NCBI GenBank assembly: GCA_020852705.1
Contig: JADZAP010000031.1
Coordinates: 1-64,000 of the forward strand
DNA: 64,000 bases
From: Ignavibacteria bacterium
GTDB taxonomy: Bacteria > Bacteroidota > Ignavibacteria > Tepidaquicellales > OLB5
Direction: 5' to 3'
Part shown: positions 1-64,000 of the stretch, in pieces
Numbering within the stretch: the first letter of the stretch is position 1
Layout: the number at the start of each line of letters is the position of its first letter
Notes under the pieces: generated by a model
Told to the model about the DNA's origin: nothing
Database searches by the model: none
What the model saw: only the letters and a program-made list of their open reading frames with translations
Program-made: the position numbers and the translations under genes

Positions 1-406
1 TAATATTATTAGTATATTCTTTAAACCATACTAAATTGCCATTTGAATCATATTTTCCAGTAAATGCTGAGTTTTTAAACCCTGTAAATACACAACCTCC
101 ATCTCCGCTTGAAACAATTGCTTTACCATAAGCTGTATCAATAAATCTTGTCCAAAGTGTATCTCCATAATCATTAATTTTTAATACAAAAATTGAGCTA
201 TAAGAATTTTTCCTTTGAGTTGTTCCAATAATAAAATAGTTACCATTTTCATCACTGCATATATCTTCGCTTACATCTGTAAACTGGAAAGGTCCGTCAT
301 AAGTTCTTTGCCAAGTTATACTCTGCCCAAAAATATTTGCACAGTAAAAAATAAATATTACGTAAAATAATAATAGCAAAAATTTGAAAAATTTTAAAAA
401 TTCCAT
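1..406 (-). CDS. Exported repeat protein, N-terminal part (gene runs off the left edge)
   Basis: The reading frame starts at ATG 406-404 and stays open to the window edge, giving the first ~135 residues. It opens with a hydrophobic signal peptide rich in Phe and Leu, probably cleaved around CANIFGQS. The mature part has the rhythm of secreted beta-propeller-like proteins of Bacteroidota and Ignavibacteria: a WQRTYDG segment, GNYFIIGTT, VLKINDYGDTLW, then GGCVFTGF and GKYDSNGNLVW, which look like successive blades. Such proteins often end in a T9SS sorting domain, but the C-terminus lies outside the window. The exact function is unknown. Confidence 0.7.
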   Translation of the reverse strand, partial: MEFLKFFKFLLLLFYVIFIFYCANIFGQSITWQRTYDGPFQFTDVSEDICSDENGNYFIIGTTQRKNSYSSIFVLKINDYGDTLWTRFIDTAYGKAIVSSGDGGCVFTGFKNSAFTGKYDSNGNLVWFKEYTNNI

Positions 407-730
407 AGTTTCATTATTAAATTGGTTTTTCCGTAAGTATCAACAAGTTATCATAAAATAACACACTATTTGGCAAATTACAATAACATACTATACTTTT
501 ATCATTAATAAAATGACAATTACCTTATTAAACAAAGTAAATTCAAAAACATTTTGAATGCTTAAAATAGGTTTTTCACTGAATTAATGTAAATAAATAA
601 TAAATTGTAATTACATTACAGCAGGTTTTAGCTGTGTTTTCAGGGTATATCTATAATATTTAAGTAATATCAATAGCTACTATACAAATACAATACAGCA
701 ATTGTAGCAAAACAATCATTTGGGTCACAA
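407..730. other. AT-rich intergenic region without a visible gene
   Basis: About 320 bp of strongly AT-rich sequence between the start of the exported repeat protein gene (-) and the terminator of the aldehyde dehydrogenase gene (-). It must hold the promoter of the left-hand gene. I saw no convincing TAnnTTTG box, no RNA gene and no repeat. Confidence 0.5.
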
Positions 731-760
731 AAAAAGGCGACCCCAATAGGTCGCCTTTGT
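731..760 (-). terminator. Rho-independent terminator of the aldehyde dehydrogenase gene
   Basis: A perfect 10-bp stem, AAAGGCGACC (733-742) with GGTCGCCTTT (749-758), encloses a 6-nt loop. Read on the minus strand the hairpin is followed by a run of T (complement of 731-735). It sits about 40 bp after the stop of the minus-strand gene at 797-2287. Confidence 0.9.
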
Positions 761-796
761 ATTCTGTGAAATCACTTAATCAGCAAAATCTATGAT

Positions 797-2287
797 CTAA
801 TCCTGCGGTATTGTTACATTGTACCAGAACTTCTTCTTTCGGTCTAATACTTCATCAATGTGAATATGTTTAATTTCGGTATATGCTTTAATTCCTTCAA
901 TTCCAAGCTCTCTGCCAACTCCGCTTTGTTTATATCCACCAAACGGTGCTTTATCATTAAGAAGATGCCATTCATTAATCCATACTGTGCCGGCACGTAA
1001 TTTTTTTGCTACATTCAATGCACGTTCGTTATCTTTAGACCACACACCACCTGCTAAACCAAAGCTGGACGCATTTGCAATTCTAACAGCATCATTTTCA
1101 TCTTTTGCTTTTATTACTGCAAGCACAGGTCCAAAAATTTCTTCCTGAGCAATTTTCATATTATTATCAACATCAGCAAACAGAGTTGGCTCAACAAAAC
1201 ATCCTGTTTCAAATCCTTTAGGCACTCCCCCGCCATATACAAGCTTCGCTCCTTCTTTTTTTCCTATTTCAATATAATCCAATACACGTTTTTGCTGTTT
1301 TTCGCTTACCATCGGACCGATATCGGTATCCTTATTCATAGGATTTCCTATTTTCATTTTGGCAAGCTTGGCTTTTAATCTATCAACAACTTCATCGTAA
1401 TTTTTATTGGTTAAAATTAATCTTGAGCCCGCTACACAGCATTGACCGTTATGAAAATATCCCGCGTAAGCTGAGCCATCAACAGCAAGTTCAAGATCAG
1501 CATCATCCAAAATTATGCTTGCTGATTTTCCGCCTAGCTCAAGTGTTACATTCTTCACAGATGCAGCAGCATTCTGCATGATAATTTTCCCAACTTCGGT
1601 TGAACCTGTGAAGGCAACTTTATCTACAAGCGGATTTGTAACCATCTCCTGCCCAACTTCTGCATCACCAGTTATAATATTAACAACACCTTTAGGTAAG
1701 TCAGTTGAATCTATAATTTTTGCAAGTTCCAATGCACTCACAGAAGTTTCGGGAGCAGGTTTAAGCACAATAGTGCAGCCCGCAGCTAATGCCGGAGCAA
1801 TTTTCCACATAGCCATCTGTAGCGGAAAATTCCATGGAATTATAGCTGATACCACTCCGATAGGTTCACGTATTAATAAGTTTTTACTAACACCTTCCTT
1901 AGAAATATCAAGTGTTTCATTCAGGTCAGTTAATGCAAGCTTTGCAAAAGTACTTGCTGCCCGGTATGTTAGAAACATATCATCTTTGGATTTTTTATAT
2001 GTTGAGCCGGATTCCTTAATTTCAAGCTCCTGCAGTAAAGCTGAGTTTTCTTTTATCTTATCGGCTATCTGTTTTATAACAGCACTTCGTTCTTCATTTT
2101 TTTTAGCTTGCCAAACACCGTTATCAAATGCTTCGCGGGCAGCTAAAATTGCAGATTTAGTATCATTGATAGAAGCTTTGGCTAACTTTGCAAAAACACT
2201 CCTGTCATAAGGATTTACGGCATCCATTACAGCATTATCAGAAGCATCTTTAAATTCACCATTTATGTATAATTTGTATTCAAGCAT
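797..2287 (-). CDS. NAD(P)-dependent aldehyde dehydrogenase
   Basis: A full-length 496-residue class-1/2-type aldehyde dehydrogenase, which oxidises an aldehyde to the carboxylate in the cytoplasm. Visible family motifs are PWNFPL near residue 150, the general-base Glu in LELGGK near 250, the nucleophile Cys in NGQCC near 284, and EEIFGPV plus the C-terminal FGGYKQSGVGRELG. The start ATG is followed directly by the normal YKLYINGEF opening. It stands alone with its own terminator, so no pathway follows from context. Substrate is not predictable; retinal/betaine/phenylacetaldehyde-type enzymes are all close in sequence. Confidence 0.93.
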   Translation of the reverse strand: MLEYKLYINGEFKDASDNAVMDAVNPYDRSVFAKLAKASINDTKSAILAAREAFDNGVWQAKKNEERSAVIKQIADKIKENSALLQELEIKESGSTYKKSKDDMFLTYRAASTFAKLALTDLNETLDISKEGVSKNLLIREPIGVVSAIIPWNFPLQMAMWKIAPALAAGCTIVLKPAPETSVSALELAKIIDSTDLPKGVVNIITGDAEVGQEMVTNPLVDKVAFTGSTEVGKIIMQNAAASVKNVTLELGGKSASIILDDADLELAVDGSAYAGYFHNGQCCVAGSRLILTNKNYDEVVDRLKAKLAKMKIGNPMNKDTDIGPMVSEKQQKRVLDYIEIGKKEGAKLVYGGGVPKGFETGCFVEPTLFADVDNNMKIAQEEIFGPVLAVIKAKDENDAVRIANASSFGLAGGVWSKDNERALNVAKKLRAGTVWINEWHLLNDKAPFGGYKQSGVGRELGIEGIKAYTEIKHIHIDEVLDRKKKFWYNVTIPQD

Positions 2288-2400
2288 TATATTATTATAT
2301 TTAAATTATTAAAAACTTTTAAATGCAGATTTTTGTAATAAGTGATTTGAAATATGGAATTAATTAAGAGAGAATATATTTAAAGTTAAGGAAATACAGA

Positions 2401-3045
2401 TCAATTCATATAAAGATATGGTTTCCATGCATCATCAACTCTGCCAATAAAATGCTTCATAAATGTTATGTGGGAGGGCCGAGTTGGTTTTTTATGGAGA
2501 AGCATTTTTGCTTCCTCAGGAAGCCGGTCACCTTTTTTATTGTTGCATTTTACACAGGCAGTTACCAGATTTTCCCATGAATCATCACCACCTTTAGATT
2601 TTGGGACAATGTGATCTAAAGTTAACGGCAGATCAGTTCTTTGGCAATAAACACATTTATGATTATCACGCCTTAAAATATTTTTCCTTGAAAGAACAAT
2701 TTTTTTATATGGAACCTTAATATATACTCTTAGTCTGACAATAGTAGGAAAAGGCAAACTTGTTTTAATAGAATAAATAAGTCTGGAGTCTTTTGAAGAG
2801 ATAAGCTCGGCTTTGCCGAGAAAAAGCAAAACCACAGCTCTTTGCACGTTACAAATGCTCATAGCTTCATAGTTCTGGTTAAGAACCAGAACCTTCCCGC
2901 TTAAAGCCCCGTTTATATGTATGCTTTCTGGGATTTCAATATTTCCGGATTCATGTTCAGCTTCGAAGTTGCTGCTCCTTTTAATATATAAATTAAAAAA
3001 ATTGAAATAATCATTAAAAATAGTATTTTTTAAAAAAATAAACAA
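2401..3045 (-). CDS. HNH endonuclease family protein
   Basis: The C-terminal half carries a complete HNH nuclease domain: CVYCQR, the LDHIVPKSKGG core, ENLVTACVKCN, with two CxxC-type zinc pairs. The segment before it, VLVLNQNYEAMSICN and VVLLFLGKAE, is the conserved opening of a widespread bacterial HNH family that is chromosomal and not linked to restriction systems; its role is unknown. The start is uncertain. The longest frame uses a TTG at 3045, giving an AT-rich 50-residue leader that homologues usually lack. A good AAAGGAG lies inside this leader, but no in-frame ATG follows it. The gene is divergent from sprA. Confidence 0.85.
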   Translation of the reverse strand: MFIFLKNTIFNDYFNFFNLYIKRSSNFEAEHESGNIEIPESIHINGALSGKVLVLNQNYEAMSICNVQRAVVLLFLGKAELISSKDSRLIYSIKTSLPFPTIVRLRVYIKVPYKKIVLSRKNILRRDNHKCVYCQRTDLPLTLDHIVPKSKGGDDSWENLVTACVKCNNKKGDRLPEEAKMLLHKKPTRPSHITFMKHFIGRVDDAWKPYLYMN

Positions 3046-3072
3046 GGTAACTCAATAATTTCAATAAAATGA

Positions 3073-3098
3073 CAAAATTTTTGCCATTAAAAATTTTG
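3073..3098. promoter_or_regulatory. Perfect inverted repeat in the HNH-sprA divergent promoter region
   Basis: CAAAATTTTT (3073-3082) and AAAAATTTTG (3089-3098) form a perfect 10-bp inverted repeat with a 6-nt spacer, in the 152-bp gap between two divergent genes. It could be an operator. It is all A/T except for one pair, so in this AT-rich DNA a chance origin is possible. Confidence 0.3.
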
Positions 3099-3197
3099 GT
3101 ATTGCATTATTTGAGTTCAAAACCTAAAATTACAGAAATAACATCTAAAAATGCCTATGAAGCAATAATTACGGTCTTATATATTTAAAGTAAATTA

Positions 3198-6100
3198 TTG
3201 TTAAAATTCAGATCTAATTTAATTAAGTTTCTTTTTATTACGGCTTTAATTTCCGTAGTATTTTACCATACAAAAGAAACAAATGCTCAAGGCAGAGATA
3301 GAAGCAAATTCCAATTGGGATTTGTTGATACTACTGGCTCTTACATTGATACATCATTAATTTCAGATACAACAAAAATCAGGGGACCTGTTGATTCTAC
3401 TGCAAGGGTAAATAATTTTAAATATGAGCGTACAGATGAACCGCTGCCTGATTATGGAATCTGGAAATCATCGCTTCTTCTTTACGGCTCAAGTCAAGTA
3501 AATTATAATATTCAGATAGATTCATTAAACAATGTAATTATAACTGAAAAGTTGGGAGAAGATCAACTTAAAGTACCGTTAAAAATTCCGCTTGAAGAAT
3601 ATATTAAGCTGCGGAGTGAACTTAACATAAAGGATCAATTTTACAGAATAGTTTCTGACAAATACCCCATAGAAACCGAAGGTGATCTGGAAAAACTTTT
3701 CAAAAATATTACTGAAATTACAATTCCGCTGCCTTTTGCAACAGAAACAATATTTGGTCCCCCAACCATTAATTTAAAAATTAACGGTATAATAGATATT
3801 ACAGCATCATATCAAAAGAGTACAAATGACCTTCAAACAATTCTTTCAGAAACACAAAATCAAAACAACATAAATTTTAAGCAGGAAGTACAGGTAACAA
3901 CTAAAGGAACAGTTGGTGATAAACTTACAGTTGATGCAGACTGGAACTCTCAGCGGACATTTGAATTTGAAAATCAGCTTAAGTTAAAATATACCGGTTA
4001 TCCCGATGAAGTTATTCAAAGCATAGAAGCAGGAAATGTTTCACTTGAAACAAGAAGCAACTTGATTGGAAGTACTCAGGCACTATTTGGGGTTAAAGCA
4101 CAGTTCAAGCTTGGTCCGCTTACATTAACTACTATTGCATCACAAAAAAAATCAGAGAAGAAAGAAGTAAATATTACTGGCGGAACAGTTGAAACACCGT
4201 TTGATATTTCTATTTATGATTACAGCGAAAATAATTACCTGCTTGATGAAAGATGGGGACATTTTTTCACTAGATATTATACAGGTCAATCAGTTCCTCT
4301 TGATGTAACAGATGTACAGGTATGGGTTTATGCAGAACCTAATAATCCAAATAAAAGATTTGTTTACGGTGTTGATACATTAGGTTTAAAGCCTACAGGC
4401 GGTTATGTATTTAATGATACAACAACAGCAGTACCGGGTCATGTATTAATTGGAAATTTTGTAAAACTTGATGCCTCGGAGTTTACATGGAACCGGTATG
4501 CCGGATATATTACATTAACCGGGAATTTGCAGGCATACGGAAAAGATGCAATAGCAGTTGCCTTTAAATACAGTGATTCAACAGGAACAGGAAAGCAAAT
4601 TGGTGATTTTGTTAATGATGTAGGTCCAAATGCAATGTTAAAGTTACGACTGCTAAGATATGAAAGCCAAAAACCTCCTGATCAGGATCCTGAATATACC
4701 AGACTATGGAACAGGATGTTAAAAAATATCTATAATCTTGGCGTAAGGAACATAAAAAATGATCCAACGAATTTAGATTTTAATATTTTTTATACCGAAC
4801 CGGGTCAATCACCTAATCCAACATATACAGGTTCAGGACCAAGACAAGGGCGAAGCTATCTAAATATAACAGGGTTGGATTACCGCAGAAACGGCGACCC
4901 AAGTACAATTGTGCCTGATGGTGATAATGCATTTGATTTCTTTCCGGGAAATACAATTGATCTAACCACCGGGAATATTATATTCCCTTCACTCAAACCA
5001 TTTTCTGAAACTTTAATTCAGAAACAGATAGATACAACATTTATCGGAAGAAATGAACTTATATATGTATCTTCAAAAACTACAGTTCAAAATTCAGGTT
5101 TCATTAAATTTTCATTAAAAGGAAAAGCAAAAGGAGATGCTTCATCAAGATATTCGCTTGGTTTTAATGTGGTAGATGGAAGCGTAAAGGTATTTAACGG
5201 ATCTGTTGAGCTTACGCCTGGAGTTGATTACTCTGTTGATTATTCACTTGGAGAGCTTGTAATTATAAATGCCAGCGCATTAGTTGCAGGAGCTAACCTG
5301 AAGATAACTTATGAAACCAATGACTTATTTCAGCTTGCCTCCAAAACACTGCTTGGTACAAGGGCAGAACTTCAGCTTAACAAAAATAGCTATATTGGGT
5401 TTACTCTTATTAATTTAAAACAGCAGACTTTAAACAATAAAATCAGAATAGGCGAAGAACCTACAAACAATACTATTATTGGATTTGATGCTTCAACTGA
5501 TATAAAAACAAATTTTTTAACCAAACTTATTAATAAAATTCCCGGGTATAATACTAAAGATGAATCAATTTTAAATCTAAAAGGAGAAATTGCATTCATG
5601 CTCCCGGACCCCAATACATTAAAAAGCGTAATACCAAGTGATAACGGTGAAGCAATAGCTTACGTAGATGATTTTGAAGGAGTAAAAAAAGTTATTCCAT
5701 TAGGACTAAACCCGCTTTCATGGACACTTTCATCTTTACCTTATGATAATAATTTAGTGCCAAATATTATTAATGAAGATGACCGTGACAGTTTAATGAG
5801 CAGAAAGCGCAGCAGGCTTAACTGGTATAATTTATTAAACAACGTACCTATACTTGAAGTATATCCGTTTAGAAGTGTTGCAAGCAATCAGAATCAAACA
5901 TTAACACCGTTAGTTTTTGATATAAAACCAGATTCAGTTGGTCCGTATAATTATATAAAACAAACTGATTTTAATGCCGAAGGACCTCCAAAAAATAAAT
6001 GGAGCGGAGTATTTAAATTCATAAATTCATCACAAACAAATTTACTTGATGAAAATATAAATTACATAGAAGTATGGATGCAGGTCAACGGCGGTAATCC

Positions 6101-9100
6101 AATTTCAAGTGATTCCGCTAAAATGCTTATAGATTTGGGTTCAATTTCTGAAAAGATTATTTCCAGCAAAAAGATGCCGTTAAATTCTTCTAATCCAAAT
6201 ACAAATTATCACACTGAAGATAAAAACAGCAGCGGGCAACTTGATGTTGGTGAAGATAACGGTATTGACGGTCAGCCAAACAGTATGGAAAATTCTATAT
6301 ACCCGGAACTAACCGCTGAAACAGGAGGAGACCCCAGCCGTGATGATTATGGCTGGACACAGGGCAGCACAAATTACACCCGTTTTAACGGAACAGAACA
6401 AAATGCAACAAACTTAACAGAAGCAAAAAGAATTGATACAGAAGATCTTAATAATAACGGAACACTTGACAGGAACAATAATTATTTTGAATATGTAATA
6501 CCTTTAGATTCAAATTCTTTCAAAAATCATCCGTTTATTGCTGGAGGCGGTAATGCAGGGTGGTATCAATTCATAATCCCTCTTGATCAATGGAAACGTA
6601 CAATTGGGAATAATGCAACTTTGACCAATATTCAGTATGCAAGGTTATGGTTCAAAGGATTCAGCGAGCAAACACAGATAAAGATAGTTGATATAAATCT
6701 TGTTGGAAACCAATGGGTAAAAACAAATAAAAGCGATACAACATATTCAGTTTCAGTAGTAAATATAGAAGATAATCCAAACTACTACTCCCCTCCTGTA
6801 GATGGATTAAGGCAAAAGGATCAGACTCAAGTTGACCAAAATGTGCTTTCAAACGAGCAGTCTATGTCACTTGATGTGAATAATCTGCTACCAGGTCAAA
6901 CTAAAACAGTTTTTAAATCGTTCACAACCAGACCAATTGATCTGGTTAACTATAAAATATTAAAATTATTTGTAAACGGAGATAGTTCATTTGCTTTTAC
7001 AAATCCAAATAACTATGATGCATCTGTTGTTGTAAGATTGGGAAGTGATACATCTAACTATTATGAATACCGTGCCCCAATCCATCCGGATGTTAGACCG
7101 ATGACCCCTTGGCAGGCATTGAATGAAGTAATAATAAATTTGGCAGATCTTTCAGCAATAAAACAAAAAGCCGATAGTACGGGATTAATACATTATGAAA
7201 ATGTTCCAAATGGACCCCCGGGTTCATTATACGGAGTGATTGGTAATCCTTCAATCAGAGATGTAAGGCAGATAACTTTGGGAGTTTACAATAATAACAG
7301 CGACCCCATTATAACTAAAAAGCTAACGGGCTCTGTATGGTTTGATGAATTAAGGGTAATAAAGACAAATGATGCCAGTGGATATGCATTTACATTAAGT
7401 GCCGGATTGAAAATTGCAGATCTTGCACAGCTTAATTTCAGCTTTAACAAAACAGATCCAAACTTCCACTCTCTTGAAACAAGTTTTGGAAATTTAACTA
7501 CTGCAAACAGCTGGGAACTTTCCGGAACATTGAATGCACATAAGATAATAAATGCACTGCTTTCAAAATATGTTTCTGTAAAATTCAGGAACTTCTTCAC
7601 GATTCCAATATCATTTTCGCATCAGGAAATACTTGATAAGCCCAAATATCTTCCTGCTACCGATATAGATCTTGAAACAGCAGCAAATAACAAATATGCA
7701 GAAATGCTAGCAAAGACTGGCAGCGAAGAAATTGCTTCATATTATGCTGATCAGATAAGGGTATCCTCACAGACATTAAGAATTGCAAATAAGTTTTCAA
7801 TTACGGGTGCTAAATTTACTTTCCCCGGAGATAATTTCTTTGTAACGCAGTTATTAAATAAAATTGAAGTAAATTTTGTAAGAAATACGTACACAGAAAG
7901 AACTCCAACACTTGAAAGTAAATACGCCTGGGATATGAACGGTTCAGTTGGATTAACATCAGATATTGATTTAATGAATTCATTAAATCTTAAGATTGGG
8001 AAATTTCTTCCGTTTGGTGAAGAGTTTTCGCAAGCAAGAATGTATTTCTTTTTCCCCTTTATGCCATTGGCACCTCTGTTTTCAAATAACATTGCACTTT
8101 CGGGAAGTTTTAGCCGTACACATGGTGATGAAAAACTTCGTTCAAGTTTTAACCCGAGTCCTACTTCAAGGCAGTTTAATGCCAACAGAGGATTTACTTT
8201 GAACTGGAAATTTCTTGAAAACTGGATTATTGATGTAAATGGTGATTATTCCTTCCGTTCGGGCAGTGACCTTACTTATCTTGAAATTGATTCTCTGCAG
8301 CAGCAGCGTTCAAATGCAGAAATTTACGATGACATATTTTTTAATAACGGACTAATCAATTGGGGGAAAGATCTTGATTACTCGCAAACGGTTTCAATTA
8401 ATCCAAAATTCAATATACCGGGTTTAAGAGAATTTGTTGATCTAACAGGCAGTTACAGAGTTATTTACGGCTGGCGTGCTTCTCAGTTTAACAACGCACA
8501 GGGAAGCAATGTTGGGTATAATTCAGATATACAGGCAACAGCATTTTTAAAATTGAAAAATATCTTCAGTTTGTTTAAACCAAATAATAAATTGATGAGC
8601 GGCGGTAAATCATATCAAGATCAAAACCCGGGTGATATTTTAAAACTTCTTGGCACATTTATTCCAGATCAAATTTCAGTAACTTATGCACAAACAAAAC
8701 AATTGCAAAATCCTGCAATTGAAGGAAGACCTGGATTTGGAAATTTCTGGATGACATTTTACTCAAAGGAAAATTTGGGACCTTCAAGGATGTATCAGCT
8801 TGGATGGGCAACTGACCCGGGTAAACGTATTTCTAATCTGAGTATAACAGATAATCTGAACCTTAACACATCTTATACTTTTAATACATTTATAAACCCA
8901 ATATTCCCTAATAACCTTAAATTAAACTTTACATATAAAACCGGCACAACTAATACAAATGCATTAAGTTATAATACAGATCCATTCGGAAACCTTGGTT
9001 TACCTGTAAATACTGTAACAAGCAGAACAATTTCCAGACCAAGTTTTTTTGTTTCGCTTGGCGATAATATAGCTGATAAATTAGGAATTCCCTTACTTGG

Positions 9101-9806
9101 CGATACAACAAATCAGGCAATATTTTTTGCAAATAATTTTGAAAAAAACTTAGTTTCATTTCCCTTCCCAAGCTGGACACTATCACTTACAGGAATTGAA
9201 AAGTTTGAAATGTTTAAAAATATTGCACAGGCAATAACACTTGAAAGCGGTTACTCAAGTGAATACCGCAGGGTATTAACTTTTGACGGAAGAAATCCTG
9301 AATATATAAGTGCACAAGCATTAACTTCGGGATTTTCACCTTTAATAGGAGTTAATTTTACATTTAAACAAATATCAGGAGGCAACTTAACAGCATCATT
9401 TAAACTCAGCAAATCAGATAATTTTGTTATGGAACCGCAGAATGCTAAACTTACAAATACTGCAACTAATGATATAGCAATTAATGCAAGCTTTACAAAA
9501 TCAGGATTTTCACTTCCATTGTTTGGATTATCACTTGACAATAATCTGACTATTTCATTCAGTTATACTAGAACAAAAAACGATCCACAGGTATATTCAT
9601 TTCAATCAGGTTTGTGGGAAGCAAATTCACAGAACGGTTCTACATCAACAACTCTAAATCCATCAATTCAGTATAATTTATCAAAAAGTGTTACCATGCA
9701 GCTGTTTTACAAATATACAAAAATAGAACCTACAGGAACAAATCTGCAGATAACCACACGAACAACCAACGAAGCAGGTTTAAATATCAGACTGCAGATA
9801 CAATAA
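3198..9806 (+). CDS. sprA: SprA/SovA, outer-membrane translocon of the type IX secretion system
   Basis: This 2202-residue protein is the giant 36-strand beta-barrel through which T9SS cargo leaves the periplasm. Size and features fit: a signal peptide ending near NAQGRD, a long series of beta-rich segments, Asp/Asn-rich EDKNSSGQLDVGEDNG and DTEDLNNNGTLD loops characteristic of the family, an IAYVDDFEG motif, and a terminal aromatic/alternating strand pattern (EAGLNIRLQIQ). Translation appears to begin at TTG 3198, directly before the signal peptide; no in-frame ATG sits nearby and the ribosome-binding site is weak. The downstream SemiSWEET gene starts 1 bp after the stop. A putative T9SS cargo protease is encoded at 15470-17197. 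Confidence 0.95.
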   Translation: MLKFRSNLIKFLFITALISVVFYHTKETNAQGRDRSKFQLGFVDTTGSYIDTSLISDTTKIRGPVDSTARVNNFKYERTDEPLPDYGIWKSSLLLYGSSQVNYNIQIDSLNNVIITEKLGEDQLKVPLKIPLEEYIKLRSELNIKDQFYRIVSDKYPIETEGDLEKLFKNITEITIPLPFATETIFGPPTINLKINGIIDITASYQKSTNDLQTILSETQNQNNINFKQEVQVTTKGTVGDKLTVDADWNSQRTFEFENQLKLKYTGYPDEVIQSIEAGNVSLETRSNLIGSTQALFGVKAQFKLGPLTLTTIASQKKSEKKEVNITGGTVETPFDISIYDYSENNYLLDERWGHFFTRYYTGQSVPLDVTDVQVWVYAEPNNPNKRFVYGVDTLGLKPTGGYVFNDTTTAVPGHVLIGNFVKLDASEFTWNRYAGYITLTGNLQAYGKDAIAVAFKYSDSTGTGKQIGDFVNDVGPNAMLKLRLLRYESQKPPDQDPEYTRLWNRMLKNIYNLGVRNIKNDPTNLDFNIFYTEPGQSPNPTYTGSGPRQGRSYLNITGLDYRRNGDPSTIVPDGDNAFDFFPGNTIDLTTGNIIFPSLKPFSETLIQKQIDTTFIGRNELIYVSSKTTVQNSGFIKFSLKGKAKGDASSRYSLGFNVVDGSVKVFNGSVELTPGVDYSVDYSLGELVIINASALVAGANLKITYETNDLFQLASKTLLGTRAELQLNKNSYIGFTLINLKQQTLNNKIRIGEEPTNNTIIGFDASTDIKTNFLTKLINKIPGYNTKDESILNLKGEIAFMLPDPNTLKSVIPSDNGEAIAYVDDFEGVKKVIPLGLNPLSWTLSSLPYDNNLVPNIINEDDRDSLMSRKRSRLNWYNLLNNVPILEVYPFRSVASNQNQTLTPLVFDIKPDSVGPYNYIKQTDFNAEGPPKNKWSGVFKFINSSQTNLLDENINYIEVWMQVNGGNPISSDSAKMLIDLGSISEKIISSKKMPLNSSNPNTNYHTEDKNSSGQLDVGEDNGIDGQPNSMENSIYPELTAETGGDPSRDDYGWTQGSTNYTRFNGTEQNATNLTEAKRIDTEDLNNNGTLDRNNNYFEYVIPLDSNSFKNHPFIAGGGNAGWYQFIIPLDQWKRTIGNNATLTNIQYARLWFKGFSEQTQIKIVDINLVGNQWVKTNKSDTTYSVSVVNIEDNPNYYSPPVDGLRQKDQTQVDQNVLSNEQSMSLDVNNLLPGQTKTVFKSFTTRPIDLVNYKILKLFVNGDSSFAFTNPNNYDASVVVRLGSDTSNYYEYRAPIHPDVRPMTPWQALNEVIINLADLSAIKQKADSTGLIHYENVPNGPPGSLYGVIGNPSIRDVRQITLGVYNNNSDPIITKKLTGSVWFDELRVIKTNDASGYAFTLSAGLKIADLAQLNFSFNKTDPNFHSLETSFGNLTTANSWELSGTLNAHKIINALLSKYVSVKFRNFFTIPISFSHQEILDKPKYLPATDIDLETAANNKYAEMLAKTGSEEIASYYADQIRVSSQTLRIANKFSITGAKFTFPGDNFFVTQLLNKIEVNFVRNTYTERTPTLESKYAWDMNGSVGLTSDIDLMNSLNLKIGKFLPFGEEFSQARMYFFFPFMPLAPLFSNNIALSGSFSRTHGDEKLRSSFNPSPTSRQFNANRGFTLNWKFLENWIIDVNGDYSFRSGSDLTYLEIDSLQQQRSNAEIYDDIFFNNGLINWGKDLDYSQTVSINPKFNIPGLREFVDLTGSYRVIYGWRASQFNNAQGSNVGYNSDIQATAFLKLKNIFSLFKPNNKLMSGGKSYQDQNPGDILKLLGTFIPDQISVTYAQTKQLQNPAIEGRPGFGNFWMTFYSKENLGPSRMYQLGWATDPGKRISNLSITDNLNLNTSYTFNTFINPIFPNNLKLNFTYKTGTTNTNALSYNTDPFGNLGLPVNTVTSRTISRPSFFVSLGDNIADKLGIPLLGDTTNQAIFFANNFEKNLVSFPFPSWTLSLTGIEKFEMFKNIAQAITLESGYSSEYRRVLTFDGRNPEYISAQALTSGFSPLIGVNFTFKQISGGNLTASFKLSKSDNFVMEPQNAKLTNTATNDIAINASFTKSGFSLPLFGLSLDNNLTISFSYTRTKNDPQVYSFQSGLWEANSQNGSTSTTLNPSIQYNLSKSVTMQLFYKYTKIEPTGTNLQITTRTTNEAGLNIRLQIQ

Positions 9807-9807
9807 C

Positions 9808-10065
9808 TTGGAAAACTTTACTTTGGTTTTGGGACTTACTGCTGCATGTTTAACAACATTTGCATACCTGCCTCAATCAATAAAAGCAATAAAAACCCGT
9901 CATACAAAGGATATTTCCTTCCCAATGGTTATAATGCTTGAAATTGGTTTAATTATCTGGCTAATATACGGAATATTAATAAACAGCCTGCCAATAATAG
10001 CAGCAAATACTGTTTCAATTGGGTTTATGACAATTATCCTTATAATGAAAGTTAAATATAAATAA
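9808..10065 (+). CDS. SemiSWEET sugar transporter
   Basis: An 85-residue protein with three hydrophobic helices and the PQ-loop signature: TTFAYLPQSIKAIKTRHTKDIS, in which the Pro-Gln lies in helix 1. This is the bacterial SemiSWEET (MtN3/saliva) family; dimers of three-helix subunits carry mono- or disaccharides across the inner membrane by facilitated diffusion. The length is normal for the family. The start is TTG at 9808, one base after the sprA stop, so it is probably translated by coupling to sprA and lies at the end of its operon. No functional tie to T9SS is known. Confidence 0.9.
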   Translation: MENFTLVLGLTAACLTTFAYLPQSIKAIKTRHTKDISFPMVIMLEIGLIIWLIYGILINSLPIIAANTVSIGFMTIILIMKVKYK

Positions 10066-10113
10066 GTTTTTTTTAGCTATTTTTACTACATTTTATTTAA
10101 ACTGTAAAATTTT

Positions 10114-10121
10114 TATATTTG
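10114..10121 (+). promoter_or_regulatory. Probable -7 box of the tRNA-Arg promoter
   Basis: TATATTTG fits the Bacteroidota -7 consensus TAnnTTTG and lies about 40 bp before tRNA-Arg. The expected TTG at -33 is not clear here. Confidence 0.4.
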
Positions 10122-10159
10122 TAACTTATTGATTTGAAATAATAATTTTTTAAACAATT

Positions 10160-10233
10160 GCGCCCATAGCTCAATCGGATAGAGCGACAGCCTTCTAAGC
10201 TGTAGGTTTCAGGTTCGATTCCTGATGGGCGTA
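10160..10233 (+). tRNA. tRNA-Arg(TCT)
   Basis: A 74-nt cloverleaf: acceptor GCGCCCA/TGGGCGT (first pair G-U), D stem GCTC/GAGC, anticodon stem ACAGC/GCTGT with loop CTTCTAA (anticodon TCT), 5-nt variable loop, T arm TCAGG-TTCGATT-CCTGA and discriminator A. CCA is not encoded. Its 3' end and downstream flank are repeated about 111 bp further on. Confidence 0.95.
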
Positions 10234-10280
10234 CTGGTTTTTTGAATTTCGTTTTTTATACATATACCAGATAGTGCTAT

Positions 10281-10353
10281 CCCGCATAGCGGTGTAGGTT
10301 TCCTGCCTTTAGCAGGCTGGCAGGTTTGATTCCTGATGGGCGTACTGGTTTTT
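10281..10353 (+). pseudogene. Degenerate second copy of tRNA-Arg, interrupted by a small palindrome
   Basis: Positions 10321-10353 repeat 10210-10242 with one mismatch in 33 nt, covering the T arm, the acceptor 3' strand and the flanking ACTGGTTTTT. The match resumes further 5' with TGTAGGTTTC (10293-10302) and CCCGCATAGC, but the D arm and the anticodon arm are missing. Between the two matching parts lies an inserted palindrome of about 19 bp with CCTGCC (10302-10307) and GGCAGG (10319-10324). It cannot fold as a tRNA. Because the copy includes the flank outside the mature tRNA, a tandem duplication of the locus followed by decay fits best; an old integration scar is the alternative. Confidence 0.75.
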
Positions 10354-10357
10354 AAAT

Positions 10358-10432
10358 GGTGAGCGTAGTTCAGTTGGTTAGAACATCAGATTGTGGCTCT
10401 GAGGGTCGGGGGTTCGAATCCCCTCGCTCACC
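10358..10432 (+). tRNA. tRNA-His(GTG)
   Basis: Cloverleaf with acceptor GTGAGCG/CGCTCAC, anticodon GTG in the loop TTGTGGC, T arm with GGTTCGAATC and an encoded extra 5' G (10358) facing discriminator C (10432), the hallmark of tRNA-His. Confidence 0.95.
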
Positions 10433-10492
10433 CCAAACTCCCTGAAAATTTAACATATAAAGCAATAAACACCCTATTAACTGTTAAATTTC

Positions 10493-10524
10493 ATTGATTA
10501 TTAAAGTCATTAAAATTATATTTG
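10493..10524 (+). promoter_or_regulatory. Bacteroidota-type promoter of secD
   Basis: ATTG (10493-10496), a 20-nt spacer and TATATTTG (10517-10524) match the -33/-7 promoter of this phylum. Transcription would begin around 10531, giving a 5' leader of about 40 nt before the secD start at 10571. The same layout precedes the exported operon at 17673. Confidence 0.6.
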
Positions 10525-10570
10525 TTTCTTAGACTTTTTAGGAAATTTTCAAAATTTACAGAGGATTAGT

Positions 10571-12622
10571 TTGAAAAAAAATCGGTTTCGGATATTTTTA
10601 ACATTGTTATTTTTAGGACTTTCCCTATACTTCTTATATCCCACATATAAGGATTATCAGTTCAATAAAGAAATAAGTAACCTAAAAAATGCACAGGATA
10701 GTGCTGCATTTTTTGATAAATACAGCAATGACATACTGAAAGCACGTGACAACAGGATAAAACTTGGGTTAGACCTTCAGGGCGGGATGTATGTAATTAT
10801 GGAGGTTGATATTGCCAAACTGCTAAATGACCTAGCAAAAAAACAGGATGATATATTAAAACAGGTACTAAATGCAACATCAGAGCAGACAAAGAATACA
10901 GATGAGGATTTTGTAGATGTTGTTGAAGTAAAATTACGCGAGAAGGGATTATCATTAAAAGCATATTATGGTGAAATAAGGGATGAAGAAAGTACGGTAA
11001 AATCTACTTTAAAGACTGAGGTTGAAAATGCAATTGACAGAGCAATACAGGTAGTAAGAAACAGAATTGATCAATATGGTGTATCTGAACCGGTAATACA
11101 GAAAAAAGGTTCAAGCAGACTTGTTGTTGAACTTCCAGGTGTAAGCAATGTTCAGGAAGTAAGAAAGCTGCTTCAAGGAACTGCGCTACTTGAGTTTAAG
11201 TTAGTTATAGATCCCCAGATTGCAGTAAAAGTTATGGAAAAAATTAACACTTACATGGCAGGCGGTAATCTTGATTCATTAATGAAGGCTGATTCTTTAA
11301 ATAATATTTCTAAGAATGAGATAAAACATGACAGTTTGAAAATTAAAAAAGATTCTACATCTATTACCTCAACAAAAGATACAACTAAAAAAGATATTAC
11401 AAAAAAGGATACAACAGGGAATAAGAAAAAAGATTCCAGTAAGAAAAATATTACAGGCAAAGATTCAATTAAAAAAGAAGATTCAAACACTGCAGGATTA
11501 ACCGATACTAACTTGAATAATCTTGATACAAATCAGCAGTTGAGTGAAGAGGAATTTAAGAAGAAAAATCCATGGTTCTATCTTGTAAGACCGCAGCAGT
11601 TTCAGGATGGTTCTTTGGTATGGCTTGTTAAAGAAACTGATAAGGCAAAAGTACTTAAAATTTTAGAGAAAAAAGAAATTCAGGATTTAATTCCATCAGA
11701 AATAAGTTTTGCATTCAGCAACCGTTCATCTTTTGTAGATAACGGAGAAAAAATTTATACTTTTTATATTCTTAAAAAAGAACCCGAATTAACAGGAGGT
11801 GTTGTTGTTAATGCAAGGTCAAATATTGACCCAACAAGCAACTCACCGGTTGTATATATGGAAATGAACAGTGAGGGTTCAGCTGACTGGGCAAGAATTA
11901 CCGGTTCAAACATTAACAAACAAATAGCAATTGTACTTGATAACGTTGTTTATTCCGCACCGGTTGTAAGAAATAAAATAACAGGCGGAAATTCACAAAT
12001 TGAAGGAATGGCAAATATACAGGAAGCTAAGCTTCTTGAAATTGTGTTAAAAGCCGGTGCACTTCCTGCTCCGCTTACAATTATTGAAGAAAGAACAGTA
12101 GGACCTTCACTTGGTGAAGATTCTATTCAAAAAGGTTTATATTCTTCATTAATAGCATTGATACTAGTTGCATTATTTATGGTAGTATATTATCATTTTG
12201 CAGGAGGAGTTGCAGACCTAGCGCTTATATTTAATTTGCTTTTTGTTATGGGTATTATGGCAAGTTTTCATGCTACATTAACTCTGCCCGGTATTGCAGC
12301 TTTAATACTTACTATTGGTATGTCTGTTGATAGTAATGTACTTATATATGAGCGTATCAGGGAAGAAGTTACCGGTGGAAAACCTTTAAGAACTGCAATT
12401 GAAATTGGATATAAAAAAGCTTTTTCTGCAATTATAGATTCACACATTACCTCAATTATTACAGCTATTATTCTTTATCAGTTCGGAACAGGTCCTATAC
12501 AGGGATTTGCTTTAACACTAATGATAGGTCTAATTGCCAACTTGTTTACTGCAATAGTAATAACAAGAATAATATTTGATGTTATGACTGAAAAAGGCAA
12601 AACTTCAATTAACTTTGGATAA
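10571..12622 (+). CDS. secD: Protein translocase subunit SecD
   Basis: SecD works with SecF at the inner membrane and uses the proton gradient to pull exported proteins out of SecYEG. The 683-residue protein has an N-terminal membrane helix, the conserved LGLDLQGGMYV, the first periplasmic domain with RVDQYGVSEP-like text (NRIDQYGVSEP), and five C-terminal helices with TIGMSVDSNVLIYERIREE. The odd part is residues ~240-325, an insertion dominated by Lys, Asp, Ser and Thr with repeated KKD motifs, which interrupts the periplasmic region. Start is TTG 10571 behind AGAGGA. secF follows after 20 bp. Confidence 0.96.
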   Translation: MKKNRFRIFLTLLFLGLSLYFLYPTYKDYQFNKEISNLKNAQDSAAFFDKYSNDILKARDNRIKLGLDLQGGMYVIMEVDIAKLLNDLAKKQDDILKQVLNATSEQTKNTDEDFVDVVEVKLREKGLSLKAYYGEIRDEESTVKSTLKTEVENAIDRAIQVVRNRIDQYGVSEPVIQKKGSSRLVVELPGVSNVQEVRKLLQGTALLEFKLVIDPQIAVKVMEKINTYMAGGNLDSLMKADSLNNISKNEIKHDSLKIKKDSTSITSTKDTTKKDITKKDTTGNKKKDSSKKNITGKDSIKKEDSNTAGLTDTNLNNLDTNQQLSEEEFKKKNPWFYLVRPQQFQDGSLVWLVKETDKAKVLKILEKKEIQDLIPSEISFAFSNRSSFVDNGEKIYTFYILKKEPELTGGVVVNARSNIDPTSNSPVVYMEMNSEGSADWARITGSNINKQIAIVLDNVVYSAPVVRNKITGGNSQIEGMANIQEAKLLEIVLKAGALPAPLTIIEERTVGPSLGEDSIQKGLYSSLIALILVALFMVVYYHFAGGVADLALIFNLLFVMGIMASFHATLTLPGIAALILTIGMSVDSNVLIYERIREEVTGGKPLRTAIEIGYKKAFSAIIDSHITSIITAIILYQFGTGPIQGFALTLMIGLIANLFTAIVITRIIFDVMTEKGKTSINFG

Positions 12623-12642
12623 TTAAATTTTAGAAAATTATA

Positions 12643-13593
12643 ATGCAATTTTTTCATAATTTACATATAGATTTCTTAGGTAAAAGAAAAGTATTTTATA
12701 TAATATCGGCTGTGCTGATTGTTATAGGGCTTTCTATTTTCTTTACCAAGGGAATTACACTAGGAATTGATTTTGCGGGCGGTACGGAAATACTTGTCCG
12801 TTTTCAAAATGATATACCGACTGATGCTGTTAGAACTGCTATGGATAAAACCGGTATTATTGGTGCTGAAATAAAAACAATGGGTAACGAAAGAGATATT
12901 CTTATAAGAACAGCAGAACAGGGAGAAGGCTCTTCTATTAGTGATAGAATTAAAGAAGGTTTAACCAATAATATACAAGGCAACAGTTACGAAGTATTAA
13001 GAATAGATAAAGTTGGACCAAAAATCGGGAAAGAGCTGAGAATTTCGGCTATTTATGCAACTTTGTTATCGCTTATTGCAATATTAGTATATCTTGCTTT
13101 CAGATTTGAATTTGTATATGCACTTGGTGCTGTATTGGGACTATTTCATGATGTACTAATTACTCTTGGAATGATTTCAATTTTCCATGTTATATTTCCG
13201 AACCTGAACCTTGAACTTAATCAAGGTATGGTAGCCGCATTCTTAACTCTTATTGGTTTTTCTGTAAATGATACAGTAATTGTTTTTGACAGAATACGTG
13301 AAAACATAAAACTTTACAAAAATGAAGATATACTTTCCGTTATGAACAAAAGTATTAATACAACTCTTAGCAGAACAGTAATTACAAGCGGAACAGTATT
13401 TTTAACAGTATTTATTTTACTGCTATTTGGCGGAGAAGTTAACAGAACATTTGCATTTACATTTACTGTTGGGGTTTTAACAGGTACTTATTCTTCAATT
13501 TATGTTTCAAGTGCGTTTGTTGTAGATATAAAAAACAGACAAAAAAGAAGCAAAGCCCCTGTTACCGGAAAAATAGCTGCTTCTAAAGCATAA
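12643..13593 (+). CDS. secF: Protein translocase subunit SecF
   Basis: The partner of SecD in proton-driven protein export. The 316-residue protein has the expected six-helix layout: a first helix near residue 20, the GIDFAGGTEI motif, a short periplasmic P4 domain, then five helices containing SVNDTVIVFDRIREN, the conserved SecF signature. It ends in a short basic cytoplasmic tail. It lies 20 bp downstream of secD and probably shares its promoter, with purA 48 bp further on. Confidence 0.96.
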   Translation: MQFFHNLHIDFLGKRKVFYIISAVLIVIGLSIFFTKGITLGIDFAGGTEILVRFQNDIPTDAVRTAMDKTGIIGAEIKTMGNERDILIRTAEQGEGSSISDRIKEGLTNNIQGNSYEVLRIDKVGPKIGKELRISAIYATLLSLIAILVYLAFRFEFVYALGAVLGLFHDVLITLGMISIFHVIFPNLNLELNQGMVAAFLTLIGFSVNDTVIVFDRIRENIKLYKNEDILSVMNKSINTTLSRTVITSGTVFLTVFILLLFGGEVNRTFAFTFTVGVLTGTYSSIYVSSAFVVDIKNRQKRSKAPVTGKIAASKA

Positions 13594-13635
13594 GATTTAA
13601 TAATACAAAAAGGTTCTGTAATAATTTAAGATTAA

Positions 13636-14913
<1,278 letters not shown>

Positions 14914-14936
14914 AATAAAACATTGCTAAAAAATAA

Positions 14937-14965
14937 AAAAGGCTCTGTGATAAACAGAGCCTTTT
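14937..14965. terminator. Bidirectional terminator between purA and the exported operon
   Basis: The 8-bp stem GGCTCTGT/ACAGAGCC (14941-14948 and 14954-14961) with a 5-nt loop is flanked by an A run on the left and TTTT on the right, so it can stop both converging transcripts. Confidence 0.88.
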
Positions 14966-14984
14966 GATTTAATTTAAATATCAG

Positions 14985-15470
14985 TTACGGTTTAATGTAG
15001 TTAGCATCAAACTTACCTGCTTCATTGCCTACACCGCGGAATGTTGAATAGTTCCAGCCGCCTGTAATTGATGTGCCTGTAACTTTACCGTTTAAAAATA
15101 CATTTGCATCAGCAATCCTTGGATTGGTATTTATGTTTATCATCTTTGATTTTGCATTATAATACCCTTTCAGCTCACCGCCATTCATTGTAGAAAAGCC
15201 TTTATAAGTAGTATCTGTATTAACTTTTGTAACTGTATAACTGCCTTCTATAACATAGTTATCTTCACCAACATCTTTCTGTTTAGTGATTTTGCTGAAC
15301 ATCATTTCTCCGGCAATAAGGTTATTACCTGCACTATCGTTTAAAGTAAAATTGTATCTGCCTTTTTTAATAGGTATTGAGTTATCACTTTCACTGCTTG
15401 TACAAGCATTAAACAGAACAAATAATGCGGATAGAAATACTGGAAAAACTTTAAATGTTATTATTTTCAT
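14985..15470 (-). CDS. Lipoprotein of unknown function
   Basis: A 161-residue protein with a lipoprotein signal peptide; the lipobox is LFNAC, with Cys near residue 23 followed by Thr-Ser-Ser. The mature part is beta-rich, with regularly spaced GRYNFTLND, GEMMFSK, IEGSYTV, GELKGYY, FLNGKV and GGWNYST strands. This resembles small lipocalin-like or immunoglobulin-like lipoproteins that report strand by strand on an eight-stranded barrel, but I recognise no named family. Its ATG overlaps the stop of the upstream metalloprotease gene (TAATG), so the two are translationally coupled. It may act at the outer membrane alongside that protease; this is inference. Confidence 0.7.
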   Translation of the reverse strand: MKIITFKVFPVFLSALFVLFNACTSSESDNSIPIKKGRYNFTLNDSAGNNLIAGEMMFSKITKQKDVGEDNYVIEGSYTVTKVNTDTTYKGFSTMNGGELKGYYNAKSKMININTNPRIADANVFLNGKVTGTSITGGWNYSTFRGVGNEAGKFDANYIKP

Positions 15471-17197
15471 TATTTCACCAATACCATTTTTTTAATTTCT
15501 GAAAAAACTGAACGGTTTTCTTTTGTTACATCAATTTTATAAATATATACCCCAGATGCAAGATTTAGAGAATTAGCATCAAATGAAACTGAAAATATAC
15601 CAATTGGATAATAATTATTATTTACAAGTTCTGCAACTTCTCTGCCGGTAACATCAAATACTCTTAAGGTAACATTTCCTGCTTCAGGGAGTGCAAATTT
15701 AATATTTGTTGCCGGATTGAACGGATTAGGATAATTTTGTAATAGACTATATGCTGTTGGTGCTTCAGATGAATTCAGCGGATTATCAATACATAATGCC
15801 TGCGAATATCTTAATCTGATTGTATCACCGGGTAAAGGACCAAAGCCAAGTGTAAAATTAATTGCTCCGCCTTGTGGAATGTGGCAATAACTCATGATAG
15901 TACCATTTGGATTAGGTTGTGTTTGAGAGAAACAAGTCCCCTGTTCAGCATTAACACATGAATCGATTGCACCAATACCGCCGCCGGGCAACGAAGGCCA
16001 AACACATGCCTGAGTATGAGATGAACCAAAATTATGTCCTGTTTCATGTGCTAAAACTTCAACTGACCATGAAAATACAGGTACATTATTAAAAGTAAGT
16101 TCTAACTCATTAAATGCATATCTTCCTGATTGGCTTCCTGGTTCATAGGATTGGCAAAGTACTTTTACCCATGCTATTGCCCCTGTTACCGGAGTTCTTG
16201 TAGAAAGCAGCTGTGCAAGATGTCCGCCTCCGAGAATATTGTTTTTTATATCCGCACCAAATGCTTTTAGAATTTCCTCTGTTTGACTTGTGTTGTAAGA
16301 CCTGTATGGATCCGGGTTTGTATAAACAGTAATACTTGAAGCCATTTGCAGGTTTAACTGTTCATTATTATAAAGCAAGTTTGCCTGATTAAACATTGCA
16401 GTTACGTAACTTACAACATTTTGGGTATTACCTTTATCAACATACATCTGGTAATCACATACATAATAAATTTTCACAGGGTTTGTAGTCATATTATCGC
16501 CTGTAACTTTTGGGGTAACATTGTTATTACTATTTCTGTAAAATTTCCCGTAACCATCTTCAACTTTACAATTAAAGGATGATTTTTTCATCAGGTCTCT
16601 ATCGTTATAGAATATATATGTATTATTATCATTTTGCAATGCTCCAAGATTGTAATTACCTTCATTGGTGGAAATAATACCAATTATTTCATTATCAAAA
16701 ATACTGATTGCAGCCATTGAGTTATTATTATCTTTAATTATACCCTGGTAATATAATCCCCTGTTATAATTTTCAGTTCTGCCATCTGAGGTTAATATTT
16801 TAAAATCATCGGGAATAAAATTAACCTGAACTAATTCCAGTTCAATATTTCCATTATTTAAAGGAATATTTAAATTTATATTCTGATGTTTTGCATTCAT
16901 TAAAGAGCGAAGAGCAGAGTTATTAACATTCAAAAATGTAGCTTTTGAAACAGTATTTTGCAAAACAGCGTCATGATTTTGACTGCTCAATTTAAAAAGA
17001 TCAACATTTTCAAAATTTTCTGAATGATCTTTTTTACTGTTAACTAATTGCAATGCTGAGTTTTTATGTATATTATTTCGGAGAGTGTTATTAAGAACAG
17101 CATCATTTTCTTTTACATTAAATGCAGTAAATGCAAAAACTATAACACAAAGAAATAATACTGCAAATAAAAGATTTAATTTGTATGAATTTTTCAT
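15470..17197 (-). CDS. Secreted zinc metalloprotease with T9SS sorting domain
   Basis: A 575-residue secreted protease of the metzincin clan (reprolysin/M12B-like). After a signal peptide (residues ~1-25) and a propeptide-like region comes the catalytic domain with the full HEXXHXXGXXH zinc motif HETGHNFGSSH (from residue ~384) and the Met-turn GTIMSYCH. Several Cys pairs suggest disulfides in the secreted domain. The last ~90 residues form a type A T9SS sorting domain: LLQNYPNPFNPATNI, VTLRVFDVTGREV, LASGVYIYKI. It should therefore cross the outer membrane through SprA, which is encoded at 3198-9806. It is the middle gene of a three-gene exported operon. Confidence 0.92.
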   Translation of the reverse strand: MKNSYKLNLLFAVLFLCVIVFAFTAFNVKENDAVLNNTLRNNIHKNSALQLVNSKKDHSENFENVDLFKLSSQNHDAVLQNTVSKATFLNVNNSALRSLMNAKHQNINLNIPLNNGNIELELVQVNFIPDDFKILTSDGRTENYNRGLYYQGIIKDNNNSMAAISIFDNEIIGIISTNEGNYNLGALQNDNNTYIFYNDRDLMKKSSFNCKVEDGYGKFYRNSNNNVTPKVTGDNMTTNPVKIYYVCDYQMYVDKGNTQNVVSYVTAMFNQANLLYNNEQLNLQMASSITVYTNPDPYRSYNTSQTEEILKAFGADIKNNILGGGHLAQLLSTRTPVTGAIAWVKVLCQSYEPGSQSGRYAFNELELTFNNVPVFSWSVEVLAHETGHNFGSSHTQACVWPSLPGGGIGAIDSCVNAEQGTCFSQTQPNPNGTIMSYCHIPQGGAINFTLGFGPLPGDTIRLRYSQALCIDNPLNSSEAPTAYSLLQNYPNPFNPATNIKFALPEAGNVTLRVFDVTGREVAELVNNNYYPIGIFSVSFDANSLNLASGVYIYKIDVTKENRSVFSEIKKMVLVK

Positions 17198-17202
17198 ATT
17201 AT

Positions 17203-17673
17203 TTATTTTGTTATTTCAGATGAATTATAGTTAATTGAATTTTTATCAGAGGTTGTGTTAGTATGGTTGTTCTTATCTGTTATGGTTGTGCTATAATAGA
17301 GTACTCTGGTATTATTTATACCCGTCAATACAAGTTGATCACTTTGCGGCATATCAACAGTGTACTCAACACCGGAAGCTGTATATTTGAGAGTTGTACC
17401 TGAAACAGTATAACTTCTGGTGATAGGTGTTTGTTCAGGGCAAGTTAATGTAGCTGTACCATCACTATTGCTTGGGAAACTAACTGATTCACCGGGACAA
17501 ATATCTCTTAAAGTCCCTGCATTATAAATCAAAGTCCAGTTACCCTGTATGGCTACGGTTGATGGATCAAGCTGGTTTATAACATTTTGACAATCACTTC
17601 CAAATAATGGAAGCAAAACAAGAATTAGCACCGTAAAAATACGGATTGATGTCAGTAAATTAGATTTTTTCAT
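17203..17673 (-). CDS. Exported lipocalin-like protein of unknown function
   Basis: A 156-residue protein with an N-terminal signal peptide; a Cys follows in LFGSDCQN, but Asp at -1 is poor for a lipobox, so lipidation is doubtful. The mature part, QGNWTLIYNAGTLRDIC, GTATLTCPE, SYTVSGTTLKYTASG, has the strand spacing of small lipocalin-like domains, with a likely Cys-Cys pair. The tail is Asn/Thr/Ser-rich. It is first in the operon, 5 bp before the metalloprotease gene, with a promoter just upstream. It could be a protease partner or inhibitor; nothing in the sequence decides this. Confidence 0.65.
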   Translation of the reverse strand: MKKSNLLTSIRIFTVLILVLLPLFGSDCQNVINQLDPSTVAIQGNWTLIYNAGTLRDICPGESVSFPSNSDGTATLTCPEQTPITRSYTVSGTTLKYTASGVEYTVDMPQSDQLVLTGINNTRVLYYSTTITDKNNHTNTTSDKNSINYNSSEITK

Positions 17674-17694
17674 ATATTATAATTTAATTTCAAA

Positions 17695-17726
17695 CAAATA
17701 TATTATATCCATTTTAAATTATCAAT
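17695..17726 (-). promoter_or_regulatory. Bacteroidota-type promoter of the metalloprotease operon
   Basis: On the minus strand, ATTG (complement of 17723-17726), a 20-nt spacer and TATATTTG (complement of 17695-17702) reproduce exactly the layout seen before secD. The start codon is at 17673, so the leader would be only about 15 nt. Confidence 0.6.
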
Positions 17727-17766
17727 AGTTTATATAAGTTTTAAATTAAATTTACAAAATATAATA

Positions 17767-18471
17767 TTAATAATTTTTTTCGGCAGTAACAGTATTTACA
17801 ATTCCCAAGAAGTTATTTTTTACCTTTTTTATCAAAAACCCGTATTTTTTAAGTAATTCTGTGTAATTTTTCACTGATAAAAAATTATCAACAGATTCAA
17901 ATAAATAGTCATAGGCATATTTGCTGCCTGATACACTATTTCCTATTTTTGGCAGAATTTTTTCAAAATAAAGTTTGAATAACTTATTGAATATATTTGG
18001 ATTATCCGGCTTAAACATTTCAATTGTAACAAATTTTCCGCCAATTTTTAAAACACGGTTTATTTCTATTATACATTCGTTCAGGTGCTCAAAGTTCCGC
18101 ACACCAAATCCAATACCGCAAAGATCAAAAAATCCATCTTTAAAAGGTAAATTCTGTGCATCAGATTTAACAACTGTGTTTATTTCAGAAGTATGTTTGG
18201 TATGATTGAGCTTTAGCATTTCAAATGATAGATCAACAGAATATAGTTTTTGAGGTGAGAGTTTAAGGAATTCAGTTCCTAGATCACCTGAGCCAGCTGC
18301 AAGATCAAGAATTTTTTTATAGTTTGAGCTGAGTGATGAAAGATAATTTACGGCATTTTTTCGCCATCTATTATCCTGATAACCGCTAAGTAAGTGATTT
18401 AACCTGTCATAGGAAGGTGATATTTCATCAAACATCGTGCCTATGAACTTTTTGTTCTTTGAATACTTCAT
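17767..18471 (-). CDS. menG: Demethylmenaquinone methyltransferase (UbiE/MenG)
   Basis: A 234-residue class I SAM-dependent methyltransferase that makes the final C-methylation of menaquinone. It opens with the family text FDEISPSYDRLNHLLSG, followed by the RWRKNAV segment, the SAM motif LDLAAGSGDLG, the acidic LYSVDLSFEML, GIGFGVRNFEHLN and GGKFVTIEMFKP. These are all diagnostic of UbiE/MenG. The phylum generally uses menaquinone, so MenG is the likelier role; a joint ubiquinone role cannot be excluded by sequence alone. It is 4 bp after the LolC/E-like permease gene. Confidence 0.93.
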   Translation of the reverse strand: MKYSKNKKFIGTMFDEISPSYDRLNHLLSGYQDNRWRKNAVNYLSSLSSNYKKILDLAAGSGDLGTEFLKLSPQKLYSVDLSFEMLKLNHTKHTSEINTVVKSDAQNLPFKDGFFDLCGIGFGVRNFEHLNECIIEINRVLKIGGKFVTIEMFKPDNPNIFNKLFKLYFEKILPKIGNSVSGSKYAYDYLFESVDNFLSVKNYTELLKKYGFLIKKVKNNFLGIVNTVTAEKNY

Positions 18472-18475
18472 TAAA

Positions 18476-19699
18476 TTATTTGAATCTAAGTGATGTGATG
18501 GGATTAAGCCGAGATGCCATGTAAGAAGGGATAACAGTTACAAATAAACTAAGCAAAATTGCTATAACTGTGATGTAAATCCCGGTTTCAGCATCAAGTT
18601 GAAGCGGTACAGTACTCATATAATAAATTTCAGGGATTTTAATCAGATTATATTCAAGCTGCAGTACACAAAGCCCGTAGCCAATTATATTTCCTAAAAT
18701 TATTCCTGCAATTGAAATAAGCATACCCTGAATGAAAAATATCATAATAATATCTGAATTTTTAGCACCAAGGGATTTAAGTATTCCGATAGTTTCTGTT
18801 TTTTCAAGGACAAGCATAAGCAAAAATCCAACAATATTTATTGCAGCAACAATAATTATCAATCCAAGTACCACCGGAATAGGTTCTTTTTGAAGTTCAA
18901 CCCAGGTAAATAAACCTTTATATATCTGAAATACATTTCTTGCATTGTTATTAGGATAATCTATCCGGGCTTTTATTTCATTTGTTACTTTTCTAATCTT
19001 ATCGGTATTGGTTAAAAATATTTCTATACCGGTAACATAAGGACCCATACTAAAAAGTTTTTGAGCATCTTTAAGATTAGTATATAAAAGCACGTCATCG
19101 TATTCCTTTAAACCTGATTCATAAATTCCGCTAACTAAAAATCCTTTTACAGTTGGAGAGTTAACAGCTGAAGGAATTCCCACAGTTGCAATAATAAATA
19201 TCTTGCTCCCAACAGAAATATTTAATTTTGATGCAAGTTTGTTGCCTATAATAATATCAGATATGCTTGAATCAACTGCCCCAAGAAACTGTGAACCTTT
19301 TACAATCTTACGCTGAGAAACAAATAAGCTATCTTCATTTCTAATACCTTTAATTATAACACCTTCGGTGTGATCTTTATATTTAATAACGGCTTCCTTT
19401 TGAACAAACGGGTGAGCTTTGCTGATATAAAGATTATTTTCGGGATCTTTTAACTGACTTATAACCCTATTATAATCGGGTATTCCCTCTTTTTTAAAGG
19501 ATGTAAGCTGAATATGCGAAGAAAGTGAAATAGTTTTTTCAGTAATTTCTTTTTCAAAGCCGCTTAATACAGAAACAGCAATAATTAACGCAGCAACTCC
19601 AATGGCAATTCCCGCAACAGAAATAGTTGTAATAAAGGAAATAAAATTTGACTCCTTTTTGGATCGTAAAAACCTTTTAGCCAGAAAATAATTTACCAA
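18476..19699 (-). CDS. LolC/LolE-type ABC transporter permease
   Basis: A 407-residue FtsX-superfamily membrane protein of the kind that, with the LolD ATPase, frees lipoproteins from the inner membrane for transfer to the outer membrane. It has one N-terminal helix (IAIGVAALIIAVSVLSGF), a ~220-residue periplasmic domain, and three C-terminal helices including the typical LKSLGAKNSDIIMIFFIQG. The start is TTG 19699, supported by AAGGAAG 12 nt upstream and by the normal YFLAKRFLRSK opening. No ATPase gene is adjacent, so it must be elsewhere in the genome. It is 19 bp from prfB. Confidence 0.88.
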   Translation of the reverse strand: MVNYFLAKRFLRSKKESNFISFITTISVAGIAIGVAALIIAVSVLSGFEKEITEKTISLSSHIQLTSFKKEGIPDYNRVISQLKDPENNLYISKAHPFVQKEAVIKYKDHTEGVIIKGIRNEDSLFVSQRKIVKGSQFLGAVDSSISDIIIGNKLASKLNISVGSKIFIIATVGIPSAVNSPTVKGFLVSGIYESGLKEYDDVLLYTNLKDAQKLFSMGPYVTGIEIFLTNTDKIRKVTNEIKARIDYPNNNARNVFQIYKGLFTWVELQKEPIPVVLGLIIIVAAINIVGFLLMLVLEKTETIGILKSLGAKNSDIIMIFFIQGMLISIAGIILGNIIGYGLCVLQLEYNLIKIPEIYYMSTVPLQLDAETGIYITVIAILLSLFVTVIPSYMASRLNPITSLRFK

Positions 19700-19718
19700 T
19701 TACAGTTAACTTCCTTAT

Positions 19719-20811
19719 TTAATACTGCATTAAATAACTTTTAATAAACTCATCAATATTGCCATCCATAACTCCTTGTGTATTGCTGGTCTCATAGTCA
19801 GTTCGGTGATCTTTAACCATATTATAGGGATGAAATACGTAAGATCTGATTTGACTGCCCCACTCTATTTTTTTCTTTGAACTTTCAACTTTATCAATTT
19901 TTGCTTGTTCTTTTTCTTTTTCAAGCTGATACAGTTTACTTTTGAGCATTTTCATTGCATTTGCCCTGTTTTGATGCTGAGAGCGTTCATTTTGGCATTG
20001 AACCACAATGCCAGATGGAATGTGAGTTATTCTGATAGCGGTTTCAACCTTATTTACATTCTGACCGCCTGCACCGCCGCTGCGGTATGTATCAACCCTA
20101 ATTTCAGCAGGATTAATTTCAATTTCAATATTATCATCAATTACAGGGTAAACAAATACCGCCGCAAATGATGTGTGACGTTTTTTATTGGCATCAAAAG
20201 GTGATATTCTAACAAGTCTATGAACACCGTTTTCAGCTTTTAAGTATCCATACGCAAATTCACCATGAACTTCAATAGTCGCACTCTTAATTCCTGCACC
20301 ATCACCTTCCAGGAGATCAACAATTTCTGTTTTAAAACCGTTTTTTTCAGCATAGCGAAGATACATTCTCATTAACATCTGAGCCCAATCCTGTGCTTCA
20401 GTGCCTCCTGCCCCGGAATTGATAGTTAAAATTGCATCACGTTTATCATCTTCATCGCGGAGCATGTTCCTGAATTCAGCATTTTCCACAGCAGTTTTAA
20501 GGACTTCTATATCCTTTTCAATTGAATTTTCAAGTGTTGTATCTGATTCTTCTTCTGCAAGGGTTATGATTGACTCTGTATCTGATGCTTTTGTATCAAG
20601 TTCTTTCCAGAGATCAATCCATAAGTTATTTTTGCTGATTTCCTGAAGGATTTTTTGTGCTTCCGTATTATCATCCCAAAAATCAGTTTGTTGAGTTTTA
20701 TCCTGCAAGGATGAAACTAACTGCTTCTTTTCATCAATTTCAAAGATACCTCCTAAGGTCATCTATCCTGACCTTCAATTTCTTTAATTCTGACTTACTG
20801 TAATCGAACAT
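19719..20811 (-). CDS. prfB: Peptide chain release factor 2, made by programmed +1 frameshift
   Basis: RF2 ends translation at UGA and UAA. The main frame has the anticodon-like tripeptide in [16 protein letters not shown] and the GGQ motif in [14 protein letters not shown] simple reading begins at an internal ATG (20762), but the true start is ATG 20811: [15 protein letters not shown]..., which runs 23 codons to an in-frame TGA at 20742-20740. Just before it lie AGGAGG, TAT and CTT, the canonical RF2 autoregulatory slip site; skipping one T resumes at GAA 20741 and gives a normal ~363-residue protein. High RF2 favours stopping at UGA, low RF2 favours the shift. Confidence 0.96.
20739..20754 (-). 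promoter_or_regulatory. prfB +1 frameshift site
   Basis: Minus strand: AGG AGG TAT CTT TGA A. The AGGAGG acts as an internal Shine-Dalgarno, CTT is the slippery codon, and TGA is the stop sensed by RF2 itself. The well-studied E. coli site is AGGGGGTATCTTTGAC; only two bases differ here. Confidence 0.96.
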
Positions 20812-20947
20812 TTTGTAATTATCTGTTTAATATTATTATTAAAGACGCTATTTTTTAGTTTAAAAAGCTTGTAATAAGTATTTTATATTTATAATAGTTA
20901 ACGACTGTAAAATATATTAAAAATACTGTAGTTTTGTTAAGATATAC

Positions 20948-21265
20948 TTAATGGTAATCCACTTCCATCATAAGCAAGGCAGAAGCTAAAGTTTTGCCTT
21001 GTGCGTCATTTTTCAGGGAAACAGTACCTCCACCTCCTAACGTATTATGAAGGATAAAATTCAATGCGTTAATGTTTGGGAGTTCATACCTCTCAACTTC
21101 GCCAAAACATATACCCTTAAAATACTTTTTTACTCTATCGGCAGTAATGTTTTCTCTGATAAACTCGTAATCTTCCTTTTTAAAGGCAATCAGCCCAACA
21201 TTTGCCGCGTCGCCCTTATCACCTGATCTGCCGTGGCAAATTTCTTTTAATGTAATTTTTGGCAT
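20948..21265 (-). CDS. Stand-alone AtuA C-terminal-like (ferredoxin-fold) protein
   Basis: A 105-residue protein matching the C-terminal domain of AtuA/DUF1446 proteins: HGRSGDKGDAANVGLIAF near the start, the VKKYF region, ELPNINALNFILHNTLGGGG and the terminal DAQGKTLASALLMME. In AtuA, from acyclic terpene degradation, this domain follows a large N-terminal domain; here it is a separate gene with its own likely promoter. In many bacteria the two parts are separate neighbouring genes, but no DUF1446 N-terminal partner is in the window. It may be linked to fatty-acid or acyl-CoA metabolism; the reaction is unknown. Confidence 0.8.
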   Translation of the reverse strand: MPKITLKEICHGRSGDKGDAANVGLIAFKKEDYEFIRENITADRVKKYFKGICFGEVERYELPNINALNFILHNTLGGGGTVSLKNDAQGKTLASALLMMEVDYH

Positions 21266-21311
21266 ATTAATATTTGCATCTGAAATTATAGGTATTTATT
21301 TAAAATATTTA

Positions 21312-21341
21312 CAAATTTAACAATAAATAAAGATTAACAAA
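21312..21341 (-). promoter_or_regulatory. Promoter of the AtuA-like gene
   Basis: On the minus strand, TTTG (complement of 21338-21341), an 18-nt spacer and TAAATTTG (complement of 21312-21319) fit the Bacteroidota consensus, about 47 bp before the start codon at 21265. Confidence 0.5.
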
Positions 21342-21355
21342 ATGAAGATAAAATT

Positions 21356-22285
21356 CTACGCTTTCGGGTGAGCTTTTTGATAGATTTTTTTTAATCTATC
21401 AGCAGAAACATGAGTATAAACCTGTGTAGTACTTAAGCTGGAATGACCTAAAAGGTCTTTAACAGCCCTGATATCCGCACCATGATTAAGTAAATGTGTT
21501 GCAAATGAGTGGCGTAAGATATGAGGAGATTTTTTTTTAATCTCAGATATTTTTGATATATATTTATTTGTAATTCGGTTTAAAAGTGCAGGGTAAAGTT
21601 TTTTACCGTTCTTTGCATTAAATATTACTCCGTTATCATAAACAACACCTTTTTCATCAAAATATTTGTCTCTTTTTTCTATATAAGAAGATATTGCACC
21701 TGCTGAAACTATACCAATAGGTATTATCCTTTCCTTCCTGCCTTTTCCTTTTACTCGAATTGTCAAATTATCAAAATCAATTTTATCTATGGTCAATTCA
21801 ATTAGTTCATTTAAGCGGATTCCTGAACTGTACAACAATTCAATTACTGCCCTATCTCTTTCACCCCATATATCATGGTTAAATATATTTGAATTCAGCA
21901 ATCCTGTAAGCGAAGATTCTTCAAGCACATAAGGAAGATTTTTGTTAAGCTTAGGAAAAATCAGGTTTCTAGAAGGATTTTCTGCATAGAGATTTTTGCG
22001 GTTTAGAAATTTATAAAAAGATTTGAGAGTGGAAATTTTTCTGGAAATTGTTCTTTTAGAATATTTAAGCTCTTTATTCAGCACAAAACCCGCAATAAAA
22101 CTCTTTAATGCAGCTTCATCAATATATTTAAGTTCAATTTTAGGTGATTTTTCTTCTACTGTTTTTGCTAAAAAACTGTAAAGGTCATTCAGATCTTTAA
22201 TGTAATTCATTAAGGTATGCTTTGAATAATTCTTTTCATTTATTAGGTAAGATGAAAATTTATCAATTGCATGAATAAGATTCAT
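21356..22285 (-). CDS. Tyrosine recombinase XerC/XerD-like
   Basis: A 309-residue site-specific recombinase that most likely resolves chromosome dimers at dif. The N-terminal SAM-like domain (residues ~1-100) is followed by the catalytic domain with all expected residues: Arg in YSSGIRLNELIEL, Lys in VKGKGRKERIIP, the HILRHSFATHLLNHG box (His and Arg), His in LLGHSSLSTTQ and the nucleophile Tyr in VYTHV. Length and lack of any phage or island genes argue for a housekeeping Xer protein rather than an integrase. Whether it is XerC or XerD cannot be told. It is 5 bp downstream of tldE and probably transcribed with it. Confidence 0.9.
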   Translation of the reverse strand: MNLIHAIDKFSSYLINEKNYSKHTLMNYIKDLNDLYSFLAKTVEEKSPKIELKYIDEAALKSFIAGFVLNKELKYSKRTISRKISTLKSFYKFLNRKNLYAENPSRNLIFPKLNKNLPYVLEESSLTGLLNSNIFNHDIWGERDRAVIELLYSSGIRLNELIELTIDKIDFDNLTIRVKGKGRKERIIPIGIVSAGAISSYIEKRDKYFDEKGVVYDNGVIFNAKNGKKLYPALLNRITNKYISKISEIKKKSPHILRHSFATHLLNHGADIRAVKDLLGHSSLSTTQVYTHVSADRLKKIYQKAHPKA

Positions 22286-22290
22286 AATAT

Positions 22291-23625
22291 TTATACCGCA
22301 TCAGATAAACTTGAGAAGTTAAAATCAGCTGTTTTTATTGGCGGTACAACCAGAGGGTAATCACCGGTTTCACTTCCAACAGCTTTTTCAGTCTTTCCAA
22401 GCTCTATAATATTTTTAAATACATCCATCGGGCTTTCATTAAACCTGAAATTTTTAACAGGCCTTGTTATTTTCCCGTTCTTTATTTCAAAAACTCCGTC
22501 ACGGGTTAGACCGGTAAAAAGCATTGTTCTTGGATCAACTGACCTTATATACCAAAACCTTGTAACAAGTATTGCTTCATCGGTTTGAAGTATCATTTCA
22601 TCAAGTGATTTTGAACCTCCCTGCATAATAACATTTGCCGGATATGGAATTGAAGGCTGTGAAGTTTTTTCAGCCCAAAACCTGTTTCTGTGAAGATTTC
22701 TTAAAACTCCGTTTTCAAACCAAATGGTTTTATTCAATGGCTCACCGCTGTAAGAAAAAGTGGATGTTGGTGCAAGCTTATCGGCAGGATCGCTGTAAAT
22801 ATTTAACATACTGCTGGCAATGCTTTCATCAATTAATGTACCACCGCCCTTTTTTGAAAAATAACTTCTGCCTTCATCTGCCCATCGGGAGCTCATAGAA
22901 TTAATACATAAGCTTAGCATATCAGCAGCAGCAGCCGGTTCAAGGATTACAGTATATCTGCCGGGTTTTATTTCTGCAGGATCAATGGATAATTTTGAAC
23001 GGTTAATTGCCCAGTCCGCCAGTGCTTTGTATTCTATATCACCTGAATTAATATAACACTTCTCAAATCTGCCAGAGCCTGTACCGTCAGCTGTTCTTAT
23101 AGTTGCTGAAAGACTTGCAAGCGAAGCTTTATTATATGCAAACAAACTGTTTGAGTTCATTAAGGCATTAAATGATACACTATCTTCAGAAAAACCTGCT
23201 GCAGTAACACTTCCTGAAACTGCATTTTCAAGAATATAAGAAATCCTCTCTGATCTTTGCTCACCGGTAAGGTTTTCCGTTTCACCGGAAAAATTATATG
23301 CTTCAGAATAATTTTGTTGAGCAAGCAGCGGCATATATTCCTTGTTCTCTGGTGAAAGTTTTGCAATATCCTCTGACTTTTTTATAGTTTCTTTTATAGA
23401 TATATCATCAAACTTGTTAGTTGAGGCTGAACCTGATTTTTTACCGAAATAACTTGTAATATTCAATGTTAATCCGTCTGAAAAACCGTTGGTGGAAATA
23501 GAATTTCTTGCAAATCTGATATTGTAAGTATTATTGCCGTCTAATGATGCAGAAACTGCATCAGCTTTTGAATTTGTTAGAACTTTTTCAAGCAGGTTCT
23601 TTGCTTCATTTTCACTAAGAATCAA
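22291..23625 (-). CDS. TldE/PmbA-family protein, partner of TldD
   Basis: A 444-residue member of the TldD/PmbA family. TldE is the non-zinc partner; the TldD-TldE heterodimer is a protease that trims unfolded peptides. In agreement, no HExxxH motif is present. The C-terminal half carries the family text TFSYSGEPLNKT, MLFTGLTRDGVFEIKNGKI and VKNFRFNESP. There is no signal peptide. It starts with TTG at 23625, overlapping the tldD stop by 4 bp (TTGA), behind an excellent AAAGGAGG; the overlap implies coupled translation with TldD. The ribosome-binding site makes this start secure. Confidence 0.88.
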   Translation of the reverse strand: MILSENEAKNLLEKVLTNSKADAVSASLDGNNTYNIRFARNSISTNGFSDGLTLNITSYFGKKSGSASTNKFDDISIKETIKKSEDIAKLSPENKEYMPLLAQQNYSEAYNFSGETENLTGEQRSERISYILENAVSGSVTAAGFSEDSVSFNALMNSNSLFAYNKASLASLSATIRTADGTGSGRFEKCYINSGDIEYKALADWAINRSKLSIDPAEIKPGRYTVILEPAAAADMLSLCINSMSSRWADEGRSYFSKKGGGTLIDESIASSMLNIYSDPADKLAPTSTFSYSGEPLNKTIWFENGVLRNLHRNRFWAEKTSQPSIPYPANVIMQGGSKSLDEMILQTDEAILVTRFWYIRSVDPRTMLFTGLTRDGVFEIKNGKITRPVKNFRFNESPMDVFKNIIELGKTEKAVGSETGDYPLVVPPIKTADFNFSSLSDAV

Positions 23626-25217
23626 TTTCCCGCCTCCTTTGATGTATTCAATATTTTTACCTTTCTAAATCGTGCAGGTGAAGCACCATGACTTACCGGT
23701 GAAACCTGTCCGGGTTCACCTTTACCGCAGAAAAATGAACCTCCCAGGTGATATTCGCTTTTGTCGCAAACTGCATCACACGAATTCCAAAGGTCAACTG
23801 TGTTTCCCTGATAGGCAACATCTTTTAACATCTGAGAGATCTTTCCGTTTTTAATTTCCCAAAACTCCTGCCCTGTGAACTGAAAGTTATATCTCTGCAT
23901 ATCAATAGACCAGCTTCCTGTACCTTTAATAAAAATACCATCTTCAGTATCGGCAATCAGATCGTTTAGAGAAAGTTTATTTTTACCCGGCTGTAAAGAA
24001 ACGTTGGGCATTCTTTGAATTGGAAAGTGGTCCCAGCTATCTGCATAAGCACAGCCATTGGATGCAGTTTCCCCTATAAATTTTGCCATTTCGCGTGTTG
24101 TTTGATATCCAACAAATCTGCCTTCTTTAATTATATCCCATTCCTCTGTTTTTACTCCATCATCATCATATCCTCTGGTTGCCAGACCGTCCTTTTGAGT
24201 TCTATCTCCTTTAATGTTTACAACATTACTGCCGTATTGCAGTTTCCCAAGTTTATCAGGCGTCATAAAACTGGTTCCGGCGTAATTTGCTTCAAAACCA
24301 AGTGCCCGGTCAAGTTCAGTTGGATGCCCGCATGATTCATGTATAGTAAGCCAAAGGTGATTTGCATCAAGTATTATATCACGTTTTGCCGGTTCAACCG
24401 ATTTTGCTTTAAATTTCATTTTTGTATGCTCAACAGCTTCTTCAAGATCTTTTTGCCAGTTATAGTCATCAATATATTCGTAACCTTTGCCAATAGGCAC
24501 TGTAAATGAATCTCTTGATTCAAACCCTCCGGTTGATTTATCAACAACTGTTACATCAAATGCAGTCCAAAGTCTGTGCAAATCCTGTTTTATATACGAA
24601 CCTTCTGAAGATGCAAAATATTTCCATTCATTTACAGCCCATATAAAAGAATTGCAGTAATCAGCACCATAAAATTTTGCCTTTTCATTCAATGCAAATA
24701 AAAAATTAACCTTATCAGAAATAGGTACTTCAAAAGCATTTTTTTTGATTGGAGTTGACCATGTATCATTGTAAGCAGGCACCGGAACAAGCTCTACTTT
24801 GTTTCTTTGTATTTTATTGTTTGCTTTTGCTGTTTCGCAGGCAATTTTTGTTATCTTGAGGGCTTCTTCTTCACTGAATGTAGAGCTTGCAGCAAAGCCC
24901 CAAGTACCTTCAATAATTACTCTGACAGCAAAACCATAATTTTCACCTTCTCTGATATTCTGTATTACCTGTTCACGTGTTGAAACATTCTGTGAGCGGA
25001 AATTACTCAGACGGAAATCGCAATATGATGCCCCTGCTGATTTTGCAGCACGCAAAACACTATCGGCAACTTTTTTTATAAAATCATCATCGTAAAATTT
25101 ATGCTTAGTCTCAATAACAGAATTTTCTGCTCTCAATACACTGCCCCCTATATTATTTGAAAAAACTGCTCCCGGCACAGCCAAAGAACAGCATTTTATA
25201 AAATTTCTTCTTTTCAT
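23622..25217 (-). CDS. TldD-family zinc metalloprotease with twin-arginine-like signal
   Basis: A 531-residue TldD. The catalytic HExxxH is in LTIHESCGHPTELDRAL, and family text includes GLATRGYDDDGV, RMPNVSLQPG and the C-terminal region. E. coli TldD is cytoplasmic, but here the protein opens with MKRRNFIKCCSLAVPGAVF, a twin-arginine motif followed by a hydrophobic stretch, suggesting Tat export. Its partner gene tldE overlaps by 4 bp and has no signal, so either the pair travels together or only TldD is exported. It is first in the tldD-tldE-xer run. Confidence 0.88.
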   Translation of the reverse strand: MKRRNFIKCCSLAVPGAVFSNNIGGSVLRAENSVIETKHKFYDDDFIKKVADSVLRAAKSAGASYCDFRLSNFRSQNVSTREQVIQNIREGENYGFAVRVIIEGTWGFAASSTFSEEEALKITKIACETAKANNKIQRNKVELVPVPAYNDTWSTPIKKNAFEVPISDKVNFLFALNEKAKFYGADYCNSFIWAVNEWKYFASSEGSYIKQDLHRLWTAFDVTVVDKSTGGFESRDSFTVPIGKGYEYIDDYNWQKDLEEAVEHTKMKFKAKSVEPAKRDIILDANHLWLTIHESCGHPTELDRALGFEANYAGTSFMTPDKLGKLQYGSNVVNIKGDRTQKDGLATRGYDDDGVKTEEWDIIKEGRFVGYQTTREMAKFIGETASNGCAYADSWDHFPIQRMPNVSLQPGKNKLSLNDLIADTEDGIFIKGTGSWSIDMQRYNFQFTGQEFWEIKNGKISQMLKDVAYQGNTVDLWNSCDAVCDKSEYHLGGSFFCGKGEPGQVSPVSHGASPARFRKVKILNTSKEAGN

Positions 25218-25508
25218 TGGTTTAACTTTGCGGTTAATGTAAAAATATACATTTAATAAATTAATTTCAATTGAATCAATATTTCATACTGTGTATTAAT
25301 TTTCGAATGAATTTACTCTTCATATTACCTTTTATAATATAGCCTAAATTTGTAAGTTTGAAAATAACGGAGTGTTATTCTTAAGTAAAAGGAATTTAAC
25401 TTTATCAGTAATGGTAATTTTTAAGAATTTTTTGAACAAAAGTAAAAAGGAATTATATTGGATAATTGTATTACAACAGTACAATAAAACTTATAGATAA
25501 AAATATTT

Positions 25509-26426
25509 ATGACATTTTTAGAATTAGCCGAAAGAGTTTTAAGTGAAGAAAAACGTCCACTGACTGCCAATGAAATTTGGATACTGGCGACAGAGAAAAG
25601 TTATGACAAACAACTTAACAGTATAGGCAAAACTACTTGGGCAACACTTGGTGCACAGATTTATGTTAATGCAAAAGATAATCCCAGATCTCCATTTGCA
25701 TAGACATTTAGCAGACCAAAAAAGTTTTACCTAAAATCGCAAGCTAGCCAACTCGATCTTGCTGAAACATCAATTTCAATAGAACCATCAATAGCTAAGA
25801 AAAAGCGTTTTGATTTTTTAGAAAAAGATTTACACCCCACTTTAACATATTATGCTTACTACCATTTAAATTGCTATACCAAGACAATTAACCATTCACA
25901 ATCTACCAAAAAGGAATTTGGAGAGTGGGTTCACCCTGACATAGTTGGTTGCTACTTTCCACTTGACGATTGGAAACAAGAAGTTTATGAATTAAGTTCA
26001 TCTATTGGTAATATTTCAATTCGGTTGTTATCATTTGAATTAAAACGTGAACTAAGCTTTGGAAATTTAAGAGAAAGTTTCTTCCAGACAGTTTCTAACT
26101 CTTCTTGGGCTAATGAAAGCTACCTAGTTGCCGCTGAAATTTCCGAAGAAGAAGAATTTAGAAGTGAACTTTCTCGCCTTTCAACATCTTTTGGAATTGG
26201 TGTAATCAAACTAAATTTTGATGACCCTCATTCTTCTGATATTATTTTTCCTGCAAAGTATCGAGAAGCTCTTGATTGGGAAACAATAAATAAACTTACT
26301 ATGAATTCAGACTTTAAGGAATTTATTTCTACAGTTAAAATTGATATTACTAGCAAGAAAATTCACAAAAAGGAATACGATCAAGTTCCAGATATTGAGG
26401 CATTAAAACGCAAGTCAGATGATTGA
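25509..26426 (+). pseudogene. HARE-HTH / HrgA-like gene broken by one in-frame amber codon
   Basis: A single frame of 305 codons runs from ATG 25509 to TGA 26426 with one interruption, TAG at 25701-25703 (codon 65). Before it lies a HARE-HTH winged-helix domain (FLELAERVLSEEKRPLTANEIW). After it the text resumes in the same frame: TFSRPKKFYLKSQ, a linker, then a nuclease-associated HrgA/COG2958-type domain (LLSFELKRELSFGNLRESFFQTVSNSSW). HrgA was named in Helicobacter for a gene that replaces a restriction enzyme; the COG is found around restriction and mobile genes. No methyltransferase is near. The rest of the frame is clean, so the mutation is recent, an assembly error, or a read-through site. 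Confidence 0.8.
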
Positions 26427-26476
26427 AACAGCAGGACTTCTTAACTGAAAAGAATGGAATTACTGCTTATAACACA

Positions 26477-26590
26477 GGTTTTACATATAGCTGGAAGATG
26501 TGTAATATCAAAAAAATTTGCACTACTTTGAAATTTAATTGCTAAATTCATCTAACGGTGTTCAAAATCTCCGCCATTTGTAAAAGTTTC
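26477..26590. repeat. Imperfect palindrome downstream of the HrgA-like gene, possibly attC-like
   Basis: An arm around 26477-26500 (GGTTTTACATATAGCTGG) and one around 26565-26590 (CCGCCATTTGTAAAAG) pair imperfectly: TTTTACA against TGTAAAA is exact, the rest partial. TATAACA and CTAACGGTG lie at the edges. This layout recalls the folded attachment sites of gene cassettes, but the match is weak. Confidence 0.2.
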
Positions 26591-26613
26591 CAACCACCAC
26601 CACTCTCTCCCGC

Positions 26614-28929
26614 CTACACGCTCTCGGCTGTTTCTTTTGATTCAATTTCTACTTTGTGCTTGCACTCGGGACACTCGAGGTAGGGACCTTTTTTCTTTGA
26701 GTATTTTTCTAGCATGTAAGTACTGCCGCAAAGCTCGCATTTGGTTTCACGCGGTCTGCTGTTTGATATGAAATCACAATCGGGGTATCTTGTGCATCCA
26801 AAGAATATTTTTTTGGATTTAATAGCTTTACGCTCCAATATTTCACCCTCACCGCACTTGGGGCATTTTATGCCCAATGTTATCGGCTGAATATTTTTGC
26901 ACTCAGGGTACCTTGAGCAGCCGAGGAATTTACCATACTTGCTTGACTTAACCACCATTGGCGCTCCGCAAATATTGCATATCTTGCCTTCGGCAAGTTC
27001 CTGATGTTCTTCCTGCTCGCCGGGCAGCGGCTGTGCATTTTTGCACTTTGGATATTTGCTGCATGAAAGGAATCGCCCGTTTCTCCCCCATTTAATCAGC
27101 ATTGGTGCCCCGCATTTATCGCAAACTATATCGGTATGTTCAATTAGTGATTCTTTTATTTCCTTTGTCTTTTTGTTTAAGAACTCAAGATCCAAATTAA
27201 ACGGCAGGTAAAAATCATCAAGAACTTTTTTGTATGTAAGCTCTCCCTCGGCAATTTTATCAAGTTCTTCTTCCATTTGAGCTGTAAATTTTACGTTTAT
27301 TACATCATTAAAATGAGCAGCAAGCAATTTGTTTACTGTTTCACCAAGTTCTGTGGCGTAAAGTTTTCTTTCTTTTAGGTCGCTGTATGTTCTGTTTATA
27401 ATAGTAGAAACAATCAGCGCATAAGTGGAAGGTCTTCCGATGCCAAGATTATCAAGCTGTTTGATAAGACTTGATTCAGTGTATCTTGGGGGCGGATTAG
27501 TGAAATGCTGTTTCTTAAATAGCTCTTTCAAATCAACTATATCGCCAATTTCAATTCCATCCGGAATTGAAAACTTATCTTCATCATCAGTTTCTTCATC
27601 TTCAAACATATCTTCATACAATGCCAGGAAACCCTTGAATTTTACTGTTGAATCGGTTGTACGAAATTGGTATAAATTTGATTTTTTACCGTTACTTGAT
27701 TCTGTGAAAGAATCAATAAGCAGAGTTATCTGATCACTAACAGAGTTTTGCATCTGGCAGGCAACAAATCTTTTCCAAATAAGCTCATAGAGCTTATATA
27801 AATCAGGAGTCAGGTCTTTCTTTAGACTCTCAGGTGTACGCCAAACAGAAGTAGGACGAATAGCTTCGTGGGCATCCTGTGTATTTTCTTTCTTTTTGGA
27901 ATATACTTTTGGTGCTGAGGGTAAATACTCCTTGCCGTATTTATCTTTAATATATCCTCTGGCTTCGCTTACTGCATCCTGGCTAAGGCGGGTTGAATCA
28001 GTTCTCATATAAGTAATAAGTCCTGTTAAACCTTCTTCACCAATATCAATACCTTCATAGAGTTTTTGAGCAAGCATCATGGTTTTTTTGGGTGCAAAAC
28101 GGAGTCTAACAGAGGCATCCTGCTGAAGTGAAGATGTTGTAAATGGAGGGTAGGGATTTCGTTTTACTTCTTTCTTGGTTATATCACTTACTTTAAACTG
28201 CTTGGAATTTAGATCATTTATAATTTCTGCAGCATGGTTTTCATTTTCAATTTTTGGGTTATCACCATTGAACTTAAATAATTTTTCATTCTGTGAAACT
28301 AACTTTGATTCAAATACTTTGTTTCTTGCTTTATCGTTAAAGTTTGCAAGAATGCTCCAGTATTCACTTGGCACAAAACTTCTTATCTCTTCTTCCCTAT
28401 CACAAATTAATCTAAGGGCTATAGACTGCACCCTGCCGGCAGATAAACCGTAATAAATAACCTTCCATAAAAATGGACTTACTTTGTAACCAACAATTCT
28501 ATCAAGTGCACGGCGTGCCTGCTGTGAGCTTACAAGTTTATCATCAATTTGAAGCGGATTATTTATGCCTTCTTCAACACCTTTTTTGGTAATTTCATTA
28601 AATAAAACTCTGTAAATATCATTATTTTTTTCTTTAACTTCCTCAGCAATATCAAATGCAATTGCTTCGCCTTCACGGTCAGGGTCAGTTGCAATAAATA
28701 TTTTATCAGCAGATTCAGAAAGTTCTTTAAGCTCATTAATTACTTTTTCCTTTCCCGGAATAGTTTCATAAGTAAGCTCATAGCCGTTTTCAAAATCTAC
28801 ACTTATTTTGCTTTTTGGAAGATTTTTAATATGTCCAACTGAGGCAATAACCTTATATCCTTTGCCGAGATATTTATTTATTGTCTTAGCTTTTGATGGT
28901 GACTCAACTATTACTAACGATTTTGCCAT
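26614..28929 (-). CDS. topA: DNA topoisomerase I
   Basis: TopA relaxes negative supercoils by a transient single-strand break. The 771-residue protein begins with the Toprim domain (LVIVESPSKAKTINKYLG and the DPDREGEAIAF motif), carries the active-site Tyr in GLITYMRTDSTRLS near residue 310, and ends with four zinc-ribbon units (about residues 590-765), each built on CxxC pairs such as CDKCGAP, CNICGAP, CPKCGEG and CELCG. Length and domain count fit a Bacteroidota TopA. It is followed on the same strand by nothing; upstream is smg, a neighbour conserved in many bacteria. Confidence 0.97.
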   Translation of the reverse strand: MAKSLVIVESPSKAKTINKYLGKGYKVIASVGHIKNLPKSKISVDFENGYELTYETIPGKEKVINELKELSESADKIFIATDPDREGEAIAFDIAEEVKEKNNDIYRVLFNEITKKGVEEGINNPLQIDDKLVSSQQARRALDRIVGYKVSPFLWKVIYYGLSAGRVQSIALRLICDREEEIRSFVPSEYWSILANFNDKARNKVFESKLVSQNEKLFKFNGDNPKIENENHAAEIINDLNSKQFKVSDITKKEVKRNPYPPFTTSSLQQDASVRLRFAPKKTMMLAQKLYEGIDIGEEGLTGLITYMRTDSTRLSQDAVSEARGYIKDKYGKEYLPSAPKVYSKKKENTQDAHEAIRPTSVWRTPESLKKDLTPDLYKLYELIWKRFVACQMQNSVSDQITLLIDSFTESSNGKKSNLYQFRTTDSTVKFKGFLALYEDMFEDEETDDEDKFSIPDGIEIGDIVDLKELFKKQHFTNPPPRYTESSLIKQLDNLGIGRPSTYALIVSTIINRTYSDLKERKLYATELGETVNKLLAAHFNDVINVKFTAQMEEELDKIAEGELTYKKVLDDFYLPFNLDLEFLNKKTKEIKESLIEHTDIVCDKCGAPMLIKWGRNGRFLSCSKYPKCKNAQPLPGEQEEHQELAEGKICNICGAPMVVKSSKYGKFLGCSRYPECKNIQPITLGIKCPKCGEGEILERKAIKSKKIFFGCTRYPDCDFISNSRPRETKCELCGSTYMLEKYSKKKGPYLECPECKHKVEIESKETAESV

Positions 28930-28975
28930 TAAAATATATACCTGTTCTTAATTTCTTTTTAAATTATTTGCAGCT

Positions 28976-29434
28976 TTATTGAATTGTATCATTTATATTT
29001 ATCATGATCCTGCTGTTTTTATCATTCATTTCATCAAGATCAAGTAAATAAGATGCAATTATTGATTTCATTTCGTCTTTTGAAACTATATTATAGCTTG
29101 AAACCATAATTTTATCTATTATAAGGTCAATATCCAGATTATTAATCAATCCTAGTTCTTTTAACTGAATTAAATATCCATAAGCATCAGCAGAAATTAT
29201 ATTCTGCTCTGCATCATGTAAAAACCTGTATGATTTAGTATCAGTTTTTGGTTCCAGAAATACTTTTTCACCGGCATAAATTTTTGAATATACCCAGCTA
29301 AAGGCAGTATTAATTTCATTTTGAGTATAACCTAACTTTGCAAGGTTTTCCATATCTACATCAGCAAGTTGTTTTTTAATTTTTAACTCGCTTAATAAAT
29401 AAACAATAATCTCAATTATTTTTTCGTATAACAT
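28976..29434 (-). CDS. smg: Smg/DUF494 family protein
   Basis: A 152-residue all-helical protein of the Smg (DUF494) family: IEIIVYLLSEL at the start, LAKLGYTQNEINTAFSWVY, RFLHDAEQNIISADAYGYLIQLKELGLI and DLIIDKIM. The function is not known. Its position directly upstream of topA matches the gene order in proteobacteria, where smg lies between dprA and topA, and supports the assignment. The helix-rich, acidic C-terminal part is typical. A possible -7 box lies about 30 bp upstream. Confidence 0.85.
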   Translation of the reverse strand: MLYEKIIEIIVYLLSELKIKKQLADVDMENLAKLGYTQNEINTAFSWVYSKIYAGEKVFLEPKTDTKSYRFLHDAEQNIISADAYGYLIQLKELGLINNLDIDLIIDKIMVSSYNIVSKDEMKSIIASYLLDLDEMNDKNSRIMININDTIQ

Positions 29435-29463
29435 TATTCGCTTTCCTCATTTATACTTAAATT

Positions 29464-29471
29464 CAAATATA
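29464..29471 (-). promoter_or_regulatory. Possible -7 box upstream of smg-topA
   Basis: Minus strand TATATTTG fits the TAnnTTTG consensus between the ybeY stop and the smg start, but no TTG lies at the expected -33 distance. Confidence 0.3.
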
Positions 29472-29493
29472 TTGATATAAAAATTATTTAGAA

Positions 29494-29973
29494 TTAATCA
29501 CCAATATAAAAATTTTCTTTTTCTCTTATAAGTTCCTTTTGCTTTTTTGTAGCATCTAAAAATCCCGCTAAATGAAGGCACCCATGTATTATAACACGTA
29601 AAAGTTCCATTTTGTAGCCGGTATTGTATAACTTGCTGTTATTTCTAACAGTATCAAGTGAAATAAACATTTCACCTTCAATTTCTGATTTAATGTTGCT
29701 GTAAGGGAAAGTTAAAATATCGGTATAAAAATTATGATTCAAATAAGCATTATTCAGCTTTTTTATTCTATGGTTGTTAACAAAATTAATTATTATTTCA
29801 TTAAAGCTGCATTTTTCACCAATAAATACTTTAGATACGGATTCTTTAATAAATTTTATTGAAAGTGGAAGCTTAATTGACGGGTGGAGATTATTTATCA
29901 AAATTTGGGGATTTGCTTTAATTTTTACTTTATCTTTAGTTTTTTTCAATAATAACAATATCTTAAATATCAA
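29494..29973 (-). CDS. ybeY: Endoribonuclease YbeY (16S rRNA maturation)
   Basis: YbeY is a zinc-dependent RNase that finishes the 3' end of 16S rRNA and acts in ribosome quality control. The core is present: FYTDILTFPYS, EGEMFISLDTV and the zinc box IHGCLHLAGFLD. The usual box is HGxLHLxGYDH; here the third ligand His is replaced around FLDATKKQ, a variation that I recall in Bacteroidota YbeY (GYKDK). The start is uncertain: the longest frame begins at TTG 29973, but family alignment would place it nearer ILINNLHPSIK, where a TTG lies at 29901. The extra N-terminal Lys/Leu-rich leader is probably not translated. Confidence 0.85.
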   Translation of the reverse strand: MIFKILLLLKKTKDKVKIKANPQILINNLHPSIKLPLSIKFIKESVSKVFIGEKCSFNEIIINFVNNHRIKKLNNAYLNHNFYTDILTFPYSNIKSEIEGEMFISLDTVRNNSKLYNTGYKMELLRVIIHGCLHLAGFLDATKKQKELIREKENFYIGD

Positions 29974-30058
29974 ATCTAAAGTTAAATATCAGCGTTTTTA
30001 CAAAACTTCTTATTTTAAAACATTTAAAGATATGCAGAAATTTGTAATTTGTCAAGTG

Positions 30059-30595
30059 TCAAAAGGATTGAAACCCTTCTCCCTTATTAAATTCTATATA
30101 TTGTGTACAATAAAACAGGTAATTTTTAGCGTTTTGTTTAATTTTTTCAATTTCTTCCGGTTTAAGGTCACGGATAATTTTAGCAGGTACTCCTGCAACA
30201 AGAGTACCTTCAGGTACAACAAATCCTTCTTTAACCACAGAACCCGCAGCAACAAGAGAAAAAGAATTAATGAGAGAATTATCCAATAACTTTGCACCGA
30301 TACCAATCAATACAAAATCATTAATTTTACAGCCATGAATTACTGCACTGTGTCCGATGGAAATATCATTTCCAATAAATGCTGGATATTTTTTATAAGT
30401 AACATGAACCATTGTAAGATCCTGAATATTTGTTCGCTCACCAATTCTGATATAGTTTACATCACCTCTTACTACTGTATTAAACCAAATACTCGAATCT
30501 TTACCAATTTCAACATCACCAATTACATGCGCACCTTCAGCTATTAAAACTGATTTGTGAATCTTTGGATATTTATTCCGGTATGGAAGTATCAT
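30059..30595 (-). CDS. Gamma-carbonic anhydrase-like hexapeptide protein
   Basis: A 178-residue left-handed beta-helix protein with the hexapeptide repeat pattern and the gamma-carbonic anhydrase layout (YrdA/PaaY-like). The metal-binding His residues are in DLTMVHVTY and IGHSAVIHGC, and the start PYRNKYPKIHKSVLIAEGAHVIGDV and tail VVPEGTLVAGVPAKIIRDL are family text. Members trimerise and bind zinc or iron; many show little measured carbonic anhydrase activity, so the substrate is open. It is monocistronic by spacing (85 bp after it, about 109 bp before). Confidence 0.9.
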   Translation of the reverse strand: MILPYRNKYPKIHKSVLIAEGAHVIGDVEIGKDSSIWFNTVVRGDVNYIRIGERTNIQDLTMVHVTYKKYPAFIGNDISIGHSAVIHGCKINDFVLIGIGAKLLDNSLINSFSLVAAGSVVKEGFVVPEGTLVAGVPAKIIRDLKPEEIEKIKQNAKNYLFYCTQYIEFNKGEGFQSF

Positions 30596-30704
30596 AGAAA
30601 TTAAAAATTAATAATTAGGAATGAGTAATTAATAATATGCAGTTAACAATAAATAAAAAAAGTGATACTTTTTTTTGTAAAATAAACAGTTAACGGATAA
30701 CATC

Positions 30705-31490
30705 TTATTTTGGTGGCTGCCAATTACCGTGCTTCCAGCTTTTTAGTTCAAGTGTAATATTTCCAATTTCTACATTCAGTTTTGCTTTAAGAGGTATTCT
30801 GGCTTCATCAAATGAAAACCATCCGGAAAAATCGCCCGTTAACCCGAAAACAGCTGTGAAATCAGAAAAACCCGTAAGATACACGGCAGGAATTTCATGG
30901 TCTGAATCATCAATTTCAACTGAGGTTTGTTTGTTTGAAAATTCTATTTTCATCAATGATGTATCACCCTGCATTAATACAGGTACAAACTCTGTTTGAT
31001 TTTTGTTTGAATTCAATCTGGCAAAATAAAAGATTGAAAGTCCATCCTGAAAAATCGTTGTGGAGTGTATTATTTTATCAATTTCGATTTTGCTGTTGTT
31101 GCCAATCCTTATAATATGTACAAATGCAGAATCATATTTAAAATCATAAACTTCACTGCTTTTTTTAGCATTTTTATACTGAATTGAGGTAAATTTAATC
31201 GGTTTTATGTTACCATCAGAAAAATCAATTTCACTTATAAAATCATAGTCAACATCAATAAAAGGAAGTGAACTATTTGATTTTAGCTTAGCCCGGCAAA
31301 TATACCTATCCTTTATTTCTGAATTTTTTTCTGTGGTAAACTTTACCCACCCAATATTAATAAATGAATAGTTCACTTCATAATAAAGCTCTTCTCCGTT
31401 ATAAAGTACTTCTGATTGCGAAAAAGTCCTGCTGCTAAAAAATAGCAGCAAGACTGTAGTAATAAACAAATATTTATAATTTGAGAGCAT
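30705..31490 (-). CDS. DUF3108 domain exported protein
   Basis: A 261-residue protein with a signal peptide ending around SSRTFSQS. The mature part matches DUF3108: EVLYNGEELYYEVNYSFINIGWVKF at the start, the VYDFKYD strand and the final PLKAKLNVEIGNITLELKSWK. DUF3108 proteins are periplasmic or outer-membrane beta proteins of unknown function, common in this phylum. It lies 24 bp downstream of the CtpA protease gene and is probably co-transcribed with it. Role unknown. Confidence 0.8.
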   Translation of the reverse strand: MLSNYKYLFITTVLLLFFSSRTFSQSEVLYNGEELYYEVNYSFINIGWVKFTTEKNSEIKDRYICRAKLKSNSSLPFIDVDYDFISEIDFSDGNIKPIKFTSIQYKNAKKSSEVYDFKYDSAFVHIIRIGNNSKIEIDKIIHSTTIFQDGLSIFYFARLNSNKNQTEFVPVLMQGDTSLMKIEFSNKQTSVEIDDSDHEIPAVYLTGFSDFTAVFGLTGDFSGWFSFDEARIPLKAKLNVEIGNITLELKSWKHGNWQPPK

Positions 31491-31514
31491 ATAATGACTC
31501 TCTATAATACATTT

Positions 31515-33113
31515 TTATTTTACTCTTATATGTGCAAGTTTTTCTGCTTCGGGAAATAAAGTTACAGCCATTTCAAACTGTTTATCTGTTTTCAGCCAAA
31601 CAGCCATGCTTCCATTGTTACCCCAAATATCCCTAGCCAGAATTGATTTAATACTTGTTGTAATAAAATCAAGATCTCTGTTATACTGTTCATCATTAAA
31701 CTGAATATTTTTAGAAGCTGCAAGATTCTTGAAATCTTCAAGCATGCTTGGGGTAACCTCAAAGTTATCGCGAAACTTAATATAATCAGAATAATTAGAT
31801 TTTAGCTGCTCACGGTTTCCATCAAAATAAGAATTTGCAAATTCCAGAAAAAGATTTATTTTCCGCAGCTGAACTGAATAGTCAGTCAGAGTATCAAGTT
31901 TAATTACATAATCCGGTGTTATTCCGCCACCGCCATAAACAGTTCTGCCGCCCATTGTTTTGTACTCAGGCCTTGAGGTATCTTTAGTATCGTTGGTATG
32001 ATATAGATTATCACCTTCTTCGGGGTTTAAAAGCATTTTTTTATATTCACCGCCTTCATAAGGTTTTTGAATTAATCTCCCGGAAGGAGTATAATATCTT
32101 GAAGTAGTAACACGCATTGCAGATCCATCAGAAAGATCATATTGTCTTTGCACCAAACCTTTACCAAAGGTATTTTCACCGACAATAAGTCCCCTGTCCC
32201 AATCCTGAATAGCTCCGCTTACAATTTCACTTGCTGAGGCAGAACCATCATTAACCAAAACAATCAGGGGCAAATCAGCATAATCGCCTCCTTCGGAAAT
32301 ATATTCATCATTATATGCAGGTATTCTGCTTTTGGTATAAACAATTTTTTTACCTCGCTCAATAAACATACTTGCCATTTTAAATGCCTGATCAAGATAT
32401 CCGCCCGGGTTGTTTCTAAGGTCAAGAATAAGTTTTTTCATTCCCTGTTGTTTCATTTCAGCTAGAGCTTTAGAAAATTCGTCATAAGTTGTAGCTGAAA
32501 ATCTTGTTACTCTTGCATATCCAATTTCATTATTGATCATAAATGACGCATCAACACTGTAAAGAGGTATTTTATCGCGGGTGATTTCAAAATCAATTAA
32601 ACCTGAACTGCCCCCTCTTGAAATAGAAACAGTTACTTTAGTACCTTTAGCTCCGCGAAGAATTTTTGGAACTTCATCCCTTGTCATTCCAACAGCATTG
32701 TTACCGTTAATTTTTACAATTTTATCCCCGGCAAGGATTCCTAATGCTTCACTTGGTCCACCGGAAATTGGTGTAACTACTGTTATGGTATCATTAATTA
32801 TATCAAATTCAATTCCAATTCCTTCAAAACTTCCTTGAAAATCTTCGTTAATTCTCTTAAGCTGTTCTTGCGTAATGTATGTTGAATGCGGATCAAGCTG
32901 GTCAAGCATGCCCTTTATAGCTGCTTCGGTTAGTTTATCAGTATTAACTTCATCAACATAGTTTTTCTGAACCAATGTAAGAGCTTCATTGAATTTTTTA
33001 ACATTATCAAATACATCATCACCAGATGCTGCGGTGTTGACCTTCATGTCAACTAACACACCAATTGAAATTAACATCAAAAAGATGGGTATTAGATATT
33101 TTCGTTTTTGCAT
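31515..33113 (-). CDS. Carboxyl-terminal processing protease (S41 family)
   Basis: A 532-residue periplasmic serine protease of the CtpA/Prc type that trims or degrades exported proteins. An N-terminal hydrophobic anchor is followed by the PDZ domain (GIGIEFDIIND, GILAGDKIVKINGNNAVG), then the S41 core with LILDLRNNPGGYLDQA, the catalytic Ser in GSASASEIVSG and Lys in NTFGKGLVQ (Ser/Lys dyad, about residues 293 and 318), and GGGITPDYV. The ~110-residue C-terminal extension is typical of Bacteroidota members. Confidence 0.94.
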   Translation of the reverse strand: MQKRKYLIPIFLMLISIGVLVDMKVNTAASGDDVFDNVKKFNEALTLVQKNYVDEVNTDKLTEAAIKGMLDQLDPHSTYITQEQLKRINEDFQGSFEGIGIEFDIINDTITVVTPISGGPSEALGILAGDKIVKINGNNAVGMTRDEVPKILRGAKGTKVTVSISRGGSSGLIDFEITRDKIPLYSVDASFMINNEIGYARVTRFSATTYDEFSKALAEMKQQGMKKLILDLRNNPGGYLDQAFKMASMFIERGKKIVYTKSRIPAYNDEYISEGGDYADLPLIVLVNDGSASASEIVSGAIQDWDRGLIVGENTFGKGLVQRQYDLSDGSAMRVTTSRYYTPSGRLIQKPYEGGEYKKMLLNPEEGDNLYHTNDTKDTSRPEYKTMGGRTVYGGGGITPDYVIKLDTLTDYSVQLRKINLFLEFANSYFDGNREQLKSNYSDYIKFRDNFEVTPSMLEDFKNLAASKNIQFNDEQYNRDLDFITTSIKSILARDIWGNNGSMAVWLKTDKQFEMAVTLFPEAEKLAHIRVK

Positions 33114-33328
33114 ATATTTTTTATGTTCTAATTTATTTATTTTTCTTATACTTATATACGCTAATATACCTAAATAAGTTTCTTAATTAAATTGTATAAT
33201 ACAGAATAACTTAATTTAAATCTAACTATATTTATTAAAAACTTACTTAAAAGTATTATTTTACTTTGATGTAAATGGTTGTTAAATTTAAATTATATAA
33301 CAAGTCATAATTATCACTTTTGAAAAGA

Positions 33329-34210
33329 TCATAATCCCATTGTATGCCATACAGTTTTAAGTTCAGTAAAACTTTGCACCTGTTGAAGGTTTTCATTTAT
33401 TTCATCATTAAAATAATTTTGCTGATCATTTAAAGCAGAATAAATGAATCTCTTAACATTATTAGCACATAGATTCTGTACTAATTTTTTAAACTCCGTA
33501 TTATTTTCAGCAAAATCAAATGCATTAACATCCATGTGAGAGGCTAAATGAGGAATTAATTCCTTTTTACTACCGGTTAATATGTTTATAACACCGGCTG
33601 GAACATCACTAGTTGCACAAATCTCAGAAAAAGTTAAAGCTGCAAGCGGAGATGTTTCAGATGGAATTATTATACTAGAATTACCCGAAGAAATTACCGC
33701 ACAAATTCTTGTTATCAAAGCAAGTAAGGGCATGCTTTCTGGTAAAAGAATTCCTACTACACCAGTTGGCTCAGAAATAGAAAAATTAAAATAACCGTTT
33801 TGGACATCATTAACAGAACCTGTAAGCTGACCATGTTTATCAGCGAGACCTGAATACCAAACTAACCTATCAACCGATTTCATAACTTCTTTAAGAGATT
33901 GTTTTTTTGTTTTTCCGGAAGTAACCGATATTTCTAAAGCAAATTGTTCTTTTCTTCCTTCAAGCATTTCAGCAAGCCGGTAAAGTATAAGTCCCCTTTC
34001 ATAACCGGTTTTAGCAGACCATACATTAAATCCAGCCCTTGAAGCCACAACAGCGTTTCTAATATCTTTTCGGGAGGCTTTGCTGATATTGCAAACTTTA
34101 TTGCCTGAGATAATATCTTTAACAGATGTATATCGTTCTGATTCAGTTCTAACGAACTTACCCCCTATAAACAATTTATACATTTTAGGAACCTGTAATC
34201 TTGCGGGCAT
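33329..34210 (-). CDS. Truncated aldehyde dehydrogenase-like protein lacking the catalytic domain
   Basis: A 293-residue protein with an aldehyde dehydrogenase fold (YKLFIGGKFVRTES, ASRKDIRNAVVASRAGFNVWS, RGLILYRLAEMLEGR, VPAGVINILTGSKK) that ends before the catalytic domain. Both the nucleophile Cys and the LELGGK base are absent. This is not decay: the text is clean, and a 290-residue partner of the same design accompanies deoC and a full aldehyde dehydrogenase in actinobacteria (my recall of the family). Here the full-length partner is at 38793-40310. It could be a regulatory or structural subunit of a heteromeric dehydrogenase for deoxyribose-derived acetaldehyde; that is inference. Confidence 0.75.
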   Translation of the reverse strand: MPARLQVPKMYKLFIGGKFVRTESERYTSVKDIISGNKVCNISKASRKDIRNAVVASRAGFNVWSAKTGYERGLILYRLAEMLEGRKEQFALEISVTSGKTKKQSLKEVMKSVDRLVWYSGLADKHGQLTGSVNDVQNGYFNFSISEPTGVVGILLPESMPLLALITRICAVISSGNSSIIIPSETSPLAALTFSEICATSDVPAGVINILTGSKKELIPHLASHMDVNAFDFAENNTEFKKLVQNLCANNVKRFIYSALNDQQNYFNDEINENLQQVQSFTELKTVWHTMGL

Positions 34211-34254
34211 ATTTAATAATTTATTATAAAAGAATTTTAAATATAAAATGAATA

Positions 34255-34608
34255 TTATTTAACCAGTTCAGGTTTATTACAGAATTTTCGTATTTTTGAA
34301 TATAAAATAGCACCATGCGAAGCATAAAAAATTATTTTACTATTTTCTATTATTAAAACCTGGGGAGATTCATGTTTTATCCCAAAGTCAGTTTCAATTT
34401 GATTAGACAGTTCTTTGCATGCAATTACATCAACAAGAAAAGTTTTCATATTCATTTCATATTCAGCCCATTCACGCTCCAAAAGGTTTTTTACAATATA
34501 GTTAATAGAGCATCTTGGTGAGTATTTGAACAATAACACTCTTTCGTTAAAAGAATTTTGAATTATTTCTTCTAAATCATGACTATTTTCTATTTTTATC
34601 CAATTCAT
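34255..34608 (-). CDS. ytxJ: Bacilliredoxin-like protein YtxJ
   Basis: A 117-residue thioredoxin-fold protein of the YtxJ (bacilliredoxin, BrxC) family. Text includes VLLFKYSPRCSINYIVKNLLERE with the monothiol CSI active-site Cys, KTFLVDVIACKELSNQIETDFGI, ESPQVLIIEN and the terminal SHGAILYSKI. Members use one Cys to remove bacillithiol from oxidised proteins. Bacillithiol biosynthesis is known in Bacteroidota relatives; no bsh gene is in the window. It sits 44 bp upstream of the truncated aldehyde dehydrogenase gene, and may be in the same transcript; aldehyde dehydrogenase thiols are known to be sensitive, but a link is speculation. Confidence 0.85.
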   Translation of the reverse strand: MNWIKIENSHDLEEIIQNSFNERVLLFKYSPRCSINYIVKNLLEREWAEYEMNMKTFLVDVIACKELSNQIETDFGIKHESPQVLIIENSKIIFYASHGAILYSKIRKFCNKPELVK

Positions 34609-34708
34609 TTAATTATTACGTTAAATTTAATATTTAATATTAGTATGAGAAAAATATATGTAATTAATTATAACTAACTAGTATCATATTCAGATACAAA
34701 ACAACAAA

Positions 34709-34732
34709 GGTTTAGCTCTATAAAGCTAAACC
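34709..34732 (-). terminator. Terminator of the small membrane protein gene
   Basis: The 9-bp stem GGTTTAGCT/AGCTAAACC (34709-34717, 34724-34732) has a 6-nt loop and, on the minus strand, is followed by a T-rich TTTGTTGTTTTG. It lies 30 bp after the stop at 34762. Confidence 0.75.
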
Positions 34733-34761
34733 CTGCAATAAAGTATAAAGTTCTAAAATTG

Positions 34762-34890
34762 CTAAAACGGGAATTGGAAAAATATTCCTAAAACCGAAAA
34801 TACTATAACAACATAAATAATCCAAAACCCAATTGCAAAACTTACAGATGCCCCAGCAGAGGGGTAATTTACTTCATTATTATTTTCCAT
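34762..34890 (-). CDS. Small 42-residue membrane protein
   Basis: An open frame from ATG 34890 to TAG 34762. It has a charged/polar start (MENNNEVNYPSAGASV) and one strongly hydrophobic helix (SFAIGFWIIYVVIVFSVLG) ending in FFQFPF. The frame lies between the DUF4476 gene and a clear terminator, which supports a real gene of the DUF4476 operon. Function unknown; single-pass inner-membrane protein by prediction. Confidence 0.55.
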   Translation of the reverse strand: MENNNEVNYPSAGASVSFAIGFWIIYVVIVFSVLGIFFQFPF

Positions 34891-34905
34891 AATGCATTAT
34901 ACAAA

Positions 34906-35625
34906 TTATTTCCCAGAAATGTAATTCTTTAATTCAGTTATACTTGAATCAAAATCAAAAGCATCATATACTTTAAAGAAATTTTTTTGATCGCAAACTT
35001 TTTTATATGCATATTTAGCAATTTCAAGTTTAGAATCTTCAAAAGTAAAATAATTTAAAAGTTCTCTAAGCTGTTCAGAAGACAGATAATTTTTATCAAT
35101 AGCTGTTTTTAGAACAGCAATATTAGAAGATTCAAAACTTCTGTTAGAAACAGAACTTTTAAGATCATTAAAATCTTCTTTCTTCATAATCTTATACCGG
35201 CATTCGTCATTAACAGTAAACTCTTCTTTTTTGGTTACAGTATTACCATTATCTCCGCATTTTTTCACACCTTCACCGCTTGGGTATATTCTGTTAAAAC
35301 CGTACTTTTTCTTTTTGTAAACATAAAATGCATTATATTCATCTATAACGGAATAAAGATCATATCCCGCAGGGATTTTAATTTTACCTTCAAATACTAC
35401 ATTACCTTGAGGGCTTTGATCAATCCCCGATTTTATTACCTTTAAAATATGTTCACCTGGGCTAAGCATATCAAACTCGGCATAGTTACCATCACTAAAC
35501 TGTGTATTATCCAAGATTACCGAAAACATCTCATCGTCATATAAAGAAATCTGCAAATAAGAGTTTTGTGAATAAAATACAGATGAAGTAAATATAAAAC
35601 AAATTATAAGGAAGTATTTTTTCAT
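34906..35625 (-). CDS. DUF4476 domain exported protein
   Basis: A 239-residue protein with a signal peptide (cleavage near SVFYSQ). The middle resembles a beta PEGA-like part (SPGEHILKVIKSG); the C-terminal ~90 residues are the helical DUF4476 domain (FNDLKSSVSNRSFESSNIAVLKTAI, YLSSEQLRELLNYF, LEIAKYAYKKV, FFKVYDAF). DUF4476 is widespread in Bacteroidota with unknown role. It lies 6 bp after the histidine kinase gene (tight operon), which hints at a signalling link. Confidence 0.8.
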   Translation of the reverse strand: MKKYFLIICFIFTSSVFYSQNSYLQISLYDDEMFSVILDNTQFSDGNYAEFDMLSPGEHILKVIKSGIDQSPQGNVVFEGKIKIPAGYDLYSVIDEYNAFYVYKKKKYGFNRIYPSGEGVKKCGDNGNTVTKKEEFTVNDECRYKIMKKEDFNDLKSSVSNRSFESSNIAVLKTAIDKNYLSSEQLRELLNYFTFEDSKLEIAKYAYKKVCDQKNFFKVYDAFDFDSSITELKNYISGK

Positions 35626-35631
35626 TAATAA

Positions 35632-38586
35632 TCAAATCCTTTCTTTATATTTAAGTTCTTTAAATAATATTTTAAAGCATGTGCCGTTATCTTTATTAAC
35701 TTCAATATCACCATCAAGCTGTTTTACAAGTGTATCAATTAACTGCATGCCCAGTGTATCATTATTATCAAATTCAACATTTCCTGGAATTCCAACACCA
35801 TTATCCGATACTTCAAGCAGCAGGTTATCATTGTAACGATGCAAATTTAACTCTATTTTTCCGTTATATCCATCCGGGAATGCATGCTTTAAAATATTAT
35901 TAATTAGCTCATTAACAATGAGCCCGCATGGAATAGCAGTATCAATTGTAACGTAAATTGTTTCAGCATTCAAATAAAATTCAACTTTAGAAGCACCAAT
36001 TTTGTAAGCTTTTATCAACTGATTGACAAGTTCTTTTAAATAACTGTTAAGATCAATATGTGAAATATCCTGAGATTTATAAAGTTTTTCATGGATAAGT
36101 GCCATAGTTTCAACCCGAGAGCGGCTTTTATTGAAAATATCAGCATCATTTGGATCAATAACAAATTTTGACTGCAATTTAAGAAGACTAATAATTATCT
36201 GCAGGTTATTTTTTACTCTGTGATGAATTTCTTTAAGAAGTAATTCTTTTTCTTTTAAAGATCTTTGTGTAATTTCTTCAGCTAATTTTCTTGCTGTTAT
36301 ATCTGCTGAAACACCTAGAACCTGTATATTTCCGTTACTGCGTTTAAGAGGGACTTTTATAGTTTGATACCATTTAGTTTCACCTGTAACAGAATTAGTA
36401 ACTTTTTCTTCGGGAATAAATATTGGTTTTTTGCCTGAAATTACTTCTCTATCTGCAGCAAGAAAATTTTCAAGTTCTTCTGTATTATTGTTAAAATTTG
36501 CATCTGTTTTTCCAATTAAGTCTTCAGCAGTAGTGCCATAATTTGCAGCAACAGCTTTATTTACCATTGTAAATTTTCCGTCCCAATCTTTAGCAAACAG
36601 AAAATTGGGATCAGTATCAATAACAGTTCTTAAAAATTCACCTTGCTGCATAAGCATTTCTTCAGCATGCCTCTTTTCTGTAATATCCTGCAATGTTCCA
36701 ATTATTGCTGTCTTTTTATCATATAACATTGTTGAACCCTTTACTTCTACATAAATTTCTTTACCTTGTTTTGTAATGCCTTTAAATACGTATTGTATAG
36801 TTTTTATTTCATTATCAATTCTTTTTCTGATATTTTCAAGAACAAAATCCTGATTATCTTTTGCAACTATTTTCCAAGTTGACATTCCGGTCATTTCACC
36901 GCGATTATACCCGAATATTTCTTCATATTTTGGGTTTACATAAATATATTTATCACCATCTAAAATATAAATACCAACAAGGGCACTTTCAACCAAAGTG
37001 CGGAATTTTTCTTCTGCATCAATAATTATACTTTCAGCTTTTGCCCTTTCATTAATTTCTTCTTTAAGTTTATTATTTGCAGCTTTAATCTCACCTGTTC
37101 GCATATCAACAAGTTCTTCTAGATGGCTGCTGTATTTGTGCAGTTCCTGCTCAAGTTGTTTACGTGTAGTTATATCAAAAGCTGAACCTAATATTTCAAC
37201 CGGTTTCCCTTTTGTATCTCTTGAAAATACTACTTCATGGCTTCTGAACCACCTATATTTACCGTCAGCATTTTTTATCCTGTATTCAAAATCAATTATT
37301 TCATTATCTTTAATTTCTAAATACCTGCTTAAATTATTGCGTAGCTTTCTATAATCATCAGGATGAATAAATTCTTCAAAAAATGATTTTTTATCTGATA
37401 GAATCTCAGCGGGACTATAACCTAATAATTCTGCAATTTTAAAGTTGGCAAATGTCATTTGCGGTCCATTAAGATTGTATATATATAAAATTGCTGGAAT
37501 TGATTCTGCGATTCTTTTTATAAACTTTTGACTGTTAAGAAGCTCATTTTCTGCCTTTTTGCGTTCGGCTATATTTCTAAAAACCATTACTACGCCAATA
37601 ATTTCATTTTCGTTATTAATTATTGGAGCTGCACTGTCATCAATTGGGATTTCTTCATTATTTTTCTGAATAAGTATTGTATTATCTTCAATATTTATAA
37701 CATTTCCAGACTTAACAACTTCCTGAACAAGATCCATCGTTTTTCTTCCTGTATCATGGTTATATATATTAAATACATGATCAATAACCATACCTTTAGC
37801 TTCAGCACTCATCCAGCCTGTTAGTTCTTCAGCTTTTTTGTTAATGAAAAGAATTTCACCTATTTTACTGGTTACTATAACTGCATCTCCAATGCTTTCT
37901 AGCGTTGTAGCGAGCCAATTTCTGCTCTCCTCTAAAGAAATCTCAGCAGTTCTCCCTCTGTTTACACTTCTGTTAAGCAGAAAAATAGCAAGAATTAATA
38001 ATGTGAATGCTATAATATTGCCTATAATAAGGTGTAAGAGAGTATAATTTGAAGATCGTTCAGCTTCTGTTAATCGTGCATTAATTACATTATTTTCATT
38101 TTTTTGAATTGATTCAATCAGCTTTTTTATTCTTTCTAATGTAAGTTTTTCTTTACGGACAATTTCTATCTGTAAATTCGGATTTTTATCTTTTTCATCC
38201 TGAAGTTTTATTGCTTCATCAAGCAAATTTCTGCGGCTTAATATAAATAACTGTAAAGTATCCAGCTGAAGTTTTTCATTTGAATTGGTAATATAAATTT
38301 TTAGATCGTTAAAAACACTATCAGTTGATTTTATAGAAGGATAATATGCATCAAGGAATTCATTATTATTTGTAATTAAATAACCACGGCGATTGGTTTC
38401 ACTTTCAACAATACTGGCATAAAGCTTTTCTGATTTCTCTAATATTTTTAAAGATTTGTTAATGGTTATTTCATCTTCAAAATGAAAACGAATGTTAAGA
38501 TATATCACAATATTAACAGCTACTAATATCAGTAAAGCTAATAAAAAGCCAAAATTAATATATTTTTTTTCAGGTATTCCCTTCAA
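35632..38586 (-). CDS. CHASE3-PAS hybrid sensor histidine kinase (HisKA_2 type)
   Basis: A 984-residue sensor kinase. It has a helix at 13-33, a CHASE3-like extracellular part (ETNRRGYLITNNNEFLDAY) and a helix near 185-205, then four PAS domains (about 225-340, 350-475, 525-640, 650-770). The kinase core follows: the H box KEIHHRVKNNLQIIISLLKLQS with the phosphorylated His near residue 795, and a HATPase domain with NELINNILKHAF, DNGVGIP and GMQLIDTLVKQLDG. No receiver domain is fused and no response regulator is in the window. Start is TTG at 38586, with no visible ribosome-binding site. Ligand unknown. Confidence 0.92.
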   Translation of the reverse strand: MKGIPEKKYINFGFLLALLILVAVNIVIYLNIRFHFEDEITINKSLKILEKSEKLYASIVESETNRRGYLITNNNEFLDAYYPSIKSTDSVFNDLKIYITNSNEKLQLDTLQLFILSRRNLLDEAIKLQDEKDKNPNLQIEIVRKEKLTLERIKKLIESIQKNENNVINARLTEAERSSNYTLLHLIIGNIIAFTLLILAIFLLNRSVNRGRTAEISLEESRNWLATTLESIGDAVIVTSKIGEILFINKKAEELTGWMSAEAKGMVIDHVFNIYNHDTGRKTMDLVQEVVKSGNVINIEDNTILIQKNNEEIPIDDSAAPIINNENEIIGVVMVFRNIAERKKAENELLNSQKFIKRIAESIPAILYIYNLNGPQMTFANFKIAELLGYSPAEILSDKKSFFEEFIHPDDYRKLRNNLSRYLEIKDNEIIDFEYRIKNADGKYRWFRSHEVVFSRDTKGKPVEILGSAFDITTRKQLEQELHKYSSHLEELVDMRTGEIKAANNKLKEEINERAKAESIIIDAEEKFRTLVESALVGIYILDGDKYIYVNPKYEEIFGYNRGEMTGMSTWKIVAKDNQDFVLENIRKRIDNEIKTIQYVFKGITKQGKEIYVEVKGSTMLYDKKTAIIGTLQDITEKRHAEEMLMQQGEFLRTVIDTDPNFLFAKDWDGKFTMVNKAVAANYGTTAEDLIGKTDANFNNNTEELENFLAADREVISGKKPIFIPEEKVTNSVTGETKWYQTIKVPLKRSNGNIQVLGVSADITARKLAEEITQRSLKEKELLLKEIHHRVKNNLQIIISLLKLQSKFVIDPNDADIFNKSRSRVETMALIHEKLYKSQDISHIDLNSYLKELVNQLIKAYKIGASKVEFYLNAETIYVTIDTAIPCGLIVNELINNILKHAFPDGYNGKIELNLHRYNDNLLLEVSDNGVGIPGNVEFDNNDTLGMQLIDTLVKQLDGDIEVNKDNGTCFKILFKELKYKERI

Positions 38587-38792
38587 ATTAAAATAATAAT
38601 ATTAAATACAAATCAAATTAATTTTAAGTTAAACATTAAAATTTAATAGATAAATACACAAAAACCAGCATTATAAAAAAATAATGCCGTAAAGCGGTTA
38701 ATTGTTTGATAAATATGATATTTATTTATAAGTTAGGGCTACTAAACTTAGTAAAAGTAGGTACAATATTTATATAAATAAGTGAAACTGAG

Positions 38793-40310
38793 CTAATTAA
38801 AATTTAAATATTCTTTTAAACCTTGCTTGCCGCCTTCTCTGCCAAATCCGCTTTCTTTATATCCTCCAAATGGAGAAGCAGGATTAAATTTATTAAAAGT
38901 ATTAGACCAAATTACACCCGCTTTTATGCTGCTAACCATTTTAAATATTTTAGAGCCTTTATCACTCCATATCCCCGCTGAAAGTCCGTATTGAGTATTA
39001 TTTGCCTTTTCAATAGCTTCTTTTGGAGTTCTGAAAGTTAACACAGAAAGAACAGGACCAAAAATTTCTTCTTGGGCAATTCTATTAGCTTGAGCAACAT
39101 TTGTAAAGAATGTAGGTTTAAACCAGTATCCTTTATCCGGTAAAGAGCACTCCGGCTGGTATAAAGTACAGCCTTCGTTAATTCCGCTATTAACCAGCTC
39201 TGTGATTTTTTTAAGCTGCATTTTTGAATTTATAGCTCCAACATCAGTATTTTTATCAAGTGGGTTACCTACTCTTAAACTTTTTAATCTGTGTTTTAAC
39301 TTTTTAACAACTTCATTTTTAATACTTTCCTGAACATAAAGTCTAGAACCGGCACAACACACATGACCTTGATTAAAATATATACCATTGATAATTCCTT
39401 CAACAGCCTGATCAATAGGTGCATCCTCAAAAATAATATTAGCTGCTTTTCCGCCAAGTTCTAGAGTAATCTTTTTATCAGTACCTGCAGTAGATTTCAT
39501 AATAAGTTTGCCAACTTCTGTTGAACCTGTAAAAGCAATCTTTTTAACTTTTGGATGATTTACAATTGCCTCCCCTGTATCTCCTGCCCCGCTGATAATA
39601 TTAACAACGCCATCAGGTAAGCTGGCTTCTTTAATAACCTCAGCTAGTTTGTATAAAGTTAATGGTGTTGTTTCAGCTGATTTTATTACAACAGTATTTC
39701 CGCAGGCAAGTGCGGGTGCAATTTTCCATGCAGCCATAAGAAGCGGAAAGTTCCAAGGAATAATTTGACCAACAACTCCAATTGGTGAAATATTAACATT
39801 AGGAAAAGCAAGATTCAGTTTATCAGCCCATCCGGCATAATAAAAGAAATGGGCAATGGCAAGTGGGATGTCTATTAATTTAGATTCTTTAATTGGCTTA
39901 CCGCCATCCATTGACTCAATAACAGCAAATTCTCTTGCTTTTTCCTGCATTATCCTTGCAATTCTGAAAATATATTTAGCTCTTTCTTTAGGCGATGTTT
40001 TTGACCAAACCCTGTTATAAGCTTTTTCAGCAGCTAAAACTGCCCGATGCACATCGCTTTTTGAAGCAACAGCAACTTCAGCAAGTTTTTCTTCTGTAGC
40101 AGGATTAATTGTTTCAAAATATTTTTTTGATTTAACGTTTTTTCCGCCTATAAAAAGATCATAGCTTGGCTTGAGATGAATATGATCCTTAGCTTCAATT
40201 GATTTAGCATACTCCCACACAAAATTTCTTTTTTTTGGATTTTGCGTTGAATGATTAAAGCTGCCGTTTGAACGGCTCAAGATAGCTGTTGATTTTTCTC
40301 TGAATATCAT
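38793..40310 (-). CDS. Aldehyde dehydrogenase of the deoC-linked type
   Basis: A 505-residue active-looking aldehyde dehydrogenase with an N-terminal extension of about 50 residues. That extension, FVWEYAKSIEAKDHIHLKPSYDLFIGG, matches the deoC-linked enzymes I recall from actinobacteria. Catalytic parts are complete: the base in ITLELGGKAA and the nucleophile in NQGHVCCAGSR, plus EEIFGPVLSV and FGGYKESGFGREG. Together with DeoC (41350-42264), which makes acetaldehyde and glyceraldehyde-3-phosphate from deoxyribose-5-phosphate, it could oxidise the acetaldehyde. Its truncated partner is at 33329-34210. Confidence 0.9.
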   Translation of the reverse strand: MIFREKSTAILSRSNGSFNHSTQNPKKRNFVWEYAKSIEAKDHIHLKPSYDLFIGGKNVKSKKYFETINPATEEKLAEVAVASKSDVHRAVLAAEKAYNRVWSKTSPKERAKYIFRIARIMQEKAREFAVIESMDGGKPIKESKLIDIPLAIAHFFYYAGWADKLNLAFPNVNISPIGVVGQIIPWNFPLLMAAWKIAPALACGNTVVIKSAETTPLTLYKLAEVIKEASLPDGVVNIISGAGDTGEAIVNHPKVKKIAFTGSTEVGKLIMKSTAGTDKKITLELGGKAANIIFEDAPIDQAVEGIINGIYFNQGHVCCAGSRLYVQESIKNEVVKKLKHRLKSLRVGNPLDKNTDVGAINSKMQLKKITELVNSGINEGCTLYQPECSLPDKGYWFKPTFFTNVAQANRIAQEEIFGPVLSVLTFRTPKEAIEKANNTQYGLSAGIWSDKGSKIFKMVSSIKAGVIWSNTFNKFNPASPFGGYKESGFGREGGKQGLKEYLNFN

Positions 40311-40349
40311 AGTTTAATACAATAAAATAAAAAGCAGAACAAAAGTTAG

Positions 40350-40556
40350 TTAAAACGGTTCTCCCGAACCTGTTGAGTTATCTGAACTTTGGTTTTCCTC
40401 ACCGCAGCTCTCGCCATTTGATTCTACAAATTTTTTAATGGCTTCAAAATGTTCTAAAATCATTTTTGCTTTACCCAATCCGAATGAAAATGGGTACTTT
40501 GTTCCAGGATTTAAACAAATAAGTTTGTTACCTTTGTATTCTGATAGTTCAGGCAT
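40350..40556 (-). CDS. Small 68-residue protein of the deoC-ALDH operon
   Basis: Opening MPELSEYKGNKLICLNPGTKYPFSFGLGKAKMILEHFEAI is followed by an acidic, Ser/Asn-rich tail (ESCGEENQSSDNSTGSGEPF). I recall a similar conserved small protein in related genomes but no function. It lies between the lipoprotein gene and the aldehyde dehydrogenase gene with short gaps (27 and 39 bp), so it is likely in the same transcript. A helix with FGLGKAKMIL is the only secondary structure I would infer. Confidence 0.65.
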   Translation of the reverse strand: MPELSEYKGNKLICLNPGTKYPFSFGLGKAKMILEHFEAIKKFVESNGESCGEENQSSDNSTGSGEPF

Positions 40557-40583
40557 ATTAAATAATTTAGTTAGTTAATGTTA

Positions 40584-41357
40584 TTAATATAAATAATTTT
40601 TATCATCTTTTAAATAACTATATGTATCATTTGCAAGTTTAATCAAATATTCTAACGTTTCCAACTTATTATCACATTTATAATTCTTGTAAAAATACTC
40701 TTCTGAATCTTCGTCATTTCCTGTTATTTTATTGCAAATAAAAACATTTTCAAAAAACACCTTATAGTTATAGTCATCACATGCATCGCCGTTTTTAAAA
40801 TACACATCCAGGTTTTCGGTGATACTTTTTAGATCTGGTGCTAGCTGATTTTTAGATTTCTTATCTAATTTTGGAAGCACGAGTTTGTTATCTTTATATT
40901 CCAAAAACCATGAATACCAAAGCCCCATAACAGCAGGTGATAATCTCTGATTCACAAGTATCCTCCTGTGCTTTGATGTGGTTGTATCAAGATACCCATT
41001 CTGGATCATATATACGGGCTTTTCGCTCCGTTTAATATCAAAAAAATAAAGATCCTGAAAAATATATGGAGATGCTCCACCTGAACAGTATAACAGGAGT
41101 TCTTTGGAACCATCACTGTTAAGATCCATCTCATCATGACCAATATAATCACTGAAGGTACTATCTATTGAATAAAGCTCTGCACCATTTTTACTGATAC
41201 TTATAACACCTGTAAAAAAATTTTTGGGGTTATAACTTAATTTAATATCAAGGTCATAATACCGGATTGATTTAGTTTTAATATTGTCTCCTTGACAATT
41301 AACCGAAATAATTAAACCTAATATTGCTGTTGTAAAAACAATATATTTTTTAATCAT
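40584..41357 (-). CDS. Lipoprotein of unknown function
   Basis: A 257-residue protein with a lipoprotein signal: hydrophobic TAILGLIISVN followed by Cys near residue 21. The mature part contains a DLNSDGSKELLLYCSGG segment like FG-GAP/integrin-like calcium loops, then GLWYSWFLEYKDNKLVLP. The C-terminal part is charged, with Asp/Glu/Lys-rich repeats. No recognised family. Its ATG overlaps the deoC end by 8 bp, so it is translated with deoC, an unusual partner for a cytoplasmic aldolase. Confidence 0.7.
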   Translation of the reverse strand: MIKKYIVFTTAILGLIISVNCQGDNIKTKSIRYYDLDIKLSYNPKNFFTGVISISKNGAELYSIDSTFSDYIGHDEMDLNSDGSKELLLYCSGGASPYIFQDLYFFDIKRSEKPVYMIQNGYLDTTTSKHRRILVNQRLSPAVMGLWYSWFLEYKDNKLVLPKLDKKSKNQLAPDLKSITENLDVYFKNGDACDDYNYKVFFENVFICNKITGNDEDSEEYFYKNYKCDNKLETLEYLIKLANDTYSYLKDDKNYLY

Positions 41358-42264
41358 TTGAGAAATAATCAGCGGATTGATAAAATCCTGTCTGTTCTTT
41401 TTGAAACTGCATTAGTAAATCATTCAGAAGTGTTGATGCACCAATCCTGAAATAGTTAGGTGATAACCAAGTATCGCCAAGTGTTTCTTTAACAAGACAA
41501 AGGTATGCAATAGCATCTTTTGTAGTTCTTATGCCTCCGGCAGGTTTCATTCCGATAATTTTACCGGTTTCATTATAGAAATCACGAATTGCCTCGAGCA
41601 TAACAAGAGTAACTGGAAGTGTTGCTGCCGGCTGAACTTTACCGGTCGATGTTTTAATAAAATCAGCACCTGCCAGCATTGCAATAATACTTGCTTTTCT
41701 AACATTATCAAAAGTTTCTAACTCACCCGTTTCTAAAATGACTTTTAAATGAGCCTCACCGCAAGCATCTTTAACAGCAGAAATTTCATCAAAAACGTAT
41801 TTATAATTACCGTCAAGAAACTCACCTCTGCTAATAACCATATCAACTTCATCAGCGCCATTTTTAACTACAAGTTTTACCTCTTCAATTTTAAGTTTTA
41901 AAGGCATCTGTCCGCCCGGAAAACCTGTTGCAACTGATGCTACTTTTACACCGCTCCCATCAAGTACTTTTTTGGCAACTTTAACAAGATTAGGATAGAC
42001 ACAAACAGCAGCAACATGCGGAAAATCATAATTTCCTTTAATAGGTTTTACTGCTTTATGACACATAGCAAGCACTTTGCCTTCGGTATCTTTTCCTTCA
42101 AGGGTCGTTAAATCTATCATACTTGCAGCTAGTTTAATTGCCTGCACTTTGCTATTTTTTTTAATACTTCTTGATGCTAATGAGGCTGCACGTTCTTTTG
42201 CCCCGATTTCATCAACTGAAAGGTGAAATGAATCAATACTAGTTAAAAGTGAATTTACATTCAT
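41350..42264 (-). CDS. deoC: Deoxyribose-phosphate aldolase
   Basis: DeoC splits 2-deoxyribose-5-phosphate into acetaldehyde and glyceraldehyde-3-phosphate in deoxynucleoside degradation. The 304-residue enzyme shows the Schiff-base Lys in GADFIKTSTGKV, VAAVCVYPNLV at the start of the barrel, DEVDMVISRGEFLDG and the final KPAGGIRTTKDA. It is longer than E. coli DeoC, as in eukaryotic and actinobacterial types. It is the first gene of a minus-strand operon with a lipoprotein, a 68-residue protein and an aldehyde dehydrogenase. Confidence 0.95.
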   Translation of the reverse strand: MNVNSLLTSIDSFHLSVDEIGAKERAASLASRSIKKNSKVQAIKLAASMIDLTTLEGKDTEGKVLAMCHKAVKPIKGNYDFPHVAAVCVYPNLVKVAKKVLDGSGVKVASVATGFPGGQMPLKLKIEEVKLVVKNGADEVDMVISRGEFLDGNYKYVFDEISAVKDACGEAHLKVILETGELETFDNVRKASIIAMLAGADFIKTSTGKVQPAATLPVTLVMLEAIRDFYNETGKIIGMKPAGGIRTTKDAIAYLCLVKETLGDTWLSPNYFRIGASTLLNDLLMQFQKEQTGFYQSADYFSND

Positions 42265-42335
42265 AATTTTACTAAATTAATCATATATTTATTTAATTAA
42301 AACTTAATAATTTTATAAGCAAAATTCAAAATCGA

Positions 42336-42356
42336 ATTGAAATCGTTTATTTCAAT
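42336..42356. promoter_or_regulatory. Inverted repeat in the deoC / S9 peptidase divergent region
   Basis: ATTGAAAT (42336-42343) and ATTTCAAT (42349-42356) form a perfect 8-bp inverted repeat with 5 nt between, about 72 bp before deoC. It may be an operator for the deoC operon or the peptidase gene; AT richness makes a chance match possible. Confidence 0.3.
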
Positions 42357-42462
42357 CGCAAGCATTCATTATTTTGTGGATTATAACTAAATATTTTAAA
42401 TATTATCTTTATAAGCAGATTTCAATTTTCAATATATTTTAAAACACATTTACCTAAAACCA

Positions 42463-44310
42463 ATGAAACCTGAAAAAAGTAAAAAAATTAACAAAATCAC
42501 CACTTCTGCAATAAAATCAAATAAAATTTCCCAATATTTTGCAATTAGAGCAATAACCGGAGCATCACTTTCTCCTGACAGCAAAAAAATTGCATATATT
42601 ACTAATACTAATGGACTCCCTAATATTTGGACAATACCAATTGAGGGAGGCTGGGCTAATCAGGTAACTATTGAAGATAATGCAGTATTTTCATTGTTGT
42701 ATTCGCCAAAAGGCAACAGAATTGTTTTCACAAAAGATTTGAACGGAGATGAAAATCATCAGATATTTATTATTTCGGATAAAGGAGGTGAACCGGTTTA
42801 TTTAACACCTTCTCATTTTGGCAGTCAAATAACCTTATGCAGTTTCAATAAAAAGGGAGACAAATTACTCTTTAGCTCTAACAAAAGAGACGAAAGATTT
42901 TTTGATACATATATTACAGATTTAAATACAAATACCGAGGAAATGATATATGAATATAATGAGCCATATCCATTTAATGCAGTTGCATGGTCTGAAAATG
43001 AAAAATATATTCTTTTTCAGAAATTTTACAGTAATTCAAACCAAGACCTGATTATATATGATACTTCTTTAAAAACCTTTACAAATTTTACACAACATAC
43101 AGGCGGTATATTAAATTCGTACGGAAGCTTTGATAAAAAATCTAATAAAGTATATTTTCTTTCTGATTATGAAAGAGAGTTTAATGGATTGGCATATTAT
43201 AATATTAAATCAGGAAAATTAAGCTGGGAGCAGCTTGAAAACTGGGATATTACCAATTATTCACTTTCAAAAGATAATAAAAAGATACTTTATTCTGTAA
43301 ATGAAAGCGGAACTACAAAACTGAAATTAAAAAACCTGAAAACAGGCAAAATAAAATCACTTAAAATTCCAAAAGGTAATTGTTCATATTTTGAATTTAC
43401 AAAAAATAGTGAAAAGGTTGTATTGGTATTAGATTCACCGCAAAACCCAAATGATATTTATATTTATGACCTGAAGAAAAACAAAATAAAACAAATTACT
43501 TTTTCAATGATAGGAGGTATTCCAAAAAATAATTTTGTAATACCGGAAAATATAAAATATAACAGTTTTGACGGACTTGAAATTAACGGATTTATGTACC
43601 TTCCAAAAGGGATTAAAAAGGACGGTACAAATCCGGCAATAGTATGGCCTCATGGGGGACCTGAATGGCAGGAAAAAAATCTGTTTAATAAATATTTCCA
43701 AATATTAACAAACAGAGGATATATTGTAATTGCTCCGAATTTCAGAGGGAGTACAGGATACGGAAAATCTTTCCAGAAAATGATATACAGAGATTGGGGC
43801 GGCAACGAGTTTAAAGATGTACTTGGTGCTTATGAATACATTGTGAAAAGCGGATATGCAGATAAAAATAAAATTGCAGTTGCAGGAGGAAGTTTTGGAG
43901 GATTTATGTCATTAACTTGTGCGACAAGAGCACCTGAAAGGTGGAAATGTGCAGTGGATATATTTGGTCCTTCTAATCTTGTAACATTCTGCAATTCAGT
44001 GCCTGAGCACTGGAAACCGGGAGTTGCTGAGCTTGTAGGTGATGGTGTTAAAGACAGGGAATTTTTATTAGAACGCTCACCAATTAGTTACATAACCAAT
44101 ATTACAGCCCCCCTATTAATAATTCAGGGTAAAAACGATCCGCGTGTTGTACAAACCGAAAGCGACCAGATTGCTGAAAAATTAAAAGAGCTAAACAAAG
44201 ATGTAGAATATTATGTACTTGATGATGAGGGACACGGATTTAGTAAGGTTTCAAATCAGATAAGAGTGTGGAATTTAATATGTGAATTTCTTGACAAACA
44301 TTTAAAATAA
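42463..44310 (+). CDS. S9-family serine peptidase (acylaminoacyl/dipeptidyl-peptidase type)
   Basis: A 615-residue prolyl-oligopeptidase-clan enzyme. The N-terminal part (about 20-360) is a TolB/WD-like beta-propeller (SPDSKKIAYITNTNG and similar repeats). The C-terminal alpha/beta-hydrolase has the catalytic Ser in GGSFGGF near residue 487, Asp in GKNDPRV near 567 and His in DEGHGF near 599. No signal peptide is seen, so it should act in the cytoplasm. The start carries a Lys-rich leader. It cleaves dipeptides or acylated residues from oligopeptides; the exact preference is not decidable here. folD follows 16 bp downstream. Confidence 0.92.
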   Translation: MKPEKSKKINKITTSAIKSNKISQYFAIRAITGASLSPDSKKIAYITNTNGLPNIWTIPIEGGWANQVTIEDNAVFSLLYSPKGNRIVFTKDLNGDENHQIFIISDKGGEPVYLTPSHFGSQITLCSFNKKGDKLLFSSNKRDERFFDTYITDLNTNTEEMIYEYNEPYPFNAVAWSENEKYILFQKFYSNSNQDLIIYDTSLKTFTNFTQHTGGILNSYGSFDKKSNKVYFLSDYEREFNGLAYYNIKSGKLSWEQLENWDITNYSLSKDNKKILYSVNESGTTKLKLKNLKTGKIKSLKIPKGNCSYFEFTKNSEKVVLVLDSPQNPNDIYIYDLKKNKIKQITFSMIGGIPKNNFVIPENIKYNSFDGLEINGFMYLPKGIKKDGTNPAIVWPHGGPEWQEKNLFNKYFQILTNRGYIVIAPNFRGSTGYGKSFQKMIYRDWGGNEFKDVLGAYEYIVKSGYADKNKIAVAGGSFGGFMSLTCATRAPERWKCAVDIFGPSNLVTFCNSVPEHWKPGVAELVGDGVKDREFLLERSPISYITNITAPLLIIQGKNDPRVVQTESDQIAEKLKELNKDVEYYVLDDEGHGFSKVSNQIRVWNLICEFLDKHLK

Positions 44311-44326
44311 CAGGGAAAACTTAATA

Positions 44327-45244
44327 TTGGCAATAAAGAAAAAAAATACAGTTTCAAAAAATACTGAACCAGCAAAAATAATAGACGGAAAAGTAATTGC
44401 AAATCACATTACAGATGAAATAAAAAGATTATTGAAGATAAACAATACAATAAAGCCGGGGCTTGCATTAATATTAGTAGGCAGCAATCCTGCAAGTGAG
44501 ATATATGTCAGAATGAAGGAAAAAAAATGTGCAGAACTCGGATTTTATTCAGTTATAAACAAAATTTCAGAAAAAGTTTCAGAAATGGAACTACTGGCTC
44601 ATATCAGAGCTTATAATAACAGCTCAAAGATACACGGCATACTTATTCAGCTTCCCCTGCCAAAACATATTAACGAAAGGAAAGTACTTGAGGCAGTTGA
44701 TTTCAGGAAAGATGTTGATGGTTTTCATCCTATGAATGCCGGAAGACTGTTGATTGGTGAAAAATGTTTTATCCCCTGCACACCTGCCGGAATATTTGAA
44801 TTAATAAAGAGGTATAACGTTGAAACATCCGGTAAATATGCTGTTGTGATAGGAAGAAGCAACATAGTTGGAAAACCTATTGCAAATTTATTATTACAGA
44901 AAACCAAAGGGGCAAATTGTACTGTTTCAATTACTCATAGCGGTACAGCAAATATTACTGAATTCACAAAAAATGCTGATATTATTGTTGCAGCTTTGGG
45001 CAAACCGGAATTTTTGAAAGCTAATATGATTAAAGAAGGTGTGGTAATAATTGATGTTGGAATTAACAGGATTGAAGATTCTAATTCCCCAAAGGGATAT
45101 AAGGTAGTTGGAGATGTTGATTTTAAAAGCTGCAGTAAAAAAGCATCAATGATTACACCTGTTCCCGGAGGAGTTGGTCCGATGACTATTGCAATGCTCA
45201 TGAAAAATACGCTTGATTCTGCATTAAAGAAAATCTACAATTAA
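44327..45244 (+). CDS. folD: Bifunctional methylenetetrahydrofolate dehydrogenase/cyclohydrolase
   Basis: FolD interconverts methylene-, methenyl- and formyl-tetrahydrofolate. Of its 305 residues the first ~15 are an AT-rich leader before AKIIDGKVIANHITDEI. The substrate and cofactor sites are visible: YVRMKEKKCAELGF with the catalytic Lys, IQLPLPKH, DVDGFHPMNAGRL, PCTPAGIFELIKRY, VIGRSNIVGKPIANLL and PVPGGVGPMTIAML. Start is TTG at 44327 behind AGGGAA. It is between the S9 peptidase and prmA in a close plus-strand run. Confidence 0.95.
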   Translation: MAIKKKNTVSKNTEPAKIIDGKVIANHITDEIKRLLKINNTIKPGLALILVGSNPASEIYVRMKEKKCAELGFYSVINKISEKVSEMELLAHIRAYNNSSKIHGILIQLPLPKHINERKVLEAVDFRKDVDGFHPMNAGRLLIGEKCFIPCTPAGIFELIKRYNVETSGKYAVVIGRSNIVGKPIANLLLQKTKGANCTVSITHSGTANITEFTKNADIIVAALGKPEFLKANMIKEGVVIIDVGINRIEDSNSPKGYKVVGDVDFKSCSKKASMITPVPGGVGPMTIAMLMKNTLDSALKKIYN

Positions 45245-45251
45245 TCTATGA

Positions 45252-46106
45252 ATGGATAAAATATTTATTGAGATTGAAATAGCTTTTAGCGATTTGACTT
45301 ATGACCTTATTTATAACAGACTTTACCTAAATGGTTTAACATCATTTCTTGAAGAAAACAGAAAAATAAAGGTTTATTTGACTCGAGGCGAATCTGCAAT
45401 TTCAGAAAAAATTACTAAGGAGTTGCGTGAGTTTGATAATATTCCGGAAAAATGTATCTCTTTAAGTATTTTTAATAACAAAGATTGGAACAATGAATGG
45501 GAAAAATCAATTGAACCTGTTTATATTTTTAATAAATTAGTTATATATCCTTCATGGAAAAAGGATTCCATAAAACGGCATAATGAAATAATTCCAATAC
45601 AAATAGACCCTAAAATGTCCTTTGGTACCGGACACAATGATACTACTCAGCTAATCTTAGAACTACTTTGTACATATATTGAACCTGAAGAAAACAGTTA
45701 TATGCTAGATTTTGGATGCGGTACGGGAATATTAAGCATAGCAGCCATAAAACTTGGGATTAAAAATGCAGTTGCTATTGAAATTGATAGTGATGCAATT
45801 GAAAATGCTAAAGAAAATTTTGAGGTAAATGGTGTTTCTGAATATATCATATTATATAAGAGTAATATATCTGAAATAAATGAAAAGGGTTTTGATATCA
45901 TTGCAGCAAACATTACAAGCAATGTGATACTGCCTAATCTTGGAGAAATGTATAATAAATTATCAGCCGGAGGAAAACTTTTTATTACAGGAATTCTTAA
46001 AGAAGAAACTGAAGAAATGATAATAAATTTAACTAAGTATAACTTTGGTTTAAAGGAACTTAAACAGCGGGCTGAATGGTCTGCTTTTTATGCTGTTAAA
46101 CAATAA
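45252..46106 (+). CDS. prmA: Ribosomal protein L11 methyltransferase
   Basis: PrmA trimethylates ribosomal protein L11. The 284-residue protein has an N-terminal domain (MDKIFIEIEIAFSDLTYDLIYNRL), a hinge with IPIQIDPKMSFGTGHNDTTQLILELL, and a SAM-binding domain with LDFGCGTGILSIAAIKLG, AIEIDSDAIENA and the NITSNVIL motif that marks PrmA. Length and order fit a normal enzyme. It starts at ATG 45252, 7 bp after folD, and ppx follows after 12 bp, so these genes form one transcript. Confidence 0.95.
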   Translation: MDKIFIEIEIAFSDLTYDLIYNRLYLNGLTSFLEENRKIKVYLTRGESAISEKITKELREFDNIPEKCISLSIFNNKDWNNEWEKSIEPVYIFNKLVIYPSWKKDSIKRHNEIIPIQIDPKMSFGTGHNDTTQLILELLCTYIEPEENSYMLDFGCGTGILSIAAIKLGIKNAVAIEIDSDAIENAKENFEVNGVSEYIILYKSNISEINEKGFDIIAANITSNVILPNLGEMYNKLSAGGKLFITGILKEETEEMIINLTKYNFGLKELKQRAEWSAFYAVKQ

Positions 46107-46118
46107 TTTATACAACAA

Positions 46119-47072
46119 ATGAAAAGAACAGTCATTGATATCGGTACAAATACCATTCTGATGCTTATTGGAGAGTTTGATAAAAACACTAATTCAATTA
46201 ATAAAATACTTGATGCTCAACGTGTTCCAAGAATTGGAAGAGGAGTAGATAAAAACAGAAATATCCTTCCTGAATCAATTACCAAAGCTATAGAAATATT
46301 AAATGAATATAAAATTTTTAGTGAAAAATATTTATCTAAAGAAATATTTGCAACATCAACCAGTTTTATCAGGGATTCAAATAACCGTGATGAGTTTATA
46401 CAACAAATTAAGATAAATACAGGAATTAAAATTGAAGTATTATCGGGAAAAGATGAAGCTGAACTGACGTACATAGGCGGTGTATATGATAAACTTTCAG
46501 GAAATGGTGAGAATCTTACAACAATTGATATTGGCGGAGGCAGTACAGAAATTTCAACATCAACCGGACTGATAAACAACTTTAAGGAGTTAAAAAATAT
46601 AAATCTTAATTCCAAAAGTTTCAACATAGGTTCAGTAAGAATTAAGGAGAAATTCCTTAACCAACACCCTCCCGCTTTTGATGACATAATAACTGCAGAA
46701 ACATTTATTAATGAAAACCTGGATCAAATTAATTTTGATACTCAAAACACAAAACTGATTGGTCTAGCAGGCACAATTACTTCGCTTGGGACAATTATTT
46801 TAAATCTTGATAAATTTGAAGCTGAAAAAGTTGATGGATTAAAAATCACAATTGACCAGATTGATAATATCTTACAGAAGCTTACACCAATGCCAATAGA
46901 AGAACTCTACGGAATGGGAGACTTTATGACAGGCAGAGCTGATATTTTAATACCGGGTATATTGATATTGAAATGTTTTATGCAGAAATCGGGTTTTGAA
47001 AGTTTAACCGTTAGTACTAAAGGTTTAAGATACGGGGTATTTTTAAGAGAAGAATTTAAAAATATTACCTAA
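46119..47072 (+). CDS. Exopolyphosphatase / pppGpp phosphohydrolase family
   Basis: A 317-residue ASKHA-fold phosphatase of the Ppx/GppA family, with VIDIGTNTILMLIGEF, the GIKIEVLSGKDEAELTYIGG segment, TIDIGGGSTEIST and GLAGTITSLGTI. Its length is that of the short form without the C-terminal HD domain, as seen in Bacteroidota. It would split inorganic phosphate off polyphosphate ends or remove the 5' phosphate from pppGpp; sequence alone does not choose. A polyphosphate kinase (56784-57704) is in the same window. Confidence 0.9.
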   Translation: MKRTVIDIGTNTILMLIGEFDKNTNSINKILDAQRVPRIGRGVDKNRNILPESITKAIEILNEYKIFSEKYLSKEIFATSTSFIRDSNNRDEFIQQIKINTGIKIEVLSGKDEAELTYIGGVYDKLSGNGENLTTIDIGGGSTEISTSTGLINNFKELKNINLNSKSFNIGSVRIKEKFLNQHPPAFDDIITAETFINENLDQINFDTQNTKLIGLAGTITSLGTIILNLDKFEAEKVDGLKITIDQIDNILQKLTPMPIEELYGMGDFMTGRADILIPGILILKCFMQKSGFESLTVSTKGLRYGVFLREEFKNIT

Positions 47073-47103
47073 TTAATATAAATCAGGATATCAAAACTTC
47101 AAA

Positions 47104-47730
47104 TTAATGTGCAGCAATTAATTCATATATACCTTTATATACTAAATTTACAGCAATTGCCAGAATAAAAAATCCCATCATTCTTGTTAAAACATTAATT
47201 CCATTTGAGCCAAGTTTCTTCATTAGAGGAATAGAAAGATACAAGAAAACGTATGTTACAATTGCAATTGCAAATATTCCCAAAACAAAACCTATATAAT
47301 CTTCAATATGTTTAGCACCGGTTGAAAGTCCAATAACTGCACCAATTGCACCGGGACCGCTTAATATAGGCATTGCCATAGGCATAAATGAAATATCTAA
47401 GTTCTGTACTTTAGATTCATCATCTTTTTTACTTTCAGGTTTAGAATTTACCATTGCCCAACCTGAATTTGCAACTATTAACCCCCCTGCAATTTGAAGC
47501 ACACCGAGAGAAATACCAAAAAGCTCTAAAAGCAGCTTGCCTATGAGCAGGAATGTAATGAGTATAAAAAATACATTTATACTTGTTTTTCTTGCCTGCT
47601 GAAGTCTGAATTCAGTAGTATCATTTGCCGTTAAACCTGAAAAAGCAGGTACACCTCCAATTGGGTTAATAAGCGGAAATAAAACACTGAATGCAATTCC
47701 CGCAAACGAAAATATATCAGCAAATGACAT
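47104..47730 (-). CDS. MarC-family integral membrane protein
   Basis: A 208-residue six-helix membrane protein of the MarC (UPF0056) family: LINPIGGVPAFSGLT in helix 1, ARKTSINVF, GLIVANSGWAMV, FMPMAMPILSGPGAIGAVIGLS and the final ILTRMMGFFILAIAVNLVYKGI region. The name comes from the E. coli multiple-antibiotic-resistance locus; the function is unsettled and it is not proven to be a resistance protein. It lies 6 bp downstream of the peptide-binding lipoprotein gene. Confidence 0.9.
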   Translation of the reverse strand: MSFADIFSFAGIAFSVLFPLINPIGGVPAFSGLTANDTTEFRLQQARKTSINVFFILITFLLIGKLLLELFGISLGVLQIAGGLIVANSGWAMVNSKPESKKDDESKVQNLDISFMPMAMPILSGPGAIGAVIGLSTGAKHIEDYIGFVLGIFAIAIVTYVFLYLSIPLMKKLGSNGINVLTRMMGFFILAIAVNLVYKGIYELIAAH

Positions 47731-47736
47731 TTGAAT

Positions 47737-49401
47737 TTATTTTATTGTGCAATACTTTAAGTTAATAATCCCTAAACCATCAACATACATTCCTTGAACT
47801 CTTTTGAGTTTAAGATAAATATATTTATTGTAATAAATTATTATCCAAGGTGAATCTTCAAGTAATATTTTATCAATTTGGTGATAAACATCCATGCGAT
47901 CATTAAAGTTTGTTAGCTTTAAGGCAAGTTCATATAAAGAATCAACTTTAAGATTCTTATAATGGTTAGTATTTGGTCCTATTGGAGTTTTATTTTTACT
48001 GTAAAATAAAGCATAATAATTTTCCGGATCGTAATAATCAGCCCCCCAGTTAGCACGCCAAAATGAAAGTTTCCCTTCATTTTGTGCAGAGCGATGGGTA
48101 GCACCTAGCATCTCTTCAATTTGAAGATCAATACCAATTTCCTTTAACTGTGCCTGAATAGCTTCGCACAGCTCACGCTGTGATTCATCATTATGAAACA
48201 CAAGTTTCAACTTCAAACCTTTTCCTTCAGGATATCCTGCTTCCTTAAGTAATTGTTTAGCTTTTTCTTTATCGTAAGTATATCCTTTAACATCTGCAGA
48301 GTAACCCGGCATACCTACCGGTAACGGACCATTAATACCAGGCGTTCCTTTATTTTTAAGTACATACGTGCAAATCTTAGCTCTATCTATTGCATAGTTT
48401 ATTGCCTGTCTTAATTTTTTATTTTCAGCAAGCGGGTTATCTTTACCACCTTCCATTTGGGTGTTCATCATAGTTCCCAGATAAACCGTATTAAGATACG
48501 GCTGTTTTATCATATCAAAATTATATTCAGAAAGCAGATTACCTTTATCATCTGTGATTTCTCCAAAAACATCAACAGAGGGTTTATCAAAATCAAGTCT
48601 TCCCTCTTTAAAATCAAGAAATTCTGTTTCAGTGCTTCTTATAAATGAAACAGTAAAACCACCAATCATTGGTAATTGTTTACCCGAACTATCTTTACCC
48701 CAATACTTTTCATTTTTAGTGCAAACAAGTTCTTTATCAATATCCCATTTAACAAATTTAAAAGGTCCGGTACCAACTATCCTGAAGCCAAAATCGTCTT
48801 TATACATATCAACAGCTTCGCGGGGATATACATAGCCATACGGCATGGTTAATATACTTATAAACGGTGCAAACGGCTGAACAAGTTTAATAACAAAGGT
48901 AGAATCATCCTGTGCAACAAAACCGCTGATACTTTTTATTTTTTCTGGTGCTTCTGAAAATTCTTTTGCACCTTCAACTTTATCACGGTAAACCCATAAA
49001 CCGCGCGTTTTAACACGCGGGTCGCAGACCCTTTCATAACAATATTTAAAATCTGCAGATATAACTTTTCTGCCTTTTCCTCCCGAAAAACATTTATCAT
49101 CATGAAAATATACATCATTCCTTAAATGGAAAGTATATATTTTGCCGTCAGGAGATATTTCAAAACTTTTTGCAATAAGAGGAATAAGTTTTGCATTTTG
49201 ATTATACTCAACTAATCCCTCACAGGTGTTAATTAATACATGAAGAGCAGGATAATTATTTGCAGTTATAGGGTCAAGACTTTCAATGCCGTTAGGCTCG
49301 TTGTAACGGAAAATTTTACCGGATGTATCTTTACCAGAACATCCGATTAAAGGAAGAAATAAAAAAACAGCGAAAGCAATTGATCCCGCTGTAAAAAACA
49401 T
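47737..49401 (-). CDS. Peptide/oligopeptide-binding ABC transporter lipoprotein (SBP family 5)
   Basis: A 554-residue solute-binding protein of the OppA/DppA family. The signal ends in a lipobox, LPLIGC, with Cys near residue 21. Family text includes YNEPNGIESLDPITANN, VFGEITDDKG, QGVTFSF-like FTVSFIRSTETEF, NKKLRQAINYAIDRAKI and GMPGYSADVKGYTYDKEKAKQLLKEAGY. It binds peptides or small charged solutes and hands them to an ABC permease; no permease or ATPase genes are in the window, so it is an orphan here. marC is 6 bp downstream. Confidence 0.93.
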   Translation of the reverse strand: MFFTAGSIAFAVFLFLPLIGCSGKDTSGKIFRYNEPNGIESLDPITANNYPALHVLINTCEGLVEYNQNAKLIPLIAKSFEISPDGKIYTFHLRNDVYFHDDKCFSGGKGRKVISADFKYCYERVCDPRVKTRGLWVYRDKVEGAKEFSEAPEKIKSISGFVAQDDSTFVIKLVQPFAPFISILTMPYGYVYPREAVDMYKDDFGFRIVGTGPFKFVKWDIDKELVCTKNEKYWGKDSSGKQLPMIGGFTVSFIRSTETEFLDFKEGRLDFDKPSVDVFGEITDDKGNLLSEYNFDMIKQPYLNTVYLGTMMNTQMEGGKDNPLAENKKLRQAINYAIDRAKICTYVLKNKGTPGINGPLPVGMPGYSADVKGYTYDKEKAKQLLKEAGYPEGKGLKLKLVFHNDESQRELCEAIQAQLKEIGIDLQIEEMLGATHRSAQNEGKLSFWRANWGADYYDPENYYALFYSKNKTPIGPNTNHYKNLKVDSLYELALKLTNFNDRMDVYHQIDKILLEDSPWIIIYYNKYIYLKLKRVQGMYVDGLGIINLKYCTIK

Positions 49402-49470
49402 TTTTTTTATTGTTATCTTTTTAAAAATTAATGGAAAATATTAAAAAAAATTATGTATTAGTATGTTTAG

Positions 49471-49543
49471 TGCATCCTTGGGGACTCGAACCCCAGGCCT
49501 AATGATTAAGAGTCATTTGCTCTACCAACTGAGCTAAGGATGC
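49471..49543 (-). tRNA. tRNA-Lys(CTT)
   Basis: Minus-strand 73-nt cloverleaf: acceptor GCATCCT/AGGATGC, D stem GCTC/GAGC, anticodon stem AATGA/TCATT with loop CTCTTAA (anticodon CTT), T arm TGGGG-TTCGAGT-CCCCA, discriminator A. CCA is not encoded. Confidence 0.95.
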
Positions 49544-50030
49544 CCACAAATATGGCGGAAAAATGAAACTTTTGCAATGCAGAATATCAAATCAGTTACA
49601 AAAATACTCACTATTTATTTGTACACATTTGAAAATTAATTATATTAATATTTAGATTAAATTCTTAATAATAATATACTCTGATTTAGAATCAAAAAGA
49701 TCATTTTACTAATCAATTTTAAATAAAAAAAATATTCTGCAAATTTGAAAAAATAAAAAAAAATCAATTTAGAAATGAAGCAGCATTTATCCGGGTTATT
49801 TAATAATTTATTTTCAATTTGTATTTTTCACTAATAATTACATGAATAATTCACTGAAATTTGGATAAATAGTTTAAAAAAATAATCCTAATTTACCTTA
49901 ATTAATAGAATTAATGGGAATCAATAATGCAGAAATTTTCTGAAATGTTTATATAGATATATAGTGTTTTATACGGATTCAATGTACTTCATTTTCAAAT
50001 TAACAATTTAATGATTAAAAGTAAATAAAA
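49544..50030. other. 487-bp AT-rich intergenic region between tRNA-Lys and glgB
   Basis: A divergent gap of very AT-rich sequence. A possible -7 box (TATTTTTG on the minus strand, 49599-49606) could serve tRNA-Lys. The plus-strand promoter of the alpha-glucan cluster must lie here but I could not identify it. No open reading frame, RNA gene or clear repeat was found. Confidence 0.5.
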
Positions 50031-52370
50031 ATGTCAGAGGAAAAAAATATTAAAAATATCATACAATCAGTTGAAGAAGCAGCGGAAAAACGGAAAAAGG
50101 AAATTGAAGAGAAACTTCATCCTGAGAACTTCAAAGATGAACCTATAGTAAATACTGGAATTAAAAATCCTGAAACTCCCGAATTAGAACAGAATTCAGA
50201 AACAGAAAAAACAGAATCATCCGGTAAAGTTGCTGAAAGTAATGAAATTGATTTTAATATTAAGTTAGCTGAACTGGAAAAACCCGAAAAAATTACTTTA
50301 GCTGGAAACATTAATGAGAAACAAACAGGTATTGATTTACCAAAGCTGATTGAAACTGAAGGTAAAATCCTCTTAACTGAAAAAAAAGATATTGTGAAAG
50401 CAATCGAAAAACCGATAGAGACCATCACATCAAATTTTCACAACGAACAGGAACAATCTAAATTGGTTACAGATTTTGATGTTCACCTCTTTAATACCGG
50501 AACTTATTATAAAATTTATGAAAAATTCGGAGCACAAATTACAATTGAAAATGGTATCAGCGGAGTACGATTTACTACTTGGGCACCAAATGCAGAATCA
50601 ATATCAGTTATTGGTGAGTTTAACGGCTGGAATGACACAAATAATTACATGAATAAAGTACATGATTCAGGAATTTGGTCTGTATTTATAAGTGATTTAA
50701 AACAGGGAGATACTTATAAATTTTCAATTAAGAGCAAAGTTGACGGTGTACAAAGGAGAAAAATAGATCCGTATGCTTTCAGGAGTGAGGTAAGGCCAAA
50801 AAATGCCTGTGTTGTTCATGATATTAATAATTATGAATGGAATGATTCAGAGTGGATAGCTAATCGCGCAGGCAATTCTTTTAAAGAGACCGCAATGAAC
50901 ATATATGAATTACATCTGGGCTCGTGGAAAAGGAATTACAATAATAAAGAATTTCCAAATGAATGGGGATACTTAAGCTATGGGCAGCTTGCTCAACAGA
51001 TTGTAGATTACGTTAAACAACAGGGCTACACACATATTGAACTAATGCCCGTAATGGAGCATCCTCTGGATATATCATGGGGGTATCAGGTAACTCATTA
51101 TTACGCACCGACAAGCCGTTTTGGCGAACCACAAGATTTTATGTATTTTGTTGATTATTGCCATCAGAATGGAATTGGGGTTATACTGGACTGGGTTCCC
51201 GCCCACTTCCCTGCAGATGAGCATGCTCTTGCATTCTATGACGGTTCACAGATTTATGCCTACGAGAGCTGGAAAAAAGGATTTCACAAAGACTGGAATA
51301 CATACGTGTTTGATTACGCAAGACCGCAGGTAAAAAACTTTTTAATTGCAAGCGCATTGTTTTGGTTTGAAAAATACCATGCTGACGGATTAAGAGTTGA
51401 TGCAGTTGCATCAATGCTTTATCTTGATTATTCCAGAAAACAAGGTGAGTGGGAACCAAACATTCATGGCGGCAGAGAAAATCTTGAAGCAGTTGAGTTT
51501 TTAAAACATTTGAATGATATAGTTCATAAATACTGTGCGGGAACAGTTATGATTGCGGAAGAATCAACTAGCTGGCCTGGTGTTTCACATTCTGTAAATG
51601 AAGGAGGTTTAGGATTTGATATGAAATGGAACATGGGATGGATGAATGACATACTGTTATACTTCAGCAAGGAGCCTGTTCACCGGAAATATCATCAGGG
51701 AAAAATTACATTTTCGTTATGGTATGCTTTCAGCGAAAATTTTGTTCTTCCAATTTCTCACGATGAAGTAGTACACGGAAAACACTCGCTTTTAGAAAAA
51801 ATGCCGGGCGATACATGGCAGAAGTTTGCGAATCTGCGGTTATTTTTTGGGTTTATGACAGGACATCCCGGGAAGAAACTTAATTTTATGACGAGTGATA
51901 TTGGACAATATAATGAATGGAACAGCGAAGCTTCGCTGGAATGGAATTTATTAGAACTTGTTGAAATTAACAGACAGCTAAATAAATTTGTTAAAGATCT
52001 TAATCATCTTTATAAATCACATCCGGAGTTATATGAAGTGGACTTCCAAAGTGAAGGATTTCAATGGATAGATTTTTCAGATGCACTTTCTAGCATTCTT
52101 TCTTTCTACCGTCTTTCAAAGGACAAAAAGCAAATGCTGTTATTTGTATTTAATATGACACCAATTATAAGGGATAACTATATTGTTGGAGTACCGCAAA
52201 CCGGTTTTTGGAAGGAAGTATTGAACAGTGATGCGGAAGTTTACGGAGGTTCAGGTATAGGCAATTTTGGAGGAAAGCACTCCGAACCGGTTAAGAGCAA
52301 GCAATGGGAAAACTCAATTACTTTAACCCTTCCCCCGCTTGCTGTGAATGTTTTTGAATTAATTATATAA
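50031..52370 (+). CDS. glgB: 1,4-alpha-glucan branching enzyme with charged N-terminal extension
   Basis: GlgB makes alpha-1,6 branches in glycogen. The 779-residue protein has, from about residue 145, a normal GlgB: CBM48 (GVRFTTWAPNAESISVIGEFNGW), the GH13 barrel with DWVPAHFP, the catalytic Asp in LRVDAVASMLY (near 460), Glu in MIAEESTSW and Asp in SHDEVVHGKHS, and the C-terminal beta domain. The first ~145 residues are not part of the family fold: a Glu/Lys/Ile-rich, low-complexity stretch with repeated EKPE, EKTE and EKIE text, probably flexible or coiled. It heads the plus-strand glucan cluster. Confidence 0.95.
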   Translation: MSEEKNIKNIIQSVEEAAEKRKKEIEEKLHPENFKDEPIVNTGIKNPETPELEQNSETEKTESSGKVAESNEIDFNIKLAELEKPEKITLAGNINEKQTGIDLPKLIETEGKILLTEKKDIVKAIEKPIETITSNFHNEQEQSKLVTDFDVHLFNTGTYYKIYEKFGAQITIENGISGVRFTTWAPNAESISVIGEFNGWNDTNNYMNKVHDSGIWSVFISDLKQGDTYKFSIKSKVDGVQRRKIDPYAFRSEVRPKNACVVHDINNYEWNDSEWIANRAGNSFKETAMNIYELHLGSWKRNYNNKEFPNEWGYLSYGQLAQQIVDYVKQQGYTHIELMPVMEHPLDISWGYQVTHYYAPTSRFGEPQDFMYFVDYCHQNGIGVILDWVPAHFPADEHALAFYDGSQIYAYESWKKGFHKDWNTYVFDYARPQVKNFLIASALFWFEKYHADGLRVDAVASMLYLDYSRKQGEWEPNIHGGRENLEAVEFLKHLNDIVHKYCAGTVMIAEESTSWPGVSHSVNEGGLGFDMKWNMGWMNDILLYFSKEPVHRKYHQGKITFSLWYAFSENFVLPISHDEVVHGKHSLLEKMPGDTWQKFANLRLFFGFMTGHPGKKLNFMTSDIGQYNEWNSEASLEWNLLELVEINRQLNKFVKDLNHLYKSHPELYEVDFQSEGFQWIDFSDALSSILSFYRLSKDKKQMLLFVFNMTPIIRDNYIVGVPQTGFWKEVLNSDAEVYGGSGIGNFGGKHSEPVKSKQWENSITLTLPPLAVNVFELII

Positions 52371-52407
52371 CCGATCTAAATAAATATAGTTTAAGAGAAA
52401 GATTATA

Positions 52408-52935
52408 ATGACTTATTATGCATTTCTAAAAGGAATAAATCTAGGGAAACGAACTATTAGAATGACTGTGCTTAAAGATGAATTTGAAAAACTTGGCTTT
52501 GGAAATATACGTACATTTATTGCAAGCGGAAATGTAGTATTTGAATCCTCATTAAAAGCAGATTCAATAAAAGTAAAAATTGAAAAAGCATTGAAATATA
52601 AATTTAGTTTTGATGTAATTGTATTTATAAGAAACCAAAGAGAAATGGAAAAGATAATCAGTGGCTATCCTTTCAGCAATATTAAAGGAGATAAAGATTA
52701 CAAAATTTCAGTTGGATTTCTATCTGAAAAGCCCGGTAAAGCTGCAATTAAAGAGCTTGAATCCTTCAGTACTGAAAGTGAAATTATGAAAGTTAAAGGA
52801 GACACTTTTTATCACCTTACAAAAGGTAAATTTTCTGATTCTATGGTATTTAAAAAGAATTTACCTGAAAAGATACTAAAAGTAGTTTGCACAATACGAA
52901 ATTTGAACACTGTAAATAAAATTTTAACAATATAA
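52408..52935 (+). CDS. DUF1697 family protein
   Basis: A 175-residue protein with the DUF1697 pattern: YYAFLKGINLGKRTIRM, LGFGNIRTFIASGNVVFES, VIVFIRNQREMEKII, and the C-terminal ILKVVCTIRNLNTVNKI. Structures of the family show a two-domain alpha/beta fold; the function is unknown. It sits between glgB (37 bp) and the GH57 gene (30 bp), which may be only a positional link; DUF1697 genes are normally found outside sugar clusters. Confidence 0.85.
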   Translation: MTYYAFLKGINLGKRTIRMTVLKDEFEKLGFGNIRTFIASGNVVFESSLKADSIKVKIEKALKYKFSFDVIVFIRNQREMEKIISGYPFSNIKGDKDYKISVGFLSEKPGKAAIKELESFSTESEIMKVKGDTFYHLTKGKFSDSMVFKKNLPEKILKVVCTIRNLNTVNKILTI

Positions 52936-52965
52936 TTAAATAATTTAGCAGAAAAGAAGAATACA

Positions 52966-54498
52966 TTGATAAATATTTGCATACACGGACATTTTTACCA
53001 GCCGCCTAGAGAAAATCCGTGGACAGGAGAAATTGAAAATCAGCCAAGTGCAGCACCGTATCATGACTGGAATGAAAAAATATACCATGAATGTTACAAA
53101 GCAAATTCAGAAGCAGAGATAATTGATGATTCTCAAAAAGTAGTTGCAAAAATAAATAATTACAATTATATCGATTTTAATTTCGGTCCGACTCTTATGG
53201 CATGGATAAAGAAGAAACATCCTGATACTTATATTAAAATTTTACAGGCAGACAGTGAAAGTATAAAATTTCATAACGGGCATGGTAATGCAATTGCAAT
53301 GTGTTATAGCCACATGATAATGCCGCTTGCTAATTTGAATGATAAGATAACACAGGTTAAATGGGGTCTTGCGGATTTTAAATATCATTTCAAAAGGGAT
53401 TCTGAAGGTATTTGGCTTCCTGAAACTGCCTGCAACACAGAAACTCTGGAAGTATTAATAGCCGAAGGTATAAAATTTATAATTTTAGATAGCAGCCAAG
53501 CAGCATTTTACAGGAAAATAGATGAAACTAAATGGATTGATGTAAACAACAATTCAATTGATCCGGTGATTCCTTATAAATGTTATTCTGAAATTCAGAA
53601 AGATAAATACATAACAATATTTTTTTATAACGGACCTGTATCTAAGGCAGTAGCGTTTGATGATGTTCTAAAAAGCTCTCAAAACCTGCTGATGAAAATA
53701 AAATCTGCTGCCGAAAGAGAAAATGTATTTCCTAAAAACCAATTGGTTAGTGTTGCAACAGATGGTGAAACTTTTGGTCATCATAAAAGATATGCTGAAC
53801 GCACACTTGCATTTTTCCTTAGAGTACTTGCACCTGAAAATAAACTTAAAATTGTTAATTTTGCAGAATATCTTGAAGCAAATGATACGCAATATGAAGT
53901 TAAAATTAAATCCGGAGATAACGGAGAGGGAACATCATGGAGCTGTGTACACGGAGTTAAGCGATGGAAGGATAATTGCGGATGCGGAGGAGGCGGCGGA
54001 TGGACGCAGCAATGGCGTAAGCCATTAAGAGAAACTTTAGACTGGCTTAGAGATCAGATGATAATTATTTATGAAAATCTAGGGAGCAAAATGTTTATTG
54101 ATGTTTGGAAAGCACGAAATGAATATATAGAATTAATTCTTGAATATACCAAAGACAGAGAGAATAAATTCTTTAAAAATAATTCAATTAAATCATTAAC
54201 CCATAACGAAAAATTGATTGCAATAAAGCTGCTGGAGATGCAGAAATATTCAATGTTAATGTTTACAAGCTGCGGTTGGTTTTTCAGCGAAATATCAGGA
54301 CTTGAAACTGTAAAGATACTTGAATATGCTTTACGTGCAATAGAACTTGTCAAAGAATTAACAGGTGTTGACCTTGAGAGTGAAGTAAAATTCAGATTAA
54401 ATGATGCAAAAAGCAACATACCTAAATATAAAACCGGCAAAGGTGTTTTTGAACAGCTTGTAATACCTCATAAAGTAATACCCAAGGAGACTACTTGA
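52966..54498 (+). CDS. GH57 family glycoside hydrolase (DUF3536-type, short form)
   Basis: A 510-residue GH57 enzyme acting on alpha-glucans. Motif 1 is IHGHFYQPPREN, the nucleophile Glu lies in GIWLPETACN and the acid/base Asp in VATDGETFGHHK. Text such as AAPYHDWNEKIYHECY and FNFGPTLMAWI belongs to the group usually followed by DUF3536; those proteins are near 800 residues (my recall), so this one appears to lack the C-terminal third, yet it ends in a clean stop at a normal position for the catalytic part. A Cys-Gly/Gly-rich CGCGGGGGW loop is visible. Start TTG 52966. The stop overlaps malQ by 4 bp. Substrate uncertain. Confidence 0.87.
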   Translation: MINICIHGHFYQPPRENPWTGEIENQPSAAPYHDWNEKIYHECYKANSEAEIIDDSQKVVAKINNYNYIDFNFGPTLMAWIKKKHPDTYIKILQADSESIKFHNGHGNAIAMCYSHMIMPLANLNDKITQVKWGLADFKYHFKRDSEGIWLPETACNTETLEVLIAEGIKFIILDSSQAAFYRKIDETKWIDVNNNSIDPVIPYKCYSEIQKDKYITIFFYNGPVSKAVAFDDVLKSSQNLLMKIKSAAERENVFPKNQLVSVATDGETFGHHKRYAERTLAFFLRVLAPENKLKIVNFAEYLEANDTQYEVKIKSGDNGEGTSWSCVHGVKRWKDNCGCGGGGGWTQQWRKPLRETLDWLRDQMIIIYENLGSKMFIDVWKARNEYIELILEYTKDRENKFFKNNSIKSLTHNEKLIAIKLLEMQKYSMLMFTSCGWFFSEISGLETVKILEYALRAIELVKELTGVDLESEVKFRLNDAKSNIPKYKTGKGVFEQLVIPHKVIPKETT

Positions 54499-56312
54499 AC
54501 GATAAAGAAATAAATTCTTACCTGTTAAACAGCAGAACTGCAATAAATTGGAAAAAGATAGGCACAAAACGCAGGGCGGGTATTGCAGTTCCATTGTTCT
54601 CGCTTTATTCAAAAACGAGTACCGGTATTGGAGAACTTACTGATTTAGTTTTACTTGCTGAGTGGTGTTTAAAAACAGGTATTTCTATAATCCAGCTTTT
54701 ACCGTTAAATGATGTTGGAAGTGATTTTGCTCCTTACAGCTCAGTTTCCTCATTTGCAATTGATCCAATGTACCTTAACTTAAATAAATTAAACGTTGTG
54801 CTATCGCAGGAACAAATGCACAAACTAGAAATTTTAAGGAAAAAATTCCGCCCGCTATTTGGCAGAGTAAATTATAAAATTAAAAATTGCAAGATTGAAT
54901 TTCTTTGGGATATATATAAAGGAAGAAAAACAGATGATATTGTAAATTACACTGCATTTAAAAATTCCAACAAATATTGGCTGCATGATTATGCTGTATA
55001 TAAAGTTATTGCAGAAAATAATATTTCAAAGGGATGGGTTGAATGGCAGGAAGGATTGCGGGAATTCAGCATAGAAACTACATCACATTTTGAAAAATTG
55101 AATTATGAAAGGATTGAATTTTACAAATGGATTCAATGGCAATTGTACGAACAATTCTGTGAAGTTAAAAATGTAATTTCTAAAAAAGGAATATTGATTA
55201 TGGGAGATATACCTTTTTTGGTTTCCCGTGAAAGTGCCGATGTTTGGGCACATCAAAATTATTTCCATCTTCAGCTTAGTGCAGGTGCACCTCCTGATAT
55301 GTATTTTGCAATGGGTCAGAAATGGGGAATGCCTCCATACAACTGGAATGCAATTGCCAATGATGGATTTACTTATTTAAAAGAAAAACTAAAATATGCG
55401 GAAAATTTTTATGATATGTACAGGATAGATCATTTTGTTGGACTTTTCAGAGTTTGGGTAAGTCCAGCAAACGATTTTACAAAACCCGGAAGTTTTATGC
55501 CAAAAGAAGAATATCTTTGGGAAGCTCATGGACGGAAAATAATTGATGCTATGCTCTCAGCTAGTCAAATGCTTCCTTGCGGAGAAGATCTTGGTACTGT
55601 TCCTGCATGTTCATACCATGTTTTATATGAATATGGTATTCCTGGAATTGATTTTCAGCGATACTATAAATCTAATTATAATTTTAACAGACTTCATGAA
55701 TACAGGCTTAATTCAGCGGCTGTTTTATCCACACATGATTCAAGTTTTTGGGTAAATTGGTGGAAATTTGAAGCCGGTACAATTGATGAAAAGTTATATG
55801 AATTAATTTGTGAAAAAGCAGGAATACCAAAAGGACATTACAATTATGCAAAAACCTTATTATTTAATAAATCATTATCCGGAAACGGAAGGCTATATTG
55901 GAACTCTGAAATTAATTCTCCAAACATTATTTCTGAAATACTCCATACCCAATCCGAATTGATTAGCAGTTTGATTTATGCTTATGGGGAAAGTTTCAGA
56001 GAAAAAGAAAAGTATATTCAGTTTTTGCAACTTAATGGTGAATTTTCCGAAATAACTCCAAATTTAATTAAACGGGTGCTGGAATCTATTAATTTTTCAA
56101 ATTCCATATTCAGTATTCAGTTATTGCAGGATTATTTAACTCTGGATTCAGAACTTTGCAAAAAGTTAAACAAATATAGCAGCCGAATAAATACACCCGG
56201 CACAATAAATAGAAATAATTGGTCTCAACTGCAGCCAATCTCACTTGAAAAATTACTAGAATTGGAAATAAACCCTGTTATTAAAGAAATTATAAAATCT
56301 TCTGGAAGATAA
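54495..56312 (+). CDS. malQ: 4-alpha-glucanotransferase (GH77)
   Basis: MalQ transfers alpha-1,4-glucan chains between acceptors in glycogen and maltodextrin use. Catalytic parts are visible: the nucleophile Asp in MYRIDHFVGLFRVW, Glu in CGEDLGTVPACS and the stabiliser Asp in LSTHDSSFWVNWW, plus MGDIPFLVSRESADVW. At 605 residues it is about 100 longer than bacterial MalQ; the extra C-terminal part (helical, NFSNSIFSIQLLQDYL) is not assigned. Start is TTG 54495 overlapping the GH57 stop (TTGA) behind AAGGAGA, so the pair is coupled. Confidence 0.94.
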   Translation: MNDKEINSYLLNSRTAINWKKIGTKRRAGIAVPLFSLYSKTSTGIGELTDLVLLAEWCLKTGISIIQLLPLNDVGSDFAPYSSVSSFAIDPMYLNLNKLNVVLSQEQMHKLEILRKKFRPLFGRVNYKIKNCKIEFLWDIYKGRKTDDIVNYTAFKNSNKYWLHDYAVYKVIAENNISKGWVEWQEGLREFSIETTSHFEKLNYERIEFYKWIQWQLYEQFCEVKNVISKKGILIMGDIPFLVSRESADVWAHQNYFHLQLSAGAPPDMYFAMGQKWGMPPYNWNAIANDGFTYLKEKLKYAENFYDMYRIDHFVGLFRVWVSPANDFTKPGSFMPKEEYLWEAHGRKIIDAMLSASQMLPCGEDLGTVPACSYHVLYEYGIPGIDFQRYYKSNYNFNRLHEYRLNSAAVLSTHDSSFWVNWWKFEAGTIDEKLYELICEKAGIPKGHYNYAKTLLFNKSLSGNGRLYWNSEINSPNIISEILHTQSELISSLIYAYGESFREKEKYIQFLQLNGEFSEITPNLIKRVLESINFSNSIFSIQLLQDYLTLDSELCKKLNKYSSRINTPGTINRNNWSQLQPISLEKLLELEINPVIKEIIKSSGR

Positions 56313-56410
56313 ATTTTGATTTTTGACGGATATAAAAGATATAGAGTATTTTAAATTGAGTTATAATTGCATATAATTAAAAAAATTAATTATAAAAACA
56401 GATTAACTTT

Positions 56411-56752
56411 ATGAAGGATAATTCCAAGTTAGTTATTATTAAGACGGTTCATACAGTTATTTGGATATTATTTGTTGGCTTAATTTTTTATATAGTTTAT
56501 TCAGGAATTACCGGAAAAATAACATTGCTTACATGGATTGCTATTTGTATTATAGTTTTGGAAGGATTAATTTTAGCAATTTTTAAGCTTTATTGTCCTT
56601 TAACAATTTTGGCAAGAAAATATTCTGATTCGAAACTTGATAATTTTGATATTTACCTGCCTAACTGGTTAGCAAAGAACAACAAGTTAATTTTTACTGA
56701 AATATATTTGATTGGTGTAATATTGGTTTTATATAGATCCTCACAGTTGTAA
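56411..56752 (+). CDS. Small membrane protein of unknown function
   Basis: A 113-residue protein with about four hydrophobic helices: TVIWILFVGLIFYIVYSG, TLLTWIAICIIVLEGLILAI, and a terminal ILVLYRSS region. Between them CPLTILARKYSDSKLDNFDIYLPNWLAKNNKLIF resembles DUF2784-type inner-membrane proteins (CPLT motif), but I would not assign it firmly. It follows malQ by 98 bp and converges on the polyphosphate kinase gene. Role unknown. Confidence 0.7.
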   Translation: MKDNSKLVIIKTVHTVIWILFVGLIFYIVYSGITGKITLLTWIAICIIVLEGLILAIFKLYCPLTILARKYSDSKLDNFDIYLPNWLAKNNKLIFTEIYLIGVILVLYRSSQL

Positions 56753-56783
56753 TCTGCTATAATTTACTTTAAACAATCATTCT

Positions 56784-57704
56784 TTACTCGTTTAATAATT
56801 GGTCTTTAGCTGCCACAAGTTCGTTAATTTCGGAGCTTGATAATTTAGGGTAAGTTAAGTCCAAATTCTCTAAAGTACCTACAATAATATCTCCAACCGC
56901 TGCCCGCATAAACCATTTTTTATCAGCGGGAATGATATACCAGGGGGCATAATCAGTACTGGTATTTTCAATTGCATTTTCAAATGCCTCCATATATTTA
57001 TCCCAGTTCTGTCTTTCTTTTACATCCCCGGCTGAAAACTTCCAGTTTTTTTCTGGTTCTTCAATACGAGCGAGAAATCTCTCTTTCTGTTCTTTTTTAG
57101 ATACATGCAGAAAGAATTTAATTATTATCGTCCCATTATCATAAGCCATTTTTTCAAAGTTATTAATCATATTAAAGCGTGATTCCCAAAATTTTTCATT
57201 AATTAATTCAATTGTATCAATGCCGGGTAAATTTTGATTCAATATATATTCAGGGTGAACTCTTGTAACCAATACTTCTTCGTAATGTGAGCGGTTGAAA
57301 ATTGAAATCATCCCTTTTCGCGGCATTGCTTTATTTATTCTCCACAGAAAATCATGTTCAAGTTCTTCCACAGAAGGCTGTTTAAAACTTGATACAACAC
57401 ATCCTTGCGGATTAATTCCGGTCATTACATGTTTTATTGTCCCATCCTTACCTGCAGCATCCATTGCCTGAAATACAATCAAAATTGAATATTTATTCAT
57501 AGCATATAGCATATCCTGTAATTCGGAAAGTCTTTTTATATCTTTTTCAAGCATTTCTGCAGCATCATCTTTATCTTTAAAATTTGCTGTATAATTGGTA
57601 TCGAAAACATTCAAATTGACCTTATTTCCCGGTTTTACCAGCATGTTTGAATCATTTTTGAAGTTATTATCTGTAGAAATATTTTCTTTAGAATTTTTTC
57701 CCAT
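56784..57704 (-). CDS. Polyphosphate kinase 2 (class III-like)
   Basis: A 306-residue PPK2, which moves phosphate between polyphosphate and nucleotides. The Walker A is AMDAAGKDGTIKHVMTGINPQG, followed by SSFKQPSVEELEHDFLWR, RKGMISIFNRSHYEEVLVTRVHP and the Walker B/lid region. The sequence of the Walker A and the NPQG and HDFLW motifs matches my recall of class III enzymes, which can phosphorylate AMP as well as ADP, rather than class I or II; this is a judgement by motif and needs alignment. The TPR protein gene is 9 bp upstream on the same strand, probably one transcript. Confidence 0.9.
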   Translation of the reverse strand: MGKNSKENISTDNNFKNDSNMLVKPGNKVNLNVFDTNYTANFKDKDDAAEMLEKDIKRLSELQDMLYAMNKYSILIVFQAMDAAGKDGTIKHVMTGINPQGCVVSSFKQPSVEELEHDFLWRINKAMPRKGMISIFNRSHYEEVLVTRVHPEYILNQNLPGIDTIELINEKFWESRFNMINNFEKMAYDNGTIIIKFFLHVSKKEQKERFLARIEEPEKNWKFSAGDVKERQNWDKYMEAFENAIENTSTDYAPWYIIPADKKWFMRAAVGDIIVGTLENLDLTYPKLSSSEINELVAAKDQLLNE

Positions 57705-57713
57705 AATTGAAAT

Positions 57714-58574
57714 TTACTCCGCTAATTTCTTTAATCTATTTTTTTCTGATTTTTCTAACCAAATATCATCTCTAAGTAACTCATAAGCACGTTTAAAATA
57801 AAGTTTTGATTCTTTATCTTTACCAAGCATAATTAAACACTCACCAATTTCCTTAAAATTATATCCGTCTTCAGAATTTAGTAATTTTTTATTTTCATTT
57901 TGCAGCGATATCTGCATATTTAAAGCTTCCTCTGCGTTTCCCATTTCACGCATTACTCTTGCAACAGACCATTTTGCAATACTTAATTGTTGTTTGTTAT
58001 TCTGCAAAGAATGATATTCAACATTTTTCTTATGAAGCTCAATTGCCTTATCAAATTCCATCATATCAAAATAAGTCCATGCTGTGTTATTATATAATGA
58101 GCCAAGCCACCTTTTAGCATTTTCATCATTTGATTCCATTGCCAATTTTATCGCAATCTCATTCCATTTAATTGAATCCTCTCCATTAGTTACAATTCCC
58201 ATCATGTGTGCAGCATCAATTGCAAGATATTCTTCACCGTATTTTTCAGCCTGAAGGAATGCGGCTTTAAACAGTTCACTAGCTTTATTAATTTCACCAT
58301 TTGAATTATATGTTCTGCCTCGCTCAAGCATATATCTAATTCTGGGGATAATATGTTCTGCACGGATAATTTTCATTGCTTTATCCAATATCACATGCGC
58401 CATGTCAAATTTTTTCCGTAAGCTATAAGTGCGGGCTAACTGTGTAAGCAGTTCAATATAATATCCTCTATCTTTACTTTTTTCAGCAGAAGGTAAAATG
58501 TCTCTAAATTTTTTTTCCGTTGCTGCAGGGTTGTTATAATCCCATAACTTATCAAAATCTCTTTGTTCAGCCAA
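57714..58574 (-). CDS. TPR repeat protein
   Basis: A 286-residue helical protein with about six to seven tetratricopeptide-like repeats (LLTQLARTYSLRKKFDMAHVILDKAM, AAFLQAEKYGEEYLAIDAAHMMG, NNTAWTYFDMMEFDKAIELHKKNV, WSVARVMREMGNAEEALNMQ, ECLIMLGKDKESKLYFKRAYELL). No signal peptide; start is TTG at 58574. TPR proteins bind other proteins; here the partner may be the downstream PPK2, 9 bp away, but this is inference. The function is otherwise open. Confidence 0.75.
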   Translation of the reverse strand: MAEQRDFDKLWDYNNPAATEKKFRDILPSAEKSKDRGYYIELLTQLARTYSLRKKFDMAHVILDKAMKIIRAEHIIPRIRYMLERGRTYNSNGEINKASELFKAAFLQAEKYGEEYLAIDAAHMMGIVTNGEDSIKWNEIAIKLAMESNDENAKRWLGSLYNNTAWTYFDMMEFDKAIELHKKNVEYHSLQNNKQQLSIAKWSVARVMREMGNAEEALNMQISLQNENKKLLNSEDGYNFKEIGECLIMLGKDKESKLYFKRAYELLRDDIWLEKSEKNRLKKLAE

Positions 58575-58618
58575 AATGTTAAATCAAATTACCGATTATA
58601 TTTTTACTTACTGCAGGT

Positions 58619-58640
58619 ACAACTTCCCAACTAAAGTTGT
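58619..58640. promoter_or_regulatory. Inverted repeat upstream of the TPR-PPK2 operon
   Basis: ACAACTT (58619-58625) and AAGTTGT (58634-58640) form a perfect 7-bp inverted repeat with 8 nt between, about 45-66 bp before the TPR start. It may be an operator or part of a weak terminator for the upstream gene; low confidence. Confidence 0.25.
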
Positions 58641-58756
58641 TGAAATTAATAGAATAAAGCGTTTAAATTTTGTTTTATTTCCGCTTTATTTTTTTTAACT
58701 AATTGCTTTTAAAAACAGGATATCACCAGATCTTGATTAATAATAAATGCTTAAAC

Positions 58757-59938
58757 TTACTCCCCTGCTCTGAATGCCGGTATCCCTGTAATATCTTCAC
58801 CAATTATAAGTGTATGCATTTCATGTGTTCCTTCGTAAGTCTTAACTGATTCCAGATTATTTGCATGTCTCATAATGGGGTATTCATCAAGTATTCCGTT
58901 TGCACCAAGTATTTCACGAGCCATACGGCAGATTGTTAAAGCTGCTTCGCAATTGTTGCGTTTAGCCATTGAAACTTGAGTATGTTTCAATGTTCCGTCA
59001 TCTTTCATTCTTCCTAAGCGATATACTAATAATTGTCCTTTAGTTATCTCATTCAGCATCCATACAAGTTTTTCCTGAGTGATTTGGAATGCTGCAATTG
59101 GTTTATCGAACTGAATACGCGACAATGAATATTCAAGAGCCGTTGCATAACACTCCATAGCGCTTCCAAGTACACCCCATGCAATACCATACCTTGCCTG
59201 GTTTAAACAGCCTAAAGGTCCTTTTAAACCCTTAACATTTGGCAGCAAATTTGCTTCCGGAACAAACACATCCTGTAGGGTAATTTCACCTGTAATAGAA
59301 GCACGTAAAGATAACTTTCCTTTTGTCTCGGGTGTTTCGAAACCTTTAAATCCGCGTTCAACCAAAAAACCATGCACAACACCTTCAAGTTTAGCCCAAA
59401 CAACAGCAATATCAGCAATAGGTGAATTTGTAATCCACATTTTTGCACCATTTAAAATATATCCCCCATCAACTTTTTTAGCATTAGTTATCATTCCTCC
59501 TGGATTAGAACCAAAATCAGGTTCAGTCAATCCAAAGCAGCCAATCTTTTGAGCTTTTGCAAGCTGCGGAAGCCATTTCTTTTTTTGTTCTTCTGAGCCA
59601 TAAGCAAAAATAGGATACATAACGAGAGCTGATTGTACAGAGGCAAAGCTTCGCAAACCTGAGTCTCCCCTTTCCAATTCAGTCATCATTAACCCGTAAG
59701 CAACGTTATTAACTTCCATTCCGCCATAAATTGAAGGTAAAGTAGGTCCAAAAAAACCAAGTTCAGCCATTTTGGGGATAAGATGTTTAGGGAATGTCAT
59801 TGCCTGATTATGTTTTTCAATTATTGGTATTACCTCATTTGAGACAAATTCTCTTGTTGTATCTCTTATCATTTTTTCTTCTTCAGAAAGAAGAGCATCA
59901 ATATTAAAATAATCAACACCTTTATAATTTATTGACAT
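58757..59938 (-). CDS. Glutaryl-CoA dehydrogenase-like acyl-CoA dehydrogenase
   Basis: A 393-residue FAD-dependent acyl-CoA dehydrogenase. The text is that of glutaryl-CoA dehydrogenase: ELERGDSGLRSFASVQSALVMYPI, GCFGLTEPDFGSNPGGM, MWITNSPIADIAVVWAK, and the catalytic base Glu in VKTYEGTHEMHTLIIGEDI. Glutaryl-CoA dehydrogenases also decarboxylate their product to crotonyl-CoA; related enzymes oxidise other short acyl-CoA, so the substrate is likely but not proven. No lysine or tryptophan degradation genes are adjacent. It stands alone by spacing (about 180 bp before, 34 bp after). Confidence 0.88.
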   Translation of the reverse strand: MSINYKGVDYFNIDALLSEEEKMIRDTTREFVSNEVIPIIEKHNQAMTFPKHLIPKMAELGFFGPTLPSIYGGMEVNNVAYGLMMTELERGDSGLRSFASVQSALVMYPIFAYGSEEQKKKWLPQLAKAQKIGCFGLTEPDFGSNPGGMITNAKKVDGGYILNGAKMWITNSPIADIAVVWAKLEGVVHGFLVERGFKGFETPETKGKLSLRASITGEITLQDVFVPEANLLPNVKGLKGPLGCLNQARYGIAWGVLGSAMECYATALEYSLSRIQFDKPIAAFQITQEKLVWMLNEITKGQLLVYRLGRMKDDGTLKHTQVSMAKRNNCEAALTICRMAREILGANGILDEYPIMRHANNLESVKTYEGTHEMHTLIIGEDITGIPAFRAGE

Positions 59939-59972
59939 ATCTTGTTTAACTGCCTTCCTAAAATTATACAGA

Positions 59973-61358
59973 TTATATCAGGACAGACATTTCCTTTCTA
60001 TTATTTTTTTGACCTGTTTTAAGTTCTTTTATTACTTCTTTATTTACTTTAAGGGAATTTAGAATTTTTTTTAGACTGTTTTTATTTCCTTTTACTACAA
60101 GTTTAATTTCCTTTGTTAAATATTTTGTTGAAATTATTTCAGCATATTGGTGTATTTTGTTGATGATTTTATATGCATCGGGATTATCAGCAGGAATTTT
60201 GACTTCGAGAGTTTCGATTTCTGCATGCATTAAATCAATTATTTTGTCAAACAGACTGCTTAAATTTATTCCTTTAAAAGCAGATATAAAAACACACTCC
60301 GGATATTTTTCCCTTAATCCAGGAATTATATCATGATTATTTACTTCTACAAGCTTATCAACTTTATTAAATACCATAATTACAGGTTTGGTTTCAGCAC
60401 CAATATCTTTAAGTGTATCTTCAACAACCTGAATCTGATCATCATAGCTATCACTTGAAACATCTACTACATGCAATAATATATCGGCTTCAACAACTTC
60501 AGCGAGAGTGCTTTTAAAAGACTCAATGAGATCGTGAGGCAGGTTACGAATGAATCCAACTGTATCACTAATTAAGACCGGGATAGGAAGTTTTTCACCA
60601 TTTATTTCTTTAAGCAGTTTTGTTGATGTATCAAGTGTAGCAAATAGCTTGTTTTCCACATAAACGCCAGCATTTGTCAAAAGATTCAGCAAAGTTGATT
60701 TACCTACATTAGTATAACCAACAAGAGCTATTCGTGAAAATCCCGCCCGCATTTGCCGCTGAGTTTTACGCTGCTCTTCAATCTTTTTCAGTTTTTCTTT
60801 CAGCATACTTATACGAGTGCCTATCAGACGTCTATCTGTTTCTATCTGTGTTTCGCCCGGTCCCTTTGTACCAATTCCGCCAAGCTGTTTGGATAAGTGA
60901 GTCCATTGGCGTGTTAAGCGGGCTTGAAGATACTGTAATTGAGCAAGTTCAACCTGTGTTTTTGCTTCAGAAGTTCTAGCGTTTGAGGCAAAAATATCAA
61001 GGATTAAAGCCGGTTTATCTATTACTTTACATTTGATAATCTTCTCAAGGTTTCTTATTTGTGTTGGTGAAAGAGAATTTTCAAAAATTACAAGATCTAT
61101 TTTTTCATCTTCAACTTTTTCTGCAATTTCTTCTGCTTTACCTTTACCTATAAATAATGATTTATCTATCTTATCTCGCTCCTGATAAACTTTATCAACT
61201 ACTTTAGCACCGGCTGTTTGAGTTAAGAATTCCAGCTCTTCAAGGTGCTCTTTAAATATTTTTTGCTTTACAGTTTTTGCTGTAGTTGATTTGGGTATAG
61301 TGGTGCAAACAAGTATAGCTTTTTCTTCTTCTTTATGTGTAGTGTAATATTTATTCAA
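59973..61358 (-). CDS. hflX: GTPase HflX
   Basis: HflX is a ribosome-associated GTPase that can split stalled 70S ribosomes. The 461-residue protein has the N-terminal HflX domain with LVIFENSLSPTQIRNLEK, the linker signature GGIGTKGPGETQIETDRR, then the G domain: VGYTNVGKSTLLNLLT, DTVGFIRNLPHDLIESF, VFNKVDKL and a SAFKG. The C-terminal ~90-residue domain is present, so it is the long form. Start is TTG at 61358; no good ribosome-binding site is seen, and the usual KAILVCTTIP start is a few residues in. Confidence 0.94.
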   Translation of the reverse strand: MNKYYTTHKEEEKAILVCTTIPKSTTAKTVKQKIFKEHLEELEFLTQTAGAKVVDKVYQERDKIDKSLFIGKGKAEEIAEKVEDEKIDLVIFENSLSPTQIRNLEKIIKCKVIDKPALILDIFASNARTSEAKTQVELAQLQYLQARLTRQWTHLSKQLGGIGTKGPGETQIETDRRLIGTRISMLKEKLKKIEEQRKTQRQMRAGFSRIALVGYTNVGKSTLLNLLTNAGVYVENKLFATLDTSTKLLKEINGEKLPIPVLISDTVGFIRNLPHDLIESFKSTLAEVVEADILLHVVDVSSDSYDDQIQVVEDTLKDIGAETKPVIMVFNKVDKLVEVNNHDIIPGLREKYPECVFISAFKGINLSSLFDKIIDLMHAEIETLEVKIPADNPDAYKIINKIHQYAEIISTKYLTKEIKLVVKGNKNSLKKILNSLKVNKEVIKELKTGQKNNRKEMSVLI

Positions 61359-61430
61359 ATTGAATTGTTACGTTATCTTAAAATAAGTTTGAAGGTTTCA
61401 ACTATTGGAATATTTAATTAAATTCTGTTG

Positions 61431-63242
61431 TTAATATATTTCCAGTTTCTTAGTATCCTGATTAAAATAAAAGAATTTTGAAGGTGCATTATACGGTGAT
61501 GTGCGTGTTTCTTTTTCATCACTTGCGGAAAAATAAAATTTAATATTATCAGCTTTAATATCAAATGGAACAGTTAGAGAATATCTTCCTGAATTATTTT
61601 TATCAATTTTATCATCAGGAACCATGAGGAGTTCTTTAAATTCATTTCCATTTTGCGAATAATACATTTTAATTTTTTCAGGTAATACAGAATTTTTTGA
61701 AGCAACATTTATTGATATAATCTGGCTCTCACCATTATCTGTAATATCTGGTTTATTGCTTAATATCATTCCAAAATATAATGCAGCATCGTAAGCATTT
61801 ATTAAACCCCATCCAAACACATTGTTAGGTGAATTATGTTTGTTGGCAGACATTTTAAGTGCTTCTTTAACCTGTTCAGGTGTCAACTCCGGATGGACAG
61901 ATAAAATTAGTGCGCATACACCTGCTGTAAGCGGTCCTGAAAAAGATGTTCCGCTTACATAAGAATAACCTGCTGTATCATATGTAAATGAATACGAAGC
62001 GGCAGCGTACACATCAACACCCATTGCAACAACATCGGGTTTAATTCTGCCATCACTAGTAGGTCCATTTGAGCTAAATACTGCAATTCTGCCTGCACTA
62101 TCTACAGCACCAACAGCAATAACATCTTCACCATCAGGCGGAGAAACAATACTTGGAGGGTTTGTTTGGTATTCATTTCCCATTGAGTTAACTACAACAA
62201 CCCCAAGCTTTGCTGCAATTTCCGCAGCTTGCACAATAATTGTTGTTTTTCCGTTCATATCTTTATAATCGTAATTATTATTCGGAGGGTCAAAAGGTTT
62301 ATATATAAGACTGCTTGAGATAACTTCGACTCCGCGGGATTCCATCCATTCAACTCCTTCAAGCCAATAATCTTCCTCAACCGGTGTTTCAGTTGCACCT
62401 GCTTCGGTTTTGCTTAAATAAAACTCAACATCAAAAGCAGGACCAATTAATTGTCCCGGGAAATAACCACCAAGTGTTGACATAGTAGATGTACCATGTC
62501 CATCCTGATCGTAAGAATCACCCGGTATTTGATTAGGCTGCATCTGATACTGAACTGAATCATCTTTGAATATCCAATCATATTCATCCTTAACGTTTCT
62601 TGTATCCAATGCTTCATGTTTTCGCCAGTTAAAACCATCATCACACATTCCAAGAGTTACCCCAAAACCTGTTACTCCTATGTTGTGAAGTGCCGGAACA
62701 TTTATCTGCTGATTTTGCCAATATGAATAGCCATAATCATATTTAGTTTTTTCAGTAATATATCTTATTGAATTATTTTTAGATTTTCCTGAAGGAATAA
62801 TTTTTACTTTTTCTAAATATCCAACACCTTCAATTTTTTCTACAAATGAAAGTTTTTTAACTTCATCAAGTTTATCTTTTTTCACAATAATGCTTACAGC
62901 ATTTAGCCATTTTGATACTGCTTTTGGTTCAATACCAAGAGATTTAATCTGCTGAATATAACTTTGGTTCACAGGAATATCGTTATAGCTTACAAGCATA
63001 TCAGCTGTAAGTACTTTTGACCTTCGCCAAAGTGCTTTTTCGGTTAATTCAGCAATTGCAAGGTTATAACCTTCGCTGCCTTTTACAAGGGCATCACCGA
63101 GTTTAAAATTTCCTTTATCTTTAAAATAAATCCAGTATCTATAGGCGTTGGTTTCAGGACTTATTGTTTGGCTTAACGCTATAGGTGTTAGCTGAAGAGT
63201 GAACAGGAAAAATATAATTATTTTTATTTTAGGCAAGCTCAA
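61431..63242 (-). CDS. Exported subtilisin-like serine protease (S8)
   Basis: A 603-residue S8 peptidase with a signal peptide (IKIIIFFLFTLQLTPIALSQ), an inhibitor-like propeptide (WLNAVSIIVKK region), and the catalytic triad: Asp in MCDDGFN (near 201), His in DQDGHGTS (near 249), Ser in SGTSFSGP (near 432). The C-terminal ~100 residues are a beta domain (SQIISINVASKN, DNIKFYFSASDEK). Unlike the metalloprotease at 15470, it has no NYPNPFNP-type T9SS sorting domain, so it probably stays in the periplasm or follows another route. Start TTG 63242. Substrate unknown. Confidence 0.9.
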   Translation of the reverse strand: MSLPKIKIIIFFLFTLQLTPIALSQTISPETNAYRYWIYFKDKGNFKLGDALVKGSEGYNLAIAELTEKALWRRSKVLTADMLVSYNDIPVNQSYIQQIKSLGIEPKAVSKWLNAVSIIVKKDKLDEVKKLSFVEKIEGVGYLEKVKIIPSGKSKNNSIRYITEKTKYDYGYSYWQNQQINVPALHNIGVTGFGVTLGMCDDGFNWRKHEALDTRNVKDEYDWIFKDDSVQYQMQPNQIPGDSYDQDGHGTSTMSTLGGYFPGQLIGPAFDVEFYLSKTEAGATETPVEEDYWLEGVEWMESRGVEVISSSLIYKPFDPPNNNYDYKDMNGKTTIIVQAAEIAAKLGVVVVNSMGNEYQTNPPSIVSPPDGEDVIAVGAVDSAGRIAVFSSNGPTSDGRIKPDVVAMGVDVYAAASYSFTYDTAGYSYVSGTSFSGPLTAGVCALILSVHPELTPEQVKEALKMSANKHNSPNNVFGWGLINAYDAALYFGMILSNKPDITDNGESQIISINVASKNSVLPEKIKMYYSQNGNEFKELLMVPDDKIDKNNSGRYSLTVPFDIKADNIKFYFSASDEKETRTSPYNAPSKFFYFNQDTKKLEIY

Positions 63243-63371
63243 ATTACTCCATTGTTATAGTTATAAGTTCAAACTGAATTTAATATTTACAATATTTTTA
63301 TAATTCATTGCCATATTTGAAATCAAGAATTAATAAAAATACCAAATTTAAGTATTAAGTTTTAAATTTTA

Positions 63372-64000
63372 TTATACTGATTGTTCATCGGCATGATACG
63401 AGCTTCGGACTAACGGACCTGATTCAACGTGCCTGAATCCCATCTGTAATCCTTTGTGCTTGTATTCTTTAAAAATATCAGGGTGTACATATCGCTGCAC
63501 AGGTAAATGAACTTTAGTCGGTCTAAGATACTGTCCAATAGTTAATATATCACAATTCACAGTTCTAAGATCTTCCATTAAGGAATACACTTCGTCATCA
63601 GTTTCACCAAGCCCAACCATAAATCCGCTTTTTGTAATGAGATCATTACTTTTACTAATCTTCAACAGTTCAAGTGTTCTTGAGTAAACTGCCTGTGGTC
63701 TAACAAAATGATAAAGCCGAGGTACAGTTTCAATGTTATGGTTCAGTATATCCGGTTTTGCCTGAATGACAAGTTTCAGTGCTTCAAGGTTACCTTTAAA
63801 ATCCGGTATAAGCACTTCAACTTTACAATCAGGTGAAAGCTCTCTAATCTTATTAATCGTCATTACAAAAATATCTGCGCCGCCCAATTTTTGGTCATCT
63901 CTATCAACACTTGTAATTACGGCATGCTTTAAACCAAGTACTTTAACAGATTCAGCAACACGGCGAGGTTCATCGTAATCAAGAGCAACAGGTTTTCCAA
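63372..64000 (-). CDS. lipA: Lipoyl synthase, C-terminal part (gene runs off the right edge)
   Basis: LipA inserts two sulfurs into octanoyl groups bound to lipoyl domains, using radical SAM chemistry. The frame is open to the window edge and covers the C-terminal ~209 residues: [48 protein letters not shown], the [10 protein letters not shown] motif, [33 protein letters not shown] and the terminal [11 protein letters not shown]. The radical SAM CxxxCxxC cluster and the auxiliary cluster lie in the missing N-terminal part. An internal ATG at 63887 is not the start. Confidence 0.95.

What the first reader, a model, noticed from the sequence alone, without database searches (positions are those of the whole stretch)
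25509..26426. A HARE-HTH/HrgA-like accessory gene with a single in-frame amber codon
Codon 65 (25701-25703) is TAG; both sides continue in one frame with clear family text and no other damage. It is the only evident accessory gene in a core-genome run. Options are a recent knock-out mutation, a sequencing error, or read-through. HrgA-type genes are associated with restriction loci, so a lost defence function is plausible.
Basis: partly seen in the sequence, partly recalled or inferred. Interest (0 to 1): 0.5.

Follow-up and report, generated by a model that had tools for sequence, protein, structure and literature searches.

The report
Stranded, amber-broken integron gene cassette
The gene with a premature stop is a lone, decaying gene cassette (a probable DNA-cutting enzyme) left in a core-gene stretch, and its intact relatives lead to integron arrays whose integrases lack the domain thought to define integron integrases.

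Summary
A 305-codon HARE-HTH gene (25509-26426, +) has one in-frame TAG at codon 65 (25701-25703); 28 of 28 relatives that reach that column carry a sense codon. The genome uses the standard code. Selection kept the protein until recently (pairwise dN/dS about 0.05) and there is no other stop or frameshift. A recent nonsense mutation is likeliest; a sequencing error cannot be excluded.

The origin is the larger result. The nearest relatives (84-93% protein identity) are gene cassettes in Ignavibacteria and Bacteroidota: copies start exactly at a GTT core and several end in a 132-nt attC-like hairpin. The window copy keeps decayed forms of both ends (about 25452-26592) and sits between tldD-like and topA genes that are adjacent in 10 of 10 same-genus loci examined. 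The protein is probably a PD-(D/E)xK nuclease related to annotated HrgA.

The sites form directional arrays (48 of 49 ORFs on the site strand) after an integrase that clusters with IntI but lacks the roughly 40-residue IntI insert. I found no paper describing such integrons. Recombination is inferred, not shown.

The parts
25452..26592 (+). Whole decayed cassette, from the decayed 5' core to the decayed end of the attC-like site
   Evidence: Upstream flank alignment; site match 26467-26602; both ends lie within the stretch absent from 10 of 10 same-genus loci
25452..25458 (+). Decayed R' core (position of GTTATAG in relatives)
   Evidence: Alignment of upstream flanks of nine copies; in four relatives identity is 32% before and 97% after this point
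25509..26426 (+). HARE-HTH / HrgA-like gene, 305 codons read through the stop
25509..25697 (+). HARE-HTH domain, residues 1-63
   Evidence: PF05066, E 1.5e-11
25701..25703 (+). In-frame TAG, codon 65, at the end of the HARE-HTH domain
   Evidence: sense codon in 28 of 28 relatives that reach it
25935..26087 (+). Core of the probable PD-(D/E)xK nuclease domain (P143, D144, E177, K179, Q193), intact in the window copy
   Evidence: Invariant in 27 of 27 relatives; window departs at one of 51 invariant columns, P43; model and fold matches
26467..26602 (+). Decayed attC-like site
   Evidence: Best match of model R1 in the 64-kb window, 19.3 bits, E 0.048, filters off
23622..25217 (-). tldD-like gene, left neighbour
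   Evidence: NF040952 E 7e-44, below its cut-off
26614..28929 (-). topA, right neighbour
   Evidence: TIGR01051, 812.5 bits, over cut-off

Best explanation
The feature is a stranded integron gene cassette. A single-gene cassette, coding for a HARE-HTH domain fused to a probable PD-(D/E)xK nuclease, entered between a tldD-like gene and topA in this lineage. Its recombination site then decayed, so it can no longer move, while the protein stayed under purifying selection. A nonsense mutation at codon 65 later cut the protein just after the DNA-binding domain, so the nuclease domain should no longer be made. Intact relatives are carried in cassette arrays by an integron type of Ignavibacteria and Bacteroidota whose integrase is IntI-like but lacks the IntI-specific insert. 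The intact protein most likely binds DNA through the HARE-HTH domain and cuts it, as an accessory, restriction-like defence nuclease. Shown: the stop, the conservation, the cassette boundaries in relatives, the empty site, the array organisation. Inferred: integrase-driven movement, nuclease activity, the defence role, and that the stop is a true mutation.
For: Stop and frame. Selection: pairwise dN/dS 0.049-0.051 against five close copies; window-specific changes give pN/pS 0.076 (48 synonymous, 15 non-synonymous). Standard code. No in-frame ATG, GTG or TTG between the stop and 26025, so re-initiation would lose the P143-D144 motif. Empty site: flanking genes adjacent in 10 of 10 loci. Cassette ends; decayed site. 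Relatives as cassettes: in 8 of 32 loci an R1 site starts within 200 nt of the gene's end and 13 of 32 hold a site at E <= 0.01 (part of these sites trained the model). Site structure: 15 of 15 predicted pairs have at least one sequence with both sides changed and the pair kept. Fold: pLDDT 84; type IIS endonuclease PaqCI is the top match, residues 102-292, Z 9.1 and 8.9.
Against: No reads, so the stop could be an assembly error. The site match in the window is weak alone (E 0.048) and counts mainly for its place. Of 12 other same-genus genomes only G003 has R1 sites, and the 7.4-kb contig with G000's integrase has none, so entry by the host's own integrase is not shown. The stretch absent from relatives is about 1.35 kb, the cassette about 1.14 kb; some 235 bp on the tldD side is unexplained. 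Foldseek gave no significant PDB match (best E 0.085) and Z near 9 is moderate.
Confidence: 0.72

Rival explanations
1. The TAG is a sequencing or assembly error and the gene is intact; it would then be a stranded but working cassette.
For: Otherwise open frame, all five proposed catalytic residues intact, strong purifying selection; the genome is a 75-contig assembly.
Against: The copy also departs at a column invariant in 27 of 27 relatives (P43), and its mobility site has decayed, as expected of a copy that is being lost; single-base assembly errors are rare (recalled).
Confidence: 0.2
2. The TAG is read through, or the 64-residue HARE-HTH piece and the downstream piece work as separate products.
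For: The residue at this place is variable in relatives and lies in a linker, so any inserted amino acid could be tolerated; dN/dS stays low.
Against: Release factor 1 present; no CUA tRNA among 40; no ATG, GTG or TTG start before 26025; no relative examined has a split gene at this place.
Confidence: 0.06
3. The gene moved by another route (transposon, homologous recombination of flanks, plasmid) and the hairpins are unrelated repeats such as REP or MITE elements.
For: Many relatives (19 of 32 loci) show no R1 site, and the source of the window insert is unknown.
Against: Boundary at GTT in four copies, direct orientation of all sites in an array, 48 of 49 ORFs on the site strand, integrase and attI-like sequence at the head of arrays; no such hairpin in 431 kb of shuffled sequence by my scan.
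Confidence: 0.15

Closest known systems
HrgA (Helicobacter pylori hrgA) and RefSeq 'HrgA protein'
   Same: Full-length similarity: 30.8% identity over 98% of the query to a Helicobacter plasmid HrgA, E 1e-29; HARE-HTH at the N-terminus in 27 of 27 relatives.
   Different: No methylase next to it; carried as an integron-type cassette; window copy broken. In H. pylori hrgA replaces hpyIIIR beside hpyIIIM (passages of PMC6563999, and PMC4687069).
Integron gene cassettes, attC sites and CALINs
   Same: Genes between directly repeated imperfect hairpins that end in a GTT core, in one orientation, downstream of an integrase with an attI-like site.
   Different: Sites mostly 132 nt; integrase without the IntI insert. 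Integrons of Chlorobi and Ignavibacteriae as such are already reported (passage of PMC9024848).
Integron integrase IntI (TIGR02249)
   Same: Clusters with two canonical IntI of the same class, support 100/100, apart from XerC/XerD; most end in a SPLD-like motif.
   Different: 94-98 residues between GLR and RH[ST] in the seven measured, 139 in the two canonical ones, 101-106 in Xer; below the curated cut-off.
XerA-type recombinase family NF040815
   Same: Best NCBIfam match: 230.5 bits (G027, cut-off 220) and 212.2 bits (G000, below).
   Different: The model also finds housekeeping Xer proteins: 58 of 59 genomes match, so it does not single out this group.

Membership tests
HARE-HTH (PF05066) | match over the curated cut-off | tested here: met
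   44.9 bits, cut-off 25.9
HrgA | full-length similarity to proteins so named | tested here: met
   30.8% identity, 98% covered, E 1e-29; annotation names, no tested function
HrgA | place beside a restriction-modification methylase (H. pylori) | tested here: not met
   neighbours are a tldD-like gene and topA
PD-(D/E)xK nuclease | conserved PD...ExK motif on the expected strands | tested here: met
   P143, D144, E177, K179 and Q193 invariant in 27 of 27; strands 145-149 and 172-182 in the model
PD-(D/E)xK nuclease | fold match to a known member | tested here: inconclusive
   PaqCI Z 9.1, 133 residues, rmsd 3.5; Foldseek best E 0.085
Integron gene cassette | 5' boundary at a GTT core | tested here: met
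   intact relatives: 32% identity before, 97% after, 6 pairs of 4 copies; in the window the core is decayed
Integron gene cassette | attC hairpin after the gene | tested here: met
   8 of 32 relative loci; in the window only a degraded match, E 0.048
Integron gene cassette | excision or insertion by an integron integrase | not testable with these tools
   needs a recombination assay
Integron (whole element) | integrase next to several attC sites, cassettes in one orientation | tested here: met
   sites follow the integrase on its strand in L043, L099, L100, L101, L102 (5 of 9 integrase loci searched) and in plasmid L163; 48 of 49 ORFs on the site strand
Integron (whole element) | attI site at the head of the array | tested here: inconclusive
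   three related integrases (L043, L099, L101) share a sequence ending in GTTA, then diverge (read by eye)
Integron integrase IntI | IntI-specific additional domain | tested here: not met
   94-98 against 139 residues in the segment that holds it
Integron integrase IntI | score over the TIGR02249 cut-off | tested here: not met
   208 and 203.5 bits, cut-off 265

The most novel reading that the evidence does not exclude
Ignavibacteria and Bacteroidota carry a distinct, complete integron type: an IntI-related integrase without the additional domain held to be needed for IntI activity, an attI-like site and mostly 132-nt attC sites. It moves cassettes, among them HrgA-like nucleases and a CBASS pair, between phyla and on plasmids, and the mobile tet(X3) module of Acinetobacter derives from such an integron, with tet(X3) as first cassette. 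Surveys that select integrases by the additional domain would miss it.
Probability: 0.5. Interest if true: 0.78.

Novelty: new variant of a known kind. Interest (0 to 1): 0.6.

Why it matters
The broken gene by itself is an ordinary pseudogene. What it leads to matters more: integrons of a group of bacteria where the integrase lacks the insert used to define and to find integron integrases. If these integrases work, the insert is not needed for cassette recombination in general, the step from Xer to IntI becomes testable, and a reservoir of cassettes (nucleases, CBASS, RNA repair, antibiotic-resistance-like genes) has been counted only as orphan sites, or not at all. The stranded cassette also shows how a mobile accessory gene becomes a fixed, then dying, chromosomal gene.

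Tried and rejected
Changed code or amber suppression: rejected. Two separate genes: rejected. Known defence family: no PADLOC or NCBIfam family for the protein or its halves (the thiolase match, E 0.12, is chance). A weak zf-PARP match (E 0.19-0.38) was set aside. No phage carries a relative (no match at 1e-5). No PDB sequence matches the family. The attC-like site is in no Rfam family that reached its gathering score on L043, L011 and L042. Host-encoded canonical IntI: 2 of 59 genomes have one (G045, G055) and neither has an R1 site.

Literature: ten searches, eight of them on integrons and two on HrgA; I saw listings with abstracts, and passages of PMC8618304, PMC9024848, PMC9668308, PMC2426708, PMC12772301, PMC4687069 and PMC6563999. 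None of these describes integrons with an integrase lacking the additional domain. No preprints are held, so 'not in print' is not claimed beyond these searches.

Weak points: the nine-copy flank alignment and the attI comparison were read by eye. The window-branch dN/dS is a count against a majority codon, not a branch model. In that count the tail of L032 and the last four codons of L011 were masked and codon 65 was left out. The tree has 26 sequences, a midpoint root and one partial canonical IntI (L068, 195 aa). The array ORF count leaves out intervals over 5 kb and used eight loci; its single opposite ORF overlaps a same-strand ORF of 133 aa in L011. Model R1 was trained on 24 sites, most from loci that were searched again later.

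Full report
1. The observation. The ATG at 25509 opens a frame of 305 codons to 26426, broken once, by TAG at codon 65 (25701-25703). The first 64 residues match HARE-HTH (PF05066, E 1.5e-11). Relatives run through the place without a break: 28 of 32 aligned relatives reach the column and all 28 have a sense codon, with five different residues, so the site is a tolerant linker position. Four rows give no information (two read on the wrong strand, two truncated).

2. What kind of stop. Release factor 1 is present (523 bits). Of 40 tRNA matches none has a CUA anticodon. TAG ends 4 of 35 ATG-started ORFs of at least 200 aa in the window. The next in-frame ATG, GTG or TTG after the stop is at 26025, beyond the P143-D144 motif. 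So the expected product is the 64-residue DNA-binding piece. Pairwise dN/dS with five close copies is 0.049-0.051; among changes specific to the window copy 48 are synonymous and 15 not (pN/pS 0.076; other copies 0 to 0.136). Of 51 columns invariant in 27 relatives the window departs at one, P43; all five proposed catalytic residues are kept. The gene was therefore under selection for most of its separate history, and the stop is recent or an error. Without reads I cannot decide between these; I favour a real mutation.

3. The protein. 27 of 27 intact relatives have HARE-HTH. The rest has no Pfam, NCBIfam or PADLOC family. P143, D144, E177, K179 and Q193 are invariant and lie on and next to strands 145-149 and 172-182 of an AlphaFold2 model of an intact relative, L008 (mean pLDDT 84). 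The best structural matches to this part are the type IIS endonuclease PaqCI (Z 9.1 and 8.9, 133-143 residues) and 3dnx (Z 8.5, 131 residues); Foldseek alone lists FokI, Cap4, EcoT38I and Ecl18kI among its first rows but with no significant E-value. I read it as a PD-(D/E)xK nuclease with a winged-helix-like DNA-binding domain. Full-length relatives named HrgA occur on plasmids of Helicobacter, Alteromonas, Vibrio and others (19 plasmid records with a match).

4. It is an insert. Same-genus genomes lack the gene (0 of 12). In 10 of 10 same-genus loci that could be aligned, topA and the tldD-like gene are some tens of bases apart; two of the 12 genomes gave no match. In the window they are 1,396 bp apart.

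5. The insert is a gene cassette. Nearest relatives lie in other families and another phylum (G027, 90%; Bacteroidota metagenomes, 84-93%). In four of them (L010, L031, L032, L034) the sequence before the gene is unrelated up to a GTTATAG core and 97% identical from the core on. After the gene, several copies carry an imperfect hairpin, mostly 132 nt, TAAC ... GTT, with two complementary arms. In the Ignavibacteria contig L011 five ungapped direct copies of a 151-nt stretch that holds it lie between successive ORFs. A covariance model of 24 such sites (window excluded) has 15 predicted pairs, and each has sequences in which both sides changed and the pair was kept. Searched with filters off, the window's best match is 26467-26602, right behind the gene (19.3 bits, E 0.048; next 16.1 bits); upstream, 25452 aligns with the core. 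Both ends are decayed. Among 32 loci with the gene, 13 have at least one site at E <= 0.01 and in 8 a site starts within 200 nt of the gene's end.

6. The integron behind it. In 59 genomes around G000, 23 have R1 sites (G027 32, G048 31, G016 17, G030 16, G000 7). Sites lie in arrays with 48 of 49 ORFs of at least 100 aa on the site strand. At the head of five of nine loci that hold an IntI-like integrase the sites follow it on the same strand (L043, L099, L100, L101, L102); in L101 the integrase is truncated. Behind the integrases of L043, L099 and L101 a shared sequence ends in GTTA, after which the cassettes differ: an attI-like site. A Chryseobacterium plasmid (NZ_CP041688.1) has the same layout with five sites at E 7e-8 or better. 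These integrases cluster with canonical IntI of the same class and apart from Xer (100/100), but the segment that holds the IntI insert is 94-98 residues long against 139 in canonical IntI, and none of the 59 genomes with R1 sites has an integrase over the IntI cut-off. The additional domain is used to pick integron integrases (methods passage of PMC2426708) and is called necessary for activity in the title of a paper in that reference list (Messier and Roy 2001, title seen only). Integrons in Ignavibacteriae as such are known (PMC9024848 passage).

7. How it most likely works. A cassette with an HrgA-like nuclease was put, by an integrase of this type or by a rare event at a secondary site, between two core genes. 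Lying alone, its site decayed; its gene was kept, then broken. Steps shown: boundaries, empty site, decay, selection, stop. Steps inferred: integrase action, secondary-site insertion, nuclease and defence role. Unexplained: about 235 bp of further inserted sequence on the tldD side, and which integrase brought it (G000's own integrase contig has no site).

8. Verdict. As a single gene it is a pseudogene of modest interest; as a pointer to an integron type with an insert-less integrase it deserves follow-up.

Noticed in passing
L162 5992-8185 (Acinetobacter indicus p80-1-2-tetX3, NZ_CP041297.1): tet(X3) lies between a truncated relative of the insert-less integrase (221 aa, span 97) with an attI-like GTTATG sequence and a truncated left half of an R1-type site (19.8 bits, E 0.045): it looks like the first cassette of such an integron. 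The flanking stretch occurs in 111 plasmid records, 88 at 99% or more, though some match only its recombinase end.
   Followed up: partly
L043 9172-10665: First cassette of the G027 integron is a CBASS-like pair: a nucleotide cyclase (PADLOC E 2e-113) and a Cap15-type receptor (PF18153 E 4.5e-30).
   Followed up: partly
L100 9254-10057 and 10388-11572 (G048 array): Neighbouring cassette genes resemble Sul3-type dihydropteroate synthase (353 bits, cut-off 475) and Tet(A)-type efflux (256.7 bits, cut-off 475); both below the resistance cut-offs, so resistance is not claimed.
   Followed up: partly
L043 12252-12809 and L045 4595-5152: Tandem ORF-less cassettes of 233 nt with a 92-nt site, repeated in at least two places of G027.
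   Followed up: no
L098 15659-19628 (G027): A Hen1/Pnkp RNA-repair pair sits as a cassette (Hen1 694.9 bits; a full-score Pnkp match among the array proteins).
   Followed up: no
L032 6001-6510, L011 6840-6873, L029 5992-6489: Other close copies of the gene are also damaged: a fusion after about residue 143, a late frameshift and a 5' truncation.
   Followed up: no
window 25218-25452: About 235 bp of AT-rich sequence between the cassette and the tldD-like gene is absent from 10 of 10 same-genus loci and has no explanation.
   Followed up: no
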